Below are positions 1 to 64,000 of a stretch of DNA of 64,000 nucleotides, piece after piece. This stretch comes from Chitinivibrionales bacterium. GTDB lineage: Bacteria > Fibrobacterota > Chitinivibrionia > Chitinivibrionales > WJKA01. Position numbers and translations under genes: made by a program. The notes under the pieces were generated by a model that worked only from the letters and a program-made list of their open reading frames with translations, was not told the origin of the DNA and ran no database searches. The stretch covers positions 1 through 64,000 of the forward strand of contig WJLZ01000167.1 of assembly GCA_014728215.1 (NCBI GenBank). The letters run 5' to 3'. Each line of letters begins with the position of its first letter. Position 1 is the stretch's first letter.

Positions 1-129
1 AGCAACAAGTTACTCAATCAGCATTTTTGCTGTTATCAAAAATTTTCACTGGAAACATTAAGGTGATAAGTGACTGTGATCACAAATCAGGAAAGTAGGA
101 GCAAATAAACAAGATTTTCGGAGTGTATG

Positions 130-1227
130 TTAATATGACCCTGGAAGGAGTTCGCGCCAGGATATTTCTGTCACTTCAACAGCCGCTTCAAGATTCGAAC
201 AGTACTCATCAAGCTTATTGAAGACCGAAGAACTGTATTTGATACGGGCGTTACCATTACCGAACTTGTTACTCCCTTGAAGATCCGACAAGGTTATTAT
301 CCCGCCGATGACTTTTCCGTTTCCATTGACTTTTGTCACCCTGTCGGCAATTATCAGCCCCCTGAATTCACCATGGAAATTAGTCAACTCAGCGGTTCCC
401 CACTTATTATGACAGATATAAATACCGGCCCCGGTAACATCACAGTCACGATCGGTATACAAAAGACCCCGGTATCCATCCGCGGGACATTCATTCGTGT
501 AGTACTTCTGCAGTGCTCCCTTCGGCAAACCAAGGATTTCTTCAGGTGTTACAGGATATCCCTCACAGGTTGGGCGACGTTCGACCGTTCCGGGTTTTTC
601 ACCCTTTTTATCCGGTGCCTTACCCTTTCCTCCGGTTGCCGAACTCCCGCCGATTGAAACAGAACCACAGGTACTCACCCCAAAAAGACCATCACCCACC
701 ACCTAATCTCCCGCTTCATTGTAATCCTGGCCGTCGATGATAATATTTCCTTTTGTTGTGATATCCCCTTTTGCGGTAACAGCGCCACGTATGGTCGAAA
801 AATCGATATTCAAAACACTTCGAGAATATAATGCGGTGACCTCAATCGCTTTGCTCTTTTTATTCAGTGTTGCGACCGACACGATCCACAGTGAATCAAC
901 AGCAACATTTGAACTGCAAGTCACGGTGAATGCACCTCCACCAAAGGCCATGTCGGTTGCAATTTCGATTTCAGTTCCTGCTCCCGGTTCTATTTCCGAA
1001 GAACGGAGTTTTGCAAAGGCATATTCCTTGCCCGATTCAGCGATATTCATCAGCGAAGAGCCGGTACGCTTGTTTTTTGATGCACTGATATTCGCAGAGG
1101 TGAATTGGAGAGTCGCCATGGATGCAAATGTCCCGATAACGGCAATGATAATTACAACCAGTAATACGCCACCATCCGAATCGGTAATGCCAGGCTTCAT
1201 TTTCATAGTAATATCTTCCGTTCCCAT
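130..1227 (-). pseudogene. PilX-like pilus assembly protein interrupted by in-frame TAG
   Basis: This frame is open from an ATG at 1227 to a TAG at 703-705 and continues in the same frame from 702 to a TAA at 130. Both halves align along their length with the intact neighbour at 1227..2285: the shared elements include a hydrophobic N-terminus after a GGV motif, a V(D/N)S(L/V)WI motif, an RGAVTA motif, a DGLFGVSTC/DGLYGISTC motif, a GYP-TPEE-LG motif and a final SWRE. The ATG overlaps the upstream stop as TAATG, indicating translational coupling. The TAG falls where the paralogue has no matching residue. It may be a real nonsense mutation, a sequencing error, or two separate polypeptides, since a GTG follows the TAG directly. 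The likely role is a minor pilin or pilus tip component. Confidence 0.6.
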
Positions 1228-2285
1228 TAATTATCCCCAGCCCTTTCCCGCCAGGATAATTCTTTAATCTCCCAATTCATATTGTCGCAGTACTCTTCAA
1301 TATTTTCGACGAGCGATGAGCAGTATTTAATAATTGCCGTTCCATTGCCGAATATTTCCTCCCCGGTTTCGGCCAGCGTTATCACCGCCCCTATCAATTC
1401 GGCATCACCGTTAAAATGATCGATCCTGTCGGCGATGATAATTCCTCCGAAAACCCCATTGTTCACCTGAAAATCGGCACTGCGGGTATCATTATGGCAT
1501 ATTATTATCCCTGATGAGACGCCAAAATCAATCGGTCCGTAATCGTTGGTTAAATAATAAATACCATGGAAGTCACCGGAAGGAAGCGACGCAACCTTAT
1601 ACTCATCGAGATCACCCGGCAGTATCCCGAGTACTTCTTCGGGAGTAGTCGGGTAACCGGTGCAGTCGGCATTCTGGTTTATTTCGGAGGAAGTCGCCGA
1701 TGTGAATGGCGCCGTACCGTTACCGCCAATCTTTGAAGCCCCTTCCTGGGAAACTGTATTACAGGTGCTGATTCCGTATAAACCATCGTCGATAACATTA
1801 CCATCGGCATCATGATTGCGTCCGTCAATAGTGACGGTGCCGATGGTCCGGACAAAACCGCATGCCGTAACAGCTCCCCGTACCCCTGTTATCGTAAAAT
1901 CAAATTCCGGAGAGATCGATGCAATCACATCTATAGATCTGGTTTTGCCGTCATTAACCGCAACAGAACGAATCCACACCGAATCCATGGCCGTGTTTGC
2001 ACTGCAACTTACAGTATAGTTTCCCTGTCCGTTTTGTTGATTTTCCGCAGCAATGAGCCGAGTATTTGCCTGGGGCATAAAGTTTTTAGTGCGGAGATTC
2101 GCCAGCAAATGCTCTTTGCTGGCTTCGGCAACATTCAAAAGCGAAACATTCACCCTTTTGTTTTTTGATGTTTCAATAATACGATTGGTTATCCTCAGCG
2201 TTACTAGTGCGGCTATTACACCGATAACAGCAACGATTATCACGGTTATTAAAACCGAACCCTCGGTAGTCTCTATGCGTCTCAT
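1227..2285 (-). CDS. PilX-like minor pilin/pilus assembly protein
   Basis: The 352-residue product has a short charged N-terminus followed by GSVLITVIIVAVIGVIAALV, the hydrophobic helix expected for PilX-type minor pilins that lack the usual cleavage-site glutamate. The rest is a polar extracellular region rich in Gly, Asn and Ile with beta-strand character. It is the third gene of a minus-strand run with PilV- and PilW-like genes upstream and a paralogue downstream; it starts 18 bases after the PilW-like stop. I expect it in the inner membrane or at the tip of a type IV pilus or pseudopilus. Family assignment rests on the N-terminal helix and neighbours; the C-terminal part resembles nothing I can name. 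Confidence 0.7.
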   Translation of the reverse strand: MRRIETTEGSVLITVIIVAVIGVIAALVTLRITNRIIETSKNKRVNVSLLNVAEASKEHLLANLRTKNFMPQANTRLIAAENQQNGQGNYTVSCSANTAMDSVWIRSVAVNDGKTRSIDVIASISPEFDFTITGVRGAVTACGFVRTIGTVTIDGRNHDADGNVIDDGLYGISTCNTVSQEGASKIGGNGTAPFTSATSSEINQNADCTGYPTTPEEVLGILPGDLDEYKVASLPSGDFHGIYYLTNDYGPIDFGVSSGIIICHNDTRSADFQVNNGVFGGIIIADRIDHFNGDAELIGAVITLAETGEEIFGNGTAIIKYCSSLVENIEEYCDNMNWEIKELSWRERAGDN

Positions 2286-2303
2286 TCCTGTTCTCCTTGA
2301 AAA

Positions 2304-3062
2304 TTAGTGATAGTTGCGAGGGTTCGCTTCAATTGTGGTTTCAACCGTTTCAGAGGTTGTGGAGCCCGAAGGCACCCCTCCCACTCGAAAAAATAACGAG
2401 CGGGCATTTTCAAAATTTGCCGTTATTTCATTTCCTTCACTGTTTTTAATGGCTATTTCGAGTATACTAATCGATGGAATCTCTATCTCTTTTCCATTCT
2501 GGTTTCTTATTAAACTGTTTACTCCACCATCGGTACCGATTGAATACTGTATACCGGTTACCAGGAGAACTTTATCGCCTATAGCGAAGCCATGGCCCGC
2601 AGGCAACGGTTCGGTGACAGGAATGTTGCACGATGTTAAAGAGAGCGCGATGTCGGCTACCTGTCGATAGAGTGTATCGGCACCCATAAGACAAAGCCAC
2701 TGATCAGATGTTATCGATGCGGGATCTTCAACGTGAATGCACGTCCCCCCTGATGCAGGGGCTGAAGCGAGAGCTGTTTCGCCTTTACTATCATCTCTGA
2801 AGATGAGTATCTCATCATCTGGATCACCAAGCGTAGGCCTGATACCCGTACCGGCAAGACCGTACCCAGCCATTCTGATATCCCGTTCAATTAATTCCGA
2901 TACGCGGGTAAGTTGACTGCGCACTTCAGCAATCCTTCGCTGCTGTTTGTTCTGTTCTGCAAAACCACGATACAAGTTTGTCAATGCAAGGCCGACAATT
3001 GTTGCAATGACAATTGTTACCATTAACTCAATGAGCGTAAAGCCTTTATCCGAGTATCTCAT
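2304..3062 (-). CDS. PilW/GspJ-like prepilin with N-terminal methylation motif
   Basis: The protein (252 aa) begins with MRYSDKGFTLIELMVTIVIA, a textbook type III signal: short basic leader, cleavage after Gly7, N-methylated Phe8, Glu12 at mature position 5, then a hydrophobic helix. The large soluble part contains RDIRMAGYGLAGTG, typical of PilW/GspJ-type pseudopilins, and several Ser/Thr-rich strands. The gene follows the PilV-like gene after six bases. It should be processed by the prepilin peptidase, which is not in this window, and assembled with the other minor pilins of this operon. Confidence 0.85.
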   Translation of the reverse strand: MRYSDKGFTLIELMVTIVIATIVGLALTNLYRGFAEQNKQQRRIAEVRSQLTRVSELIERDIRMAGYGLAGTGIRPTLGDPDDEILIFRDDSKGETALASAPASGGTCIHVEDPASITSDQWLCLMGADTLYRQVADIALSLTSCNIPVTEPLPAGHGFAIGDKVLLVTGIQYSIGTDGGVNSLIRNQNGKEIEIPSISILEIAIKNSEGNEITANFENARSLFFRVGGVPSGSTTSETVETTIEANPRNYH

Positions 3063-3068
3063 AAATTC

Positions 3069-3422
3069 CTAAGGTTCTGCTATGATTGTTGACAGAGTAA
3101 TCTGATGACTTCCGGTCTCCTGAGGCCAGGCAACAATAAGGTTAATCGTTTTTTTATCATTATCCGTATAGACTTCCCATACCCGGTAATATTTATTATT
3201 GATAATATCACTATTGCTTTCGAGTGCATCATAGCTTGTTGTTCGAAGGCTTTCGAGTTTGGAATTTCCAAGCGATGTTGCTTCTGCAATATCTTTTGAA
3301 TTTTTATTTGTTGAGATAAATGAAAACAGATATCCATGAAGAGCAAAGGCAACAAGAGTCATTATAAACATTGCAATGATTATCTCGACCAGTGTAAATC
3401 CACTCTGATCATTGCGTTTCAT
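3069..3422 (-). CDS. PilV/GspI-like prepilin
   Basis: The product (117 aa from the chosen start) begins MKRNDQSGFTLVEIIIAMFIMTLVAFAL, with the prepilin cleavage site after Gly8 and Glu at mature position 5. I chose the ATG at 3422 because it places the leader at normal length; a longer frame to 3473 would add an atypical 17 residues. The body has the TSLGNSKLESLRTTSYD segment common in PilV/GspI proteins. It is the first gene of the pilin run and is separated from the upstream gene by a probable terminator at 3504-3526, so its promoter probably lies between 3423 and 3503. Confidence 0.8.
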   Translation of the reverse strand: MKRNDQSGFTLVEIIIAMFIMTLVAFALHGYLFSFISTNKNSKDIAEATSLGNSKLESLRTTSYDALESNSDIINNKYYRVWEVYTDNDKKTINLIVAWPQETGSHQITLSTIIAEP

Positions 3423-3503
3423 ATAATCATGCCTTTCAATTTCAGTTTTTACCGGAAAACGGACCATTATCATGCATCTCTAATTATAGATCTGCACTTC
3501 TGA

Positions 3504-3526
3504 GAAAAACGGAAGCTGTTTTTCCG
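3504..3526 (-). terminator. Probable intrinsic terminator
   Basis: On the minus strand a CGGAA/TTCCG stem with a seven-base loop is followed directly by TTTTT. It sits about 50 bases after the stop of the gene at 3578..4141 and separates it from the pilin operon. The stem is short, so efficiency may be modest. Confidence 0.5.
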
Positions 3527-3577
3527 ATTTCCCGTAATATATAGAATAATACAACTATAAAAAGAACCCGCCAGGGA

Positions 3578-4141
3578 TTATCTCTCTATAGATGCATTAG
3601 ATTCATTTTCTGGAGGCGTTTCTACAGCGTTTTTCGCTGTGTCCTCAATTGAGAACTTCGGTAATTCTTTTAAAATTTCTCTTCTGGTATCGGTATACAA
3701 CATAGGCCATAATATGCGTATTTTTTGATATATTTCATCCCTGGTGAACCGCGGCACACCCTGCTTATACTTCTCCGGCACCCTGTCGGCATGAACAAGC
3801 ATGTAGTATAAATATCGTGCATACTGATCGGGGCCGATTTTATCAGATTCAAATTCGGCATGCATGGTTTTAACCGGTTCCACAAATTTGTTCACCTTCT
3901 TTCGAGCTGTTTCCCGGCTTTCAAAATGAAGATATCGGGCTGTCAAAAAACCGATTGTCAAAAAGAGCGTGTAAAAGGTAACATAGACGATGATTGCCGA
4001 TGTTTTTCGGGCCTTAACCTCTTTTTGAAACGATTTGACAACATCTTTGCCCGATGCCAGTTTTTTATTCATACCGGCAACAACATCTTCTTTTTTCTTG
4101 AATTGATTTTTTGTCGAACCGATAGATCTGTTTTTAGCCAT
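3578..4141 (-). CDS. Single-span membrane protein of unknown function
   Basis: The 187-residue protein has a basic cytoplasmic N-terminus of about 45 residues (rich in Lys, with repeated KK), one transmembrane segment at roughly 49-67 (SAIIVYVTFYTLFLTIGFL), and a charged C-terminal region of about 120 residues that contains YARYLYYMLVHADRVPEKY. I do not recognise a family. It precedes the pilin operon on the same strand but is probably transcribed separately. An envelope role is plausible but not shown. Confidence 0.6.
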   Translation of the reverse strand: MAKNRSIGSTKNQFKKKEDVVAGMNKKLASGKDVVKSFQKEVKARKTSAIIVYVTFYTLFLTIGFLTARYLHFESRETARKKVNKFVEPVKTMHAEFESDKIGPDQYARYLYYMLVHADRVPEKYKQGVPRFTRDEIYQKIRILWPMLYTDTRREILKELPKFSIEDTAKNAVETPPENESNASIER

Positions 4142-4405
4142 AAAAATCTAGATAAAGAGTAAGCGTAGATATAAAGGCACAAGGCGCACGAAGCGTATAT
4201 ATTCGTGCTCAATTATTGTATCACTTCAGAGCATATATTGTCAATGAAAGACGACGTGTGTAATATTTTAAAGGGGAAAAGAGAAAATAATAATATTAGT
4301 TATGCCGTAAGCAGGCATAAAGACCCCGAAGCATGCTTAAAAGCACTGGATTGGAAGAAGCTATTTTCTAATGCTGCCGGCGGGAAGCTGAATGATACTG
4401 TTTAT

Positions 4406-4591
4406 TTAAACAAACATGGCTTCCCGATACATGCGTTTGGCGTTTTTGGGTTTTCTGCCGTTTGATGATGCATTGATTTCTTTTGCTGCCGAGCGAAGAA
4501 AACACCGGGCAACCCAGTATACAAAACCGGCAAACAGCAATGCTGCCAGGGCACGCATGTACCATGAGCGTTTTTTATTTTTATTGAACAT
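4406..4591 (-). CDS. Small basic membrane protein, doubtful
   Basis: This 61-residue frame encodes an Arg/Lys-rich N-terminus, a hydrophobic stretch (ALAALLFAGFVYWVA) and a basic tail. The composition suits a small inner-membrane protein and the frame is on the same strand as its neighbours. No clear ribosome binding site precedes the ATG at 4591, so it may be a chance open frame. The rest of 4142-4687 shows nothing else that I can support. Confidence 0.35.
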   Translation of the reverse strand: MFNKNKKRSWYMRALAALLFAGFVYWVARCFLRSAAKEINASSNGRKPKNAKRMYREAMFV

Positions 4592-4687
4592 GTAATAAAA
4601 ATGGGTTAAAGTGAGAATAATACTGCGGTAGCGTTATCGTAATATACATTACCCTTATTATATCATAACAGGCCAAAGGATGTAAAT

Positions 4688-5134
4688 ATGAAATATTGTT
4701 CAGGGAAAACAGGACGGATATTTGTTGCGCGGCTTGAGGATGGTGATGACATTTATGCCTGCATAGAGCGTATCGCCTCCAGGGAAAAAATACCGGGGGC
4801 GGTAGTATGGATAATCGGTGGTATGAAAAACGGCGGAGTTGTTACCGGTCCGAAAACACCGATTGTTATGCCTCCCGAGGTAATGATCGAACGTTTCGAG
4901 GAGCCCCGGGAAGTTCTGGCGGTAGGAACGATTTTCCCTGGTGATGACGGTACGCCCTCACTCCATCTCCATGCAGGCGCAGGACGGGGCGATAAACCGC
5001 TTATCGGCTGTCCCCGGATCGCGGCGGAATGCTGGCTTATCGACGAAGTCGTTATTCTGGAAATAACAAAAATGAATGTTGCCCGTAAAAAAGATCCTTC
5101 CAGCGGCCTCGAACTCCTTGACATTGGAGATTAA
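4688..5134 (+). CDS. PPC-domain (DUF296) DNA-binding-like protein
   Basis: The product (148 aa) is a single PPC domain of the bacterial type: an N-terminal strand GRIFVARLEDGDDIYACIERIA, a central IIGG and the conserved PSLHLHAGAGRGDKPLIGC segment near residues 94-112, with the HLH histidines that coordinate metal in solved bacterial members. In plants the domain binds AT-rich DNA; in bacteria it forms trimers of uncertain role. The ATG follows AAAGGA at a good distance. The next gene, a MutY-like glycosylase, starts two bases after this stop and is probably co-translated. A link between the two functions is not known to me. Confidence 0.85.
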   Translation: MKYCSGKTGRIFVARLEDGDDIYACIERIASREKIPGAVVWIIGGMKNGGVVTGPKTPIVMPPEVMIERFEEPREVLAVGTIFPGDDGTPSLHLHAGAGRGDKPLIGCPRIAAECWLIDEVVILEITKMNVARKKDPSSGLELLDIGD

Positions 5135-5135
5135 C

Positions 5136-5954
5136 GTGACCCCCGGCAGCAAACGCATTTCATCATTCCAAAAGACAATTCACCGGTATTACGAAATTCA
5201 CGGAAGATCGTTGCCCTGGCGCTCCACCGGCGACCCTTACCATATCGTGGTGTCGGAAATAATGCTCCAGCAAACACAAGTCGACAGAGTAGTACCGAAA
5301 TATCTTGAGTTTATCCACCGGTTTCCTGATTTCCATTCCCTTGCCCGGGCTTCGCTCGATCAGGTACTTGCCCTCTGGCACGGCCTCGGGTACAATCGAC
5401 GGGCACTTTCACTTAAGAAACTTGCTGAAAAGGTAATTGACACATTCGACAGCCGATTGCCCGAATCAATCGATGAACTCATTACTCTGCCCGGCATTGG
5501 CAAAGCAACTGCATCATCTATAGCAGCCTTCGCCTTTAACAAACCGGTCGTTTTCATCGAAACGAATATCCGCACGGTGTTTATCCATTTCTTTTTTCCG
5601 GAACAAGAAAAGGTTACCGACACAGAGATTACCGAAATGGTTGAATGTACGCTCGACAGAAAAAACCCGCGCAAATGGTATAATGCACTCATGGATTACG
5701 GTGTCATGCTCAAACAGAATCATCCAAACCCGGGCCGGAAAAGCGCGCATTATAAAAAACAAACTCCTTTCGAAGGATCGCACCGACAAATCAGAGGAAT
5801 GGTTCTGAAAGCATTGTTGAATGCAAAAGTCCTGACCCGGAAACAACTTCTGGACAAAATTGACAGGGAAGAGCACCGGGTGGACACCGCCCTTGATCAT
5901 CTGATTGCCGAAAGCATTGTTATAAAAAAGAGAGGGAAATTCAGTATTGCATAA
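5136..5954 (+). CDS. MutY-like A/G-specific adenine glycosylase without Fe-S cluster
   Basis: The protein has the HhH-GPD glycosylase fold: PWR near residue 28, SEIMLQQTQV with the MutY catalytic Glu at 41, and the helix-hairpin-helix LPGIGKATA at 118-126. Three features set it apart. The aspartate normally found in LDGN is replaced by Glu142 (FIETNIRTV). The four-cysteine Fe-S loop is missing; the corresponding region reads NPGRKSAHYKKQTPFEG. There is no NUDIX domain; residues 215-272 look like a winged helix instead. I chose the GTG at 5136, preceded by GGAGA and two bases after the upstream stop; an ATG at 5076 is in frame but would overlap that gene. Role: excision of adenine opposite 8-oxoguanine, by family. 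Confidence 0.8.
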   Translation: MTPGSKRISSFQKTIHRYYEIHGRSLPWRSTGDPYHIVVSEIMLQQTQVDRVVPKYLEFIHRFPDFHSLARASLDQVLALWHGLGYNRRALSLKKLAEKVIDTFDSRLPESIDELITLPGIGKATASSIAAFAFNKPVVFIETNIRTVFIHFFFPEQEKVTDTEITEMVECTLDRKNPRKWYNALMDYGVMLKQNHPNPGRKSAHYKKQTPFEGSHRQIRGMVLKALLNAKVLTRKQLLDKIDREEHRVDTALDHLIAESIVIKKRGKFSIA

Positions 5955-5976
5955 TCGTTACAACGCCGGTAGAGAT

Positions 5977-6038
5977 GTTCAATTGCAGGAGCGTTCAATT
6001 GTCCGTAACGTAGGGGCGTTCAATTGAACGCCCCTACG
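5977..6038. repeat. 30-bp perfect palindrome with repeated GTTCAATTG
   Basis: A perfect 30-bp palindrome occupies 6009-6038, centred on CAATTG, with arms beginning CGTAGGGGCGTT. The nonamer GTTCAATTG occurs three times (5977, 5993, 6018), the last inside the palindrome. It lies between the mutY-like gene and thiE. It could be a dispersed repeat, a terminator without a T-run, or a protein site. Its GC-rich flanks with an AT core resemble dispersed palindromic repeats of other genomes. Confidence 0.6.
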
Positions 6039-6083
6039 CCAGGCCGCACATCACAAAAACGCATCGTAAAGAAAGGAATAATC

Positions 6084-6710
6084 ATGAATATCAACAACAA
6101 TTTCGGCTTCTACGCTGTTCTTACCGATCCACTTCATGGCTACGAACGGTTGACCGAACTACTGGTTGAGCACCGGGTTCCCTATGTTCAGCTCAGAATA
6201 AAAGAGAGTGCCGAAGAACTCGTAAAAAGAACAGCCCGGGCCATGAAGAAAATCACGGCTAACTCATCAACCCGGTTAATAATCAATGATTATCCTCATA
6301 TCGCCGCTGAAATCGGCGCAGATGGTGTTCATATCGGCCAAAATGATCTTCCCTACGAAAAAACCAGAGAAATCGTTGGCCCTGATGCAATAATCGGCAT
6401 ATCGACCCATTCACCGGAACAGACAAAAAATGCCTGCGCCCTCAATCCCGACTATATCGGTGTCGGGCCGGTGTTTGCTACGCCAACCAAAAAAAACCCC
6501 GATCCGGTGATCGGAATCCAGGGCATGAAAACTATGCTCGATATTGCAACAGTTCCCGCAGTGGCTATCGGGGGAATCAATCTTGCTAACCTCTCCGAAA
6601 TCCTGAACGCGGGTGCACGGAATTTCTGCATGGTTCGGCAACTCACCCAGGCAAAGAATCCAACGGATATTCTTCTTAAAATGAATGAGATAAGCTCCAG
6701 AGAAAAATAG
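6084..6710 (+). CDS. thiE: Thiamine phosphate synthase
   Basis: ThiE joins the hydroxymethylpyrimidine diphosphate and thiazole phosphate moieties to make thiamine phosphate. The protein (208 aa) is a short TIM barrel with the expected signatures: YVQLRIKE near 36, LIINDYPHIAAEIGADGVHIGQNDLP around 70-97, GISTHS, DYIGVGPVFATPTKK and VAIGGIN. I chose the ATG at 6084, preceded by AAAGGA, because it begins just before the first barrel strand; an in-frame upstream ATG at 6024 lies inside the palindromic repeat. No TPP riboswitch is evident upstream and no other thi gene is nearby. Confidence 0.9.
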   Translation: MNINNNFGFYAVLTDPLHGYERLTELLVEHRVPYVQLRIKESAEELVKRTARAMKKITANSSTRLIINDYPHIAAEIGADGVHIGQNDLPYEKTREIVGPDAIIGISTHSPEQTKNACALNPDYIGVGPVFATPTKKNPDPVIGIQGMKTMLDIATVPAVAIGGINLANLSEILNAGARNFCMVRQLTQAKNPTDILLKMNEISSREK

Positions 6711-6983
6711 GGAGAGTTGTTGCGGCAGGAATGATCGTTACCAACTTTGCACCTGAATCGTTTGGATATCCCATGTCCCCACATCAGGTAATCACCCTTA
6801 GGGTTGCGTGAGCAGATGTGAGTGAAGCCGAGAAAGTCAAACCTTTCCGGCTTCTCCTCGCCGCGCCTCTGCCGGTTTGAAGCGACATTTTCAGTCCGTC
6901 TTCGATATCCTCTTGCCATCCGTTCACAAAAAATGTACCATTATCTATACTGTTTCTAATACCAATCACGTTTCGGAACATCT

Positions 6984-7811
6984 ATGCTCTTCAGAAAAAA
7001 CCGCCATTCACTAAAGCATCTGGAACCGGCAATTCTATTTGGTCTGGTACTACTCCTCTTTTTCACCATTGTAAGGGCTGCGCAGATCGCCACTACCGAA
7101 GAAGGAAAAAGTGTACTTCTCAAAGATGACGGCACCTGGAAATATGCCACTCAGAGCGATGTCATGGCGGTGAAAATGCTGCAAAATAAAAATAAACGGA
7201 CATCATCGAACAAAGACCCATTTGGATTCTCTGCAAAGAATATCGACGCTCCCTCTCAGCAAAACAGCAAACAAAGGGCAACAACACAGCAGGCCCCCCG
7301 TAAAAACAGCAGCAGCGGAACACCGGTCAGTCTGACCCGGGTCATCCATCCAGGAGCGGGTTTTGATTTCCGTAAAGCTCGATGGGGAATGACAAAATCA
7401 CAGGTTAAAAATTCCGAAACCGCCAAACTGATCAATGAAACCGCTACAAGCCTCCAGTATTCAAGCAAAATCGCGGGTATGACCTCGAAAATGACCTATA
7501 TCTTTAAAGGCGGGAAACTTGCCGGGGCCTCATACGATATCAACCAGGGCCATGTAAACCCCTCACTGTTTTATGAAGATTTCGAGAAGCTGCTCGATCA
7601 TATGAATAAAGCCTACAGCGCCCCCTCAACCAGGGATTATCAATGGAAAAATACCATGTATAAAAAGGACAAAAGCAAATGGGGCTTTGCGATCAGTATC
7701 GGATTTCTCACCTGTAATGTAATCTGGAAAACCACCCGCACCAAAATCAACTGCCATATCAGCGGCGGGAAACATACATTTATCACCAAGATCGATTATG
7801 AACAGATTTGA
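6984..7811 (+). CDS. Secreted hypothetical protein with DDGTWKY motif
   Basis: The product (275 aa) has a basic N-terminus and a hydrophobic segment at about 16-31, followed by AAQIATTEEGKSVLLKDDGTWKYA, a short module seen at the start of many bacterial periplasmic proteins. A low-complexity Lys/Ser/Gln linker follows, then a C-terminal domain from about residue 125 (FDFRKARWGMTKSQVKNSE) with alternating strands. The W-GM(T/S) motif is common in small periplasmic proteins. It is probably exported or anchored at the membrane. I cannot name a function. The 273 bases upstream hold nothing I can support beyond a possible promoter. Confidence 0.65.
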   Translation: MLFRKNRHSLKHLEPAILFGLVLLLFFTIVRAAQIATTEEGKSVLLKDDGTWKYATQSDVMAVKMLQNKNKRTSSNKDPFGFSAKNIDAPSQQNSKQRATTQQAPRKNSSSGTPVSLTRVIHPGAGFDFRKARWGMTKSQVKNSETAKLINETATSLQYSSKIAGMTSKMTYIFKGGKLAGASYDINQGHVNPSLFYEDFEKLLDHMNKAYSAPSTRDYQWKNTMYKKDKSKWGFAISIGFLTCNVIWKTTRTKINCHISGGKHTFITKIDYEQI

Positions 7812-7868
7812 AGATATTCCACCGAAACCCGCTTTGGAGGAAACTACTTTTTCTTGTTTCTGATTTCG

Positions 7869-9068
7869 CTATTCGGATTTCGAATGTATTACTCCGGCTC
7901 CATCGGTAACAGCGGCAAAATGCACCGATGCCTCTCTTCCGGTTTTTTCTTTATACCCGGCTCTGATTTTTTTCCTGAATTCGTCAACAGCATCACGATG
8001 TATGAGTGTCAGGGTCGCGCCGCCCCAGCCGCCACCGGTAAGCCGGGAACCATAAACCCCCTCGAGGGAAGCTGCATAATCGACAAGGGTATCGAGTTCG
8101 GGACAGGAATTCTCAAAATTTACTCTTGAACTCTCGTGAGATTGATACAACAGGGTACCGAATTCGGTAAGTTTCCCCTCCTTTAAAAACTCCACGCCTC
8201 TGCGAACCCGTTCGTTTTCTCCAATCACATGAGCGGCTCTTTTGTAAACAACATCATCGAGTTCCCCTTTTGCAGACTCGAGCATTGTGGAAGAAACATC
8301 CCTGAGCGACACGACTGAAGAATCCCTTTTTGAAAAGAACTTCGCAGCTTCGGCGCATTCTTTGCGCCGGCCGTTATACGCTGAATCCGACAGTGAATGA
8401 GTAACTCCCGAGGTGGTGATTGCAAGAAGCATGTCCTGGTATTGAATGGGAACGGTCTGATGTTCCAGAGAGCGAAAATCGATAAACAGGGCGTGTTCTT
8501 TTTTCCCGAAAAGCACTGAAAACTGATCGAGAAGTCCGCAATTTGTCCCACAGAAAGTACTTTCGGCATCCCGGCAGATATGTGCCATTTCGACCGGGTC
8601 GACCGAAAATCCGTATACGGTGCTTAATGCAAGTCCGGAAGCTATTTCAAGAGCAGCCGATGATGACAGTCCGGCTCCCATGGGAATCGTGCCGGTTATT
8701 GCCAGTGCAAAAGGCGCTGCCGGAAATCCTTTCTCCCGCAAGATAGTATACACTCCCAGAGGATAATTCACCCACGCACTTCCCTGCTGACGGACAGCAT
8801 CGGCCACTACCACCAGCGAGGAATTGAACGTAGAGAAAAATTCGAATGTGTTATTCTTTCCGGTTGGTCCTGCCGCTGCATAGATATACCGGTCGAGAGC
8901 ACACGACAGCACAAGCCCTTCATTGTAGTCGGTATGGTTTCCAAGAAGTTCAACCCGACCGGGCGCCCGGGTGACTGCAAGAGGGAGGGTATTGAATTGA
9001 TTGGCGAAAACCTTGCGTATTTCGTTTGCCGGAAGATTCATGAATGGATTATGCCGCTCCCCGCTCAT
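7869..9068 (-). CDS. galK: Galactokinase
   Basis: This GHMP kinase phosphorylates galactose at C1, the entry step of the Leloir pathway. The signatures are complete: RAPGRVELLGNHTDYNEG (galactokinase signature) near residue 30, PMGAGLSSSAALE (ATP-binding GHMP motif) near 120, CGLLDQF with the catalytic Asp, and the C-terminal RLTGGGWGG motif. The start at 9068 is preceded by GGGAAG and gives 399 residues; an ATG at 9041 is a possible alternative. It overlaps the end of pyrC by 20 bases and is the last gene of the birA-coaX-pyr operon. No galT or galE is in the window. Confidence 0.93.
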   Translation of the reverse strand: MSGERHNPFMNLPANEIRKVFANQFNTLPLAVTRAPGRVELLGNHTDYNEGLVLSCALDRYIYAAAGPTGKNNTFEFFSTFNSSLVVVADAVRQQGSAWVNYPLGVYTILREKGFPAAPFALAITGTIPMGAGLSSSAALEIASGLALSTVYGFSVDPVEMAHICRDAESTFCGTNCGLLDQFSVLFGKKEHALFIDFRSLEHQTVPIQYQDMLLAITTSGVTHSLSDSAYNGRRKECAEAAKFFSKRDSSVVSLRDVSSTMLESAKGELDDVVYKRAAHVIGENERVRRGVEFLKEGKLTEFGTLLYQSHESSRVNFENSCPELDTLVDYAASLEGVYGSRLTGGGWGGATLTLIHRDAVDEFRKKIRAGYKEKTGREASVHFAAVTDGAGVIHSKSE

Positions 9069-10398
9069 ACACGATTCTTCCCTGTGAAATAGTACAACTC
9101 GCATATCCCTGCAGCTCGAATCCGTCAAAGGCGGTGTTCCGGCTTTTGGAATACATACAGTTTGGATCGACTTTCCACCGTGCATCGGGGTCGATTACCG
9201 TGATATCGGCATCAGCCCCCCGAGAAAGCGTCCCTCCCGAAAGACCGAGAATGCGATTGGGAACGCAACTCATTCTTTCAACAAGTCTGTGCGGATCGAT
9301 AACTTTTTTTCCAATAAGATAGGTGAGTACCACCCCCAGGGAGGTCTCCAGACCGATTACGCCGAATGATGCAGCTTCAAATTCCACGTCCTTTTTATCC
9401 TCACTCACATGGGGTGCATGATCACTGGCAATAATATCGATAGTGCCGTCGGCAATACCTTCCAGAAGAACATCCCGGTCGTGAGCGGTACGAAGTGGAG
9501 GATTCATTTTTTTATATGTATCGAATGCGGGAATAAGATCTTCATCGATCAGTGTAAAATAATGAGGACATGTTTCGCAGGTGATATTAACACCCCGTGC
9601 CTTTGCTTCCCGGATAATCCTGACCGACCCTGCTGTTGACACATGCGCTATATGGATCCGCGCGCCGGTGTATTCGGCCAGCATAATGTCCCGTGCCACC
9701 ATAATCTCTTCGGATATCGACGGTATCCCCCGCATTCCCAGACGGGTGGAAACCGCACTTTCATTCATATGCGCACCTTTAGTAAGATCGGAATCTTCAC
9801 AATGACAGATAACCGGTATGTCAAAAGATTTTGAATAATTCAGCGCATTTTTCATCAGCATCGATGAGATCACCGATTTCCCGTCATCGGAAACACCCCG
9901 CGCCCCGGCCCGTACCATTTCACCGAAAGGAGACAACTCCTTGCCCTCAAGTCCTTTGGTAATTGAACCGATCGGGTAAATCCGGCAAGTACAGGGCTCT
10001 CCCCGCTGAACAACATATCTAATTTTTGATTCTTCATCCAGAACCGGATTGGTGTTGGGCATACAGGCAACTGCGGTAAAGCCGCCCGCTGATGCAGCTC
10101 TTGTCCCGGTCTCGATAGTCTCACGATCTTCCCGGCCAGGCTCCCTCAGGTGAACATGCATATCCATGAGGCCGGGTACGACCCATTTCCCTGCAGCATC
10201 GATGGTCGTGTCGGGAGTAAACCCGGACGGAAGCTCGGGAGCAATCGAAACAATTGTCCCTTTGTCGACTGCCACACACAACCGGTCGTCGGTTCCGTTT
10301 ACCGGATCGATAACCCGGCCGTTCAGGATGCCGATTGAGCCCGGAGGTACTGTGGGATCGACAGGATATAATTTCTGGTTATCTTTTTTGTTAAGCAT
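9049..10398 (-). CDS. pyrC: Dihydroorotase
   Basis: Dihydroorotase closes carbamoyl aspartate to dihydroorotate in pyrimidine synthesis. The protein (449 aa) is a type I amidohydrolase: DMHVHLREPG at 79-88 with metal-binding HVH, a PNTNP motif, SDDGK, VICHCED, HIAHVSTAGS, and ASDHAPH with the catalytic Asp. A C-terminal beta domain ends the protein. I chose the ATG at 10398, which overlaps the pyrB stop by eight bases. It likely sits next to PyrB in the operon to channel carbamoyl aspartate, as in many bacteria; this is inference from position. Confidence 0.93.
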   Translation of the reverse strand: MLNKKDNQKLYPVDPTVPPGSIGILNGRVIDPVNGTDDRLCVAVDKGTIVSIAPELPSGFTPDTTIDAAGKWVVPGLMDMHVHLREPGREDRETIETGTRAASAGGFTAVACMPNTNPVLDEESKIRYVVQRGEPCTCRIYPIGSITKGLEGKELSPFGEMVRAGARGVSDDGKSVISSMLMKNALNYSKSFDIPVICHCEDSDLTKGAHMNESAVSTRLGMRGIPSISEEIMVARDIMLAEYTGARIHIAHVSTAGSVRIIREAKARGVNITCETCPHYFTLIDEDLIPAFDTYKKMNPPLRTAHDRDVLLEGIADGTIDIIASDHAPHVSEDKKDVEFEAASFGVIGLETSLGVVLTYLIGKKVIDPHRLVERMSCVPNRILGLSGGTLSRGADADITVIDPDARWKVDPNCMYSKSRNTAFDGFELQGYASCTISQGRIVYERGAA

Positions 10399-11317
10399 TC
10401 TCACCGCCTCCAAGAAGATACAGCACCGCCATACGTACCGCCACACCGTTTGTCACCTGATCCAGAATTATCGATTTGTCTCCATCTGCTACATTCGATG
10501 AAAGTTCGATACCCCGGTTGATCGGACCCGGGTGCATAATAATGACATCATCCCGCATCGCCGAAATTTTTTCCAGATCGATACCATAGCGTTCCCGGTA
10601 TTCCCTGATCGATGGGAACATTCCGCCCTGCTGCCGTTCCAACTGGAGTCTCAGCAGCATGACAACGTGGGCATCGCCAACTGCTTTTTCGATATTATCG
10701 GTTATTTTCACCGGCAGAGACTCGGAATGTTGCGGGAGAAGAGTGGGAGGACCGCAGAGGGTGACATCCATACCCATGGTTGTCATTCCCCAGGCATTGG
10801 AACGCGCTACCCGGCTGTGGATAACATCCCCGATGATTGCAACTTTCAATCTCTCGAGCTTGCCGAGTCGTTGACGGATTGTCATCATGTCCAGCAAGGC
10901 CTGGGTTGGATGCTCATGGGCGCCGTCACCGGCATTCACAATGACCGCATCGGTACACTGCGTGAGAAAAAAGGGAACACCGGGACACCCGTGCCGCACA
11001 ACCACCATATCAATTTTCATCGCCTCAATATTGCGAATCGTATCTCTGAGCGTTTCACCTTTTTTTACCGAGCTTGTGGATGCCGAAAAATTGAGAGGAC
11101 TTGCCGACAGACGCTTTTCTGCAAGTTCGAAAGAGATCCTGGTGCGTGTGCTGTTCTCATAAAAAAGGTTGACAATGGTCTTGCCCCGAAGGGTGGGTAC
11201 CTGCTTGATCTTCCGCTGAAGGACTTCGTAAAAGTTATCCGCCGTATCCAGTATCTGAATAATATCATCCCTGGATACACCTTCAAGGCCGAGCAGGTGT
11301 TGTATTGCTAGTCCCAT
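10391..11317 (-). CDS. pyrB: Aspartate carbamoyltransferase catalytic subunit
   Basis: PyrB makes carbamoyl aspartate from carbamoyl phosphate and aspartate. The protein (308 aa) carries the carbamoyl-phosphate motif STRTR at 56-60, SSVKKGET at 82-89, HPTQALLD near 135, and the C-terminal HPGPINRG. The start at 11317 overlaps the pyrR stop as TAATG; an in-frame ATG at 11335 would overlap pyrR more and lengthen the protein past the family norm. No regulatory pyrI gene is nearby, so the enzyme may act as a simple trimer or with PyrC. Confidence 0.94.
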   Translation of the reverse strand: MGLAIQHLLGLEGVSRDDIIQILDTADNFYEVLQRKIKQVPTLRGKTIVNLFYENSTRTRISFELAEKRLSASPLNFSASTSSVKKGETLRDTIRNIEAMKIDMVVVRHGCPGVPFFLTQCTDAVIVNAGDGAHEHPTQALLDMMTIRQRLGKLERLKVAIIGDVIHSRVARSNAWGMTTMGMDVTLCGPPTLLPQHSESLPVKITDNIEKAVGDAHVVMLLRLQLERQQGGMFPSIREYRERYGIDLEKISAMRDDVIIMHPGPINRGIELSSNVADGDKSIILDQVTNGVAVRMAVLYLLGGGENA

Positions 11318-11859
11318 TATCGTTCCATGAGCCACAAAGAATCTTCGCCGTCAATTTCTTTTACATTCAATGCGACTTCCTGATTATCAGCGGTTGTCGT
11401 CTTTTTACCCACATAATCCGCCCGGATTGGAAGCTCCCGATGCCCCCGGTCGATTAGCACCGCCAGACGGATAATCTTTGGTCGTCCAAAATCCATAAGC
11501 GCATCGAGTGCAGCCCGAACAGTCCGCCCCGTATAAAGAACATCATCCACAAGAATGATGGTAATACCATTGATATCAAAAGGTATTTCGGTTATCTGAA
11601 CATTTGGTTGTTTAAACGCTACCCGGTAGTCGTCGCGATAGAGGGTGATATCAAGAACTCCGGCAGTTAACGATGTGTTGAGAGCCTCGTTGATTTTATT
11701 GGAAATCCGACGGGCAAGATAAACACCCCGGGTCTGCATGCCCACGATACCGAACGTGGAAGGGTCTCGATGGTTCTCGAGGATCTGATGAGTCATGCGA
11801 GTCAGAGCAAGATCGATGCCCTGCTCATCCATTAGAAGTTCCATTCGTTTCATCGGCAT
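11317..11859 (-). CDS. pyrR: PyrR regulator / uracil phosphoribosyltransferase
   Basis: PyrR is a PRTase-fold protein that binds pyr mRNA leaders in response to UMP and often has uracil phosphoribosyltransferase activity. The PRPP loop ILVDDVLYTGRTVRAALDAL is intact, as are GVYLARRI and IRLAVLIDRGHRELPI. The frame is open further up through a TTG at 11871; I chose an ATG at 11859 (180 aa), and an ATG at 11853 is also possible. The gene follows coaX by under 40 bases, leaving no room for the usual PyrR-binding attenuator directly ahead of it. Its RNA target is therefore not visible here. Confidence 0.9.
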   Translation of the reverse strand: MPMKRMELLMDEQGIDLALTRMTHQILENHRDPSTFGIVGMQTRGVYLARRISNKINEALNTSLTAGVLDITLYRDDYRVAFKQPNVQITEIPFDINGITIILVDDVLYTGRTVRAALDALMDFGRPKIIRLAVLIDRGHRELPIRADYVGKKTTTADNQEVALNVKEIDGEDSLWLMER

Positions 11860-11895
11860 CAAAATACTCAACCGTACGCAGCGATAGCAAGTGCA

Positions 11896-12690
11896 TTACT
11901 CATTCGGTATCGTGCCCAATTTTGAAGGTACCACTTCCTGAAAAAGACCGGTGCCGATAAGCGTCAGATCGGGGACAAAAGTCGTTTCAAAATCTATCAA
12001 CGGCGCGGTGTGACTCCACCCTCCGCCGGTCGTAAGGACAATACATTCTTTGGAAAATGTATTCTTAAGTTTGTGAACGAGCCGGGAAAGTGCTCCGGCA
12101 ACGCCTTCCCGTACCCCGTGAGCGATACAGGAGCGGGTCGATGTTCCTGGAAAGGGGATATGGGCGTTTTTGGTGTCGATCTTTGGAAGCTCGGCAGTGC
12201 TTGTATGAAGCACTGTGCATTGAGTTTCAACCCCCGGCAGGATCACACCTCCCACAAACTCAGAGCCATTACGAAGATAGTCGACTGTAATTGCGGTGCC
12301 TGTATCGATAACAATAGAATCGTGGCCCGGATACGCGGCCCTGGCATAGAGAAGATTGGCGATGCGGTCTGAACCCAGTACCTGAGGCGGATCATAGGCT
12401 ATCTTTATCGGAAGCGATGGATTGTACTCCACCAGAGCGCCAATTCCGGTCTTTTTCAGAAGAGGCAAAAGCTCTTTCCGAAGCGAATTGATAACCGTAC
12501 TGACATACACCGGGGTCGGCCGTCCGGTTTCCCCCTGACGGGAGAAGGAATTGAGTGCAACGCCGACCTTGTTTCTGATCTTATCCGAAGAAAAAACTTT
12601 CTGTTTCTTGCAGGTAAGATTGACACAATCGATTAACCCGACCTGGGTACGGGTGTTTCCGATATCAACCGCTATTACAAATTCGCGCAC
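11896..12690 (-). CDS. coaX: Type III pantothenate kinase
   Basis: CoaX phosphorylates pantothenate in the first step of coenzyme A synthesis and belongs to the ASKHA superfamily. The N-terminal phosphate loop DIGNTRTQVGL is at 9-19, GSDR near 104, and IDTGTAITVDYL with the catalytic Asp near 128, followed by GGVILPG and TGGG. Length (264 aa) fits the family. The GTG start at 12690 is preceded by AAAGGA. It lies 28 bases after birA, a pairing often seen in bacteria and sensible since both genes serve CoA/biotin cofactor supply. Confidence 0.93.
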   Translation of the reverse strand: MREFVIAVDIGNTRTQVGLIDCVNLTCKKQKVFSSDKIRNKVGVALNSFSRQGETGRPTPVYVSTVINSLRKELLPLLKKTGIGALVEYNPSLPIKIAYDPPQVLGSDRIANLLYARAAYPGHDSIVIDTGTAITVDYLRNGSEFVGGVILPGVETQCTVLHTSTAELPKIDTKNAHIPFPGTSTRSCIAHGVREGVAGALSRLVHKLKNTFSKECIVLTTGGGWSHTAPLIDFETTFVPDLTLIGTGLFQEVVPSKLGTIPNE

Positions 12691-12718
12691 CGGTAAAATC
12701 CTTTAGAAAGGCTTTCGT

Positions 12719-13477
12719 TCACAGACATGGCTGGTCTCCGATAACCCTCATTGGTCCGGAAGAAAAATAAAGCGTCATGCCATCCTTTTTCAAACATAAC
12801 CTGCCGTCATCTAAAACGCCCTCAAAGATACCCTGTTGCTCTCCCAAGGCAATCATCATGCCGACGCCATACAATCTCTTGCAATATAGCTGATGCAATA
12901 GAGAAGAATCCAGATGAATATTCCTATAGAAATTTTCCACTACCCCCGCAAGGATCTCTTCAAGCGATACATTATCACCTGTTTCATCGCTGAGTGTTGT
13001 CGCAACAGCGGCAATATCGGGGGGAAACAGGCATGTTCTGTTATTTAGATTCAGGCCAAATCCTATTATCAAATGGTTTTTACTGTGACGAGACGTTTCC
13101 AGTAAAATACCACATATCTTCTTTTGATTGCACAAAATATCATTAGGCCATTTTATCGCGCAACAGGTATCCGGGGCTTTCTCGTGGAGAATATCATAAA
13201 TTGCCATGCTGATTGCTCTGTTATACCTGAAATGACATGAAATATCATCAACCGGACAAACTATCGACACCCATAACCCCCCGGGGATATGGGAGAAAAA
13301 ACTATTGCCCCGCTGCCCCCGACCCGCAGTTTGTATATCAGATAGAATTATATACATACCCTGTTGCGGAAAAGCCTTCAAGCTTTTGGCATAGGTATTA
13401 GTCGATTCGACTACCTCGAAGTGATCGAATTTCTCGACATACGGAAGCTCGGTAATAGACGAAAATCCCTGTAACAC
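12719..13477 (-). CDS. birA: Biotin--[acetyl-CoA carboxylase] ligase, without repressor domain
   Basis: The enzyme attaches biotin to the carrier protein of acetyl-CoA carboxylase via biotinyl-AMP. Visible motifs are ESTNTYAKSL at 24-33, TAGRGQRGNSF with the biotin-binding GRGQRG at 52-57, KWPNDILCNQKKICGILLE from 109, and GFGLNLNNR. The protein starts directly at the catalytic domain, so it lacks the helix-turn-helix that makes E. coli BirA a repressor; it is a group I ligase. The GTG at 13477 follows AAGGTG. It is the first gene of the operon running to galK, and the promoter must lie in the 81 bases shared with the divergent radical SAM gene. Confidence 0.88.
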   Translation of the reverse strand: MLQGFSSITELPYVEKFDHFEVVESTNTYAKSLKAFPQQGMYIILSDIQTAGRGQRGNSFFSHIPGGLWVSIVCPVDDISCHFRYNRAISMAIYDILHEKAPDTCCAIKWPNDILCNQKKICGILLETSRHSKNHLIIGFGLNLNNRTCLFPPDIAAVATTLSDETGDNVSLEEILAGVVENFYRNIHLDSSLLHQLYCKRLYGVGMMIALGEQQGIFEGVLDDGRLCLKKDGMTLYFSSGPMRVIGDQPCL

Positions 13478-13558
13478 TGCTGCACCTTCAATATCATAGA
13501 AGTTTTCGGGTCAATAATATATATTTAAACACTTTATTTAATCAGCGAACAGAAAGAA

Positions 13559-14776
13559 ATGACAATGTCTCAACTCCGCGGTGTTGCCCTCCTGCCGAAT
13601 CAGTTTGTATTCAAACATGCTTTTCCTGCTCTGGCGAAAGATCCACACACCTGGAAAACCATCGCCCCTCTTGGGCTCAGGAAATATTTTGCTGCAAGGG
13701 ATCCTGAAAAAGATATTCCTGTCGGTATGCTCTCACTCCGGGTTAATGAAGTATGCAACCTTCGATGCGGTTCATGCGGACAATGGGGTGAAAACGGGCA
13801 CCTTCGCGCTAAGTTGGATGCAGGCGAGAAACTGAACCGGCTCGATTTTGACGTCGTTAAACGGGTACTCTACGAAACAAAACGTGACAAACCTTTCTAC
13901 TATATCTGGGGTGGTGAACCCACCATGTGGAAACCATTGCTCCCCCTATTCCAGGAAATGGGCAAAAACAAGCTCTACGGCTCTATCGTTTCAAATGCCC
14001 AGTCTCTGGCGCCAATCATCGAAGATCTTATCGAAACAGGCGCCCTTGCCATTCTTTATTTGAGTCTTGATGGCTGGAATGCCGAATCGCAGAACCTCAT
14101 GCGCTCTCCGGCCCGGGGCAAAAAATCGGATAATTTTGAAAAAACCATGGAAATCATCGATCGGGTGGATGAAATCAAAAAAAGAAAAAACCTTGCTGCC
14201 CCCCTGGTTATTCCAATTACCGTGATATCCAATGATAACTATATGCATCTCTCCCAGATCCACCGTCTGGTTCGAGAAAAAACTCAACTTCACCCCTATT
14301 ACTTCGGATGGTATATCACCAAAGAACGTGCCGCACTCCACGAAGAGGTATTTGAAAAACGATTCGGCTACTTGCCAAAAAATCATAGAGGCTATCTCAA
14401 ATCCTGTTTTCAGGATGTCGATCCCAAACTTTGCGCTCAGCAGATACGGGAAACCCGTCGGATAGCCAAAGGATGGCCTTCGGTACCCCAATTTCTACCT
14501 GATATAACATCCGAAAGCCAGATTCGCCGCTACTACGAAGATCACACCTGGGATTGCGGATTCTCCTCCTGCGAAAGCATTTATGTCACCGCGGAAATTT
14601 CACCCGACGGCAGAATAACCCCCTGCCGGGACTATCAGGACTACACCTGCGGGAATATCAATGAACAGGCTTTCTACGAGGTTTGGAATGGTGAAGACTT
14701 TAAGGAATTCCGCAGACAAATGGGAAAAGGTCTCATGCCGGTATGCACCCGCTGCTGCGGCCTTCAGGGATTTTAG
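13559..14776 (+). CDS. Radical SAM / SPASM-type protein of unknown substrate
   Basis: The product (405 aa) has the radical SAM cluster motif EVCNLRCGSC with Cys66, Cys70 and Cys73, then the GGEPTMW motif. The C-terminal part holds a SPASM-like cysteine set (CGFSSCESIYVTAEISPDGRITPCRDYQDYTCGN and VCTRCCG), which would bind auxiliary Fe-S clusters. SPASM proteins often mature peptides or modify enzymes, but no small substrate gene is adjacent, and its closest neighbours are the divergent birA and convergent kamA-like genes. Two ATGs (13559, 13565) are possible starts after AGAAAGAA. The substrate is unknown. Confidence 0.8.
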   Translation: MTMSQLRGVALLPNQFVFKHAFPALAKDPHTWKTIAPLGLRKYFAARDPEKDIPVGMLSLRVNEVCNLRCGSCGQWGENGHLRAKLDAGEKLNRLDFDVVKRVLYETKRDKPFYYIWGGEPTMWKPLLPLFQEMGKNKLYGSIVSNAQSLAPIIEDLIETGALAILYLSLDGWNAESQNLMRSPARGKKSDNFEKTMEIIDRVDEIKKRKNLAAPLVIPITVISNDNYMHLSQIHRLVREKTQLHPYYFGWYITKERAALHEEVFEKRFGYLPKNHRGYLKSCFQDVDPKLCAQQIRETRRIAKGWPSVPQFLPDITSESQIRRYYEDHTWDCGFSSCESIYVTAEISPDGRITPCRDYQDYTCGNINEQAFYEVWNGEDFKEFRRQMGKGLMPVCTRCCGLQGF

Positions 14777-14915
14777 CTGGCAACCAAAACCTGGGGTACA
14801 AGGTATACAATTTTGTTTCACATCGTTGTCCCTCTCCCGATAGCACCTCGGGCCAGGTCTTTTGTCTCACACCTTTCGTAATCTTCCCCTCATCTTCATC
14901 TCTCGACTTTCGCTC

Positions 14916-16046
14916 TTAATCCGGCCCGAAACATCGATAGGGATTTTCTGCAGCATAGTTCGACATAACTTCCCGGTAATCATCAAACCAGTATGCCCGT
15001 GGATTGCTCTCAAATTCCATGAACCCGGCTTTTTTCTGCGGGTGATATGCCCTGTGGTACCGGAAGTAAACCTTATGACGGCTTATTCCCAGGATCTCGA
15101 TTTTACCTGTTGAGTGAGACATGACGAGACGGGCTCTTTTGGCAAGTCCCGAACACTCCATCCGCGCCAGCTCAAAAATCCGGAACGATTTCTCTACCGG
15201 TACCGCAAAGGGATGATTTCCCGAGGTAGGCCTTCCCTGAAAAACGTAATAGGGCGGTATTCCGGCAAAAGAAAGCTTCTTGAATAATTCGGCCAGCACA
15301 TGGGGATCATCATTGATACCTTTCAACAGTGGGGTCTGGTTGCAGACAATAACGCCCGTCTTCTGAATAAGCGCCATCGCATCAAGTGCCTGCGGTGTCA
15401 ACTCCCGGGGATGATTGAAATGAGTCATCAAATAAATACGTTTTTCCGGAAGTGAGTACTTGTTGAATACTTCGAGCAGGCTCCGGTCATTGAGTATCCG
15501 GAAGGGATTGAATGCCGGCATTTTGCTTCCGATACGAATAATTTTGACATGATCAATCTGCCTGATTCCATGGATAATCTTACTCAGCTTGTTCGTCGAC
15601 AAAATCAACGGGTCGCCGCCGGTAAGAAGAACATTTGTCAGCTCGTTATGATCACGGATATACTCAAGAGCGGGCCCAATATCGCGGGTAACTTCATCGT
15701 TCAGATGCATAAACAGGCGCTTACGAAAACAGAACCGGCAATATCCTCCGCAAACATCGTTTACAAGAAGTAACGCGGTGTCCTCGTACTTGTGCTCCAG
15801 CCCCGGCGCTTTCGTATTCTTTCTTTCATCTGATGCATCGAGCCGTCCCCACACCTTTAATTCCCGGGTATCAGGTATAATTATCCGTCTGATCGGATCG
15901 TCGGGATCATCCCAGTTAATCAAGGAGAGGTAATAATCATTTGTTCGGAATGGATACTTTTCGCACACCGGTTTCAGAGCTTTACGTTCCTGCGGGATGA
16001 GATGCATAAGCTGATCGAGCTTGGTGATATACTTTGGTTGCTGCAT
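14916..16046 (-). CDS. KamA-family lysine 2,3-aminomutase-like radical SAM enzyme
   Basis: The 376-residue protein contains CGGYCRFCFRKR with Cys99, Cys103 and Cys106 for the 4Fe-4S cluster, VLLTGGDPL, and RIGSKMPAFNPFRI, all typical of the KamA/EpmB family. PPYYVFQGRPTSGNHPFAVPVEK replaces the usual PYYL-QCD motif. A lysine in SHSTGKIEILG near residue 322 probably binds PLP. The long C-terminal zinc-binding extension of clostridial lysine 2,3-aminomutase is absent. Candidates are a lysine aminomutase or an EF-P modifying EpmB-like enzyme; no epmA or efp gene is nearby, so I leave the substrate open. Confidence 0.75.
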   Translation of the reverse strand: MQQPKYITKLDQLMHLIPQERKALKPVCEKYPFRTNDYYLSLINWDDPDDPIRRIIIPDTRELKVWGRLDASDERKNTKAPGLEHKYEDTALLLVNDVCGGYCRFCFRKRLFMHLNDEVTRDIGPALEYIRDHNELTNVLLTGGDPLILSTNKLSKIIHGIRQIDHVKIIRIGSKMPAFNPFRILNDRSLLEVFNKYSLPEKRIYLMTHFNHPRELTPQALDAMALIQKTGVIVCNQTPLLKGINDDPHVLAELFKKLSFAGIPPYYVFQGRPTSGNHPFAVPVEKSFRIFELARMECSGLAKRARLVMSHSTGKIEILGISRHKVYFRYHRAYHPQKKAGFMEFESNPRAYWFDDYREVMSNYAAENPYRCFGPD

Positions 16047-16241
16047 AATCCTTAGCCTGAAATAATGTGACCGATCATGTATCTCGTTGGCACCAATAAT
16101 AACGCGCCATTTATAACCTCAAAAACGGCGCCATCCTGTGCACTTGTAAAGGTCGGGGTTTCATTTCCCCACGATAGAATCAAGCTGTTACAGATTAGAA
16201 TCGGAGACTCCGACAAGCGTTAAAATCCAACGGGCGGCGTT

Positions 16242-17555
16242 TTAATAGGAACGCCGCTCCTGCCGTTTCTTTTTGCGCTTATCTATAGGTATGAATGGCT
16301 TGCTTTTGGGCCCAATATAAATCTGCCGTGGACGATAAATTTTTGTTGATGATTCAACACCTTCTTTCCACTGAGCAATCCATCCGGGAAGTCTTCCCAA
16401 AGCGAACATTACTGTCAGCATATTTGTTGGAATACCGATAGCACGATAAAGAATACCTGTATAAAAATCGACATTGGGATATAATTTGCGGCTGACAAAA
16501 TAGTCATCATTCAAAGCGATATCTTCGAGTTCCATAGCGATGTCAAGCAAAGGGTCGACGATGCCGAGTTTTGGAAGGAATTCGTCACACAGCCGCTTGC
16601 TGAATTTAGCACGGGGATCATAATTTTTATATACCGCATGACCGAAACCCATCAGACGGAAATCGTCATTTTTATCTTTTGCTTTCTGAACATACTTCTT
16701 GATATTCCTGCCGTCGTTCTTAATTTTATTCAGCATCTCGATAACCGCCTGATTGGCGCCGCCGTGAAATGGCCCCCAGAGGGCACAAATACCGGCGGAA
16801 ATCGATGCATACAGATTGGCCCGCGCACTGGCGACAAGTCGCACGGCAGTTGCGGAACAGTTCTGACCATGATCGACATGGAGAATAAGCAATTTGTTCA
16901 GCAGCGTTACAATATCCGGATTAATATCATAATAGTTGACCGGTGAAGAAAACATCATGTTGAGAAAATTTGCACAATAGCTCAGGTCGTGACGTGGATA
17001 GACAAGCGGCTCGCCCTGTGATTTTTTATAGGAAAATGCCGCGATGGTTCTGACCTTCGAAATCAATCGTGCTGCGGTAATATCAAAATTAGGATCCTTG
17101 TGCGACAGCAGATGATAGAAACTCGATAAGGATGTCACCATTGAAGCCAGAACACCCATGGGATGAGAATCGGCAGGATAACCGGCAAAATAGTGGTGCA
17201 TATTTTCATGAATCATCGAGTGCTGATTTAAATATCTGCTGAAACGATTGAGTTCCTGAGCAGTCGGCAATTCACCATGAACAAGAAGATATGCAACTTC
17301 AACAAAGGAGCAGTTTTCTGCAAGGTCAATGATATTATACCCCCGATGACGGCACTGCCCGTTTTCTCCATCAACAAAGGTTATCGAACTTAAACATGAT
17401 GATGTATTTGCAAAACCATTATCAAAGGTTGTGCAGTTTGCATCGGCTTTTAATCGGCTGATATCAATACCGACCTGATTTTCGGTTCCTTCGATAATCG
17501 GAAGTTCAACATTATGGTTTTTTATTTTTAATCGCGCTTTCTGCGGTGTACTCAT
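16242..17555 (-). CDS. gltA: Citrate synthase
   Basis: Citrate synthase condenses oxaloacetate and acetyl-CoA at the head of the TCA cycle. The protein (437 aa) is of the bacterial type II form, with YRGYNI-like RHRGYNI, HVDHGQNCSATAVR, GPFHGGANQAVIEML with the catalytic His, and MGFGHAVYKNYDPRA. The C-terminal PRQIYIGP is typical. The catalytic Asp region near LAIGIP-type sequence is present as RAIGIPTNMLTVMFALGR. It is monocistronic: 195 bases separate it from the upstream kamA-like gene start and 180 from thpR. Confidence 0.93.
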   Translation of the reverse strand: MSTPQKARLKIKNHNVELPIIEGTENQVGIDISRLKADANCTTFDNGFANTSSCLSSITFVDGENGQCRHRGYNIIDLAENCSFVEVAYLLVHGELPTAQELNRFSRYLNQHSMIHENMHHYFAGYPADSHPMGVLASMVTSLSSFYHLLSHKDPNFDITAARLISKVRTIAAFSYKKSQGEPLVYPRHDLSYCANFLNMMFSSPVNYYDINPDIVTLLNKLLILHVDHGQNCSATAVRLVASARANLYASISAGICALWGPFHGGANQAVIEMLNKIKNDGRNIKKYVQKAKDKNDDFRLMGFGHAVYKNYDPRAKFSKRLCDEFLPKLGIVDPLLDIAMELEDIALNDDYFVSRKLYPNVDFYTGILYRAIGIPTNMLTVMFALGRLPGWIAQWKEGVESSTKIYRPRQIYIGPKSKPFIPIDKRKKKRQERRSY

Positions 17556-17735
17556 AAAATTCTAAATCCTTCAGGTTGATGGTTCCAGAAAAACAATATA
17601 GTAAACAACACCTTCAGCAGGCCCAAAAAGGGCACGTAGAATATATATTTCTTACACGCTGATCAGACAAATTCTAAAGACTTAAAATTCACCCTCAAAC
17701 GTATGTTCGGGATAAACAGGCCTATTGGGGCATAA

Positions 17736-18284
17736 TTAAACTGGGTCAATTAAAGAATAAGACTCCTGTTTTGTGTGAATAGCCTCCTCGCGGGTAAGAT
17801 TGCTGGAATAGAGGAAAAACTGATCGACCGCTATGTCCGGTACCGAAAAAAGCGCATTATTGACCACAAAGGGCATCACTTTTGAAGACGGTACCTTCTC
17901 TTTAAGCCGACCGATAGTTATGTGGGGATGAAATTTTCGTTTCTCTGGTTCGCATCCGACAGAATGAAGCGCCTGCTCTATCCTGTTGAACAACTGCAAC
18001 AGCAACTCATTATTTTCAACTCCAACCCACAGGACTCTCGGATCTCTTCGCGGAGGAAAATATCCTGTCCCTTTGAGTGAAAGTTTGAACTTTGTTGCAT
18101 GAACCGAATATAACGCCGACTTTATCTCCTCAAACAGGTGCTTATCCACCTCTCCAATAAACCGAAGCGTCAGATGTATCTGGTCGGCAGGCATCCATCG
18201 TACATGAGGGATACCAAAACAGATACCTGCAATTGCTTCCTTGACATCATCGGAAAAATCAAGGGCAATAAACAAACGATACAT
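17736..18284 (-). CDS. thpR: RNA 2',3'-cyclic phosphodiesterase (2H family)
   Basis: This is a 2H phosphoesterase that opens 2',3'-cyclic phosphates, formerly called 2'-5' RNA ligase. Both HxT motifs are present: HLTL with His37 and Thr39, and HPHITIGR with His121 and Thr123. I chose the ATG at 18284, which starts right at the first strand MYRLFIALDF; the frame stays open to 18365 but the extra residues look non-coding. The length (182 aa) fits the family. It is divergent from the NAD(P)HX repair gene. Confidence 0.88.
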   Translation of the reverse strand: MYRLFIALDFSDDVKEAIAGICFGIPHVRWMPADQIHLTLRFIGEVDKHLFEEIKSALYSVHATKFKLSLKGTGYFPPRRDPRVLWVGVENNELLLQLFNRIEQALHSVGCEPEKRKFHPHITIGRLKEKVPSSKVMPFVVNNALFSVPDIAVDQFFLYSSNLTREEAIHTKQESYSLIDPV

Positions 18285-18600
18285 ACTACGACCCTGTATT
18301 TTTCTCTGTTGAAAGATTATATTTGTATTTTCGTATATATACTGCCTGGTTGCGGCAGCGTACAAACGTTAGTGATATCCGATTGTATTTACTTTCAATC
18401 GGCATCCATCGTGGAAACACCAATTCCGTAATAAAAAGCCGGCACAGAAACCATGGCAAGCAGGGAAAGCCGGTTGATCAAAGATTTTACATACTTATAT
18501 TGCGAATCAATGCTGAAAATATTTCAGTGTTATCCTGAATACAAATTAGTCACCAAGTTTCATTTAATTGATTCTACTACCTGAAACGAAAGGCGAAATC
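18285..18600. other. Divergent intergenic region with a possible promoter
   Basis: These 316 bases separate thpR from the NAD(P)HX repair gene. A TTGATC (18474-18479) and a TATATT (18496-18501) with a 16-base spacer could be a sigma-70 promoter toward the right. I see no gene, RNA or strong hairpin here. Confidence 0.3.
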
Positions 18601-20139
18601 ATGATGCCTGTTCTTACTGTCTCACAAATGAGAGCTATTGATGAACAAGCGATATTGAGCAATATTTCGGTGGGATATTCTTATATGATGAAAGCCGGAA
18701 TGGAATTATTCAGTGTAGCGCACCAGATGGTTAATGACCGGAAAACCGGAGATATTGCGATTCTATGCGGAAAAGGAAACAATGGCGGTGACGGTTACGT
18801 TGCCGGTCGGCTGCTTCTCGAGGCCGGGTATGGGGTGATGTGTTTCGGGTTGTGTGAAGGTGAAGAACTGGAGAATGAAGCTAAAAAGGCGTATGATGAA
18901 TATATTGAAAAAAGCGGCAATTTCTGCCATCTTGATGATATCGAGCTTCTGGAAAATATCCATACGTATGCATTGATCATTGATGCCATGCTTGGTACCG
19001 GCATTAAAGGTAATCCCCGGGCATTTTACGCCGATGTTATCAGAAAAATCAATCAATCGGGTGTCCGGATTCTTGCGGTTGACACCCCCTCGGGACTCAA
19101 TAACGACACGGGGATACCGAGTTCTCCGTGCATCAATGCAACCGCCACCGTTACCATGGGCTTTCCCAAAATCGGCGCCTATTTTTATCCGGGCAAATCA
19201 TCAGTCGGTACGTTGTTTATTAAAGAACTCGGCTACCCTGAAAAGATCGTTGCCGCAAATCACGATAACATATTTATTCCCGAATTCGGCGACCTGAAAG
19301 GTGCTCTTCCGCCACGAAAACCCGACGGGTCCAAGTTTGATCATGGGTGTGCAATGATGGTATGCGGATCCAAGGGAATGACCGGCTCTGCAACACTTGC
19401 ATGCCTGGCTGCAATACGAACCGGATGTGGCATGGTCCATTGCGCCACTCCTCACAGTGCCCTGCCGGTCCTCAGCAGCAAGCTGACCGAAACCGTTATG
19501 CACAGCATCGATGAAACCAGCCGGGGAACACCATCATATAATGCACTCTCCCAGTTGCTTGATCTGGCCGAAAAAAATGATTCGATCTGTATCGGGCCCG
19601 GCATTTCCCATGATAATGAGACAACACAACTTGTTAAAGAGTTCGTAAAAAAGGCCGGGAAACCGATGATCCTCGATGCCGACGGTATTAACGCGTTCAA
19701 GGGAGCTGCAGAGCACCTGAAGGAGATTAATGCCGAGATAATTCTTACTCCTCACAAAGGTGAATGGGCACGCCTTTTTGGTTCTTTGCCCGAGCAGCCA
19801 TTGGAGATAATCGCGTCCCTCAAACAGAAAGCTTCGGAATATAACTGTACAATCCTTCTTAAAGGCAACCCGACACTTGTTGCCGATCCCCAGGCCAATA
19901 TCTATATACTTCCCTACGGCAATTCGGGTATGGCTACTGCAGGCTCAGGTGATGTCCTCAGTGGAATTATCGCCTCCCTTCTGGCCCAGGGATGCAAAAC
20001 AACCGATGCAGCGATCCTGGGTGCTTTTATCCAGGGAATCGCAGGCGATTTTGCCCGGGAAAAACGTGGGGAGTATTCCATGATTGCCGGAGATCTGATC
20101 GACTCAATATATAAGGTGATGAATATACTCACCGAATAG
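18601..20139 (+). CDS. nnr: Bifunctional NAD(P)HX epimerase / ADP-dependent dehydratase
   Basis: The enzyme repairs hydrated NAD(P)H. The N-terminal half (about 1-210) is the YjeF_N epimerase with CGKGNNGGDGYVAGR near 54-68 and AMLGTGIKG. The C-terminal half (about 225-512) is the ribokinase-like YjeF_C dehydratase with CGSKGMTGSATLA, GPGISHDNET, LDADGINAF, LTPHKGEWARLFG and the ATP/ADP loop TAGSGDVLSGIIASL. The ATG at 18601 follows AAAGGCG; an in-frame ATG upstream at 18568 lacks a binding site. Fusion of both activities is usual in bacteria. Confidence 0.93.
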   Translation: MMPVLTVSQMRAIDEQAILSNISVGYSYMMKAGMELFSVAHQMVNDRKTGDIAILCGKGNNGGDGYVAGRLLLEAGYGVMCFGLCEGEELENEAKKAYDEYIEKSGNFCHLDDIELLENIHTYALIIDAMLGTGIKGNPRAFYADVIRKINQSGVRILAVDTPSGLNNDTGIPSSPCINATATVTMGFPKIGAYFYPGKSSVGTLFIKELGYPEKIVAANHDNIFIPEFGDLKGALPPRKPDGSKFDHGCAMMVCGSKGMTGSATLACLAAIRTGCGMVHCATPHSALPVLSSKLTETVMHSIDETSRGTPSYNALSQLLDLAEKNDSICIGPGISHDNETTQLVKEFVKKAGKPMILDADGINAFKGAAEHLKEINAEIILTPHKGEWARLFGSLPEQPLEIIASLKQKASEYNCTILLKGNPTLVADPQANIYILPYGNSGMATAGSGDVLSGIIASLLAQGCKTTDAAILGAFIQGIAGDFAREKRGEYSMIAGDLIDSIYKVMNILTE

Positions 20140-20216
20140 TCGGATCAATTTGAACCTAACCGGAAAAAGCCATTTTTGGCAATGAAAACACAAGAATAAG
20201 AGTAGATAAAAAAAGA

Positions 20217-20246
20217 TCGGCCGCGAGTGCTGTATCTCACGGCCGG
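20217..20246. other. GC-rich stem-loop after nnr, possible structured RNA
   Basis: A ten-base-pair stem with one mismatch pairs 20218-20227 with 20236-20245 around an eight-base loop. It is not followed by a T-run, but by AAAGGAG and a short stretch with another weak stem (AGTGGT/ACCACT), so it does not look like a simple terminator. It lies in 20140-20447, a gap between convergent genes with no coding sequence that I can support. Confidence 0.35.
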
Positions 20247-20378
20247 CTAGAAAGGAGTGTTACAAGAACAGACGTGCTGGTGCTATGGCAGTGGTGTAGG
20301 CTTACTTATATAATACCACTAAACGGATAAAGAGTCAAGGTTTTTTTTGGTTATTTTTGGTTATTTTTACAAAACTTG

Positions 20379-20408
20379 CGTTTTTCGCTCAAAAACGAGG
20401 TTTTTTTT
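20379..20408 (+). terminator. Possible intrinsic terminator between convergent genes
   Basis: CGTTTTT and AAAAACG pair around a five-base loop and are followed by AGG and eight T residues. An A/T-rich stem makes it weak, but it is well placed to end transcripts from nnr. Several other T-runs occur just upstream (20339-20370). Confidence 0.4.
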
Positions 20409-20447
20409 AAAAATAAATTGCAAAAAAAAAATGGTTTATTACATTAA

Positions 20448-20672
20448 TTAGGGGCCAAAAAGGGGAAGATCACTTAAATTTTCCCTGTCCGAATAATTTT
20501 TGCCGGTTTCTGGTGGCGGAGAATCGGATTGTATCGCAGGCATGTGACGGGTCGCTTTGATTTCATGGCCGGCCAGATACATTCCACCATCAACAATAAC
20601 GAATTCATCACCGGGCAGAATATTCTTGCCGCAATTACAGAAGCACAGCCCCCAATTTTTTGTCGCATTCAT
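20448..20672 (-). CDS. Small Cys-containing hypothetical protein
   Basis: From the ATG at 20672 the frame encodes 74 residues starting MNATKNWGLCFCNCGKNILPG. Cysteines at 10, 12 and 14 form a compact CxCxC motif that could bind a metal, followed by an EFVIVDGGMYLAGHEIK strand and a Pro/Asp-rich tail. The frame stays open up to 20735 with a hydrophobic lead, so a longer form with a signal-like segment is possible. No strong ribosome binding site decides between the two. I do not recognise the family. Confidence 0.5.
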   Translation of the reverse strand: MNATKNWGLCFCNCGKNILPGDEFVIVDGGMYLAGHEIKATRHMPAIQSDSPPPETGKNYSDRENLSDLPLFGP

Positions 20673-20862
20673 AGAAACAGAAGCCGAAAAAAAAATAAAA
20701 ATGCACCTTTTATTTTGCATTATCCGTGCACACAAAATAAAATACCTTATGGTTAAAACAATAAAAATCGATTAGCGTAATTTCTCATCATCCGGATTCT
20801 CAATTATTTTAAGTACATATTTTAAACCGTGTCATTATACCTGCAACAATAAAGGGACCTTA

Positions 20863-21804
20863 ATGGAAATGCAACGAATACTCGTTACCGGAGGCGCAGG
20901 CTTTTTAGGCTCACACCTTTGCGATCGCCTGGTAGCGGAGGGCCACGATGTAATCTGCCTCGACAATTTTTTCACCGGTAACAAAAAAAATATCATGCAC
21001 CTCATGGATTGTCATAATTTTGAAGTCCTTCGTCATGATATAACACTTCCCATATTTATCGAAGTCGATAAGATTTATAATTTTGCCTGTCCTGCATCGC
21101 CAATTCATTATCAATACAATGCGGTGAAAACAATCAAAACCAATGTAATGGGAGCAATTAATTGTCTTGGTATGGCCAAACGCGTGAAAGCCCGTGTCCT
21201 CCAGGCATCAACATCAGAGGTCTACGGTGATCCTACCGAGCACCCTCAGAAAGAGTCATACTGGGGAAATGTTAATCCGATTGGGCTACGCTCGTGTTAC
21301 GATGAAGGCAAACGGGTTGCGGAGACACTGTTTTTTGATTATCACCGCATGAACGATGTCGATATCAGAGTAATGCGTATATTCAACACCTACGGTCCCC
21401 GAATGCATCCGCACGACGGCAGAGTTGTATCGAATTTCATTGTTCAGGCACTCAAGGGAGACAATATCACCATTTACGGAGACGGCTCACAGACTCGCTC
21501 ATTCTGTTATGTCGACGACCTTATTAATGCTGCAATCCGATTTATGAATACGGAAGATGTTACCGGACCGGTTAATATCGGCAATCCGACAGAAACCACA
21601 ATAAGAGAACTTGCAGAGTTAATTATTGAACTAACCGGGTCAAAATCCGAAATTGTTTCCAAAAAGCTCCCCTCCGACGACCCAAAGCAGCGTCGTCCGG
21701 AGATCACCCAAGCCAAATCGATCCTGAAGTGGGAGCCCAGAGTACCTCTGAAAGAGGGGCTTGGCAAAACAATCGAATATTTCACCAATCGCCTAAAGGG
21801 CTGA
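20863..21804 (+). CDS. UDP-glucuronate decarboxylase (UDP-xylose synthase) -like SDR
   Basis: This extended short-chain dehydrogenase (313 aa) has the Rossmann motif [11 protein letters not shown] at 9-19, [33 protein letters not shown] and the catalytic YxxxK (Tyr146, Lys150) in the form CYDEGKR, which is characteristic of UDP-xylose synthases, as is the [21 protein letters not shown] segment. It should convert UDP-glucuronate to UDP-xylose for glycan synthesis. AAAGGGACC precedes the ATG. The sigma-54 activator gene starts 51 bases later on the same strand and may be co-transcribed. Confidence 0.88.
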
Positions 21805-21855
21805 TTTTTCAAGCTCTTTAGCACCGTTTCAGATTCTTTAAATATATCGAATATC

Positions 21856-23298
21856 ATGAAACAGGCAGTAATCTCCACCAGAAATAAAGACGCCGTGGCG
21901 ATTCTTAAATCGTGTCTTCAGAAAGAATATACCGCCGACTTTTTAGAAAATCCCAACGATTGTCTTGATCGGCTTCAGAAACAACGATATGAACTCCTGT
22001 TTATCGATATCCTTGCCCTGAGAAAAATGAGTATCGAATACGCTCAAGCAAATAATTACCGAAAACTGCTCAATCCCTTCTGGAAAACCGCTCCCTCTCT
22101 TGAGATAATTATTCTCTGCTCTCAGGAAAATATCCGGAAAGCCGTTGATGCCGTGCGGGCAGGAGCAAGCAATTACCTGACTTTTCCGCTCGATAAGAAA
22201 GAGGCGGAATATGTTATCGAAACCACCCTCGAGGCGACCCGTGCGCAGTCGGAACTCGATTATTTCCGTGACCAATTCTGGGATTCCGACTCATTAAGAA
22301 TTGTCAGCACCAAAAATTCGACCATGCGCACAGTCTTCAGTAAGGTCAAATCGGTTGCCCCCTCGGCAACGACTGTCTTGATTACCGGAGAAACAGGGAC
22401 AGGTAAGGGATTGATATCAAAGCTGATACACTCAAATAGCCCTCGAAATAGCAAACCCTTTATCAGTGTCCATTGCGGGGCGATACCCGAAAATCTTATT
22501 GAAAGCGAACTCTTTGGCCATGAACGAGGAGCATTTACCGGCGCGGTAAAACGAAAACTCGGAAAATTTGAAATTGCCGGTGATGGCACCATTTTTCTGG
22601 ATGAGATCGGCACTATGCCGCTTTCTGCACAAATCAAACTCCTGCAGGTATTGCAAGAGAAGCATTTTCAGCGAGTTGGAGGTGAAACTGATATCTATAC
22701 CAGTGCCCGGATTATCGCAGCATCTAACGCCAATCTCACATCAATGATTGAAAAGGGTGAATTCAGAAGGGACCTTTACTACCGGCTGAATGTCTTTCCT
22801 ATCGAACTTCCACCCCTCTGCGAACGCCTTGAGGATATTCCATCACTTGCCAATGATTTTCTTTTTCGGCTGAATACGACCCATTCAAAAAATATTAAAA
22901 GCATTCATCCTGAAGTGCTTGATGCATTTTATTGCTATTCCTGGCCGGGCAATATCCGGGAAATGGAAAACCTGATGGAACGGGCCTATCTCATTGAAAA
23001 ATCATCAATTCTGACACCAGAAAGCTTTCCGGGCGAATTATTCACCAGCCAAAAGACTGTTGCCGAAATCCCGTTGATTACCTCCCTCACCCTCGCCGAA
23101 CTTCGAAAAACCAGCTATGCCGATATCGAAAGAAATTACCTGAAAGGGCTTCTGGCAAAAAATCAGGGAAGAATCGACAGCACCGCTCGCGCAGCAGGAA
23201 TCACGACCAGACAACTCCACAAATTACTCACCAAACACGCTATCCGAAAAGAAGAATTCAAAAAATCGGAATTCAGCCGACAGGTTCAAGAACAATGA
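21856..23298 (+). CDS. Sigma-54-dependent transcriptional activator with degenerate receiver
   Basis: The 480-residue protein has three parts. Residues 1-125 resemble a response-regulator receiver: Asp51 is in the phosphorylation position, but the N-terminal acidic pair is absent (VISTRNK) and the lysine of the usual TKP motif is replaced (LTFPLDK). Residues 150-385 are the AAA+ domain with Walker A GETGTGKG (178-185), the sigma-54 contact loop GAFTGA (225-230) and Walker B TIFLDE. A Fis-type helix-turn-helix (RIDSTARAAGITTRQLHKLLTKH) ends the protein. No sensor kinase is adjacent. A strong sigma-54 promoter match lies 112 bases downstream, so the next genes are likely targets. Confidence 0.9.
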   Translation: MKQAVISTRNKDAVAILKSCLQKEYTADFLENPNDCLDRLQKQRYELLFIDILALRKMSIEYAQANNYRKLLNPFWKTAPSLEIIILCSQENIRKAVDAVRAGASNYLTFPLDKKEAEYVIETTLEATRAQSELDYFRDQFWDSDSLRIVSTKNSTMRTVFSKVKSVAPSATTVLITGETGTGKGLISKLIHSNSPRNSKPFISVHCGAIPENLIESELFGHERGAFTGAVKRKLGKFEIAGDGTIFLDEIGTMPLSAQIKLLQVLQEKHFQRVGGETDIYTSARIIAASNANLTSMIEKGEFRRDLYYRLNVFPIELPPLCERLEDIPSLANDFLFRLNTTHSKNIKSIHPEVLDAFYCYSWPGNIREMENLMERAYLIEKSSILTPESFPGELFTSQKTVAEIPLITSLTLAELRKTSYADIERNYLKGLLAKNQGRIDSTARAAGITTRQLHKLLTKHAIRKEEFKKSEFSRQVQEQ

Positions 23299-23409
23299 GT
23301 TCCGAAATAATGAAAAATGCGACACCAGCGTTCCTAAAATAAGCGATAATGCATGCTCTCCCTGAACAGAGCTGCTATTCCTGCCAAAATCTACCTATCC
23401 AGACCACGT

Positions 23410-23425
23410 TGGCATACTGATTGCA
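23410..23425 (+). promoter_or_regulatory. Sigma-54 promoter candidate
   Basis: TGGCAT-ACTGA-TTGCA matches the -24/-12 consensus TGGCAC-N5-TTGCA at all but one position, with correct GG to GC spacing. It lies between the sigma-54 activator gene and the small acidic protein, about 260 bases ahead of the latter's ATG. The rest of 23299-23687 holds no gene that I can support. Confidence 0.65.
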
Positions 23426-23687
23426 TTATTCCTTCAGAAAATTGAACCGGACCAGATCATATCCCGGAAACATTTATTAACGGCGAAACATCATTTAACT
23501 AACAAAAAAGCAGTAACTTACATTTTTAGGCCAAGCACACTGAGCGTTTGATATCAATCAAATAAAGCATTGATATTACTGAAGATAAATAAATGTTCAC
23601 TGTAAAACCGGTGGATTTGGTTTTCCGCCAATCACCAATGGTCGTAATCCATTGAAAATATTTAAATTAGAAAGGAAGGGTAGATCT

Positions 23688-23837
23688 ATGGCCTATGGAG
23701 AGCTTCGATTCGAGGATGAAGACGATGGTGCCGCCTTTCATGAAGAATGTGAATTTTGTGGTCGAATCAGCGGTCATGACCCCGATTGTGTAATGACCGA
23801 CAAATATGATGCGTTTGATGAAATTGAAGATGTTTGA
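23688..23837 (+). CDS. Very small acidic Cys-containing protein
   Basis: The 49-residue product has a strongly acidic composition (EDEDDG, DAFDEIEDV) and a CEFCGRISGHDPDC segment with three cysteines, which might bind a metal or form a thioether/disulfide. GAAAGGAAGGG precedes the ATG at 23688. The stop is TGA; the same frame stays open beyond it with another acidic stretch (23844 to about 23990) before a strong terminator. It is the first gene behind the sigma-54 promoter candidate and just ahead of the ATP-grasp/M20 fusion. I do not recognise a family; it could be a substrate, carrier or small regulator. Confidence 0.6.
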   Translation: MAYGELRFEDEDDGAAFHEECEFCGRISGHDPDCVMTDKYDAFDEIEDV

Positions 23838-24003
23838 TGCTCTATGCCAACAATTGGAATGCAGGCGGAAAATAACGGTGAAGCAATTGTCCTTGATTCC
23901 GACAGTGATCCGGCTGTAAGCGATAAGCAAGAAGATAAAACATTGGATCAAGAGGAAGAGTCGGACGAATATTCATTTGAAAAGATACGATTAGTTTTCG
24001 CAA

Positions 24004-24040
24004 GCGGGGGCAGCCCTTTACTGTCTCCGCATTTTTTTTG
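24004..24040 (+). terminator. Strong intrinsic terminator
   Basis: GCGGGGGCAG (24004-24013) pairs fully, with two wobble pairs, with CTGTCTCCGC (24021-24030) and is followed by ATTTTTTTTG. It should end the short transcript from the sigma-54 promoter before the ATP-grasp gene, perhaps with read-through. Confidence 0.85.
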
Positions 24041-24206
24041 CTTTTGTTGCCATTCATTGTGTGCTGTTGTTTCAAAGAAAATTATACGTAACAGTTGTTT
24101 TTTCTAGTATTTTCACATTTTCAATGTGGGATATGAAAGTTATTCCTCTTGCAATTCCTTTATTGACCCGGAGGCCAAGATTCCACTCCATCGAGAAAGG
24201 TGAGAA

Positions 24207-26387
24207 GTGAAGATAGCTGTAATATTCAATAAAACCGCTGTACAGGCTGATGATGTCATTGAGATATTCGGTCCCCAGACAAAAGAGCGTTATAATCCGA
24301 AAACGGTGGAGAAAGTTGCTACCGCCCTTGAAAAGTGTGGACATAATGTGCGGGTAATTGAGGGCAATATTAACGTCGCAGAGGAGCTTCGCAATTTCAT
24401 GCCCCGGGTTATGGAAGGCGAAAAACCGGGTATGGTATTCAATATGGCCTATGGCATACAGGGCCAGAGCAGATACACCCATATTCCGGCGATGCTTGAA
24501 ATGCTTGGCGTACCCTATGTCGGCTCCGGACCCCAGGCCCATGCGGTGGCACTCGATAAGGTCATGAGTAAGATTGTTTTTGAGCAGCACAATCTTCCCA
24601 CACCGCGCTACTGGCTTTTTTCATCGGCCAATGAAAATCTTGCCCGTGAGGTACTCTTTCCTGCTATTGTGAAACCGAAGATGGAAGCGGTTTCCATGGG
24701 AATTGCAGTAGTGCATTCTACCGGGGAACTGCTTGAGGCCGTAATAAACATCACACAGACGTTCAGTCAACAGGCTCTGGTTGAAGAGTTTATTGCCGGA
24801 AGAGAGTTTGCCGTAGGACTTTTAGGCAACGGACCAGATCTTGAAACATTTCCTGTTGTCGAATTTGATTTTGGCGGCATTAAAGAAGGTATTCAGAGTC
24901 ATGATGCAAAGATGATGGCACCGGTATCGAAGGTTTGTCCGGCAAAAATACCCGAAGAACTCAATAATGAACTGAAGCGAATTGCCAAAGAAGCCTTTAA
25001 TGCCCTTGGCACACTCGATTTTGCCCGAATCGATTTCCGGGTAGATGGATCGAACAAGATATACATTCTTGAGATAAATTCGATGGCCAGTCTTGGTATG
25101 ACCGGTTCCTATGTCTGTTCGGCAAAGGCAAATGGGTATTCATTCGAAATCCTGGTTAACCGTATTGTGGAGGTTGCCACAACCCGGTATTTTGGAAATC
25201 GTTTCATTACTGCGCCGGAAGAGGAAGAACTCCGGGCACGGGATGAAGCCATGCCGCTTCGAGTTCGGCTAAGGAGTCATGTGCGGGGAAACATCCCGGC
25301 TATTATCGACTATGTAAAACTCATGACCAGAATGGATACTTATGTCAATGATACCGAGGGGATAAATTCATTGGGAAACTGGATATCGGCCCGAATGAAA
25401 AATCTTGGATTCAACCGTCAGGTATTCCCCCAGACCGAAGCAGGAAATATTCTTTATTTTACCAACCATGAAGACCAACACAATGATATCCTGCTTATAA
25501 GTCATCTCGATACGATCTATACCTATTCGGAACGGGTCCCCTACAGGGAAGTACAGGGACGGATCTACGGTTCGGGTATTGCCGAGAGCAAAGGTGGTCT
25601 GGCAGTCATGCTCGGAGCATTGCAGGCGCTCCGGTTTACCCGCTGGCTGAAAAAAGTGCGATGCGCGGTTCTCTGCATTACCGATGATTCCCTGGGAGGT
25701 AAATTCGGCGGCAAATTGATTACCGACTTCTCGAAAAAATCAAAATATACCGTTGGTTTGAAATCTGGAGGAAAGGCTGGAGGTATTATAACTTCATGCA
25801 GCGGCAGTGCCAAATACCAGATTGTTCTTTCTCATGCCCGTAGTCCCGAAGAATCGAAACAGACCGACATTATCGGTGTGACGGCACATAAAATCCTTGC
25901 ATGGCAAAAACTCGATTCGGAAAAAGACGGGCTCATGGTTCGGCCTGTATCACTCGAAGCGAAAACGGGGTTCGGCCTCTCAACCGATTATGCAAAGACT
26001 GCTCTGGAAGTTCGATTCAAAGATGAGAAACAGGTGGATATCCTCAATGAAGAAATCAGAAAGATTGCCGGAAAAAGCATCGATTCAAAAGTCCGGATTA
26101 GAGTAAAAAGAAGCATCTACTGCCCCGCATTCAATGAAAACCAGCATGTGAACGACTTTTACGGCAAGGTAAAAGTAATGGCCGAAAAACTGGAAGTACG
26201 GGCCGCATCGATACACCGGATAACATCATCGGCCATCGGGTATGTTGTTCCCGAGAGCCGTGCACTGGAAGGACTCGGGCCCGCAGGAGGCGATCAGCGT
26301 TCTCCTACCGAATATATAATCAGGGACAGCTTACTGGACCGTGCTACCTTGCTTGCCTTGATCATCCGGATGTCGATAAAAGATTAA
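24207..26387 (+). CDS. DdlA-like ATP-grasp ligase fused to M20-peptidase-like domain
   Basis: The 726-residue protein has two halves. Residues 1-335 are a D-Ala-D-Ala ligase-like ATP-grasp: PYVGSGPQAHAVALDK (103-118), VKPKMEAVSMGI (155-166), VEEFIAGREF (192-201), RIDFR and the metal-binding EIN (289-291). Residues about 355-726 follow the M20 plan: SHLDT with His433 and Asp435, GSGIAESKGG, TDDSLGG and GPAGGDQRSPTEY. Usual M20 ligands are altered: the Asp of GxxDxKGG is Glu460, the Glu-Glu pair is Asp494-Ser495, and the late His is Arg698, so peptidase activity is doubtful. Start is GTG after GAAAGGTGAGA. GGT- and FGase-like genes follow almost without gap. It may join an amino acid to a peptide or acid substrate. 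Confidence 0.8.
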   Translation: MKIAVIFNKTAVQADDVIEIFGPQTKERYNPKTVEKVATALEKCGHNVRVIEGNINVAEELRNFMPRVMEGEKPGMVFNMAYGIQGQSRYTHIPAMLEMLGVPYVGSGPQAHAVALDKVMSKIVFEQHNLPTPRYWLFSSANENLAREVLFPAIVKPKMEAVSMGIAVVHSTGELLEAVINITQTFSQQALVEEFIAGREFAVGLLGNGPDLETFPVVEFDFGGIKEGIQSHDAKMMAPVSKVCPAKIPEELNNELKRIAKEAFNALGTLDFARIDFRVDGSNKIYILEINSMASLGMTGSYVCSAKANGYSFEILVNRIVEVATTRYFGNRFITAPEEEELRARDEAMPLRVRLRSHVRGNIPAIIDYVKLMTRMDTYVNDTEGINSLGNWISARMKNLGFNRQVFPQTEAGNILYFTNHEDQHNDILLISHLDTIYTYSERVPYREVQGRIYGSGIAESKGGLAVMLGALQALRFTRWLKKVRCAVLCITDDSLGGKFGGKLITDFSKKSKYTVGLKSGGKAGGIITSCSGSAKYQIVLSHARSPEESKQTDIIGVTAHKILAWQKLDSEKDGLMVRPVSLEAKTGFGLSTDYAKTALEVRFKDEKQVDILNEEIRKIAGKSIDSKVRIRVKRSIYCPAFNENQHVNDFYGKVKVMAEKLEVRAASIHRITSSAIGYVVPESRALEGLGPAGGDQRSPTEYIIRDSLLDRATLLALIIRMSIKD

Positions 26388-26413
26388 CCGTGCCACCAAA
26401 AAGGAGCTTTTCC

Positions 26414-28006
26414 ATGCATGGCTCGTCGCAAAAATTCGCTGTTTCAAAAAACGGTATGGTTTCTACGGCCTTTCCTTTAGCCACCGAAGCCGGTGTTGCA
26501 ATGTTGAGGGCCGGTGGCAATGCCATTGATGCCGCCTGTGCTGCAGCCTGGACCCTGGGTGTATGCGAACCCCAGGCAAGCGGCCTCGGCGGTCAAACCA
26601 TGATGCTTCTTTATGGTGGTCGAAAAGTAATTGCTCTGGACGGTTCCTCCCGGGCTCCATCACTGACCCATGTCAATGCAATTTACCGGGATGACCGGAC
26701 ATTGGGATACAGGGCATCAACCGTACCCAGCACCCCGGCAACGCTCGGATATGCACATCTGCGCTACGGAACATTGCCCCGGGAGCAGATTATGGAACCG
26801 GCAATTGCCGCTGCCGCCCACGGCTACACGATCACTCCCCTGCAGCACCGTCTCCAGCATGAACAACTAGAAAACTTCAATATAATCGAATCCCGCTCGG
26901 GCGCCGATTATTTCCTTGATAATGGCACCGCCTATGCAGAAGGCGCGCTCTTTCGTCAACCCGACCTGGCGGTGCTCCTTAAGACATTATCAATAAAGGG
27001 AATAGAAGAATTCTACAATGGCACGACAGCCAAACAGATCGATGCTGATATGCGGGAAAACGGCGGACTACTCCGGTATGATGATCTTGCCCTTATTCCC
27101 TTGCCTCTTCTCAGAACACCACTCAAGTGCACATTCAGAAAACACCGGGTCTATTCCATGCCCCCGCCGGGGGCAGGACGGTCCCTTCTGTTTGCACTTC
27201 TGATGATCGATGCTATTCCGGCAAAACTGCTGAGAGATAAGGACCGCCGAAGGCTTCATATATTCGCCGAAGTCTTCCGAAAAACCCTGCTCGAAAGAGC
27301 CGACAGACCCTTTGATCCCAATTTCTATCCTCAACATCACGAAAAAGATATGCTCGACCGCTCATATTCACGTGAGAGTATTACCGAGCTCATAAATGCT
27401 GTCGATAGAACTATTTTACCATCCCTTATTACCGAAGATGAAATTTCGGGCGAAACAACGCATCTTTCGGTTATTGACCACAATGGATGGGCGGTCAGCC
27501 TGACACAATCAATCGAACGGGTATACGGCAGCAAAGCCGCCGCCGGAGGCCTGGGCTTCCTTTATAATAACTATCTTTCCGATTTTGAATACAAACTTCC
27601 GGAAAATCCCTATTATCTTCGCCCCAATTCCGTTCCCTGGGCATCAGTAGCACCTTCACTGATATTCAAAAAAGGAGAATTATGGATGGCTCTTGGATCA
27701 CCCGGCAGCGGGCGGATCTTCTCTACACTGGCCCAGTTCCTGGTCCATGTCATCGATGATAAAATGTCGCTCTTCGATGCCATGAATGCTCCGAGGATCC
27801 ATTGCTCACTGGGAGGACGGGTCAGCATCGAACGAGAACGGTTCCCGCAAGGCGTTGTCGATTTCCTTGAAGCAAAAGGGTACCGTATCGATCTGAGAGA
27901 TCCCTATGCTTTTTACCTCGGTGCGGTTCATGCTGTTGTAATGTCGGAAAATGAATTCGAGGGAGTAGCGGAAATCCGGCGAGATGGAACGGCAGGCGGA
28001 ATATAA
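26414..28006 (+). CDS. Gamma-glutamyltranspeptidase-like Ntn hydrolase
   Basis: The 530-residue protein is of the GGT family, which cleaves or transfers gamma-glutamyl groups after self-processing at an internal Thr. The processing and nucleophile site GETTHLSV is present with Thr348 as the likely new N-terminus, plus AAAWTLGVCEPQASGLGGQ near 43-61, PPPGAGRS near 250, and GSPGSGRI near the end. No signal peptide is visible, unlike E. coli Ggt, so it may act in the cytoplasm with its neighbours. I chose the ATG at 26414 after AAGGAG; an in-frame GTG at 26390 is less likely. It sits 26 bases after the ATP-grasp fusion. Confidence 0.85.
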   Translation: MHGSSQKFAVSKNGMVSTAFPLATEAGVAMLRAGGNAIDAACAAAWTLGVCEPQASGLGGQTMMLLYGGRKVIALDGSSRAPSLTHVNAIYRDDRTLGYRASTVPSTPATLGYAHLRYGTLPREQIMEPAIAAAAHGYTITPLQHRLQHEQLENFNIIESRSGADYFLDNGTAYAEGALFRQPDLAVLLKTLSIKGIEEFYNGTTAKQIDADMRENGGLLRYDDLALIPLPLLRTPLKCTFRKHRVYSMPPPGAGRSLLFALLMIDAIPAKLLRDKDRRRLHIFAEVFRKTLLERADRPFDPNFYPQHHEKDMLDRSYSRESITELINAVDRTILPSLITEDEISGETTHLSVIDHNGWAVSLTQSIERVYGSKAAAGGLGFLYNNYLSDFEYKLPENPYYLRPNSVPWASVAPSLIFKKGELWMALGSPGSGRIFSTLAQFLVHVIDDKMSLFDAMNAPRIHCSLGGRVSIERERFPQGVVDFLEAKGYRIDLRDPYAFYLGAVHAVVMSENEFEGVAEIRRDGTAGGI

Positions 28007-28008
28007 CA

Positions 28009-28782
28009 ATGAAACTCCCTGTCCTGATTACCATCCCCCATGGTGGCACATCTGTACCACCCGAAATTAACGATCATATTGCACTTACACCGGAGGATAT
28101 TCTCAAAGATGGAGACGCCTTTACCCGGGAGATATACGACCTGCGCAATAATGCGGTCGATACAATTATCTCGGAAACGGCCCGTGCGATTATCGACGTC
28201 AATCGTGCTCCCGATGATTTTCCACCGGGGAACCCTGATGGAGTTCTGAAAAGCGTTACCTGTTATAATAAATCGGTGTATTTGCCCGGAAAAACACCCG
28301 AAAGCAAAACTGCAGACCTGCTGCTGAAACGGTATTATGCCTCATTTCACCGAAAAATCAACAATTCTCTTGCAAGAAATAAGGAATTAAAGCTCGGATT
28401 GGACTGCCATTCAATGGCGGCATTCGCTCCTCCGATATCCCCGGACAGACAAAGTCCCCGACCCGCAATATGCCTTGGCAATCGCAGAGGTCAAAGCTGC
28501 CCTTTTCCCCTTGTGGAAAAACTCAGAGAGCGCCTTTCCGATGCCTTTGCTGTTTCGAAAAATGATATACGAATTAACGATCCCTTTGCAGGTGGCTATA
28601 TTATCGGGACCTATGGGAACGAACCAATACCCTGGATTCAAATAGAACTCAACAGAAATTTATACATGACATTGCCTTCAAAGGAAGGCGAAAAAATTCT
28701 CCAGGATAATACAAGAATTCAAGACGTTAACCGAAAACTTAACCAGGGCTTACAAAGCTTTTTCCGCTCCTGCGGACTTTAA
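28009..28782 (+). CDS. N-formylglutamate amidohydrolase-like protein
   Basis: The 257-residue protein matches the FGase family (hydrolysis of N-formylglutamate or related N-acyl amino acids by a zinc site): TIPHGGTSVPPE near residue 9, AIIDVNRAPDDF, GLDCHSMA near 129, and a late IQIELNRNLYM. The His and Glu residues expected to bind zinc are present. It starts two bases after the GGT stop and so is surely co-translated with it. In histidine degradation this enzyme acts on formylglutamate, but no hut gene is near; in this setting the substrate is more likely a gamma-glutamyl or acylated amino acid compound. Confidence 0.85.
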   Translation: MKLPVLITIPHGGTSVPPEINDHIALTPEDILKDGDAFTREIYDLRNNAVDTIISETARAIIDVNRAPDDFPPGNPDGVLKSVTCYNKSVYLPGKTPESKTADLLLKRYYASFHRKINNSLARNKELKLGLDCHSMAAFAPPISPDRQSPRPAICLGNRRGQSCPFPLVEKLRERLSDAFAVSKNDIRINDPFAGGYIIGTYGNEPIPWIQIELNRNLYMTLPSKEGEKILQDNTRIQDVNRKLNQGLQSFFRSCGL

Positions 28783-28786
28783 CAAA

Positions 28787-28960
28787 CTATTCCCAAAGAT
28801 CTTCAGCATCATTGACATCGCTGACGATCTCAGCATAACCGTCTTTGGCTCTGTTTTCGAAATCAAGCTCTTCTACATCATCCTCATTAGAGAAATCTTC
28901 CTCGTAATCCTCATGTTCACGAAGAATTTCATCAGCATCATAGGATTCATTCAGCAGCAT
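28787..28960 (-). CDS. Small acidic protein, convergent with the amidohydrolase gene
   Basis: The frame encodes 57 residues starting MLLNESYDADEILREHEDY and ending NDAEDLWE, with nearly 40 percent Asp and Glu and few basic residues. AAGGAG lies eight bases ahead of the ATG, a strong initiation signal. It has no cysteines, unlike the other acidic peptide at 23688, and no signal peptide. It converges on the amidohydrolase gene with four bases between stops. A sigma-54-like promoter occurs about 230 bases upstream. Its role is unknown; a substrate or partner of the adjacent ligase/hydrolase set is an attractive guess. Confidence 0.65.
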   Translation of the reverse strand: MLLNESYDADEILREHEDYEEDFSNEDDVEELDFENRAKDGYAEIVSDVNDAEDLWE

Positions 28961-29483
28961 GCAACCTTCTCCTTAAAACGTTTAAATCAGAACCATTCCT
29001 TCTTATTTTTATAAAAAAGGAATAATTATTTCTTATTTCCTTTCCCCTAGCCAAAGGAAAGTATCTGGCAAAATGGTTAATGGCAGCAAAAATCGCAAGA
29101 CCCATTATCCATTAATTCAGCAAGCTATGTAATTTAATAAAAAATTTTGAAAAATTCATGAAAAATTTCATTTATTTAAAAAAATATCTGCAAATATAAT
29201 GCCTTTTCATTTCTTATCCTACCACCCCTCTTCATCGGTAAAATCATGAGCAATTATCCGCAATTTTTTTGTTTCATTTTTATCATTATTTTTAATCTGG
29301 AGTATTCTTGCACCAATCATTAACTATCAGAGGGGAATACCCCTTTGAGGGGATACGCCCCCGGCTTTCGCCAACCACAGCCTTACAAGAGTGCAACCAC
29401 TCCTTTTTGGTAACCGGCTCGACGGTATTTCAAGAAACCACCGACAGTAAAACAGGATGATTCAAATAATTGTTAAAAAAGAA
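28961..29483. other. Gene-free, AT-rich region upstream of the small acidic gene
   Basis: These 523 bases hold the sigma-54-like site at 29189-29204 and otherwise long A/T runs. A 52-codon open stretch on the minus strand overlaps the start of the acidic gene but lacks a binding site. A short CCCC/GGGG hairpin occurs near 29340. Nothing else is recognisable. Confidence 0.4.
29189..29204 (-). promoter_or_regulatory. Sigma-54-like promoter candidate
   Basis: On the minus strand AGGCAT-TATAT-TTGCA has the invariant GG and GC at the right spacing and a perfect TTGCA. It points toward the small acidic gene at 28787..28960 and leaves a leader of about 230 bases, much like the plus-strand site at 23410. 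Confidence 0.45.
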
Positions 29484-30700
29484 TCAAGTGCTTGATATAT
29501 ATGTTGGATAGGAAGAATAATTCAACAATGAAACCGGCGTTGCTTTCTGTGCATACGGCCAGCTATGTTCCGAAGGAAGGAGTCCTTTGGTATAGCACTT
29601 TTTGAGCATGGTTCCCAATCCTTCAACATGGAAATACAAGGTGTCTCTCTTTTTCGTTCTTTTGATGAGACTGCTCGGAAATGTCGATATCCCGGTAATT
29701 GATTCCTGACCGCCGTTTACGCAAAGCGTTAAAGGAGTCGCCGCTTCAATTCCGCAGAGGGTCGGTTTATCATTGCGAACAGCATCAATCGTCTGCAGCA
29801 CCTTTTCATAAGGGTCATCCATGGGAGAGCCGTAACTCTTTGTATTTCCATTATTAAACCGTGCGATCAAATTCTGACTTCCTTCGGCAAAAGTAACCCT
29901 GGCATTTTCAAACTCGAATTCGAACAGGGGCCCAATTTGTTCTTTTGTCGTATGTGATGCATAATGAAGGACTTGCACGCCGGAATCGGTGACACATCGC
30001 AGGGCGGCAGTATCATAATTTTCGATTGGATACGCACGAAACGCCTCGATTTCGATGCTCGATGGAACTGCACTCCTTTCGGTTTGTTTGCCAAGTACAT
30101 AGAGTGAGTTGTGAAGAAAATGAGCGGTGGCATTTTGCACCGGGCTGTCGAGTACCCATTTACCGTCGGGATCTTTCAGCTTTCCCGCCCAGTTGTTTCG
30201 ATGATAATATGATTCCGGCCGGGGCCAGAAAGTCAGGCTTTTAAAGATTTTGGAGCACCGAATACCCCCTTCAGAACATCCTGTTTCAAAGCTTGAATCG
30301 CCCTGCTGAATGACCATTGATAGCCGATTGCCACCAGCTTGCCTGTTCTATCACGAACATTTTTCATTGTCTGGATACCCTGAACAACTCCGCAAATGGG
30401 CTTTTCACAAAGCACATTGCTCCCCTGCTCCAGAGCAAAACAGGTGTGCGGAACATAATATTGGATCGGCGTCGGAATTATCATCAGGTCTACGGATAGA
30501 TTATCATAAAATGCTTCAAAGGAAGAAAAGATTCGAATTCTCCTGTCTTTTAGCTCTTGCAGGCGGATACATTCATTGGGATTGATACTGATCGCGCCGG
30601 CGAAAGTTACCGAACTCACCGTGCGGTCGAGCAATGCGGAAAGAAAGAAATTACTGTAACCGGTAAGCGCTGCAAGACCAACGGAGATATCCTTTCCCAT
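29484..30700 (-). CDS. Gfo/Idh/MocA-family dehydrogenase, frame broken at a slippery heptamer
   Basis: The N-terminal part (154 codons from 30700) has a Rossmann-like start, IPTPIQYYVPHTCFALEQGSNVLCEKPICG, the EKP motif of the family, and GYQWSFSRAIQALK. Its frame reaches TGA at 30233. The C-terminal part continues in the -1 frame from 30239 with SLTFWPRPESYYHRNNWAGK and runs to 29484. Reading both gives about 405 residues, a normal family length. The switch coincides with T-TTA-AAA at 30245-30239, a classic -1 slippery heptamer. It could be programmed frameshifting, a real mutation, or a sequence error. The substrate is probably a sugar or inositol; a cupin gene is translated just ahead. Confidence 0.7.
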
Positions 30701-30702
30701 CC

Positions 30703-31083
30703 TTATCCCTCCTGTATCTCATTTCTTCTGTCTCCAGCATGAAGAAACAGATTCACGCAGGGATCATCGGGGTCTGCTGTCAGATGATGGTCTTCTCCGG
30801 GATCGACCACAAAGACATCACCGGTAATCATGGGATGTTTCTCCCCGTTTACTTCCAGAACGGCTTTTCCTCCAAGAACCACAAACACTTCACTCTCGTC
30901 TTCATGAATGTGCAGATCTCTGCCCCCCGGGCCGTCATTGGTGTGGGTCCTTTGATTGGGCTTCTTAAACCCCATCCCGCCCCCATTGATATACTTTCCG
31001 GGGATAATACCTTTCAGAAAATGGCCCTCTCGGATATCGGGCAACGAAGTCAATCGATACTTTTTCAAATCAGGCTCCTTCAC
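30703..31083 (-). CDS. Single-domain cupin protein
   Basis: The 126-residue protein is a small beta-barrel cupin with the metal-binding motif RDLHIHEDESEVFVVLGGKAVLEVNG (HxH-E pattern, near 56-80) and a second motif GDVFVVDPGEDHHLT. It ends two bases before the dehydrogenase gene, so the two are co-translated and probably act on the same sugar or metabolite, as an isomerase or a sensor. The substrate cannot be told from sequence. Confidence 0.85.
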   Translation of the reverse strand: MKEPDLKKYRLTSLPDIREGHFLKGIIPGKYINGGGMGFKKPNQRTHTNDGPGGRDLHIHEDESEVFVVLGGKAVLEVNGEKHPMITGDVFVVDPGEDHHLTADPDDPCVNLFLHAGDRRNEIQEG

Positions 31084-31232
31084 TATTTATCCTTATCAAA
31101 ATACAATATTTCTATTTGGAGAGGGCTTTCCCGTCATACCGACCAGTATTAAAAAACGGGCCACCGGAAAAATAACCTGTCGTAAAGCCCTTTTCCGAAA
31201 AAACACTTGCATTACTGTACCAAATGTCATAC

Positions 31233-31404
31233 TATTAATTAGTACCTGTTCAGAAAAGCCTTTTCTGAACGGAGTGATGGAGTTTTGTTGCGAGTATCCG
31301 ATATAATAATGGTTGTACAACAAAAGCATTGCCCTGCAATTTCACTCCACCAATATTCCGTTTAAAATTGATAAAAGTTAATTTTGAGCAGGTACTGATT
31401 AATA
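31233..31404. mobile_element. MITE-like element with 19-bp inverted repeats
   Basis: TATTAATTAGTACCTGTTC at 31233-31251 is matched in inverted form at 31386-31404 with 17 of 19 identities. Inside, GGAGTGA (31271) and TCACTCC (31342) extend the symmetry, and a 23-bp palindrome occupies 31248-31270. The element is 172 bp and has no gene. TA at both outer ends would fit a Tc1/IS630-type target duplication. It fills most of the 359-base gap 31084-31442. Confidence 0.45.
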
Positions 31405-31442
31405 CATCCTTTTTACCTTAACATTTATGTAATTCCCGGCCT

Positions 31443-33140
31443 ATGGAATTTAATGAACAAGCCAGAGCCTGCTTCAAAGCGGCTCGTGAAGATCCTTCCA
31501 ATCCCAAATTTACCTACGAGCTTAACTCCCTTTACTGGTCGACAATTCAGGGCAGGATTGGCGATCTTATTCTTGAGGAAAAGGATGTTTATTCCTTTCT
31601 TGACGCCGAGCAAGACTTCATAAATCTGGGTCTTGTTCCCGAGCTGATTGAAAATAGTGAGGAAATTAAATCCTCAACCAAAGAGAATCAGGAAAATCAT
31701 TCACCTCTTACAGTGCAGACCGTCACCGAATGGCTGAAAGAGACCATTGAAAAAATTAATCAAGGCAATAAAAAAGAATTTCTGGAACGGGATATTGCCA
31801 TGTATCGTCGGCAACGGAAAAAAGCCGGCAAAGAGATTGCATCAATTCAGGAGGGACGTAAAAACCTTTTGCTCTCTGCACTTGATGGCGTCTGTTCCAC
31901 TCCGGAGCTAACGTTTATCAATAATCTACCCGAGATCGATAAAACAACCCTTTCTCTTATGAGGACAAAGCACAGTGTTGCGAAGGGAAAGTTTATGTCG
32001 GTACCCGAACGGCGAGACTTGGTGGCACGGGAAGCTAAAGTCAAAGAAGCCACCGAAAAGGTCGACAAGCTTTATAACAAAATTAAATCCGACAAACAAC
32101 GGCTTGAATTGCGCAATTATGCTCGTCAGGTGAATGATCTATTCAATCAGATTATCGATGTGGAAGAAAATATCGTTAAGGCCAAAGATGAAATAGGGGA
32201 AATAGAAAAACAGCAGGAGGAATTGTCGCCAAAAGAAATCCAGGCCGGTATCACCAAAGAACTTGATTACCTTCGGGACCTGATGAAACTCTCGGCAAAA
32301 CGGCTTCGAAACGAAAGTTGTCCGATTTTGAGAAGTGAGAAAGGCATATTTACCTGGAAACAGCTCTATTCGTGTCTTGATACGATTCTTGAATTTGACC
32401 CCGGCGTTTTCAGGAATGATCGGGCCTCCTTTATCGGCAAACCCTCGATCATGCTGGTACCGGGTAACGGCAACGCCCTCTACGACTGGAAAGCGAACAG
32501 AATTTTGGTTCCTCTTTGCCCACCGGCTGGCAATTTTATGGCGTCGATCGCTTCGGCAATAATCGAATACCGTATTGATGTTGATGATGATAAAACCATG
32601 ATGAACTCCTACAGCAAACTCCCCCATCTCAAGGGAGTCCGCTCACTGTTTCAAATCAGATCAAGCTTTACCAAAGATTACACTACCTGGATGACCTCCG
32701 AGGCAAAGGGATTCAAAGTGCTCCAAAAAGAAACCAGGGTCTGGTTCGAGCATGAGATTGCCCCCAGTAAAAACGAGATTTACTGCCCTCCCCGGTATCA
32801 ATCTTTCAATCTATCATCAGATCAATTCAGAAAACTTTTAGAAGAAACCGAAAGCCGCCTGGCGGATACTCTTGCCGAATCGGCTCCCGACGACCTCTTT
32901 GTTGCCGGCATCCTCAATTATCAGCAGGGTAATTTCGAACGCGCATTCGATTGCATCAAAGCTTACAGTGAAAAGCAACCCGAAAATCCTCTGGGTCAGT
33001 ATAACCTCGGTCAGACCGGCATGAAAGTGTCCCGTAAAACTGAGGCGATCAATGCGTTTACCGAATTCTACCAGAAAAATCCCCAATCCTGGTGGGCGGG
33101 CGTAGCCCGGGAGCATCTGCGGCGATTGCAGATGGGATAA
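31443..33140 (+). CDS. Coiled-coil and TPR protein of unknown function
   Basis: The 565-residue protein lacks a signal peptide. Residues about 100-280 are rich in Lys and Glu with heptad character (KIKSDKQRLELRNYARQVNDLF, VKAKDEIGEIEKQQEEL) and predict long coiled coils. A globular middle region contains IMLVPGNGNALYDWKANRILVPL. The C-terminus holds at least two TPR-like repeats (AGILNYQQGNFERAFDCIKAYSEKQPENPLGQYNLGQ and SRKTEAINAFTEFYQKNPQSWWA). It is a cytoplasmic scaffold by appearance. No ribosome binding site is obvious before the ATG. Neighbours give no hint. Confidence 0.65.
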   Translation: MEFNEQARACFKAAREDPSNPKFTYELNSLYWSTIQGRIGDLILEEKDVYSFLDAEQDFINLGLVPELIENSEEIKSSTKENQENHSPLTVQTVTEWLKETIEKINQGNKKEFLERDIAMYRRQRKKAGKEIASIQEGRKNLLLSALDGVCSTPELTFINNLPEIDKTTLSLMRTKHSVAKGKFMSVPERRDLVAREAKVKEATEKVDKLYNKIKSDKQRLELRNYARQVNDLFNQIIDVEENIVKAKDEIGEIEKQQEELSPKEIQAGITKELDYLRDLMKLSAKRLRNESCPILRSEKGIFTWKQLYSCLDTILEFDPGVFRNDRASFIGKPSIMLVPGNGNALYDWKANRILVPLCPPAGNFMASIASAIIEYRIDVDDDKTMMNSYSKLPHLKGVRSLFQIRSSFTKDYTTWMTSEAKGFKVLQKETRVWFEHEIAPSKNEIYCPPRYQSFNLSSDQFRKLLEETESRLADTLAESAPDDLFVAGILNYQQGNFERAFDCIKAYSEKQPENPLGQYNLGQTGMKVSRKTEAINAFTEFYQKNPQSWWAGVAREHLRRLQMG

Positions 33141-33292
33141 ATAAATAGAGACCACCCGAACTGACGGATAACCCCGGAAAATTATTTTGTTTGCGAATTT
33201 TACCAGCTATTTCGAGCATTGTACGGGTATGGCTTTTAGATTTCCGGTGGTATCATCTATTTTAATGCTACACCTTACAAAGGAGATCGGTT

Positions 33293-33766
33293 ATGAATGC
33301 AGGTATAATCGTCTATTCACAAACCGGCCATACTGTTCATGTTGCTCGTGCACTGGCAGACCTTTTACGGAAGAATGGCCATGATGCCGATATTCAGATG
33401 CTTCGAACAAACGGCATCGTCAAGCCAGGGGCCAGAGATTTCACCATTGTAAACACACCTGAAATCGATCAGTTCGACACCCTTATTTTCGGGACTCCTG
33501 TATGGGCATTTACTGCGGCACCGGTTATAATAAAATATCTAACTTCACTCAGTTCATTGAAGGGCAAAAAGACCCTTCCCTTCGCGGTAAAAGCGCTCCC
33601 CTTTTCCTGGACCGGCGGCAAGCAGGCGATCAACAAAATAACCGAAATGCTTGTTCTAAGCGGCGCTGAGGTCTGTGAAGGCGAAATTGTGCATTATGCA
33701 AGGAAACCCAGCGACGAAAAAATCGGAGAGATTGCCGAAAGTATGTATAAAAAGCTTGGGGAATGA
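33293..33766 (+). CDS. Flavodoxin-like protein
   Basis: The 157-residue protein starts with IIVYSQTGHTVHVARALA, where SQTGHT (9-14) is the FMN phosphate-binding loop, followed by a Rossmann-like core with IDQFDTLIFGTPVWAFTAAPVIIKYL, a typical flavodoxin segment contacting the flavin ring. ACAAAGGAGATCGG precedes the ATG. It is likely a low-potential electron carrier or a small NADPH-dependent reductase. It stands alone between the TPR gene and the RAYT element. Confidence 0.85.
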   Translation: MNAGIIVYSQTGHTVHVARALADLLRKNGHDADIQMLRTNGIVKPGARDFTIVNTPEIDQFDTLIFGTPVWAFTAAPVIIKYLTSLSSLKGKKTLPFAVKALPFSWTGGKQAINKITEMLVLSGAEVCEGEIVHYARKPSDEKIGEIAESMYKKLGE

Positions 33767-33814
33767 TGGTATTCTTTTAATATTATCAAAAGGTAATAAG
33801 AAAGTAAAAAGCTC

Positions 33815-34868
33815 GGGACGGGGTTTCTTTATTTCTTTAAACAACATGTTATCTTATCAATACTATTCTTTTCCCTCTTCAAGACCTTTATAATACAGCT
33901 TTGATACCGACGGCACCCCTATTCCAAGAAAATCTGCAATCTCTTTCATCGTAATCCCAAGACTATGTGCTTTAAAACAAAATGTCTCACGAGCTTTTGA
34001 CCTGCTATTCATGCGTCCTTTGCGCAGAAGATCCTGCATTTTAATCCCATTTGAGCGACAAATCCATTCCGCTACCTGTCTTATATCCTTATCCACTTTG
34101 CTAATCAATTTTTCCTTTTCGTGATCAAGCTTTGCCTTGTGAAGCACTTCCTCAATAAAGCTTCTATCGCCAATAATGCGATCATCAACAGCTTTATTGC
34201 TCTGTTGAGCTTGCTTGTCCTTGAATATATAGATGTCCTCCTGAAAAAGTCCGGTATCCTTCTCAAGTCCTTCCTGCATAAAAGATAGGTAGGCTTGAAT
34301 TGCATTTTTCCTGCTTTTGCAGAATCGAGCAAGTACCTCGCCACTTTGTTGCCATTCAGGTTTATTATAACCGACAATTCCACCATGACCGCACCAGGGA
34401 TAAGATTCTAATTCCTTGAGATTTTTTACAACCCCGCCACGAACCGGATTAAGATGGATATATCTTACAAGCTCCAGGAAATAAACCCGCTCTTGACATA
34501 TACGTGACCTGTATCGATCCTGATATACATATCCCTGCTTCGTGTGCCTTTTGTTAAAATACATTGCATAGGTAGTATTCAATTTTCGCATAAATCGGCT
34601 TAAGCTAACTGTGCTGGTACGAATGAGAAAATGATAGTGATTACTCATAAGCGCCCAGGCATAGCAGCGGTAATTATTTTCTTGCAGTAATCTTCCAATA
34701 CGTGCGATAAAGAAACGGCGATCATTGTCATCAATAAAAATCTCTCGACCATCAATACCACGTGAAATGATATGATGGACTGCTCCAGGAATGGATATGC
34801 GTCGCTTTCGTGGCATGCTATAAATATACTACGCTTCAAGGGATAAAGCAATAAAGAAACTCCGTCCC
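33815..34868. mobile_element. RAYT element bounded by inverted repeats
   Basis: GGGACGGGGTTTCTTTATT at 33815-33833 and its inverted copy at 34850-34868 match at 18 of 19 bases and bracket the RAYT gene, leaving about 30-50 bases at each side. The left copy differs by one base (G for A). The element is probably the unit of mobility, or the repeats are the DNA sites that the transposase recognises. Confidence 0.6.
33863..34816 (-). CDS. REP-associated tyrosine transposase (RAYT, Y1 family)
   Basis: The 317-residue protein begins with MPRKRRISIPGAVHHIISRG, the usual RAYT start, and carries the HUH motif NHYHFLI with His60 and His62. The catalytic tyrosine is probably Tyr119 in VRYIHLNPVRGGVV. 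Residues after about 250 form a helix-turn-helix of the DnaA-like type (SLGITMKEIADFLGIGVPSVSKLYYKG). RAYTs nick single-stranded palindromic repeats. The frame is intact and there is no partner gene; flanking repeats are described separately. Confidence 0.9.
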   Translation of the reverse strand: MPRKRRISIPGAVHHIISRGIDGREIFIDDNDRRFFIARIGRLLQENNYRCYAWALMSNHYHFLIRTSTVSLSRFMRKLNTTYAMYFNKRHTKQGYVYQDRYRSRICQERVYFLELVRYIHLNPVRGGVVKNLKELESYPWCGHGGIVGYNKPEWQQSGEVLARFCKSRKNAIQAYLSFMQEGLEKDTGLFQEDIYIFKDKQAQQSNKAVDDRIIGDRSFIEEVLHKAKLDHEKEKLISKVDKDIRQVAEWICRSNGIKMQDLLRKGRMNSRSKARETFCFKAHSLGITMKEIADFLGIGVPSVSKLYYKGLEEGKE

Positions 34869-34874
34869 TATTTA

Positions 34875-35155
34875 TACAAGGAGAACTGCGACACTGTCGC
34901 CGACCAGTTAAAAGTATTTAGGAATTTTCATCCGGAGATAATCGACTATTCGGCAGCTTCGTCTGCCCGGACAAATGCCGGAAATTTTCTCACAGTCAGC
35001 TCTTCACACCAGGACCAATCATGGTATAATTTAAAGGGGAGCAAAATACCGGATCCACAGCGTTGCATAGGCTATCGACGAATAAAGGACTTGTCATTCT
35101 CGCAACACCGGAAGGTAACAACATTAAAAAGCTGCAGATCGGCTATCAGGAATAG
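34875..35155 (+). pseudogene. Decayed gene remnant beside the RAYT element
   Basis: One forward frame from the RAYT edge reads DTVADQLKVFRNFHPEIIDYS without a start codon; a second frame reads GLVILATPEGNNIKKLQIGYQE and ends in TAG at 35153. Both look like coding sequence and together suggest a gene truncated at its 5' side by the RAYT element and broken by a frameshift. I cannot name the family. Confidence 0.3.
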
Positions 35156-35334
35156 CTGGCCTGCATCTCAGCGGTCATCACATGGGTGGTATGATCATCG
35201 GTATTAAACCAGAAAAGTAATTTATTATTATGAAGGGTGAAACATTCGGCAAGGGATGGCTTTGCAGTACACGGATAAATGCGCTTGTATTTCCGTTTGG
35301 CTTCGCTGATAAGTCTCTGCTGGTGCTTGTTCAT
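35146..35334 (-). CDS. Small hypothetical protein
   Basis: The 62-residue product starts MNKHQQRLISEAKRKYKRIYP and continues with ECFTLHNNKLLFWFNTDDHTTHVM. AAAGGAT precedes the ATG at a good distance, and the composition is that of a compact cytoplasmic protein with a basic helix and a strand pair. I have no function for it. It ends within the remnant described on the other strand. Confidence 0.6.
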   Translation of the reverse strand: MNKHQQRLISEAKRKYKRIYPCTAKPSLAECFTLHNNKLLFWFNTDDHTTHVMTAEMQASYS

Positions 35335-35508
35335 TGCATATCCTTTCTAAACGACTGGAGATACAAATGCAAAAGCAATGCCAATCCAAATATGCGCAAA
35401 TTGAGCTGTAAATGGGCGTTAAAGCGATTAAATGCGCAAGTTTTTCCGGGGCTTGATAGGAAATAAATGCCGGAAAAGAAGAATTGGAGCAATAGAGGGA
35501 GGGTGAAA

Positions 35509-37155
35509 ATGAGAAAGCTGGTATCAACTATCCTTGGATGCTTTGCTCTCAGCTATGGGAGCGTCTTTTTTGTTGATCCACAGAATGGGAGTATCAATAA
35601 CGACGGCTCCTCACAGAATCCCTGGTCGACTTTGCAGGAGGTAATCGACAACAACAAAATCGAGACCAGGCAACCGGCAGCCTATCCTTACCACTGGGGA
35701 GAGGCGCTCGAACCGAAGAATGCAGGTGCGCCAGTCAAAGCCGGAGACACACTTCTTTTAAGGACCGGGTTTCACGGCGAGATCACGATTTCACGGTGCT
35801 ACAACACCGATTTTATTACCATAGCAGCGCAGGAAGGGCATACTCCCGGCGCACTGAGCCTTAAAATCACCGGCGCATGCAAGTGGAGAGTTAAGGGTCT
35901 TGAAATAAGCCCCGAATTTGTCTCACCCTATGCAAAAGTGAGCCCGCTTGCAGTTGTCGAAAATCACAACTATTCCGGCCCGAGCAGGGAAATCTTTGTG
36001 GAAGACTGTTTTATCTATTCTCTCAAAGACGCTTCCTCCTGGACAATGAGCGACTGGGACACAAAATCCTGCAATGCGATCGGTGTTTCTGGGACTCACG
36101 TCACCATCCGCAACAATCACTGCAAAAATGTCAATTTCGGTATCAGTGTTTCGGGTGACAGTTGTTTGATCGACCGCAACACGGTCGAGAATTTTGCCGG
36201 TGACGGCCTCCGGGGGCTTGGTGATGATGAAACGTTCAGCAACAACCTGATCAAGAATTGCTATGATGTCAACTCTAATCACGATGATGGTTTTCAGTCG
36301 TGGTCGCGCACCGCAGACGGCGTCGGGAAGGGCACTGTCTATCGGATCAAGCTGATCGGCAATACCATAATCAACTACGAAAATCCCGATCAGCCGTTCA
36401 GAGGCACACTCCAGGGAATCGGCTGTTTTGACGGCTTCTTCGAAGACTGGGTGATAAAAAACAATGTGATAATAACCGACCACTGGCACGGCATCACACT
36501 TTTGGGTGCTTTCAACTGCCGTATAGTCAATAACACGGTCTGCGATCTCAACAATCAGAATCCCGGCCCCCCATGGATTCGGATCGGCGACCATAAAACC
36601 CGGGGATCAAGCAGCGGTTGCATTGTACGCAACAATCTTACTACAAGCCTCAACAGCAGCGATATCGGCGTTACTGAAGACCACAATATTATTATCAGCG
36701 ATCCGACAGATTTTTTTGTCGACTATGATGCTCTCGACCTTCGTCTTAAAGCAGAATGTGATGCTATCGATGCTGGAAATGAATCCCTGGCTCCCTCAAC
36801 AGATATCACCGGAACGCTCCGTCCACAGGGTTCCGGCATTGATATCGGCGCCTACGAATACACCGATACGGCAGTCGATCCGACCAAAGCTGCCGGTATT
36901 GGGGGCCACAATATTGCTTTTCACATTTCAACATGCTCCCGGCACATGGTTGTTTATCTTTCCGGTATGCGGAATATAAATCTTACTCAACTTTCGCTGG
37001 TTGATTTTCAGGGACAAAAGGTAATGGAATTTGTCTGCCGGAACAGGTATGAATGGCACGGCAAAAAAGCATATAACCCCGGCCCGGGGATATATGCCCT
37101 GACCGGGGTCATGGATAGAACAATTTTTTATCGGAAACTGGTCGTCACCGAATGA
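35509..37155 (+). CDS. Secreted right-handed beta-helix protein with C-terminal sorting-like domain
   Basis: From the ATG at 35509 (after GGGAGGG) the product has 548 residues. A signal peptide (RKLVSTILGCFALSYGSVFF) is followed by FVDPQNGSINNDGSSQNPWSTLQEVI, the common start of secreted beta-helix proteins, and by many short NN/GI-rich coils from about 180 to 430, as in pectate-lyase-like folds. The last 75 residues form a separate domain with QLSLVDFQGQKVMEF and GPGIYALTGVMDRTIFYRKLVV, similar to type IX-style or Fibrobacter C-terminal sorting domains. A glycan lyase or surface adhesin role is plausible; no catalytic residues can be assigned. Confidence 0.75.
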   Translation: MRKLVSTILGCFALSYGSVFFVDPQNGSINNDGSSQNPWSTLQEVIDNNKIETRQPAAYPYHWGEALEPKNAGAPVKAGDTLLLRTGFHGEITISRCYNTDFITIAAQEGHTPGALSLKITGACKWRVKGLEISPEFVSPYAKVSPLAVVENHNYSGPSREIFVEDCFIYSLKDASSWTMSDWDTKSCNAIGVSGTHVTIRNNHCKNVNFGISVSGDSCLIDRNTVENFAGDGLRGLGDDETFSNNLIKNCYDVNSNHDDGFQSWSRTADGVGKGTVYRIKLIGNTIINYENPDQPFRGTLQGIGCFDGFFEDWVIKNNVIITDHWHGITLLGAFNCRIVNNTVCDLNNQNPGPPWIRIGDHKTRGSSSGCIVRNNLTTSLNSSDIGVTEDHNIIISDPTDFFVDYDALDLRLKAECDAIDAGNESLAPSTDITGTLRPQGSGIDIGAYEYTDTAVDPTKAAGIGGHNIAFHISTCSRHMVVYLSGMRNINLTQLSLVDFQGQKVMEFVCRNRYEWHGKKAYNPGPGIYALTGVMDRTIFYRKLVVTE

Positions 37156-37218
37156 TCGCCGTGGCGGCATCACTTTTCCGTGTTTTTCCGACCAATGCGA
37201 AAAATTGATTTCGCTTTA

Positions 37219-40200
37219 CTAATAATTAACCATACACGTATCCGCCGACTGATTTCCCATGGTATCGGTAGCCATGGCAAATATTACGTTGCTACCGGCG
37301 GATAGCTGGACCGCCTCCGAGCTTCGATAGCTGTTTCCCCACTCCCTTGTTGCGGGGAGATCATTGATTCTCACGGTCTCCACTCCCGACTGATCGGTCA
37401 CTTCCACCTGTACCCAGATCTGCTGTTCCTTTGATGTTGAACCGCATACTGGATCGGTAAAACTAATGGATGGCCCCTGGGTGTCTCCTCCGGAGGTCGT
37501 CGTCGTATCGGTCGTCGTCGTGTCGGTACCGCTCGTATCCTGACTGTAGTAGATCACACAGGTGTCGATCGTCTGGTTACCGGCAAGATCATCCGCACGG
37601 ATGATTATCATATTCGATCCAGGGCTTAAGCTGATCTGACGATTGCTCCGATAGGTGATGCTGTCCTCCTGTTCACCATTATCATAACCGATAAGAACCA
37701 TTCCTAATCCCGAAGGATCGGTTATCCGGGCCCGTACCCAGACGTGCGATGAGTCGATTGTCGACCCGCAGGTGGGACTCACCACGCTGATCGACGGCCC
37801 CTGGGTGTCGGTGCCCGGCGTGGTCGTGTCGACAGTCCCCGTATCGATGGTACTGGTGTCGGTACCGCTCGTGTCTTGACTGTAGTAGATCATACAGGTG
37901 TCGATCGACTGGTTACCGATCATATCGAAGGCCTTGATTAAAATCATATTCGCCCCCGATGTCAGGCTCAGCGGCTGGTGAATGGCATATCTCGACGAAT
38001 CAGTCATTTCAGCAGGCTCCTCGTTAATCATCACCCGCTCAACGCCCGACGGATCGGTTGCCTGGATCTCGACCCATACCTGTTGCTCGATAACCGTCGA
38101 CCCGCAGGACGGATTCATCACACTGATCGACGGCCCCTGGGTGTCGGTGCCCGGCGTGGTTGTGTCGACAGTTCCCGTATCGATGGTACTGGTGTCGGTA
38201 CCGCTCGTATCACCATTATACATGTAGTTTACAACCATCGTAGCGGTTGTGCCGTTTTTATCCCTGGCGGTAATGGTAAGACTGTTCATTCCCGGTGTAA
38301 GTGTTAGTGGAGTAGCGAATTCAGCGCTCGAACGAATGCTGTCAACCGGGAAACTGGTATCACTGGTGGACACTGCAACCAGAGGTCTTTCGGCAAAGAC
38401 ATGGAATCGGAATACTATCGGACTCACGGTCACCGTGTCTCCCGGCTGGGGGTCTTCAACCACAATCATGGGAGGACTTCCAGCCCTGGTGGTGTCGGTA
38501 GATCCGGTATCCGGCGGCGCTATCACAAAAACGGTAATCGAGTCGGAATGGGCAATATTGCTTTCATAATCCCGAGCGGAAAAAACCAGGACATTGGGTC
38601 CCTCCGTGCAACTTACCCGGGCGGAATAGACACCGTCGAGGCCGATCTCCATCCGTTTTCCATTGACAATCACCGCGGCCACCCCCGAGGGGTCGGTTGC
38701 CCGTGCTGCAGCGGTAATGGTCGACGTTGTCAGGGTGTCGCCGTTATGTGGAGTAACAATTGTCAACTCGGGAGCGGTGGTATCGGCTGTAACAGTACCC
38801 GTACCGCTCCACTCCGCGGGAGGGACCGCACCACCGTGGCGGAGCAACGTATACACCGCAACCGCACTGCCGGATTCTCCCCGCAGCACCAGATAGTTGC
38901 CGCTGATGGTACCGTGAAAGGTAACTGGTGTACTGTCCGATGTCATGGCCTCCAGAACAAGTGTATCCCCCTTGACCACGGTGGAAAGTGTGTCTTTAGC
39001 CACCACGCTGTCACCATCCGAGTAAGAATAGCGGATCGTATATCCTGTAAATATATCCACAATCACATCAACCGACATGTCCGCATTTCCGAACACTCCA
39101 AGGGGTGCGCTGTCGACCCGTGCCGTATAGAGCCGCCAGGCACCATTGAACTGCATGTCCGAAGCCGTCGTATCGGTAGCTTCAGCAACAACCACCACCC
39201 AGCTCAGGGTATCATACACTCCCTTGCCGTCGGTCACCGCAACCGCAACCTTGTTGAGCCCCAGTGCTTCGGCGCCGGGGAGCCAGGTAATGATGCTGTC
39301 GTCGAGGCCCATTCCTATGGTAGAATCGACAAAGGAGAAGATAAGTGGATCGTTGTTGGCATCGACGGCATACACCGTATCGGTGTACTGCTCTCCCACG
39401 TTCGCCCGGTCGGTCATCCACGACGGACCGTGGATAAAGTAGGCCTGCAGGTTTTCATCCCTCACAACCACGGTAATGCTGGTAGTGGCATAGACCGTAC
39501 TGTCGATCCCCTGGGCCCTGAGACCGACATAGCGGGTACCGACCGCGCCGGTGGCGATCTCCAGCATGGGGCTCGATGTTGTTGTATCGTGAGTGCCGTC
39601 CGAATCGATATCCCAGGCAAAATAGCGGATTTTCACGCTGCCGGTAGTCGATGCATCGGCAAGAATCGTTATCCCCTGATCGGTTGAATTTGCAAAGACA
39701 ATGGATGGTTTCAGTGTTATGCCGCCCGATGAGGCGCTCTTTACTACAGGCACATCGCCGATATCCGACTGGCCGCCTTCAACCGCCTGAATACCACCGA
39801 TATCCATGCTGTCGCTCCCGGAGGTTACAGTCAGAGATACATCACCGCCACTGGGCACGCCGCTCAGTGAAAATGTTCCCGACGAATCGGTGGTATCGGA
39901 AATCACCCCGCCCACGGCAGTAACTACCGCTCCCGAAAGTACATCCTGAGTAGTGGCGGCTTGCTTACCGAGTGCAACCTGCCTTTTGGCCGTGCCGGTT
40001 GGTTTGAACAGACGCCCCGAGACCGTTCCTCCCATACGATCCAGAACGATCTGAACATTTTTTACTGTATCGTCCGACACCACGGTTGTTTCAAAGGAGC
40101 CGTATCCCATTCCCGGATAGGCGGCAAAAAGTTTCACCGTCCCGGGCTCTACTTTGCTGAGGAAAAATTCGCCGTTTGTCAGCGACATGTCCCTGGACAC

Positions 40201-40641
40201 TTGCCGTTCGACAGCAATACCCGCCATGATGACCGGCATACCCCCGGCATCCACAATCTGCCCCTGGATTGTTCCGTAGCGATAGGTAAGCTGCATGGCC
40301 CCGGCATCGGCAAGCACCGCACTCGCACCCACCGCAAGGGCCGCAGAAAGGGTGTCCCGGTAATCGAGCAGATGATAGTGTAGGCTATAAGTCCCCTCCG
40401 GTAAACCATCCAGAGTAAAAGAACCGTCGGTAAGCGAAACCGTCGAAAGTCCTCCCGGCTCCGCAACAACCGTCGCCCCGGGAAGGGCGTTACCACTGCC
40501 GTCGGTTACCGTTCCCCCAATCGTATATGTTTGTGTCTCCTGCTGTGCGGTATTCGACGATATACCATCATCGGTGGCACACTTCACTCCGATAAGTGCA
40601 CAGGTGGTAAGAATGATCCCGAGTATGCCTCGACCTTGCAT
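37219..40641 (-). CDS. Large surface protein with regulatory-like and Ig-like repeats
   Basis: The 1140-residue protein begins with a signal-like segment (ILGIILTTCALIGVKCATDDG); Cys21 might be lipidated, but Lys at -1 is not a good lipobox. Residues 35-300 hold three carboxypeptidase-regulatory-like beta domains (GTVTDGSGNALPGATVVAEPGG and similar). The middle has cadherin/Ig-like segments (YTDTVYAVDANNDPLIFSF). From about 770 four Ig-like repeats of roughly 100 residues occur (TDPSGVERVMINEEPAEM; GNQSIDTCMIYY), joined by DTSGTDTSTIDTGT linkers with paired cysteines. It should sit on the cell surface. The start follows GAGGAGGAG, next to a palindrome. Confidence 0.75.
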   Translation of the reverse strand: MQGRGILGIILTTCALIGVKCATDDGISSNTAQQETQTYTIGGTVTDGSGNALPGATVVAEPGGLSTVSLTDGSFTLDGLPEGTYSLHYHLLDYRDTLSAALAVGASAVLADAGAMQLTYRYGTIQGQIVDAGGMPVIMAGIAVERQVSRDMSLTNGEFFLSKVEPGTVKLFAAYPGMGYGSFETTVVSDDTVKNVQIVLDRMGGTVSGRLFKPTGTAKRQVALGKQAATTQDVLSGAVVTAVGGVISDTTDSSGTFSLSGVPSGGDVSLTVTSGSDSMDIGGIQAVEGGQSDIGDVPVVKSASSGGITLKPSIVFANSTDQGITILADASTTGSVKIRYFAWDIDSDGTHDTTTSSPMLEIATGAVGTRYVGLRAQGIDSTVYATTSITVVVRDENLQAYFIHGPSWMTDRANVGEQYTDTVYAVDANNDPLIFSFVDSTIGMGLDDSIITWLPGAEALGLNKVAVAVTDGKGVYDTLSWVVVVAEATDTTASDMQFNGAWRLYTARVDSAPLGVFGNADMSVDVIVDIFTGYTIRYSYSDGDSVVAKDTLSTVVKGDTLVLEAMTSDSTPVTFHGTISGNYLVLRGESGSAVAVYTLLRHGGAVPPAEWSGTGTVTADTTAPELTIVTPHNGDTLTTSTITAAARATDPSGVAAVIVNGKRMEIGLDGVYSARVSCTEGPNVLVFSARDYESNIAHSDSITVFVIAPPDTGSTDTTRAGSPPMIVVEDPQPGDTVTVSPIVFRFHVFAERPLVAVSTSDTSFPVDSIRSSAEFATPLTLTPGMNSLTITARDKNGTTATMVVNYMYNGDTSGTDTSTIDTGTVDTTTPGTDTQGPSISVMNPSCGSTVIEQQVWVEIQATDPSGVERVMINEEPAEMTDSSRYAIHQPLSLTSGANMILIKAFDMIGNQSIDTCMIYYSQDTSGTDTSTIDTGTVDTTTPGTDTQGPSISVVSPTCGSTIDSSHVWVRARITDPSGLGMVLIGYDNGEQEDSITYRSNRQISLSPGSNMIIIRADDLAGNQTIDTCVIYYSQDTSGTDTTTTDTTTTSGGDTQGPSISFTDPVCGSTSKEQQIWVQVEVTDQSGVETVRINDLPATREWGNSYRSSEAVQLSAGSNVIFAMATDTMGNQSADTCMVNY
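37787..38211. repeat. Two 89-bp direct repeats inside the surface protein gene
   Basis: The blocks 37787-37875 and 38123-38211 are nearly identical (only a few differences) and encode the DTSGTDTSTIDTGTVDTTTP linker and the start of the next Ig-like repeat. A third, diverged copy lies near 37470-37560. They are signs of recent duplication within the gene. Confidence 0.75.
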
Positions 40642-41163
40642 CAGCTCCTCCTCGTTTATAAACGTTTATAAGATTATGGCAAGTACTATTACCCACTATA
40701 AAATAGAGGGTGCAGGTAATCAATTAAAGAATATCCGGAAACCTGAAGGAAATAAAGCAGAACCATCCCTTTTTTGTTTTTATTGTCATAATATCCGAAA
40801 TATTTACACAAATCGATAAAGAATGAAATATGTATGACATAGACAAAATATAAATTAGCAAAAAGGGTGTCAATATCGGAGATTAATCCCTTACTAGAGA
40901 TGTAAATTCAGACTGGTTCGGCATATCGCCTATAATATCAACCAGTTACATCCTTATCATCGATTGTTATCGTCGAAAAATCAACGACTTACGCGGATTC
41001 CTTTTTCATTATTTCTTTGTTCCGAAAATGGGCGTCATAACAAAATGGCTGTATTTGCCTGTTTAATGGTTCCCGATCATTTTTATCCCCGGCCGATATG
41101 AGAAACGCTCTTGTAGATCATTTTAGGTCCGAAATATATTATAACTACCACGGAGGTATTTTT
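40642..41163. promoter_or_regulatory. Divergent region with a 16-bp perfect palindrome
   Basis: TTATAAACGTTTATAA at 40656-40671 is a perfect palindrome 14 bases upstream of the minus-strand ATG at 40641. It could be an operator or a hairpin hiding the start. The remaining 522 bases hold AT-rich sequence that must include promoters for both genes, but no clear -35/-10 pair and no gene. Confidence 0.4.
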
Positions 41164-42585
41164 ATGAAAGATTACAGGAAATCGGTTATTTTGGGAATAG
41201 TGTTCTTTCTCTTGTTTCACTCTTCTGCGGCATTGGAGACTTGGCAAAAGTCAATTGGCGGCATCGGATCGGAACGGGGCAATGCCATTATTGCTCTTCC
41301 CGGGGGCGGGTTCGCTCTGACCGGGTATACATCTTCGTTCGGTGAAGGAAAGAAAGATGTCTGGTTTATCCGACTCACCGGGACCGGTGATACTCTTTTT
41401 ACCCGGTCCTGGGGTGGTGGCGAAGACGACGAAGCTCATTCGGTGGTGCAAACCGCCGACAGTGGTTTCATTCTTGCCGGCTACACCGCTTCCTTTGGTG
41501 CCGGGGAAAAGGACGCTTATCTGGTGCGCCTTCGTAAAGACGGGGATACCCTCTGGACAAAAACCTTTGGCGACACGCTCGATGACATTGCTCATGAAAT
41601 AATTGTATCATCCGACGGCGGTTTTGTTTTTACCGGCATGGCCGGCCGGGTAGTTTCTTCGGGGGCAATTTCCTTTGACTACAATTACATTTACCTTGTC
41701 AAAGTAAACAGCGCCGGTGATTCGCTGTGGAGTAAAACGATCAAATGCGCGTCCTTCGATGCAGGTCACTCCCTTTGCAAAACGCCGGAAGGCGGATTTA
41801 TGATCACCGGATATCAGTCGTACGGTATGCAAAATGGCAGCCCCGGCGATTATGCGGATTTGGTTATTGTCAAAACCGACTCTCTGGGTGACACGCTCTG
41901 GACCCGGGTGTATAGCGGCCCGACAAATTACCGCTATGATGCCGGTAACTGTATCCGCCCCACTTCAGACAGCGGCTTTATAATCGCGGGCACCACCGAA
42001 TCCTTTGGTCAAAACTATCCCGATGTATTCTTGCTGAAAACCGATGCCCGGGGCGACACACTTTGGACAAAATCAATCGGCTACACCTGGCCCGATTATG
42101 GTCATGCCGTTTTCGAAAGACCAATGGGAGGTTATTACATTGCGGGTTCCAGTATCCACCCCGATGAAAGCGAATTTACAACCAATATTTATCTGATCAA
42201 GACCGATGAATGGGGCGATACCCTCTGGAGCCGTCACTTTGGCGAGCTGAATGTCCGGGATGTGGGCATGGATGCAGCCCCAACCGGTAACGGGGGAGTG
42301 ATTGTCACCGGCGCCTTTGGCGATTTTTCTTTTAGCGGTACCACATACGATGCGGCTCTCGTTTACCTGAATGATACTCCCGTTGCTATACAGACGGAAA
42401 AACCGGGGCCTGCAAAAAATTTATTTCCTCACAAAGAAACTATTCATGCCTGGGATCTCCGGGGAAGAAAAATCAATTATTCATCCATAACTTCACCGGG
42501 TGTATACATTATTAAGTACCGACAAAAAGCCCGGCGTTCCATGAAGAACATGATGCCCGACGGCCGGTCACGAATAATATATTGA
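41164..42585 (+). CDS. Secreted beta-propeller-like repeat protein
   Basis: The ATG at 41164, after GGAGG, gives 473 residues; the frame stays open to 41098 but without a start signal. A signal peptide (KSVILGIVFFLLFHSSAAL) precedes seven or so repeats of about 50 residues with the pattern GG-D-A--(V/I)--T-DGGF---GYT-SFG-G--D-(Y/W)L(V/I)(R/K)---GDTLW-----G, as in delta-60 type beta-propellers of surface proteins. The last 60 residues (IHAWDLRGRKINYSS, SPGVYIIKYRQK) look like a C-terminal sorting domain, suggesting secretion to the cell surface. No catalytic site is apparent. Confidence 0.75.
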   Translation: MKDYRKSVILGIVFFLLFHSSAALETWQKSIGGIGSERGNAIIALPGGGFALTGYTSSFGEGKKDVWFIRLTGTGDTLFTRSWGGGEDDEAHSVVQTADSGFILAGYTASFGAGEKDAYLVRLRKDGDTLWTKTFGDTLDDIAHEIIVSSDGGFVFTGMAGRVVSSGAISFDYNYIYLVKVNSAGDSLWSKTIKCASFDAGHSLCKTPEGGFMITGYQSYGMQNGSPGDYADLVIVKTDSLGDTLWTRVYSGPTNYRYDAGNCIRPTSDSGFIIAGTTESFGQNYPDVFLLKTDARGDTLWTKSIGYTWPDYGHAVFERPMGGYYIAGSSIHPDESEFTTNIYLIKTDEWGDTLWSRHFGELNVRDVGMDAAPTGNGGVIVTGAFGDFSFSGTTYDAALVYLNDTPVAIQTEKPGPAKNLFPHKETIHAWDLRGRKINYSSITSPGVYIIKYRQKARRSMKNMMPDGRSRIIY

Positions 42586-43046
42586 ACTTTCGAAAGGCCG
42601 AATTATTTGGAAAGGAATTCCATCCCTTTAAATCTCTTCTAAGGAAAATGCTTGATTATATGCTATGCCGAAAGGCTGGCATAGAAAGAGCAAATACCCG
42701 CAGGTCGTTACCTGCAACAAACCGTTTAGCCACACCGGGCAATGTGCATTCCACTTTGGCTCGGGACTTCCGGGTCGGACCACCAATAATCCTGTTTCCA
42801 CTCTAAAATCGCCTATTCTTCCATTTTCTAACCGCTTAACCATCCTCTTACGCTTCGATTTGCCCCTCAAAATCTCCCTTGTAAGCCCTTGAAACTGACG
42901 CATTAATCGCTTAAAACCAAAAAATTATTACTTTAAAATCAGGTATTATATCGATCTGGGAATATGTAGCAGAACCCGGTTCAGGACCAAAACAATCGAC
43001 TTCTGCGACGGATGAAGTTGTTTCAGGGGATATAGTCCGGTATCGT
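42586..43046. other. Gene-free region with hairpins, possibly derived from a repeat
   Basis: A 461-base stretch between two genes. CTATGCC (42663) and GGCATAG (42678) form one hairpin and GCAGGT/ACCTGC (42700-42715) another. A minus-strand open frame (42628-42903) and a plus-strand frame are both weak, without binding sites. I see no identifiable function. Confidence 0.3.
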
Positions 43047-43802
43047 TCACTCTCCCAACGGCTCCTCCCCCGGCCCAAGCTTCCGGTTGCTTACCCGTTT
43101 GCCGGCCTTGTATTCCCTGAAAAAGCGGACCCGGCCGTCTTCGGAGTATACTACATATTCCCCCGTGCCCTCTCTCACTTTTCCCGAAAGCTTTCCTTTG
43201 GGAGTGAAAAAATCGGCATTCTCCATGGCGCCCTCGGAATACGTTGCCCAGTACCGCGCACTGCCGGAAAGGAAATATTCCCGTATTTCAACAATTTCAC
43301 CGTTTTCGTATACCGTGCTGTCCTTGCGCGTCCCGTCTTCACGCCAGGTTTGACTCAGACCGTGTTGTTTGCCGTCTTTGGAGTTGCAGATTGCCTTTTT
43401 TTTACCATTTTTAAAAAAAGATTTTGCTTCACCATGAGACTTGCCATTTTTCATTCTGCTTAATGTAAGGGTGTCACCTTCATTCGACAAAGTTATGCTA
43501 AACCCATCCTGAATAGCCCTAACTTTAAGCTTTCCATCTGGGTAATACGTAAGTGATGTATCTGTGATCGAGCCTTTTTGATAGTGCATAACCGACATGA
43601 GTGTTCCGTCTTCATACCATTCGATCTGCTTTCCATGCAGTTCTCCGTTCATGTATCTGTCACATGCGATTGGTTTCCCTTTTTCACTCCATGTTGAGCA
43701 TGTCACCATGGTATCGGATGAAACGATAGTTGTATCGCATACATATTCTCCACAAACTATACTTTGTAAAATTATTAGTAGCGTAAATATGAACTTAGGC
43801 AT
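43047..43802 (-). CDS. Secreted MORN-repeat (YwqK-like) protein
   Basis: The 251-residue product has a signal peptide (PKFIFTLLIILQSIVCG) and about eight MORN_2-type repeats of roughly 23 residues, such as NGELHGKQIEWYEDGTLMSVMHYQKG and DGKQHGLSQTWREDGTRKDSTVYENG. Such proteins are often called YwqK-family antitoxins and are frequent downstream of toxins as immunity proteins. I chose the ATG at 43802; an ATG at 43814 overlaps the previous gene by 20 bases. It is the last gene of a possible effector operon. The signal peptide would place it in the periplasm. Confidence 0.75.
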   Translation of the reverse strand: MPKFIFTLLIILQSIVCGEYVCDTTIVSSDTMVTCSTWSEKGKPIACDRYMNGELHGKQIEWYEDGTLMSVMHYQKGSITDTSLTYYPDGKLKVRAIQDGFSITLSNEGDTLTLSRMKNGKSHGEAKSFFKNGKKKAICNSKDGKQHGLSQTWREDGTRKDSTVYENGEIVEIREYFLSGSARYWATYSEGAMENADFFTPKGKLSGKVREGTGEYVVYSEDGRVRFFREYKAGKRVSNRKLGPGEEPLGE

Positions 43803-44382
43803 ATCGTATCTCATTCCTTCTAAGGATCGTTCTTACTTCTCGAGAATAACTTGCTTTTGCCTGCTCAAGCCCCTCTACATTTTCTCCAAAACGAAGCACT
43901 CTCCTGATCCCCTCCTCAAGCAACTTACCATCGGGATCTTCAGAAACATAACTCACGGTACTCCGCAATATCCACTTCAATTCATGCCTGGACCCGGCGG
44001 ATTTCAGCACTGTGATTATGGCATCAAAATCATCCGGTTCGACCGATGGTTTTCCTGTTCGTAATGAGCCGAAAAATGTAATGCTACAGGGAGTGTTCAA
44101 AACCACTATCTCGTTTGACCCTGCAAGATCAGATGGAATAATATATTCTACTTTGAGAGAGAGAAGGGGGTTCTCGGTTTTATTCCTCCGCCTGAAGAAG
44201 CCCTCCTGCGTTGATACTGTTTCTGGAATTAAGCGATCACGATCATTCTTTCCCCGCCACCGCCCCTTTCGACTCAAGATACCGGGCAATTTCAGCGTGT
44301 TCATTATATTCAGACATTCCCATTTGACGGGCTTCCTCGGTCCCGTATTGACGGGCAACATCCAGCGCGGTAAAGCCATCAT
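43795..44382 (-). CDS. Hypothetical protein with ITVLKS module, start uncertain
   Basis: The frame is open for 195 codons but the first 46 overlap the ankyrin gene and are probably not coding. No ATG or GTG with a binding site is found in the next 50 codons; GTG at EIVVLN is the first candidate, so the gene may be partly broken. The segment FDAIITVLKSAGSRHELKWIL resembles EDAVITVLKSCRHDMEFEKIV at the end of the 1083-residue upstream protein. That suggests a detached copy of that protein's C-terminal module. Function unknown. Confidence 0.45.
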   Translation of the reverse strand: MMALPRWMLPVNTGPRKPVKWECLNIMNTLKLPGILSRKGRWRGKNDRDRLIPETVSTQEGFFRRRNKTENPLLSLKVEYIIPSDLAGSNEIVVLNTPCSITFFGSLRTGKPSVEPDDFDAIITVLKSAGSRHELKWILRSTVSYVSEDPDGKLLEEGIRRVLRFGENVEGLEQAKASYSREVRTILRRNEIRYA

Positions 44383-45058
44383 CGGTTTTCGCGTTTATTT
44401 CCGCGCCATTCTCGGCACATGCCTTTACTGCATCGAGCCTCCCCGAAGCCGAAGCAACGATAAGCGGTGTGGCGCCATGCATGTTTCGAGCATTCATGTC
44501 AAGACCCATGCTGGCGAGAGTGCGGATCATCTGATCTTTCCCGGCCATTGCTGCCAGATGAATGCCGGTGCTGCTATCGATTGAAATCGCATGCTTGTTA
44601 GCGCCTTTTTCGACAAGGTATTTGACTATTTTTATTGATTCTGTTTCATTTTCGATTCTGTCCGCTTCAGATTTGAATTTTCGATGCTCTTTATCAATGC
44701 CGCGGCAGGCATAGAGGAACGGGGTCATGCCGCGCTCAATAGTTTTATCGACAATATTTACATCAGCACCCTTTTTTACTAATTTCGCCACCCTTTCATA
44801 ATCTCCGGTCCAAGGTTTATGGCATGCCCAGAGCAATTCTCTCGATAGTCCAGCTTCGCTTTGATGTTGACACATAAAAGCGAAACAACTTATTGCTACA
44901 GCCACTACCTTTATCAAAATGTTAAAATCTACATAATTAATTGCCTTAATCCGGCATCCATCTGTCACTGAAGGACTGCTTTCCGGCTTCCGCCGGAATG
45001 ACGGAAACCATATGCATTCAATTTTGTAGCTCTCAATAGTCATTTTTATTAGCTCCAA
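44243..45058 (-). CDS. Ankyrin-repeat protein, possible immunity protein
   Basis: The frame has 271 codons. Ankyrin repeats fill residues 75-270, for example STGIHLAAMAGKDQMIRTLASMGLDMNAR, MHGATPLIVASASGRLDAVKACAENGAEINAK and DGFTALDVARQYGTEEARQ. The N-terminal 45 codons run through a dispersed palindromic repeat (FRRKPES) and are unlikely to be coding. A start at a TTG near 44917 would give a signal/lipobox-like IKVVAVAISCFAFMCQ, and export would fit a periplasmic immunity role. It lies two bases after the large OmpA-domain gene. Ankyrin genes next to secreted toxins often encode immunity. Confidence 0.7.
   Translation of the reverse strand: MELIKMTIESYKIECIWFPSFRRKPESSPSVTDGCRIKAINYVDFNILIKVVAVAISCFAFMCQHQSEAGLSRELLWACHKPWTGDYERVAKLVKKGADVNIVDKTIERGMTPFLYACRGIDKEHRKFKSEADRIENETESIKIVKYLVEKGANKHAISIDSSTGIHLAAMAGKDQMIRTLASMGLDMNARNMHGATPLIVASASGRLDAVKACAENGAEINAKTDDGFTALDVARQYGTEEARQMGMSEYNEHAEIARYLESKGAVAGKE
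44981..45003. repeat. Dispersed palindromic repeat, single copy
   Basis: TTCCGGC and GCCGGAA pair around a four-base loop (44981-44998), followed by TGACG. The same unit occurs at 48435-48458 and, reversed, at 48381-48406. This is the widespread type of repeat with GGAATGACG ends. Translated, it gives FRRKPES, which marks the N-terminus of the frame above as non-coding. Confidence 0.7.
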
Positions 45059-45060
45059 GG

Positions 45061-48000
45061 TTATTGATAGTGATACTTAATTTTCAGGTCATCAAATTCT
45101 TTTTGCTGCTTAAAATCTAATAGATTTGAAATGTCGACTTTCTCTCTTCCATTTTTAGAATCACCCATTTTCAAACCTTGGACAATTTTTTCAAATTCCA
45201 TATCATGCCTGCAACTCTTCAACACCGTAATTACCGCATCTTCCTTATCCTCTTCGGAAAATCCGCCCAATCCGGCGCCGCCATGGCGCATTTCGTAGAT
45301 CAGGTTCTGTTTCATCTGCCAGGTCGCATAATGCCACCGGTTATTGGCCTGGGATTCCTTGACAGCCCTGATCGCATTCTCCTTTTCGGCATCTTCGGTA
45401 TTGACTCTCTTTAAATAATTATAGGTTGAGCGAAGTATCAAAAAATTGGAGTTGAATTGCTTGAATCCGGAATAGCCGGGAATAAACTTATCAAAGGTGT
45501 CATCGACCTCTTTTAATTTCCCAAGGCCTTTCACCATAGCCTCACGCGTATTATCCATGATTTCATCAAGACTTTCACTTCCTTCTTCCCACGCCTTCAG
45601 CAAGGTATTTCCTGCCAGAAAGCAGTTTGCCATGAGACCCTGAAACAAATCATATACATTATCTTGCAAAACATCACTGATATTCTTCCAGTTAAATGCA
45701 TTAACCACAGTCCAGATAAATTTTGCACTATTGGCGACACTCACGTTTCCTTTGATATCGGTTCCCGCCCCGATTTTAAAGGCTGCACCAATCTGAGAAT
45801 GATATCTGACTCTTCCATTAAAATAGCCAACCTTAAAACCCGCCGATATCCCCGCTCCTATTGCAGCCCAGGTGCCGAACGATGCGTCACCAAGCTCCTG
45901 CCAGTCCCCATCCTCCGGTTTCATATTATTTGCAGTATCATAATCATCAATAAGTCTCATTAAGAGTGATAATTTAGCATCGGCGTCAACCTTTGCGCCG
46001 GCAAAGAAGTCAACTCCGGCTTGTAGTCCCGCAGAAACAGACTCCTCACTGTCCGAAGGCTTATTCGCTTCAGGACTCTTGGGATCAAGCACCACACCGA
46101 GTTCAGCTTGAATCGACGCACACACGCCTACGAATGCAGAACCGGTAAACGCGATCTGAAACATTAAAAATGCACTACCACAATCATCATCAACGAACCC
46201 TGGATCCTTTGTCCGGAGAAAATCTATCAGGTCGAATCCGGATTCATTGGGCAAATTAACCTTGATTTCTCCCTGGGCCTGTGTCAGTGATGCACTTCCT
46301 TCAATTTTTGCGCCGGCCTTTATGCTTTTTTCATCACCCCATTTAATCGATGCCCCAAGGGCACCTTCATAGGAATACCGCAAGAACTGAGCACCAATGC
46401 CACCATCAAGAATCGTGTTGGATTCCCAGAAATCTTTCTTGAAATTCTCATTAAATTCTTTGCACCATTGCGACTCACCTTCACCAGGAGGAAAAAGCTT
46501 CTTTTCGAATAACTTGATCTCGAGTTCCTTGTGCGATCGATTGTTTTCTTTGCGATTTCCCTTTTCCTCTCCAAGCTCGCTGCGGAGCTTTCTGCCAACA
46601 GTTTTCCTGTCGAACCAGCGGTACCGTTTGGGAACGTTTTTGTTCCGTACCCGGATCATGCGTTTACCAGTCACCCACCAGTACTCCTGAATATTCCCTG
46701 CTTTCAGCTTATGCCCCATTGGCGATACATTTCCTTTTTGTTCCCGCTCATTGAGATATTTTCTCTTTTCTTCATCGATTTTTGAATCCAGTGAGGCGAC
46801 AATATCATCAACCTTCTGTTCATCCCTTTCTTCGCAGATAACTCTCATCCAGTACATTACCGCATGAATGGTTGCCGCCCGCTTTTTGTCACTCATGTTT
46901 TCTTCCGATACAAAAGCTTTCATCCACGGAAGAAAGGCATCGAATATCTCGATCTCCCGTCGCATCGCTTTCATATCACCGGGAGAAATTATACCCAGTT
47001 CATCAGTCGACGTATTAAGGAATATCTCCCCATCCAGCACCGGCTCAAAACCATCTTTGTCAAGGGGCTTTTTCTCAACAACACTTTCATCAAAAACCGG
47101 GCACTCCTCTTTGGGGATAACTGTTGCCGTATCTGAGTGGGCCACCAGCACTGGCGCCTGCTCCGTATCCCAGAATGCGATTTCAACCCGGCGGTTCTCA
47201 CGGGATGCGTAATTGTCCTTTCCGTCACCATCAAGGGGGAAAGACTCGCCGCAGGGATACACTCCCGAACCATCATTACCCCATGAGAGCTGCGGCAGTG
47301 TCCTTTTATCATCATCTTTACGATATGACTCTTCAATAAGAGAGCGCAAAACAGTAAACAGAGCCTCCCAGGTCTGTGGTCCCATCGCGCCGTCTACGCT
47401 GATCGATTTGCCGAAGCGCTCATTGAATTCTGCCTGAAATGATTTCACCCCTGCCTGCGTTTTCGGGCCGTCAGCATTGTCAACAGCCCCCGGGTCACAA
47501 GACCACCCAAAAGAATCGGTCAAGGACTTGAGACACAACTGATAATCCTGTACCTGATTTTTGTCACCAACAGCCTCCTTCCATAATGCAGCATCGTTCC
47601 CCAGAAGTGCCTTGACCGTTTGGGCACGCGCTTGCGATAATTCGTAATTGTACTGTTCCCTCCCCTCAGTATCGGTATGACCAAAAACAACGATCTCTTT
47701 CGATGGATTAGCCGCTGCGAAATTCAACGCGGCAACAACCGCACCGATAACCGTTGCATTTTCATCCAGGCACGGGACCGCACTGTCGCTGTTGAAAAGC
47801 ACATCGGGAATTTCGACAAAATCCACATGTACCTTATCAACATGGGGCATCTCAAGGAGCGGACTTTCGAGCTCTTTGACCCCCTTGCTGTGTTCGGCGC
47901 GGAACAGGTAATGACATTTGGCTGATGGATCCTCGCACCAGGCGTCATAATATTTTTCGCCATAGTAGAGCGTTACCTCAACTTCGCCTTCACCGTTATC

Positions 48001-48312
48001 ATCGAGGAACAACTCAGGGAACTGCTTCAGGTCTTCATCCTCGCCTTCATGACGGACAAATATTTTGAGTTTCACCCGTTTACGGGCGGTATCCTTGAGG
48101 AATTCGGCCTTTACAAAAGCCTTGCAGGCCTCGTTGAACCGGTAGCCGTTGGGCCCCGGACGCCAGGCGCCCTCGACCAGCCGCACCTCAGTCGTGTCTT
48201 CCTTTGCCACGGTCGTGATTATTTCGACTTCTTTTGCCTCAACACGTTCTTCTTTTTTACCCGCGCCAAAGCCAAAACCGGGCTCATTGATATCGTGCCA
48301 TTCTTTCGGCAT
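45061..48312 (-). CDS. OmpA/peptidoglycan-binding giant protein, possible effector
   Basis: From the ATG at 48312 the product has 1083 residues. An N-terminal beta region (45-170) precedes an OmpA-like fold with LFNSDSAVP, VVFGHTDTEGREQYNYELSQARAQTVKALLG (210-238) and YASRENRRVEIAF (368-380); a PG_binding_1 domain (AVDNADGPKTQAGVKSFQ--FGKSISVDGAMGPQTWEALF, 276-320) is inserted between its parts. The C-terminal 450 residues have Gly/Ala-rich hydrophobic stretches (GSAFLMFQIAFTGSAFVGVCAS; FGTWAAIGAGISAGFKVG) that suggest membrane insertion. No signal peptide is visible. With ankyrin and MORN genes directly downstream, it looks like a contact-delivered (T6SS-like) toxin, but no secretion gene is in the window. 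Confidence 0.7.
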   Translation of the reverse strand: MPKEWHDINEPGFGFGAGKKEERVEAKEVEIITTVAKEDTTEVRLVEGAWRPGPNGYRFNEACKAFVKAEFLKDTARKRVKLKIFVRHEGEDEDLKQFPELFLDDNGEGEVEVTLYYGEKYYDAWCEDPSAKCHYLFRAEHSKGVKELESPLLEMPHVDKVHVDFVEIPDVLFNSDSAVPCLDENATVIGAVVAALNFAAANPSKEIVVFGHTDTEGREQYNYELSQARAQTVKALLGNDAALWKEAVGDKNQVQDYQLCLKSLTDSFGWSCDPGAVDNADGPKTQAGVKSFQAEFNERFGKSISVDGAMGPQTWEALFTVLRSLIEESYRKDDDKRTLPQLSWGNDGSGVYPCGESFPLDGDGKDNYASRENRRVEIAFWDTEQAPVLVAHSDTATVIPKEECPVFDESVVEKKPLDKDGFEPVLDGEIFLNTSTDELGIISPGDMKAMRREIEIFDAFLPWMKAFVSEENMSDKKRAATIHAVMYWMRVICEERDEQKVDDIVASLDSKIDEEKRKYLNEREQKGNVSPMGHKLKAGNIQEYWWVTGKRMIRVRNKNVPKRYRWFDRKTVGRKLRSELGEEKGNRKENNRSHKELEIKLFEKKLFPPGEGESQWCKEFNENFKKDFWESNTILDGGIGAQFLRYSYEGALGASIKWGDEKSIKAGAKIEGSASLTQAQGEIKVNLPNESGFDLIDFLRTKDPGFVDDDCGSAFLMFQIAFTGSAFVGVCASIQAELGVVLDPKSPEANKPSDSEESVSAGLQAGVDFFAGAKVDADAKLSLLMRLIDDYDTANNMKPEDGDWQELGDASFGTWAAIGAGISAGFKVGYFNGRVRYHSQIGAAFKIGAGTDIKGNVSVANSAKFIWTVVNAFNWKNISDVLQDNVYDLFQGLMANCFLAGNTLLKAWEEGSESLDEIMDNTREAMVKGLGKLKEVDDTFDKFIPGYSGFKQFNSNFLILRSTYNYLKRVNTEDAEKENAIRAVKESQANNRWHYATWQMKQNLIYEMRHGGAGLGGFSEEDKEDAVITVLKSCRHDMEFEKIVQGLKMGDSKNGREKVDISNLLDFKQQKEFDDLKIKYHYQ

Positions 48313-48380
48313 AAGTATCTCTCTGTTTGACAAATAATGATTTAAGCGTAGCTGCTCAGGTCCCTGTGGACGATTCCCGG

Positions 48381-48458
48381 CGTCAATCCGGTAAAAGCCG
48401 GAATCCTGTCGAATTCTTGCCGGAAACAAGATGGATTCCGGCTTTCGCCGGAATGACG
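48381..48458. repeat. Pair of inverted 26-bp palindromic repeats
   Basis: A unit ending in CCGGAATCC at 48381-48406 and a reversed copy at 48433-48458 (23 of 26 matches) are separated by 26 bases. Each has its own internal CCGG hairpin. The same unit appears at 44981. It lies upstream of the OmpA giant's gene. Confidence 0.7.
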
Positions 48459-48478
48459 AACCCGACCCACCTGAGTAG

Positions 48479-48598
48479 TTACATGAAAATACCAATTGTT
48501 ACCGCGAGATGTCTGTGACCGTGATCACATTTGGGACAATCGATGAAAATTTCCGGCGCACGTTTCTCACACCAGCCGCAAAAACCGCGACCCCTCAT
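48479..48598 (-). CDS. 39-residue zinc-ribbon-like peptide
   Basis: The frame starts MRGRGFCGWCEKRAPEIF and holds two CxxC pairs (CGWC and CPKC) with a GHRH stretch, a clear zinc-ribbon pattern. GGAG lies ahead of the ATG, and it overlaps the end of the helicase gene by 32 bases in another frame, as coupled small genes often do. It may be a chance frame, but the spacing of cysteines argues for a real peptide. Confidence 0.4.
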   Translation of the reverse strand: MRGRGFCGWCEKRAPEIFIDCPKCDHGHRHLAVTIGIFM

Positions 48599-50063
48599 AC
48601 TTCTTTCTCCGCCCATGCTCGTATTTCTGCGCGCAGGAGAGCAGATACAGGATTTTCTCGGCACGGGTGACTCCCACATAAAAGAGCCTGGTCTCTTCAT
48701 CGATATCACACTCTATTGGCGGCGGTTTTTTGCGCAGGATATAACGGCGGAAGACATCGTTCCAGTTACGGATCCTCTGTGATTTACGCAGTCGGTAATT
48801 GGGGAAAACCCCTTCTTCGAGGTCGCATAAAAATACCACGGGAAATTCGAGCCCCTTGGCGCCGTGAATTGTGGAGAATACCGGAAAGTTTTCTTCTTCA
48901 ATGCCCGAAGTTTCAAACTGCTCCCGTGTCCATTCGAGGGTCTGGTTGACCCGGAAAAGCAAGGCCGTCTTACAGGGAGGTATAGTATGCCGTTTCTGGA
49001 CCTCCGACAATTGACTTTGTATCCAGATCACCATATCTTCCTGGGTGTTGAAATGGCTTTTTGACGGTTTAGGATAGCGCCTGGCCTCTCCTAAAGAGTA
49101 CATACCCGAGTGAAGCACTTTTCGGAGCTCCTTTGGCTTGGAGCGGAAAATTCTGTTTGCCGTATGCAACACGGCGGGCACGCTCCGGTAATTGGTCTCG
49201 AGCTTGTAAATTTTCGCTCCCGGGAAATGGGTTGTAAAATTCATGATCGGCCCGATATCCGCGCCCCGGAATCCGTAAATCGCCTGATCGTCATCACCCA
49301 CGGCAAAGAGTGAACTGTTCGGTGCACAAATTTTTTTGAGCAGGTGTATCTGCAGGGGATTGGTATCCTGGAATTCATCAACCAGTATGGCGGTGTATTT
49401 TCGCTGATAATGGCGCGCAATATCCTTATGGTCCCCGAAGAGTTTCAGTGTCATTCCTATCATGTCCGCAAACTCCCACCGGTTCTCCCGGAACTTGGTC
49501 TGCTTCAACCGGTTATCGATTGTGGTAAGAAGGTTTCTTTTCTGAATCGCAAGACCTGCAAGCTTATCCGCAAAGACATGGAGTGTGGAGAGGAGGGAAT
49601 CCAGTTTCAGGAGGTCTAGCCCGAGGGCGAGACGTTCCTGTTTTGAACTGCACCGGGCGAGCATTTCGAGTCGTTCCTTTTCCGGAAGCAGCGAGGGTTC
49701 TTTGCTGTATCCCAGGCGCTCGAAATTTCTTTGATTGGCCACTTTATCTTTGAGCACGCCGAGGCCGAAGCCGTGAAAGGTGGTGATACGGGGCATATTT
49801 TGCGAAGGATCGATACCGTCGAGAATCTCTATCCGCTCGGCCATTTCCTTTGCAGCTTTACGGGTGAATGTGAGCGCCAGGATCGCCTGTTGCGGGCAGC
49901 GGGAATGGGCGAGAAAAGCGATTCGCCGGGTCAACACCGCGGTTTTGCCGCATCCGGCGCCGGCCAGCACCAGGACCGGTCCCCGATGTCTGGTGGTTAC
50001 TGACGACAGCTGTTCATCATTGAGTTGACGGGTAAGTGATTGAATTACGGCATCGTGGCTCAT
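48567..50063 (-). CDS. Short UvrD/Rep-type superfamily 1 DNA helicase
   Basis: All helicase motifs are present in 498 residues: Walker A LAGAGCGKTAVLT (33-45), motif Ia LTFTRKAA, DEFQDTNPLQ, VGDDDQAIYGFRGAD, ETNYRS, TIHGAKGLEFPVVFL and FYVGVTRAE. UvrD and Rep are about 670-720 residues; here the stretch between the NYRS motif and the TIHGAKGLE motif is short, so most of the 2B domain is missing. The protein may be a trimmed repair or mobile-element helicase. It is followed by the zinc-ribbon peptide and preceded by a hypothetical secreted protein gene on the same strand. Confidence 0.85.
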   Translation of the reverse strand: MSHDAVIQSLTRQLNDEQLSSVTTRHRGPVLVLAGAGCGKTAVLTRRIAFLAHSRCPQQAILALTFTRKAAKEMAERIEILDGIDPSQNMPRITTFHGFGLGVLKDKVANQRNFERLGYSKEPSLLPEKERLEMLARCSSKQERLALGLDLLKLDSLLSTLHVFADKLAGLAIQKRNLLTTIDNRLKQTKFRENRWEFADMIGMTLKLFGDHKDIARHYQRKYTAILVDEFQDTNPLQIHLLKKICAPNSSLFAVGDDDQAIYGFRGADIGPIMNFTTHFPGAKIYKLETNYRSVPAVLHTANRIFRSKPKELRKVLHSGMYSLGEARRYPKPSKSHFNTQEDMVIWIQSQLSEVQKRHTIPPCKTALLFRVNQTLEWTREQFETSGIEEENFPVFSTIHGAKGLEFPVVFLCDLEEGVFPNYRLRKSQRIRNWNDVFRRYILRKKPPPIECDIDEETRLFYVGVTRAEKILYLLSCAQKYEHGRRKKYEGSRFLRLV

Positions 50064-50113
50064 TCATAATAAAATAGTTTGCCGTCAACCGACGTTGTAT
50101 TACTTCCGGCTGC

Positions 50114-51760
50114 TTACGGAATCGTAGGTGTCCATTGGTAAAACCGGTATCCTCCCTCTGTGCATTCGTAATCTTTTTCGGCAATTTTGCCTTTGTCTGA
50201 GACGGCGACGGCATCTTTTCTTTTCAAATGGTGTTGTTTATTAAAAGTAAGCCTGTTGACAAAACCACCATTTTCATCGAAAACAACAACCTCTGCCCGA
50301 CCTTCCAGGTCTACCCGGACAAATACCTGCCGGTTATCGACGACATTGAGGACCCGGGCACAAAGGAGCCGGTCGGCGGCGCCGTAATCAAAGGAGCACA
50401 TCACGCCACGCCGGTTGGAAAGGGAAATGCTATAGGGGGCCCAGCAGGTAGATTCCTCTGAAAGAGAATCCTGCATGGCGGCGACAGGGGGTGGAAGGTG
50501 AGATCGTGATTTAGAAATCTTTTTGGTAATATTGCGGTAGACCGGACGGTGCAGCCGGACTATATGTTTTTTCGTGGTAAGATCCCGGATTTTAGCTTTT
50601 TGCTTCTCCCCGTCTTCATTCATAATCCATACCACAGGAACCGCGGCGCCGCTTCGAACACTCGAATTATGGTCTAATATCATCGCTTCATAGGAGACGC
50701 GCTGTTCATCCCGGAGCTTCTGTTCAAGCATTGGCCCTGAAGGTTGCGGAGCATAGTAGAAATAAGACCGCTTCCTCACCACGATTTCCCTGTTTTGATA
50801 ATCCAGAATACCGTAAAAAAGTGTCCCCAGACTGTCGACCCAGGGAGGAAATCCCCACTGAGCGGTCCGTTCAAAGGTATACTCCCGGGTTCCCCGCTTT
50901 TCCAGCACGGTTTCTCTGATCGTTTGTTTAAGAAGCGTATCCAGCCGGAGAATATTCCCGGCTTCATCACACAAAAGCACCTGCTGATAATATTCCGAAC
51001 GTTCGGAACCGGTTGATGCCTTGAGGCCGTAATAGTACCGCTCTCCTTCCCGCTGCACCACCGACAGCGGTTCTATAAGAAATTTTTTTATTCGAAGACC
51101 TTCCCTGACCTTGACGCCAGGAAAAAAGGAGCCAAACCGTTCTTTCTGCTCCATGATAGTCGGCGAAGTAAAACTGTATCGTTTTTCCAGCGACCACCAT
51201 CGTGTTTCTGTCTGAAGATCGAATCCGACAAGCCCCGGTTTGCTGTAGGTTCGCTCCACCATTTCACTGGTAAGTGTATTATAAGCTATATTGAGTATCT
51301 GTGTTGCGGATGGATCGCCATACTGCTTTGCTTCATCCCCGCCAATTTTTCTCATTCGTTTTTTTGTAATTTTATTTCCATATATCTCATTGGGGGTTTT
51401 ATTTTTATAATACAATATTGTAGATCTGTCGGTGGGATAAGCGAGTGAAAGCCGGTTGGGATTACCGGGCTTGAGACGCCTGTTCTGTTGATGGAGCGAA
51501 TGCGAATGCAGCAGTGTGCCTTTTTGATCGTAGAGCGCATAGCCGAAACGGGAATAAAAAAGAAGGTTATTGTTTTCGACTAACACCGGTCCCGAAAGCA
51601 GATCGACCAAGGCGATATCACGGGAACAATAATACAGATTATCGGGCTTGTCGTTAAGCCTGACAGTGAATAAAAGCGTATCTTCCCCGTGATGATCTGA
51701 AAAGCAAAGGGCCCCTTTGATAGTGAGGAAACTGATGAGGAACAGCAAGTATGGCTTCAC
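50114..51760 (-). CDS. Secreted hypothetical protein of about 548 residues
   Basis: I chose the GTG at 51760 after AAGGG because it starts directly at a signal peptide (KPYLLFLISFLTIKGALC). The mature protein is rich in Tyr, Arg and Glu with beta-strand patterns (ALYDQKGTLLHSHSL, VLLCDEAGNILRLDTLL, VVFDENGGFVNRLTF), which recall propeller-like repeats. I recognise no motif. It is divergent from the HAMP gene at 51921 and lies upstream of the helicase on the same strand. Confidence 0.65.
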   Translation of the reverse strand: MKPYLLFLISFLTIKGALCFSDHHGEDTLLFTVRLNDKPDNLYYCSRDIALVDLLSGPVLVENNNLLFYSRFGYALYDQKGTLLHSHSLHQQNRRLKPGNPNRLSLAYPTDRSTILYYKNKTPNEIYGNKITKKRMRKIGGDEAKQYGDPSATQILNIAYNTLTSEMVERTYSKPGLVGFDLQTETRWWSLEKRYSFTSPTIMEQKERFGSFFPGVKVREGLRIKKFLIEPLSVVQREGERYYYGLKASTGSERSEYYQQVLLCDEAGNILRLDTLLKQTIRETVLEKRGTREYTFERTAQWGFPPWVDSLGTLFYGILDYQNREIVVRKRSYFYYAPQPSGPMLEQKLRDEQRVSYEAMILDHNSSVRSGAAVPVVWIMNEDGEKQKAKIRDLTTKKHIVRLHRPVYRNITKKISKSRSHLPPPVAAMQDSLSEESTCWAPYSISLSNRRGVMCSFDYGAADRLLCARVLNVVDNRQVFVRVDLEGRAEVVVFDENGGFVNRLTFNKQHHLKRKDAVAVSDKGKIAEKDYECTEGGYRFYQWTPTIP

Positions 51761-51920
51761 GGCATGCCCTTCTTGAGGGGAAAAGAAAATATCCGATACC
51801 GCCCCCCGGCGGAAAATATTCATATATTTATAGACATTAAGTAGTTTATAAAATAAAATTTTACTATATATCAAAAAACAAAACAATAGCTCGATCGATT
51901 TATTTCTTTGAGGGGGTCCT

Positions 51921-52562
51921 ATGCCTCAGACAGCCAACCGAAAACCTATCGGTAATTTTTTCATTAAAAAGCCTCTTCAAATGCGGCTGATTTCAAAAAT
52001 TGTTCTTGCGGTTATCATTTCGACACTTGTATGCTCCGGAACCCTGCTTTTCACCTACTTGCTGAAATATCAGAGTACCGCCTTTTATCGGGTGATTCTC
52101 GATCATAACATGGATATCCCGCCGCGGGAAAATATCATCTTCATCATTTTGCCCAGCCTTCTGATCAGCGCGGTGGTGAACATTCTGGTCGCAGCCGTTA
52201 TCGGCTTGTGGGCCTCACGAAAGTATGCAGTGCCGATCTACAAACTCGAACAGTGGGCCGACCTTCTGAAGGACGGTAATCTGACTGCCAAACTCCGGTT
52301 CAGGGAAAAAGAGGAATTTAAAGAACTCTCCTCCCACTGCAACAAGCTTAGTGAAAATCTTCGAGAAAAATTTCTTGAAATTAAAACGAGTTCCGATTCG
52401 CTGAAGGAGCGGGTGGAGGATTCCGAGGAGTTGGCCCATATCGACGACGTACTGGAAGGTCTGGAGCTGGAAACGAAGCCGATCGAAGTCCATACGACGT
52501 TTCATCGCATAAAGTCGGCCGGAAACCAGGGACCTACCCCGCCTTCCGGAAATAAGGCGTAA
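51921..52562 (+). CDS. HAMP-domain membrane protein
   Basis: The 213-residue protein has a basic N-terminus, two transmembrane helices (about 27-47 and 73-95) with a short periplasmic loop, and a HAMP domain (SRKYAVPIYKLEQWADLLKDGNLTAKLRFREKEEFKELSSHCNKL) followed by a coiled coil. No kinase, cyclase or methyl-accepting domain follows, so it is a stand-alone HAMP protein that probably works with a separate signalling partner. GAGGGGG precedes the ATG. Its end overlaps the convergent oxidase gene by 29 bases. Confidence 0.8.
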   Translation: MPQTANRKPIGNFFIKKPLQMRLISKIVLAVIISTLVCSGTLLFTYLLKYQSTAFYRVILDHNMDIPPRENIIFIILPSLLISAVVNILVAAVIGLWASRKYAVPIYKLEQWADLLKDGNLTAKLRFREKEEFKELSSHCNKLSENLREKFLEIKTSSDSLKERVEDSEELAHIDDVLEGLELETKPIEVHTTFHRIKSAGNQGPTPPSGNKA

Positions 52563-53667
52563 GCAGGTTTTCAACATAGTCTGCAATTGCAAGCGCCGAG
52601 GTGAGTCCCGGCGATTCGATACCTGCCAGATTGACAAATCCCGGCAAGGCGCGTGCGCTTTCTTCGGCAATGATAAAATCCCGAGACGGTTCTTGAGGTT
52701 TCTGAAGTTTGGGGCGGATCCCCGCCATGTCCGGTGACAGATCATCGGGAGAAATAAAGGGGAGAAAACGCGCCGCGCTTCGAATAAAATCTTCTTTGTG
52801 ACCCGGATCGACATCATACTCCAGCGAATCAACATAGAATGCATTGGGTCCCATTTTTATGGCGCCGTCAAGGGTGAGGACCGCATGGAGGCCCAGACTG
52901 ATTTGAGTGGGAGCAGGATAGACAAGATGAGTGAGTTTGCCTTTATGACGGTTTGAGACGCTGAAATATTCTCCTTTGCAGGGATGAATTCTGTAGCCGC
53001 ACGAATCGATATCAAGCCCGGCCATCGATGCAATCCTGTCCGCATGCACTCCGGCGGCATTGACAACCATGCGTGATCGAAAAGCAAAATGTTCCCCGTC
53101 AACATCCTTGATATCAAGAGAATACCCATCTTTCTCCCGGCTAACCCCCGCTACAGAACAGTTATAGGCCACAACCGCGCCCTTATCGCCGGCCTCCCGC
53201 TCCAGTGATTTCATGAGTGCATGGGTATCCACAATGCCGGTCTCTTTGCTTAAAACCCCCCCCTGTGCAGCAACATGGGGCTCCAGACGCGATATCTCAG
53301 CGCCCTCCAGCATGCACAACCCCTCAACACCATTGAGAAGCCCCTGATTATAGACCGCCCCGACCCTGTCGACTTCCTCCGTGCTTCCGGCAACCACCAG
53401 TTTCCCGGTCTTTTTAAAAGGGATATTCCTTTTTTCACAGTACTCATAGAGTAATCTGTTCCCGGCAACACACATCTGTGCTTTCAGAGAACCTGAGGGA
53501 TAATAGAGCCCGGCATGAATGACTTCGCTGTTTCGCGAGGAGGTTTCCCGTCCGAAGCCGTCATGACGCTCCACGACGACAATGTCCCGCTCCGAACGGG
53601 CAAGTCGTCGGGCTATCGCCAGACCCACAACTCCTGCTCCAATGATAGTAATATCGACCTGTTCCAT
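52534..53667 (-). CDS. LhgO-like FAD-dependent oxidoreductase
   Basis: The 377-residue protein begins DITIIGAGVVGLAIARRLA (FAD dinucleotide motif) and continues with TSSRNSEVIHAGLYYP, typical of L-2-hydroxyglutarate oxidase and related DAO-family proteins, and ends with GFVNLAGIESPGLTSALAIADYV. The substrate is likely a 2-hydroxy acid such as L-2-hydroxyglutarate. It lies downstream of the LRR gene but behind a terminator, so it has its own promoter. Confidence 0.85.
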   Translation of the reverse strand: MEQVDITIIGAGVVGLAIARRLARSERDIVVVERHDGFGRETSSRNSEVIHAGLYYPSGSLKAQMCVAGNRLLYEYCEKRNIPFKKTGKLVVAGSTEEVDRVGAVYNQGLLNGVEGLCMLEGAEISRLEPHVAAQGGVLSKETGIVDTHALMKSLEREAGDKGAVVAYNCSVAGVSREKDGYSLDIKDVDGEHFAFRSRMVVNAAGVHADRIASMAGLDIDSCGYRIHPCKGEYFSVSNRHKGKLTHLVYPAPTQISLGLHAVLTLDGAIKMGPNAFYVDSLEYDVDPGHKEDFIRSAARFLPFISPDDLSPDMAGIRPKLQKPQEPSRDFIIAEESARALPGFVNLAGIESPGLTSALAIADYVENLLTPYFRKAG

Positions 53668-53727
53668 GTATGATTCCGATGAGAGGGGGGTAGATTATGG
53701 GAATAAACCGTTTGCATTATCCCCATT

Positions 53728-53784
53728 AAAAAACCGAAAGAATGGAATGTACCTCTCCTGCAGGTGTACAATCCGCTCTTTCGG
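53728..53784 (-). terminator. Long-hairpin intrinsic terminator after the LRR gene
   Basis: On the minus strand a long imperfect hairpin (outer arm CCGAAAGA with TCTTTCGG; inner arm TGTAC with GTACA) ends in TTTTTT at 53733-53728. It ends the LRR transcript before the oxidase gene. Confidence 0.75.
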
Positions 53785-53825
53785 TAGAAAGCTGCCTGAA
53801 AAAAAAAATTAGAATCTTATGGAAA

Positions 53826-54518
53826 TCAGAAGCACCTCTGCCAGTCTTTATACTGCTTGTCCTTTTTCTTCATCCATTCATCAAGATCGGGCGGGAGATC
53901 ACAGAGTTCATTTTCTATCAATTCACAATAAGCCAGCGACATATTCATAATCGACAATGGCAGGGTCTCGAGACGATTTCCCTTGAGGTACAGCTCCTTG
54001 AGCCCGGTCATCGACGAAATATCTTCGGGGAGACTCTTGATCTTGTTATTCTGCAGGTGAAGGTACCAGAGCTTTTCCATGCCTACCACCTGCCCGGGAA
54101 ATTCGTACAGCGAATTATTGCCCAGATCGAGCTTTTCCAGCTCGGTGAGGTTGGCAAACGACTCGGGCAGCCTCGAAAGATCGTTGCCTCTGAGATCAAG
54201 ATTTTTCAGTTTGGTAAGGTTACCGATCTCTGCAGGAATCGACATAAGCGTGTTATGAGCAAGATTAAGCGACTGAAGTTCCGATAATTTCCCGATAACC
54301 GGAGGTATCCGGTCCACGAAAGATTCAGCGAGATCCTTGGAACTCAAATCAAGATGCGTAATCCTTCCGTCTTTGGATTTTGTTATGCTTTCAATGCTGA
54401 CACCGGTAATGCCATTGCTGTCCAGAATTGCCCGAATTACCGAAACATCTTCGAGATAATCTCCAGCCATGCCTGTTGTTGCCAGCGCAAAGACGACCAA
54501 TAATATCATTCGCCTCAC
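53826..54518 (-). CDS. Secreted leucine-rich repeat protein
   Basis: From a GTG at 54518, preceded by AAAGGAGG, the protein has 230 residues. A signal peptide (RRMILLVVFALATTGMAG) is followed by a short cap and six to seven LRR units of 23 residues, for example LSELQSLNLAHNTLMSIPAEIGN and LTKLKNLDLRGNDLSRLPESFAN. The consensus LxxLxLxxNxLxxLPxxIxx is of the bacterial type. The C-terminus contains ELIENELCDLPPDLDEWMKKK. It probably mediates binding in the periplasm or on the surface. The frame stays open upstream to 54677, but the extra sequence lacks a signal peptide. Confidence 0.82.
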   Translation of the reverse strand: MRRMILLVVFALATTGMAGDYLEDVSVIRAILDSNGITGVSIESITKSKDGRITHLDLSSKDLAESFVDRIPPVIGKLSELQSLNLAHNTLMSIPAEIGNLTKLKNLDLRGNDLSRLPESFANLTELEKLDLGNNSLYEFPGQVVGMEKLWYLHLQNNKIKSLPEDISSMTGLKELYLKGNRLETLPLSIMNMSLAYCELIENELCDLPPDLDEWMKKKDKQYKDWQRCF

Positions 54519-54886
54519 AGGTCCTCCTTTGTTGAGGTGATTATGTGCGCCACACCTTTCTCTTGTAAACTGCCCCTGCTTAGATAAATATATGATGCAC
54601 ATGCTAATATCAAGAATTTTCGATTGATATATCAATCTCACCGTTATTAAAATGATTTTACGCCTTTGCCTGGGCAAAATATTTATCTGTTTTCAGTGTA
54701 ACCGAATTAAACCTGATTCGGCAGGGCTGTTCTTTTGACTCCAATATAATTACGATTCACCGCTAATCTGTAGTGATATTTTATTTGCAACAAAGGAGGC
54801 CGGACTGGCCGAACAATCGGTAATTCATTATATATCAAACGCTTACAGGCTCCGACGAATTACAAAAGTGTTTTTTCCATGACATG

Positions 54887-54915
54887 TTGACATTTTTTTC
54901 TTTTTCGGGTATAAT
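54887..54915 (+). promoter_or_regulatory. Consensus sigma-70 promoter
   Basis: TTGACA (54887-54892) and TATAAT (54910-54915) are perfect hexamers with a 17-base spacer that includes a long T-run. Transcription should start near 54921-54923 to the right. Such a perfect match is unusual and predicts a strong constitutive promoter. Confidence 0.85.
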
Positions 54916-54920
54916 TAATA

Positions 54921-55003
54921 CATAAAAATGCTGGTATTTTAACAAAAATTTCAGTCTCCACCCGAGGCTGGGCCGTGAGTAAAAATTCTCATGGCCATTT
55001 TTA
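54921..55003 (+). ncRNA. Candidate small RNA or attenuated leader
   Basis: The transcript from the consensus promoter would run about 80 bases before a nine-base-pair hairpin (GGCCGTGAG with CTCATGGCC, 54971-54995) and a T-rich tail. That gives either a free small RNA or a leader that controls the STAS gene at 55089. No family is recognised. Confidence 0.45.
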
Positions 55004-55088
55004 TATATCTCCTTGTAGATAAATAAGATACATTAAGCATATTGATAGGTATATGTGTTAGAAAAGAAGTTCATGGAAGGTTTGATGC

Positions 55089-55481
55089 ATGGCTATAGAA
55101 CGAACTGAAACACCTCAATTCATCTATCTTTTGTACCGCAGAGAAGGTCATCATGATTTCGAAAAAATGAAAAAGGAGTTAAGCTGTTTTTCCAGCAAAT
55201 TATCGGTGCCCAAGGATATTGTGCTGGACCTCAGCCACCTGAATACTATCAGCTCTCCCGAGATGGGAGCCATCGTACGGCTTGCGGCCGATTTGAAAGG
55301 GACTGGAAGGTATCTTCGCCTGATCCCGAGTCCGAAAATAAAGGGGGTTATCGAATCGAGTAATATCGGCAAACTCGAACATCTTGTTGTATACGGTAAC
55401 CGTGAAGTATTTGTAAATCAACTTAAAAAGCTCAAATCACAGATGTCCTCCCCATCTGAACAAAGCAACGCCGGCAAATAA
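55089..55481 (+). CDS. STAS-domain protein
   Basis: The 130-residue protein has the STAS fold seen in anti-sigma factor antagonists: DIVLDLSHLNTISSPEMGAIVRLAADLKGTGRYLRLIPSP with Ser66/Ser67 at the usual phosphorylation position, then a C-terminal helix GVIESSNIGKLEHLVVY. GGAAGG precedes the ATG. A second STAS gene follows 138 bases later, and no partner kinase or sigma factor is nearby. It likely takes part in a partner-switching pathway. Confidence 0.8.
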   Translation: MAIERTETPQFIYLLYRREGHHDFEKMKKELSCFSSKLSVPKDIVLDLSHLNTISSPEMGAIVRLAADLKGTGRYLRLIPSPKIKGVIESSNIGKLEHLVVYGNREVFVNQLKKLKSQMSSPSEQSNAGK

Positions 55482-55619
55482 AATACCAGGACATAAATGG
55501 CCCTTTCTATACCATATAAAACTACTGTTGACTTTGATTTTTATTTTTTTCTTGACTGAGCCCCACCTCACATGATATACTTCATATTTACTGCACATAT
55601 TTTCAAAGGCGAATGAGTC

Positions 55620-55934
55620 ATGGAGATCTACACAAAACCCAATGGTAAGCATATAACATTCGAACTTGCAGGCGACATGAGAGGAAGGGATTTTGTAGAC
55701 CTTCTGGAAAAGATGCGCGAATCCGCCTATCCAAAATGTATTGTCGACCTGAGCCGTCTTCATTATATCGACAGCCAAGGGCTTGGGGGACTGATTTATT
55801 CCAATAAAATTCTCAGCATGGCCGGCAAAGAGCTCGTCCTGGTATCGCCTCAGCACTATGTCCGGAAAATATTCAACGACTATTCGCTGGACCAGGTACT
55901 GAATATTGCCGACCCTGAACCGGTACCCTGTTAA
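55620..55934 (+). CDS. STAS-domain anti-sigma factor antagonist-like protein
   Basis: The 104-residue protein is the size of SpoIIAA. It starts MEIYTKPNGKHITFELAGDM, and CIVDLSRLHYIDSQGLGGLIYSNKIL places Ser52 at the phosphorylated site of classical antagonists. A weak TTGACT/TATACT promoter pair (spacer 18) lies just upstream, so the two STAS genes may be transcribed separately. Together they suggest a regulatory circuit with a kinase located elsewhere. Confidence 0.85.
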   Translation: MEIYTKPNGKHITFELAGDMRGRDFVDLLEKMRESAYPKCIVDLSRLHYIDSQGLGGLIYSNKILSMAGKELVLVSPQHYVRKIFNDYSLDQVLNIADPEPVPC

Positions 55935-55963
55935 ATGCATTTAGCATTTTTATCCCCAAAGCG

Positions 55964-55992
55964 TTGACAATTTTTTTCTATCAACGTATTTT
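55964..55992 (+). promoter_or_regulatory. Sigma-70 promoter of the tRNA-Asn unit
   Basis: TTGACA (55964-55969) and TATTTT (55987-55992) are separated by 17 bases. The predicted start near 56000 lies 25-30 bases before the rearranged tRNA copy and about 105 before the intact tRNA. Confidence 0.7.
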
Positions 55993-56026
55993 ACAATGTC
56001 TTGAAATTGATATTTTCGCTAATCAC

Positions 56027-56085
56027 TGCTCAGTAGCTCAGTTGGCTGAGTCCCGATCGCATCGGGATTAACCACCGGGTCGAGC
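56027..56085 (+). pseudogene. Rearranged partial tRNA-Asn copy
   Basis: ACTGCTCAGTAGCTCAGTTGGC (56025-56046) is identical to the 5' part of the intact tRNA, and TTAACCACCGGGTCG (56068-56082) is identical to its anticodon 3' arm. Between them the D-stem 3' side and anticodon 5' arm are replaced by a stretch containing TCCCGAT-CGC-ATCGGGA, a perfect hairpin. The T-arm and acceptor 3' side are absent. It cannot make a normal tRNA. Confidence 0.8.
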
Positions 56086-56104
56086 AAAATTTGAAATAAT
56101 GTAC

Positions 56105-56180
<76 letters not shown>

Positions 56181-56182
56181 AA

Positions 56183-56218
56183 AAGGCCCTTGTTCCAAGT
56201 ACAAGGGCCTTTTTTTTG
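56183..56218 (+). terminator. Intrinsic terminator of the tRNA unit
   Basis: AAGGCCCTTGT pairs with ACAAGGGCCTT around a seven-base loop, with eight or more T residues after it. It is a strong and typical tRNA terminator. Confidence 0.95.
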
Positions 56219-56250
56219 TTATGATCTGCCTTTATCTAAAAGCCCCTATT

Positions 56251-56532
56251 ATGAGCAAATTCACCGTCTATATCCTCTACAGCTGCAGCACCGATAAATA
56301 CTATATCGGACACACCCAAAATCTCGAAGCAAGAATTCAAAGCCACAACGATTCCGATATATCACTTGGAAAGTACACTCGCAAAAACGGCCCCTGGGAA
56401 CTCGTCTACAAAGAAGATTCATTCAATACCCGGTCGGAAGCTATTAAGCGGGAAAGGCAAATCAAAAGCTGGAAAAGCAGAAAACAGATTGAGCGGTTAG
56501 TATCCTGTTCCAGGTTCTCCATCGTACAGTAG
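56251..56532 (+). CDS. Small GIY-YIG nuclease-like protein
   Basis: From the ATG at 56251 the product has 93 residues starting MSKFTVYILYSCSTDKYYIGHT, the GIY-YIG motif in its VYI-YIG form, with Arg in NLEARIQSH and a late Glu in SEAIKRERQIKSWKSR. It is a stand-alone domain as in the UPF0213-like group. Such genes are often horizontally moved, and it lies directly behind a tRNA. Only one in-frame ATG precedes this start (56221), inside the terminator region. Confidence 0.82.
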   Translation: MSKFTVYILYSCSTDKYYIGHTQNLEARIQSHNDSDISLGKYTRKNGPWELVYKEDSFNTRSEAIKRERQIKSWKSRKQIERLVSCSRFSIVQ

Positions 56533-56935
56533 TTGCATATAATTAGCCTGCACATGCTGCCTGTTTCCATCGTGTTACACCATCTCATCACCGAACTTCA
56601 CTCCATTTCTTTACTCTGATTCTTATCAGCAGTAAACACTTTTCTAATTTTTTTCTTGTATATAAAGTTAATATTAACTTAATTTATTGCCGGAGGCTTT
56701 GATTTTGACTGGTGGTGTATTTACGAAATTATTTACAGGAGTGTTCAGTGGAAATTTACAAAACATGCTTATCGCCTGTCTACTATTCATCTTTCATTCC
56801 CCTTATATTATCAGGTAAAAGTGATCTGCCGCCTTGCGGTAGCAGGCATTCCGTTTTGTTCAAGGCTCATAATTGCCGTATAATTTTCTCGGCTTTTACA
56901 ACAGAATATTTCAGAATAAATTCAAGGAGTAACCT
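56533..56935. promoter_or_regulatory. Gene-free region with a 16-bp palindrome
   Basis: AAGTTAATATTAACTT at 56665-56680 is a perfect palindrome in an AT-rich stretch and could be an operator for the next gene. A weak 75-codon frame (56712-56939) has no convincing features. Nothing else is evident in these 403 bases. Confidence 0.35.
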
Positions 56936-58528
56936 GTGAAACGTTTATTGTCCGTCATTATTCTTTTTGCACCGCTGGTACTCTTCTTTACACCGGTTTT
57001 GGGAGAAGAAAAAGAAAAAACGGAAATTTCCGATTCAGTTTCAGTGAAAGACACCACTGCAAAAAAGCGACCGGCACAAATGTCCGAAAGCGACGATGAT
57101 TCATTTCATGCAGCCGATTCGGTGACGCTCGACGGTGGGGTGGTTCGAAAAGAAACCCTCGAAAAACCGCCACCCACTCAGTCGGACAGCCTCAAAGAAC
57201 CCGAAACTGTGCAATCCGACAGCCTCGCGGATTCGACTCTCAGTACCACCGATGAGATAAAAACGGAAATCCCTGAATTCGATACGGTCCCCCGGATGCT
57301 ATCAATTTCGGTAAAGGTAAACAATATCGATCCTGAAGAAAAGTTTAAAATGAAGGTAGGCGATAATATTTCCGAAAATCACACCGCTTATTTTACCCTC
57401 ATTGCCTCTTCCGTCCGTGCAGAATTCAAATATTCTGCAATTAAATCGATTCAGCGTATTAAAATCAATTTTCTCGGAGATTCACTTGTTCTCGACACGG
57501 CCGAATTCGACAAAATTGTGCTTTCAAAGTGGAGTTTCGATCCTGTGGGCGGTGAAATACGCCTGTTGCTCAAACTGCCGGATATAGGCTGGGACTGTGT
57601 ACTTAAGGGAAAAGAGTTATTTAAATCCGAAGTGCCGGTAGTTAAATTTAACGGAGAAAAAATGCCCTCCCGTTTATCCACCAAAGATATGAATTTAAAT
57701 ATAAATAGGAAATCGCCCAACAAACTTACCATTGGGGCAACAGTGGATCTGCAGCAGACCGATATTACCTTGTCGTGCCCCGATCCTCTTGGGCCGCCGG
57801 AAATAACCTCCATAGAAGGCGGCAGAGGGAAAATCGTTCTCGATGAAAAACGGAAAATTGCCTATCTTGATGTTACTCCCCGTAAAAGCAGGATCAAAGC
57901 GGTTATTGTTACCGGTGTCAAATACGGTCAGCTTACCATTACCGACAATACGACCAACCGGATTACCGTAGGCATTACTACTACCGGTGTCGATACGGTC
58001 ATGCTCAAGACCGACCGTCTTTTTGATGCCCGGCTAACCAAACGCGGTTTTCCACCCTACCGGACTGCAATCGAAACTCATTATGAAGATACGACGATCA
58101 CGATTGCCTGGTCGCCACTCGAACAGCAGAAGATCGTTCTCCGCAGCATGGCGCTTCCGGGATGGGGGCAACGCTATTCGCAGCGCAATATCAGATGGTA
58201 TATCTGGCCGGCCGCCCAAGGTGCGGCAGTGGCTGTCACCGGTATTTTTGCGCTTATTACCCATGCCTCATATGATAACTATAAAGAATACAATTCGAAA
58301 TATCTGAGTGAACTGGATCAGAAAAAACGGAATGAATATTTCGACAAAAGAGAAAGGGCTGCAGGGGTCTACCGGTTTGCCCGCCCGGCAACGATGGTCT
58401 CACTGATTGCGGTTGGTGCAGTCTATGGGATCAATATTGCCGATGCCGCGTTTTTTTCTATCGGCCCCGATACAAAAGTCGCTCTGCAGCCCGGCCCCCG
58501 TTCTTTTGCCCTGGTACTCGATTTTTAA
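56936..58528 (+). CDS. Exported protein with C-terminal DUF5683-like membrane domain
   Basis: The 530-residue protein starts at a GTG after AAGGAG. A signal peptide (KRLLSVIILFAPLVLFFTPVLG) is followed by a Ser/Thr/Asp-rich, low-complexity region to about 120, then a globular beta-rich region. Residues about 400-530 contain RSMALPGWGQRYSQRNIRWYIWPAAQGAAVAVTGIFALI, the SxxxPGxGQxYxxxxxxG pattern of DUF5683, with two membrane helices. It is likely an envelope protein. The following cohesin-like lipoprotein gene starts 17 bases later in the same operon. Confidence 0.7.
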   Translation: MKRLLSVIILFAPLVLFFTPVLGEEKEKTEISDSVSVKDTTAKKRPAQMSESDDDSFHAADSVTLDGGVVRKETLEKPPPTQSDSLKEPETVQSDSLADSTLSTTDEIKTEIPEFDTVPRMLSISVKVNNIDPEEKFKMKVGDNISENHTAYFTLIASSVRAEFKYSAIKSIQRIKINFLGDSLVLDTAEFDKIVLSKWSFDPVGGEIRLLLKLPDIGWDCVLKGKELFKSEVPVVKFNGEKMPSRLSTKDMNLNINRKSPNKLTIGATVDLQQTDITLSCPDPLGPPEITSIEGGRGKIVLDEKRKIAYLDVTPRKSRIKAVIVTGVKYGQLTITDNTTNRITVGITTTGVDTVMLKTDRLFDARLTKRGFPPYRTAIETHYEDTTITIAWSPLEQQKIVLRSMALPGWGQRYSQRNIRWYIWPAAQGAAVAVTGIFALITHASYDNYKEYNSKYLSELDQKKRNEYFDKRERAAGVYRFARPATMVSLIAVGAVYGINIADAAFFSIGPDTKVALQPGPRSFALVLDF

Positions 58529-58545
58529 CCGTTGGAGTAGATACA

Positions 58546-59406
58546 ATGAAACAAAAGCTTTTTGTCCTGTTTCCGGTTGCAATGCTGTTTTTCGTACGAT
58601 GTCTTCTGGAAAACAAGTTGCCCGACACGCTTCCGGTCTCGCCTTTCGATTCCAACCCCCGGATTGTCATTGATGCTGTTTCGCCGGATGAAATCGATTC
58701 GGTAATGACAACAAATACTCTTCAACTCACCCTGACGGCACCCCATAATGAAGATTTTATGGAATATCATTACAGTATTTCCCTTTCCGACCATAGTGGT
58801 CCTGAAGTGTACAGCTTAATTGCCAATCCATCGCATTTCATGGTCGGAGCTCTCAGCGAGACACTGCCGGGGCAATATTGGATCCTGAAAATCTACGGCA
58901 ATTACCGCCAAAACACCCTTGCTTCCGATACAATAATAAAAACATTTCGGGTTGATGAAACCCGGCGGGTGTTTCAATTTTCACCCTCGATCGTAACGCT
59001 TTCCCGGGTTACGGGATCTCAGTTCTATCTGGATTTGATACTCGACCAGACCCCCGACACAATTATGAGTATGGAAATAACTTTCAACTATAAAGTCGAC
59101 TCACTGAATCTGGATAGTATATCCATACTTCAAAGCGATTCACTGTATTATTTCAAGGCAGCAGAGGGTATGGCTGCCAAGGTGGAATCTCATAACAGCA
59201 AAATGGGAATCTGCACACTTACCTGCGGCATGCACAGTGGTAATACCGAAGGCATTGCCGGTTCCGGCAAAATTGCCAGGGCTTACTTTACGGCCCGCAC
59301 AACGGGAACCACAAGCATTATCGTTTCTTCGGTAAGGCTTGCCGATATTCACAACCAGATCACGGCATGTGCCGGAAATAACGCTTATATCGAAATTCTC
59401 CCATAA
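58546..59406 (+). CDS. Cohesin-like lipoprotein
   Basis: The 286-residue protein has a lipoprotein-like start (KQKLFVLFPVAMLFFVRC, Cys19). Residues from about 140 (FQFSPSIVTLSRVTGSQFYLDLILDQTPDTIMSMEITFNYKVDSLNLDSI) to the end (IARAYFTARTTGTTSIIVSSVRLADIHNQ) match the beta-sandwich pattern of cohesin-type or Cadherin-like surface modules. It is probably anchored in the outer membrane. It lies between the DUF5683-like gene and the giant repeat protein in one operon. Confidence 0.7.
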   Translation: MKQKLFVLFPVAMLFFVRCLLENKLPDTLPVSPFDSNPRIVIDAVSPDEIDSVMTTNTLQLTLTAPHNEDFMEYHYSISLSDHSGPEVYSLIANPSHFMVGALSETLPGQYWILKIYGNYRQNTLASDTIIKTFRVDETRRVFQFSPSIVTLSRVTGSQFYLDLILDQTPDTIMSMEITFNYKVDSLNLDSISILQSDSLYYFKAAEGMAAKVESHNSKMGICTLTCGMHSGNTEGIAGSGKIARAYFTARTTGTTSIIVSSVRLADIHNQITACAGNNAYIEILP

Positions 59407-59417
59407 GGAGCACTACA

Positions 59418-62400
59418 ATGTACAGAATGAAATATCTGCTGGTATTATTAACTGCCGGAAATCTTTTTGCGCAGAACCACGCACCGTCAATTTCATCGGT
59501 GAATGTGACAGGAGGATACCATGCCGATACGGTTGCTGCGTCATTTATACTGGCCGACTGGGAAGGCGATGTCTGCACCCTCTCTGTTGAGTACTCTCCC
59601 GACAACGGTTCCGTATGGTATCATGCAACCGTAAAGGATTCGGTCTTTATCCCCAATCTCCCTTCAGAAACACTTCAGTGGATCAGCTTTACCGATATCG
59701 GCCTGATTGATGTCGACAGCGTAAAAATACGAGTAACTCCCTACGACAGCGATATTGGCACTCCCCGAACAAGCAATTCCTTTGTCATCAGAAATTTTTC
59801 AATGCACGACTACGATCCTCATGTTCCCCAAACATCGGTGACCAATGTCACGCTCAATTCCGATTCAATCACCACCGACACGGTAACCGGATCCTATCAA
59901 TTTACAACTGCTTATGGCCGAAGCTGCTCGGTGCATGTCTATTATTCGACCGATAATGGCACAAACTGGACCCGTGGTCAAAGCGATCTCACTGTGGCAA
60001 CCGAGAATTCCGGGGCCAAATCGTTCAAATGGTATTCCAGAGAAGATCTTCCCGATTATGAAGCCGACGGGGTTCAACTCAAAGTAGTACCGGTTGTAAG
60101 GGCCGACGGCAATACCGGGACGGGTACGGCATCGGGCAAATTCCTGCTTGATAATAAAGCCCCCGATTTTTTCTGGGCGGGAGCAAAAGCAGGGTCAAAC
60201 AAAATATATCTGCAATTTTCCGATGATGCCGATTCAAACGAAATTGTCGAGGCATCACGGTACACCATGAATTTCGGGCGAAGCATTGTTGATCTGGTCT
60301 ATGATACAGTTGATTTTTCAACCTCCGCCCCGATTACCATCAGCTATTGGGTACGCGCCGGTCCCGAACTGCCCGACAGCATTTCAAATGAATACTTATA
60401 TGTTTATTATCTTAACAATGTTAATACCTGGACTCTGATCAGAACAATCAAGCCGGCTCAGGCTTCAGGCTTTACACAGTTTACCGATGTAATTACCGAT
60501 ACCGATGCCTATCATAATAATTTCAGGCTTAAATTTGAAGAGCCGCTCCACAGCGGCACTGCCGCAGACAATTATTATATCGATGATATTGTAATCAGTA
60601 ACAACACACAGGTATTTACCGACAGCTTTCCTACATCGTCGATTTCACCAAGCAAATGGGACACCCTTTCCGGAATTTCCGCAAGTTCAAGTTACCGCCA
60701 CTCCTACAGTTATTCCATGAACTTTTACGGAAGTAACAGACCGAGAAAAGCGGTTACCATGCCCATTTCAATCGGGTCGAAAGGTTATGCCTACAGCTAT
60801 ATCGCCGAGACCGATGCCAATCTTCTTCAGGACCTGAACTATACACTGACAATCGATACACTTTTCGATACTCTCCACAATTACAGTCTCTCTCCTGTTT
60901 CCGACACTTTTGTTTGCAAAGTCGACAGTTCATGGCCGTCCCTTATCCTGAGTAGTGACCGGTATCTTTCTTCTCAGGAAACCATTTCATATAGCATTCG
61001 AAACAGCGACAGCGGTGTGGTATCAATCGATTCGATTGAGTTTTTTGTTCCCGGTGAAGGCTGGGCTGCGGCGTCAACAATCGGCAATGTGACTAATTTG
61101 ACTTCTTCCGGTTATGCGGGCACTTTTATCTGGGATACCGAAGCCGACCTTCCCGGACGACGGCTCAACGGAGTAATGCTGAGAGCAAATGTTACCGACA
61201 CGACTGTTTCGGGTCCTTTTGCGCTTCTAAAAAACCTCCGGATCAGCAACAACAGTGCGCCATCGGTCATCATTTCATCCCCCCAGTCAACTTCAGCCGA
61301 TTCGGTTACAATCAGCTACAAAATTACCGATCCTGATAACGACAGCGTTTCCTTTAACATCTACTTTTCCGGCGACGGCTCCACCTACTACCCCGCGACA
61401 ACATCAGGATTGACCACCGAATTGCCCTCAGGCGGCAATGCAGGAACATTTAAATGGCTCTGGGCCCGGGATTTGGGAACGAATAAAATCACCGGATCCC
61501 TGTATGTCAGGGTAATCCCCCACGATGAAGACTACGGCAGTGCAGCTACAACAGAGGTATTTATTAACAGCCTTCAGGTACCAAGCATCTCTCTTTCCGA
61601 TCTTTCAGGTGAACAGAGCGGCGATATCACCATATCCTATGCCATCACCGATACCGACAACAGTACAATCACGCTGCTTTGCTATTATTCAACAAATGGC
61701 ACAACCTGGCATTCCGCCACGGTCGGGGGAGCAACCAGCGGAATTCTTCCCGCCGCCTATAGCGGTTCGGTTATATGGGAGTCTTCCACCGACCTTCCCG
61801 CAACCTTCGATGCTGGCGTCTATTTTAAAATTATCCCCTGCGATTCCTCGGTCGGTATAGAAAATGTAACCAACAGCTTTTCTCTGGACAATAATGATCT
61901 ACCGACCTGCACCCTCGTTCCGGTGTCCGGTACCCAGAACGGGTATGTCTCTCTTAAGGCGCTTATCACCGATCCGGAATATGACAGGATTAACCTCGAC
62001 CTTTACTATCGCGGCAACGGATCATCCATCTGGCGCCGGGGATCGCTGACACAACCATCTACGATCGACAGCGCAGCATATTCAAACGATACAATCGCCT
62101 TTACATGGCGTAGTTCTTCCAATTTGAATACTTATTCCGATTCCGTTTCGGTTCGCGTTGCAGCAATCGATCAGGACACCGGCACCTGGGACACGCTCAC
62201 CTTTTATCTTGATCAATCCAGCCCTTCCGCCAGGCTCGTTCCCATTACCGAAACGCAGCATAACAACGTACCGGTCACGTTTTCTCTCTCGAGCACCAGT
62301 TTCGATTCGATCACGGTTTTGCTCCAGTTTTCCACCGATGGGTATTCCTGGGATACTGCATCACTGGTATCCGACACGACTTTCCCGCCCCGCGCCGATT

Positions 62401-64000
62401 CCGGTTCCCTGGTCTGGAAGACCTCCACCGACCTTTCAGCCTATGAAGGTCAGGTAAGATTACGAATCAGAGCGATAAACCATACAGTGGGAAGCTACAA
62501 CACCGGGAATTATTTCATGCTCGATAATAACAATCCACCCACTCTCGAACTTGCTCCTGTTGCCGGGGTTATCCGCAATGATGTCCAACTTAAGGCAACG
62601 ATCACCGATTCTGAAAGTGATACCGTAACTGTCCAGTGTAAATATATGCTTCGAGATGTTCCAATCTGGTTTGATGCTTCTCTGAGAGACACCTCGGCAC
62701 TCTATACCTACGGTATCCTCAGAGACAGCGGTACAAGCTCCTATTCAAACTATTCACTATGGTTCAAGGCACCCGACGGCACCGAGATTACCGGGTGTTA
62801 TGTGACATTTAATAATCGAACAAGTGACGCCGCCTATATTTACGGTGAGAGTAATTCACAATTATGGTATCGGTACGGAAGCAGTTATGATGGGAAAGTG
62901 CAATTCTCAACAGGCCAGGATTCAATCCGGATGCGTCTTAATACGAGTTCCTATTCCAGTTCCCTATATCGCCATCTTGAAATAGATACGATTTATACAA
63001 CCACATCACCGGGATTTATCAAGGGAAGCCCCGAAGGTAATCCGGTCTCCTTTGTCTGGCAAACCCGGAAGAACATTCAGGATTATTCCGATACAGTGAA
63101 AATCCGAATGTCGGCATCGGATGGAGATATCGGCGTATGGGATACCATCAGCTTTGTACTCGATCAGAATGGGCCTTCAGTTTCAATCGGCAACATAACC
63201 GGCGAGCAGAGCGGTGATGTCTCTATCCCCATATCTATTCACAATTTCGGTGGTGATTCACTTACCCTCGACGGTTACTATTCACTCAATGATGGCTTAA
63301 GCTGGACAGAAGCCCGGATTGGAGGCACCCACTCTTATGGAGCCAACGATGCAGTTGACACTCTTGTCTGGCATTCACAGGAGGACACAACCGGAATTCA
63401 TGCTAAAAATACCCGGATCCGGTTCCGCGTTACCGCCCCGGAAGTCGAAAGCTACAGTATCAGTAATCTATTTACCTTAGACAACAATGAACCTCCAAGC
63501 ATCTCATTAATGTCCTTTGACCTGACCGATGACAAATATATTTCACTCCATTCATCTGTCGGTGATATGGAATCAGATACACTGTCCATTATCATGCAGT
63601 ATCGGATGGAAGATTCCATTCTGTGGCATGATGCGACAATCAACGGGATGATCTCCCGACTAAATCCTTCCCATTATCTCCCGCGAAAAGTTGAATTTAA
63701 CTGGTGGGTGCAATCCGATCTCACCAACTATGTCGACAGTATTCATATCCGCGCCGCCGCTGTTGACGCCGATACCGGTGACTGGGACACCTTGACTTTT
63801 TACCTTGTCCAGGATGCCCCTGTGTTAAGCATTTCACCGCTTATCGGTGAAAAGAGCGACACAATACCACTCACAATCAATGTAACGGATATCTACGATT
63901 TTGATGTCTCCGGCGCAATTGAATATTCTATCGATGATTCAATCTGGAATCCGGCAACGTGTGATACCCTTGTTATTCCCGCGGGAAGCGATTCGGTAAC
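59418..64000 (+). CDS. Giant secreted repeat protein, C-terminus beyond the window
   Basis: An open frame starts at the ATG at 59418, after AAGGAG, and runs without a stop to the window end, at least 1527 codons. It begins with a signal peptide (YRMKYLLVLLTAGNLFAQ). The rest consists of Ig-like repeats of roughly 100-150 residues with recurrent motifs such as VEYSPDNGSVWYHATV, LKVVPVVRADG, FSLDNNDLPTC and PVSGTQNGYVSLKALITDPEYDRINLDLYY. Asp, Ser and Thr are abundant and there are few Lys. It is a surface or secreted adhesin-like protein. It is translated with the cohesin-like lipoprotein, 11 bases downstream. Confidence 0.85.
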   Translation, partial: MYRMKYLLVLLTAGNLFAQNHAPSISSVNVTGGYHADTVAASFILADWEGDVCTLSVEYSPDNGSVWYHATVKDSVFIPNLPSETLQWISFTDIGLIDVDSVKIRVTPYDSDIGTPRTSNSFVIRNFSMHDYDPHVPQTSVTNVTLNSDSITTDTVTGSYQFTTAYGRSCSVHVYYSTDNGTNWTRGQSDLTVATENSGAKSFKWYSREDLPDYEADGVQLKVVPVVRADGNTGTGTASGKFLLDNKAPDFFWAGAKAGSNKIYLQFSDDADSNEIVEASRYTMNFGRSIVDLVYDTVDFSTSAPITISYWVRAGPELPDSISNEYLYVYYLNNVNTWTLIRTIKPAQASGFTQFTDVITDTDAYHNNFRLKFEEPLHSGTAADNYYIDDIVISNNTQVFTDSFPTSSISPSKWDTLSGISASSSYRHSYSYSMNFYGSNRPRKAVTMPISIGSKGYAYSYIAETDANLLQDLNYTLTIDTLFDTLHNYSLSPVSDTFVCKVDSSWPSLILSSDRYLSSQETISYSIRNSDSGVVSIDSIEFFVPGEGWAAASTIGNVTNLTSSGYAGTFIWDTEADLPGRRLNGVMLRANVTDTTVSGPFALLKNLRISNNSAPSVIISSPQSTSADSVTISYKITDPDNDSVSFNIYFSGDGSTYYPATTSGLTTELPSGGNAGTFKWLWARDLGTNKITGSLYVRVIPHDEDYGSAATTEVFINSLQVPSISLSDLSGEQSGDITISYAITDTDNSTITLLCYYSTNGTTWHSATVGGATSGILPAAYSGSVIWESSTDLPATFDAGVYFKIIPCDSSVGIENVTNSFSLDNNDLPTCTLVPVSGTQNGYVSLKALITDPEYDRINLDLYYRGNGSSIWRRGSLTQPSTIDSAAYSNDTIAFTWRSSSNLNTYSDSVSVRVAAIDQDTGTWDTLTFYLDQSSPSARLVPITETQHNNVPVTFSLSSTSFDSITVLLQFSTDGYSWDTASLVSDTTFPPRADSGSLVWKTSTDLSAYEGQVRLRIRAINHTVGSYNTGNYFMLDNNNPPTLELAPVAGVIRNDVQLKATITDSESDTVTVQCKYMLRDVPIWFDASLRDTSALYTYGILRDSGTSSYSNYSLWFKAPDGTEITGCYVTFNNRTSDAAYIYGESNSQLWYRYGSSYDGKVQFSTGQDSIRMRLNTSSYSSSLYRHLEIDTIYTTTSPGFIKGSPEGNPVSFVWQTRKNIQDYSDTVKIRMSASDGDIGVWDTISFVLDQNGPSVSIGNITGEQSGDVSIPISIHNFGGDSLTLDGYYSLNDGLSWTEARIGGTHSYGANDAVDTLVWHSQEDTTGIHAKNTRIRFRVTAPEVESYSISNLFTLDNNEPPSISLMSFDLTDDKYISLHSSVGDMESDTLSIIMQYRMEDSILWHDATINGMISRLNPSHYLPRKVEFNWWVQSDLTNYVDSIHIRAAAVDADTGDWDTLTFYLVQDAPVLSISPLIGEKSDTIPLTINVTDIYDFDVSGAIEYSIDDSIWNPATCDTLVIPAGSDSV

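Follow-up and report, generated by a model that had tools for sequence, protein, structure and literature searches.

A candidate sigma-54-controlled gene cassette for amide ligation in a Chitinivibrionales bacterium, with relatives of its ligase and GGT-like enzyme on rhizobial plasmids

The window analysed here is a stretch of 64,000 nucleotides from a Chitinivibrionales bacterium (contig WJLZ01000167.1), in which ORFs, sequence motifs and Pfam matches place, one after another, a sigma-54 activator gene, a sigma-54 site, a gene for a 49-aa acidic Cys-containing protein (small1), a gene in which an ATP-grasp ligase is fused to an M20-like domain, a GGT-like gene and an FGase-like gene (Table 1), which confirms the layout given in a preliminary description of the same DNA. 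The fusion and the GGT-like gene are separated by 2 nt, or by 26 nt if a later ATG is used as the start of the latter, and a further 2 nt lie between the GGT-like and FGase-like genes. Given that approximately 370 nt separate small1 from the fusion, a single transcript for the two is an assumption only. This interval holds an acidic ORF that was missing from the preliminary list, and which is probably the decayed relative of an acidic ORF of 107 aa in a second genome of the same genus (G001), where the start resembles a signal peptide. No transporter was seen within the cassette among the ORFs and Pfam matches, and the literature searches gave no paper describing such a cassette.

Table 1. Features of the locus and their positions in the 64-kb window
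Feature	Position	Strand	Remarks
KamA-like radical SAM protein	14916..16046	-	TIGR00238 210.8 bits, above cut-off
Sigma-54 activator (AAA+, GAFTGA present)	21856..23298	+	Pfam Sigma54_activat 6.6e-68
Sigma-54 -24/-12 site TGGCATACTGATTGCA	23410-23425	+	Score 13.9, p = 0.004
small1, 49-aa acidic protein, CxxC...HxxxC (CEFCGR..GHDPDC)	23688..23837 (ATG 23688)	+	No Pfam/NCBIfam family
Acidic ORF, probably decayed relative of the 107-aa ORF of G001	23844..24107	+	tblastn E 4.9e-4 over 58 columns
Fusion (ATP-grasp + M20)	24207-26387	+	
Ddl-like ATP-grasp half of the fusion	24207..25199	+	Pfam Dala_Dala_lig_C 2.7e-31
M20-like half, degenerate active site	25254..26387	+	Pfam Peptidase_M20 4.7e-10; pN/pS 0.26
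GGT-family Ntn-hydrolase, changed donor pocket	26390..28006	+	Pfam G_glu_transpept 7.1e-108
FGase-family amidohydrolase	28009..28782	+	Pfam FGase 1.6e-44; sole FGase match in genome
small2, acidic 57-aa protein	28787..28960	-	No Pfam family; matches in 32/40 class genomes

The block that runs from an epimerase gene to the FGase-like gene is syntenic in G001, with identities of 61-82% across its products and 48% for the FGase-like protein, and the pN/pS ratios, which come from this one genome pair, in which synonymous sites are saturated, are 0.16-0.26 across the block (0.22 in small1) and 0.44 in the FGase-like gene. The synteny with G001, together with the low pN/pS, indicates that the block is more than a product of chance. 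The FGase-like gene has evolved faster than the other genes of the block.

The activator shows a weak match to a receiver domain (Response_reg 24.8 bits, below the Pfam cut-off of 30.2), its ortholog in G001 is 76% identical, and matches at E 1e-110 were found in three of the 40 genomes of the class. The only close match outside the genus among these 40 genomes is in G039, where it adjoins tandem ligases and KamA. The sigma-54 site upstream of small1 has a counterpart in G001 with the same score of 13.9 (p = 0.001), the p-values being derived by comparison with 2000 Markov shuffles. As the 64-kb window contains four sites with scores of at least 13.9, two of them within genes of the block itself, the score is weak proof when taken by itself. 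A further sigma-54-like promoter, which had been proposed for the converging small gene, is present as a site and is weaker (p = 0.039). Expression of the cassette appears to depend on sigma-54, and the proposal of such control is supported by a GGT gene and a ligase gene found behind a sigma-54 site in Bradyrhizobium, and by the recurrence of the activator next to ligases in a different family of the class.

Within the fusion, the ligase half falls below the curated NCBIfam cut-offs for Ddl (best 165.8 bits vs 243), and its ATP-grasp domain ends in EIN, which aligns with the EVN of a solved Ddl and retains the E-x-N motif that binds metal in the Ddl ATP-grasp fold. The nearest solved relative of the M20 half is carboxypeptidase G2. 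From the metal and catalytic set (H, D, E-E, E, H), the first His alone is kept in both genomes, and comparison with three controls reveals the changes D to E, E-E to D-S/T and E to K, while the last His has become R in the window and is H in G001. Given this loss of most metal-binding and catalytic residues, the M20 half, judged by its sequence, is a pseudo-peptidase, which leaves a trimming role for it unsupported. The full fusion was found in two of the 167 genomes of the phylum, and no phage record (26) or plasmid record (638) covered more than 80% of the query. Scans with a few peptide patterns, taken from two sequences or from one, gave no relative in viral contigs and, in the genome_contigs set, one distant Ddl and no fusion; as so few patterns were used, the absence of the fusion elsewhere is not demonstrated by these scans. 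A model of the fusion, predicted from two sequences, had a mean pLDDT of 31.5 and was set aside.

The GGT-like enzyme keeps the Thr nucleophile of autoprocessing, with ETTHLSV aligned to the processing site. At the positions of the gamma-glutamyl-binding residues R114, N411, Q430 and S462 of the E. coli enzyme, it has S, E, Y and A, and these changes in the donor site leave the gamma-glutamyl chemistry of the preliminary description unsupported. The loss of the Arg is not unique to this enzyme, given that it is also missing from four of six other controls of the GGT family. The FGase-like protein scores far below the HutG equivalog (95.1 bits vs 278.75), and the histidine ammonia-lyase family (PF00221) had no match in the genome, which is 96% complete; histidine utilisation was rejected on these two grounds. 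FGase relatives occur in ten of the 167 phylum genomes, eight of them outside this genus, and no ATP-grasp neighbour was seen in the four of these eight loci that were read by eye.

The closest relatives found here of both the ligase and the GGT-like enzyme are carried on plasmids of legume root-nodule bacteria, from which a set of 13 full-length ATP-grasp records was taken. The window ligase is 39-44% identical to these plasmid ligases, and in the tree it forms a clade with ten of them (support 87/96, the first value being under 95). A near-consensus sigma-54 site lies at most 550 nt upstream in 11 of the 13 loci; one of the others has a site 1.7 kb upstream and one has none. The rhizobial genes share the ligase clade and the upstream sigma-54 sites with the cassette, but they lack the fusion, and GGT adjoins the ligase only in Bradyrhizobium, in a single strain (2/13 records). 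On the Bradyrhizobium barranii plasmid (NZ_CP088281), the genes form the row KamA - GGT - 7TM_transglut - ATP-grasp, the first of which is preceded by a sigma-54 site at a distance of 71 nt, and the ligase and GGT are 44% and 41% identical to those of the window. This row differs from the cassette in that its ligase lacks the M20 fusion, a 7TM_transglut gene is present and neither FGase nor small1 has a match beyond chance. Neither FGase nor the M20 fusion was found in the four rhizobial loci examined. Amino-acid-ligase-like proteins, KamA, transporters and peptidases are among the neighbours of the rhizobial ligases. The close packing of a ligase with a GGT of the same subfamily in Bradyrhizobium strengthens the idea of a shared ligase/amidohydrolase pathway. 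On the refuting condition set out in the preliminary description, the outcome is divided: ligase and GGT do recur with sigma-54 sites, but small1 was found only in this genus.

KamA stands inside the Bradyrhizobium row, whereas in the window it lies 6 kb away from the cassette on the other strand. The window KamA is 39-41% identical to that of the row and belongs to the rhizobial subfamily, yet it adjoins citrate synthase in G000, G001 and G007, and G007 has this pair without the fusion and without GGT. It is possible that KamA, from outside the cassette, supplies an amino acid. No match to the other proteins of the window was found near KamA of Paenibacillus. The G039 cluster (activator, two Ddl-like ligases and KamA) resembles the cassette in its activator, 49% identical and beside ligases, and differs in that its ligases come from other Ddl-like branches of the tree and that GGT, FGase and the M20 fusion have no match. 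Bphy_7633 of Paraburkholderia phymatum is likewise a Ddl-like ligase, on a symbiosis plasmid and with a sigma-54-like site upstream, but with only ~25-28% identity to the window/rhizobial ligase clade. Its expression is reported as strongly lowered in a nifA mutant (PMC8305402). The Pseudomonas rlo operon (PMC12239564) pairs an ATP-grasp protein with an inactive-transglutaminase/7TM protein, a pairing like that with the 7TM protein of Bradyrhizobium, and differs in having an aspartic protease in place of GGT and an ATP-grasp protein likened to RimK. For the window/rhizobial ligase clade, the literature searches found no activity known for any member.

Taken together, the best explanation, which we advance tentatively and with somewhat less than even confidence, is that the cassette encodes a pathway for a small amide-linked compound and is under sigma-54 control. 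It probably joins and trims amino acids, and the most likely product would be a di- or oligopeptide, perhaps with an unusual amino acid. A signal would activate the adjacent sigma-54 activator, which would fire the promoter at 23410 and jointly switch on small1, the ligase and the GGT-like and FGase-like genes. In the fusion, the ATP-grasp half may then activate a carboxylate and couple it to an amine, while the fused M20 domain, presumably non-hydrolysing, would bind the substrate or keep the dimer together. Subsequently, the GGT-like Ntn-hydrolase and the FGase-like enzyme would transfer or remove an acyl group, with small1 as a putative accessory protein in a metal-binding, regulatory or carrier role.

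A catabolic or salvage cassette, in which the GGT-like and FGase-like enzymes degrade an imported amide or peptide, the ligase couples a fragment anew or conjugates it and sigma-54 answers the nitrogen supply, is the less likely reading. Two of the three enzymes come from hydrolase families, sigma-54 control frequently serves nitrogen use, and some of the rhizobial ligases have peptide or ABC transporters nearby; however, the window cassette is without a transporter, the genome is without a PF00221 lyase, and the ligase, GGT and KamA are kept together in Bradyrhizobium, which has more the appearance of synthesis.

The modification of an acidic peptide, as first suggested, would make small1 a precursor, modified by the ligase and trimmed by the hydrolases, and this is now quite improbable. 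Small1 does stand beside the ligase in both genomes, in the same promoter region. Its 49-aa counterpart in G001 is, however, 61% identical and alike over the whole length, so that no variable core is seen in this one pair; moreover, the ligase is Ddl-like and of no known graspetide type, the M20 domain is degenerate and the rhizobial leaders lack a small acidic gene. Convincing matches to small1 were found in two of the 40 class genomes, both of this genus, and in plasmids there was no match below E 0.5. The family of small2 is class-wide, with relatives that mostly adjoin different genes; on this ground small2 was rejected as a second peptide of the pathway, and it was judged to lie outside the cassette. 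Among the short ORFs noted in the leaders of the rhizobial ligases there is no acidic protein like small1 or small2, and this, with the class-wide family of small2, tells against two small acidic proteins as substrates.

In the LysW pathway, a small acidic Cys protein, an ATP-grasp ligase and an M20 domain also occur together, and LysW has a C-terminal Glu and a RimK/LysX-type partner ligase. That small1 is a carrier of this type, holding an amino acid during synthesis, is highly improbable and was rejected, since small1 ends in V (or S, across the window and G001) rather than Glu, the ligase is Ddl-like and the M20 domain is degenerate. It is equally a long shot that the CxxC/HxxxC protein is a new carrier, on which the Ddl-type ligase would load amino acids and the dead M20 domain would dock, with the GGT-like and FGase-like enzymes releasing the amide; if true, sigma-54 would here control a carrier-protein pathway whose ligase is of the Ddl type.

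The pathway for a small amide-linked compound thus remains the preferred reading. The predicted union of a ligase with a degenerate peptidase would clearly exemplify a pseudoenzyme domain that persists within an enzyme forming amide bonds. In addition, sigma-54 control links Ddl-like ligases and one GGT-like group, related in sequence, across two distant lineages, and, given that the rhizobial members are encoded on plasmids of nodule bacteria, their product may be a compound of importance in nodules.

The cassette is real and is conserved within its genus. The ORFs and sequence of the window agree with the gene positions in the preliminary description, and the order epimerase, sigma-54 activator, 49-aa acidic protein (small1), acidic ORF, fusion, GGT, FGase is common to the window and G001, the sister genome of the same genus. 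Pfam identified a sigma-54 activator, a Ddl-like ATP-grasp and M20 fusion, and GGT-family and FGase-family proteins in the block, and matched no family to its small proteins; the tight packing of the three enzyme genes was confirmed, with gaps of 2 nt between fusion and GGT (26 to a later ATG) and 2 nt between GGT and FGase. Identities with G001 are 82% for the epimerase, 76% for the activator, 61% for small1, 77% for the ATP-grasp part, 68% for the M20 part, 77% for GGT and 48% for FGase, and pN/pS is 0.16-0.26 (FGase 0.44), with synonymous sites near or at saturation in this pair. The G001 contig stops past FGase, which places any counterpart of the second small acidic protein (small2) out of view there.

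Among 167 phylum genomes, the full fusion was found in two, and two further genomes match it at E 1e-28 through a Ddl-like protein only, while GGT is matched at E 1e-30 in four, two of these being just 29-32% identical. Of 40 class genomes, only the window's own (G000) and G001 contain convincing matches to small1, with weak ones (E 0.18-0.88) in ten more.

Coordinates of the features discussed
Feature	Location	Strand	Remark
SPASM radical SAM protein	window 13559-14776		close by the KamA-like gene
KamA-like protein	window 14916-16046	-	39-41% to Bradyrhizobium KamA
KamA-like gene and adjoining citrate synthase	window 14916-17555	-	order kept in G001 and G007
small2	window 28787-28960	-	family (loci L077-L118): ~60-aa acidic proteins, conserved ends DADEILRD ... 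DLWE
Oxidoreductase-like ORFs	window 29484-30700	-	GFO_IDH_MocA match in upstream ORF, with a second, overlapping minus-strand ORF in a different frame; looks like one gene with a frame break
107-aa very acidic ORF	G001, L036 4047-4370		between small1 and fusion; signal-peptide-like start; window relative short, looks decayed
Thioflavicoccus plasmid cluster	L076 2464-7945		Ddl-like ligase, diaminobutyrate aminotransferase, SbnA-like, ornithine cyclodeaminase-like, KamA

It is very likely that the cassette is under sigma-54 control. The best site 5' of small1 scores 13.9 in the window genome and in G001. With 2000 Markov shuffles as background, p is 0.004 for the window genome (389 nt) and 0.001 for G001 (169 nt); the score alone is insufficient, because four sites of 13.9 or more occur across the whole window. 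The activator is matched at E 1e-110 in three of 40 class genomes, namely its own, G001 and G039, where the relative adjoins a pair of Ddl-like ligases and a KamA gene, and a 16-kb stretch holds five sigma-54 sites of 12.4 or more, with GGGAACGATCTTTGCT (13.1) near the KamA start. KamA and tandem ligases are also present in G031 and G027, of the same genus as G039, whose fetched stretches gave no activator match; in both (L039, L040), a 399-aa gene is kept after KamA and the two tandem Ddl-like ligases.

The strongest new point is the bridge to ligase genes on rhizobial plasmids that lie after sigma-54 sites. This clade is full length in 13 rhizobial records, with part of the ligase in a 14th, at 39-44% identity to the window ligase (the next plasmid matches are near 30%), and a tree of 54 rows groups the two proteins of the window genus with ten rhizobial ones (support 87/96), separate from the other Ddl-like proteins sampled. 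The Bradyrhizobium order (NZ_CP088281) is KamA-like, GGT, 7TM_transglut, ligase, and its GGT tops the 733 plasmid records that the window GGT matches. In 11 of the 13 full-length loci, a site scoring 14 or more lies <=550 nt 5' of the ligase, or of the row of genes to which it belongs, one of the others having a site 1.7 kb upstream and one having none. One extra site was found downstream of a ligase and, in 168 kb, none on the opposite strand; the Markov background is 0.003 per kb for scores of 14.5 and above. The sites do not count as 11 independent events, because one strain supplies two of the records and the promoters are related in sequence. As given in PMC8305402, a Ddl-like gene of the Paraburkholderia phymatum symbiosis plasmid drops log2 8.45 in a nifA mutant; its protein is just ~25-28% identical to the rhizobial/window clade, and the gene is therefore an analogy, not the same gene.

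KamA as the supplier of an amino acid to the cassette is only a suggestion. The other KamA proteins tested share 33-36% identity with Bradyrhizobium KamA; in two other rhizobia, KamA of this subfamily has on each side a protein annotated as biotin carboxylase family, and an L-amino acid ligase domain is present in the ATP-grasp proteins of two related loci. G007 has KamA beside citrate synthase, yet lacks fusion and GGT. The Thioflavicoccus cluster, for its part, suggests a diamino-acid peptide.

The gamma-glutamyl chemistry proposed earlier is unsupported as to specificity. The window GGT-like enzyme keeps the Thr nucleophile, with S, E, Y and A aligned to E. coli R114, N411, Q430 and S462; in Bradyrhizobium GGT the first three of these positions are H, Q and Y, and the fourth is still S. 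Two classical controls keep the Arg and four other GGT-family controls are without it, so its loss is not unique to this group. No signal peptide was evident by eye on the GGT-like protein. The FGase-like protein, the sole FGase match in the genome, scores far below the HutG cut-off, and no PF00221 lyase was matched there.

Trimming by the peptidase-like domain is likewise disfavoured, its metal and catalytic residues being mostly changed against three control M20 proteins. In both genomes the HxD histidine is kept, AESKGG stands where the controls have a D, DDS/DDT replaces DEE, and another Glu has become K; G001 retains the last His, which in the window is R, and the GGGSDA and lid segments are altered or shortened. 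With carboxypeptidase G2 as nearest solved relative and under purifying selection (pN/pS 0.26), the M20 half reads, from its sequence, as a retained pseudo-peptidase.

Small2, once thought part of the pathway, was rejected as a cassette member and is taken for a paralog adjoining it by chance. At E 0.05 its family (...DADEILRD...MRELNFGN..DENANFSDMASDLD..DDLWE, with variation including the last residue) is represented in 32 of 40 class genomes. G000 has four matches, G001 two and G002 three, and there are none to the Pfam families tested. One neighbour is common to 27 of 34 neighbourhoods and another to 19, most stretches covering only ~1.5 kb each side; in their motifs the two neighbours are similar to LpxH and a HIT protein. 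A sigma-54 site reaches p 0.05 in two of 33 copies with upstream sequence, including the window copy (p = 0.039).

Short ORFs are present in some longer rhizobial ligase leaders, none encoding an acidic small1-like protein. What the cassette enzymes form and process is most likely a small amide and not a modified acidic peptide.

Follow-up and report, generated by a model that had tools for sequence, protein, structure and literature searches.

The window analysed here, a stretch of 64,000 nucleotides from a Chitinivibrionales bacterium (contig WJLZ01000167.1), contains a gene cluster with an activator gene (positions 21856-23298, plus strand). The protein is an enhancer-binding protein (bEBP) of the sigma-54 type composed of a degenerate receiver domain, an AAA+ domain in which the GAFTGA loop and the Walker A and B motifs are present, and a weak Fis-type HTH. 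With respect to Pfam, the Sigma54_activat domain is matched at 6.6e-68 and HTH_8 at 0.0062, and Response_reg stays below the Pfam cut-off. The gene ends at position 23298 and, after a gap of 111 bases, is followed by site 1, TGGCATACTGATTGCA (23410-23425, plus strand), by a leader of 262 bases (leader 1, 23426-23687, plus strand) and by small gene 1 (23688-23837, plus strand), which encodes an acidic protein of 49 residues (17 D/E versus 3 K/R) with a CxxC-x5-H-x3-C arrangement. A second acidic ORF (23844-24107, plus strand) comes next, and a terminator-like hairpin with a T run (24004-24030, plus strand), detected by the terminator scan, sits between small gene 1 and the following ATP-grasp gene. 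The enzyme genes, all on the plus strand, encode a D-Ala-D-Ala-ligase-like ATP-grasp domain fused to an M20 domain (24207-26387; Pfam and NCBIfam), a member of the gamma-glutamyltranspeptidase family (26390-28006; Pfam, 7.1e-108) and a member of the N-formylglutamate amidohydrolase family (28009-28782; Pfam, 1.6e-44). On the minus strand, small gene 2 (28787-28960) encodes another acidic protein, of 57 residues (24 D/E versus 3 K/R), unrelated to that of small gene 1, and is preceded by a leader of 228 bases (leader 2, 28961-29188) and by site 2, AGGCATTATATTTGCA (29189-29204). Still further along, between positions 29484 and 30700, the minus strand has two ORFs of 155 and 277 residues that overlap and look by eye like the frameshifted halves of a single GFO/IDH/MocA-like oxidoreductase.

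Site 1 is an exact match to the pattern TGGCAY-N5-TTGCA, with the GG-N10-GC core present inside TGGCAY-N5-TTGCW. The initial annotation had correctly given its sequence, coordinates, strand and spacing, the activator gene just upstream, and a small acidic gene about 230-260 bases after each site, the distances measured to the ATG codons being 262 and 228 bases, both below 300 bases and both to co-oriented starts. A correct-strand N-GGCAY-N5-TTGCW appears in 0.055% of the base shuffles of the intergenic region harbouring site 1. Francke et al. 2011 (PMC3162934) regard as probably genuine a site that has the correct orientation and a distance of -50 to 300 bases to a start, and sites 1 and 2 both conform to this rule. 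A scan of all 229 contigs of the genome (5.0 Mb) counts 80 copies of the exact pattern, the highest number among 61 sampled genomes of the phylum (the next being 41), versus 2 copies for the reversed pattern; as a null the latter is imperfect, codon usage being asymmetric. The stretches of the genome that were fetched had been picked around such sites and are hence biased towards them; they contain 79 sites with a spacing of 5, versus 2 for the spacings 3, 4, 6 and 7 together. For 62 of these 79, a co-oriented start is found within the range of -50 to 300 bases, versus 31 for the mirror image, a count itself raised by divergent gene pairs. The genome also possesses rpoN (Sigma54_AID match, 5.0e-12) and, among 26 Pfam matches, about 21 full genes for sigma-54 activators. 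Taken together, the excess of the motif, its placement relative to genes, rpoN and the set of activators indicate that the pattern owes its frequency to actual use. The genome scan proposed in the initial annotation thus returns sites that are not rare, yet their number is far above chance, and its reservation that the pattern might simply be common by chance does not hold, since the sites mostly occur just ahead of co-oriented genes.

Among 168 phylum genomes, two were found to encode the ATP-grasp/M20 protein, namely the source genome and one relative of the same genus; at 1e-40 it was not found outside this genus within the phylum, and a single scan of genome contigs with this protein, directed at relatives beyond the phylum, yielded only a distant ligase. 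In the relative (locus L005, 9254 bases), the order of the genes, namely epimerase, activator, small gene 1, acidic ORF, ATP-grasp/M20, transpeptidase and amidohydrolase, is the same as here. A sigma-54 site, CGGCACAAATATTGCT, occupies the corresponding position between the activator gene and small gene 1 (L005:3777-3792), where a correct-strand site within the 154 bases separating the two genes has a chance of about 0.00025 by shuffling. Since the intergenic sequences of the two genomes can hardly be aligned and the site is present in both, it has apparently been kept or regained amid changed surroundings, a conservation of position judged from this one relative, the sole other carrier of the cluster. 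The activators are 75% identical, with the GAFTGA loop kept, and the proteins of small gene 1 are 63% identical. The latter protein, which is restricted to this genus among the phylum genomes and has no family in Pfam or NCBIfam, retains its C, C, H and C residues in the relative and possibly binds a metal. No enhancer dyad conserved between the two species was found upstream of site 1; they have in common the 9-mer AGTTCCGAA, which overlaps the stop region of the activator gene, and a shared 9-mer arises in 3% of shuffles.

Judging from these sequence features, site 1 is very probably a sigma-54 (-24/-12) promoter, and the adjacent activator is its likely partner. A sigma-54 promoter accompanied by an adjacent activator is an ordinary arrangement, of a kind already known. 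As in the known promoters of this type with an NtrC-type activator gene next to them, GG and GC are correctly spaced at site 1 and a GAFTGA-loop enhancer-binding protein is encoded alongside, the site lying 111 bases past its gene. The locus differs from these systems by its targets, which are uncharacterised small acidic proteins, and by an activator whose receiver domain is degenerate and next to whose gene no kinase gene was seen. Site 1 and its neighbour offer an activator-promoter pair that is open to experiment, in a cluster not yet characterised.

Receivers of two-component systems are expected to contain an acidic pair, a phospho-acceptor Asp and a conserved Lys. In the activator of both genomes, Asp51 is kept, the acidic pair is absent and Phe110 occupies the place of the expected Lys. 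With these residues missing and Response_reg below its cut-off, the assignment as a two-component response regulator was rejected, and classical regulation by phosphorylation is improbable for the activator. Lacking the acidic pair and the Lys, it probably responds to a ligand or a partner protein instead of a histidine kinase. In NCBIfam, the nearest models, NtrC and the PEP-CTERM regulator, are matched far below their cut-offs. The PEP-CTERM-box response regulator (TIGR02915) comes as the second-best NCBIfam match, at 334.8 bits, but its curated cut-off is 502.6 bits and the phosphorylation residues are missing, so that membership was rejected.

The long leaders had been suggested to hold further control elements or small RNAs. 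However, the distance from site to ATG is 49 bases in the relative versus 262 bases here, which indicates that the long leader of site 1 is not a conserved feature. Neither leader has a match in Rfam and neither folds significantly better than its shuffles (z -0.74 for leader 1, z -1.41 for leader 2), and the idea of a structured or known RNA was abandoned accordingly. Their lengths of 228-262 bases fall within the site-to-start distances of the genome, in about the upper tenth, the starts being chosen heuristically. A repeat or mobile element was likewise discarded for leader 1, the genome containing no second copy of the interval 23299-24206. Leader 1 does contain TTGATATCAATCAA (23548-23561), a perfect palindrome of the CRP/FNR type of which the window has no other exact instance, and the genome encodes two CRP-type regulators clearly above the Pfam cut-off. 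The leader might accordingly be read as a tandem promoter, with a CRP/FNR-type regulator at the palindrome and GATAAA (23584-23589) at class II spacing. This reading is improbable, given that the genome contains 8 exact copies of TTGATATCAATCAA, about as many as base composition predicts (some 7 by our own estimate), that the other copies have no consistent placement relative to promoters, and that the palindrome is absent from the short leader of the relative. The motif not being enriched in the genome, FNR-type control was rejected as an explanation and retained as a lead only.

Downstream of small gene 1, the acidic ORF at 23844-24107 is probably a decayed relative of a very acidic, secreted-looking ORF of the other genome (L005:4047-4370), which consists of a signal sequence followed by a D/E/S-rich tail; the two share the segment VLDSDSDPAVS / LLDSDTDPELS. 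The ORF of the window looks decayed because it is devoid of a signal sequence and extends into the terminator. Between small gene 1 and the ATP-grasp gene, the relative has a perfect inverted repeat of 11 bp (near L005:4397-4428), which the terminator scan does not list because the loop exceeds the permitted length. The position of the hairpin ahead of the ATP-grasp gene suggests that the sigma-54 transcript is probably short, with 24004-24030 as its likely end, and the enzyme genes may be transcribed separately from it.

In an alignment with carboxypeptidase G2, the M20 domain displays IAESKGG in place of IADDKGG and TDDSLGG in place of TDEEKG; these substitutions appear to remove the residues that normally act as general base and metal ligands, and the domain is likely inactive as a peptidase. 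The proximity of small acidic proteins to an ATP-grasp ligase and an M20 domain recalls the LysW/amino-group carrier system, and the C-terminus EDLWE of the small gene 2 protein resembles the EDWGE of LysW. The ligase is here of the D-Ala-D-Ala type, however, the M20 domain looks inactive, the small gene 1 protein has no such C-terminal motif and the small gene 2 protein has no cysteines. Membership was rejected, the CxxC zinc motifs and the C-terminal EDWGE not occurring together and no Pfam match being obtained even at E 10. With the neighbourhood as its basis, a carrier or tagging role of the small proteins is conceivable; the full scheme, in which they would serve as substrates or carriers for the ATP-grasp/pseudo-M20 protein, the gamma-glutamyltranspeptidase and the formylglutamate amidohydrolase in an undescribed tagging or carrier pathway switched by sigma-54 through a phosphorylation-independent activator, is very far from likely.

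Site 2 was also reported correctly as to sequence, coordinates and minus strand, and deviates from TGGCAY-N5-TTGCA by one mismatch, an A for T at the first position that leaves GG-N10-GC intact. A correct-strand N-GGCAY-N5-TTGCW occurs in 0.11% of the base shuffles of its intergenic region, and the A-variant of the motif is found genome-wide in 16 copies versus 2 for its reverse. Within the fetched part of the genome, the A-variant is counted 5 times ahead of a gene, versus 4 times in mirror image. Site 2 may well be a sigma-54 promoter too, a case that we find fairly probable and weaker than that of site 1. A less likely alternative is that, of the two sites, site 1 is the real one: site 2 would resemble the motif by accident, and the AT-rich stretch ahead of small gene 2 would supply a sigma-70 promoter for this gene. 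It would account for the less clear placement of A-variant sites ahead of genes and for the related genes that have no sigma-54 site, and sigma-70-like candidates do exist at 29133-29104 and 29054-29025 on the minus strand. Yet such sigma-70-like matches are no more frequent than in shuffles, a site on that strand and in that region has a chance of about 0.001, and the genome-wide excess of the A-variant speaks against a mere coincidence.

The family that includes the protein of small gene 2 is present in 32 of the 168 phylum genomes, almost all of them from the order of the source genome, and the source genome itself has four copies. Its members (28787-28960 in the window, L126-L145 elsewhere) are acidic proteins of about 60 residues with the succession DADEILRD ... 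RELNFGN ... DLDTTDDLWE, ending in (E/D)DLWE; the family has no match in Pfam, and the copy of the window has none in NCBIfam either. In several of the loci inspected an lpxH-like gene lies alongside, and extra copies are distributed elsewhere. No sigma-54 site occurs within 450 bases upstream of any of 20 other members, all at other loci, and the idea of a sigma-54-regulated family was rejected on this ground. The L005 sequence ends inside small gene 2, short of any counterpart of site 2, but a similar coding end for the C-terminus (GAAGAT...GGGAATAG) stands beside the amidohydrolase gene, which indicates that the neighbourhood of small gene 2 is seemingly old.

This apparent age, together with two sites that face inward around one cluster and are both unlikely by chance, could be taken to mean that the adjacent activator drives both promoters and that both small proteins are produced jointly, which is how the initial annotation had read the symmetry. 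Such a single regulon appears rather doubtful: no common enhancer motif was found in the two upstream regions, the two small proteins are unrelated, the 20 other members of the small gene 2 family have no site, and about 21 activators could serve site 2. The initial interpretation stands for the promoter beside its likely activator, with a site kept in the relative, is conjectural for co-regulation and finds no support for functional leaders. The explanation preferred here, a sigma-54 promoter at site 1 under the adjacent activator and probably another at site 2, is on the whole quite likely. The activator would most likely bind between its own gene and site 1, in response to a ligand or partner protein; the resulting short transcript would extend to the hairpin and include the remnant second ORF along with the gene for the 49-residue protein. 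At site 2, sigma-54 would probably bind and drive the 57-residue protein, with any of the numerous activators as a candidate. Transcription from the sites, the pairing of activator and promoter and the nature of the signal are all inferred from DNA and protein sequences.

Beyond the cluster, the use of sigma-54 by this genome is unusually heavy and, more than the two sites, would merit a dedicated investigation. Among the few papers retrieved on sigma-54 in the relatives of Fibrobacter, none was relevant. The large sigma-54 set is prominent on two contigs (C117 and C185; loci L048-L049 and L062-L072). Inspected by eye at their N-termini, the products encoded behind the sites include Hsp20-like, ClpB-like, ribosome-hibernation-like, ferritin-like, hemerythrin-like and glycogen-debranching-like proteins, BON and CBS domain proteins, flagellin and ammonium-transporter proteins. 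These genes look largely devoted to stress, storage and the envelope, which suggests a stress or dormancy regulon. Within the window, a further exact sigma-54 site (35368-35383, minus strand) lies 33 bases before an ORF for a basic protein of 62 residues (35146-35334).
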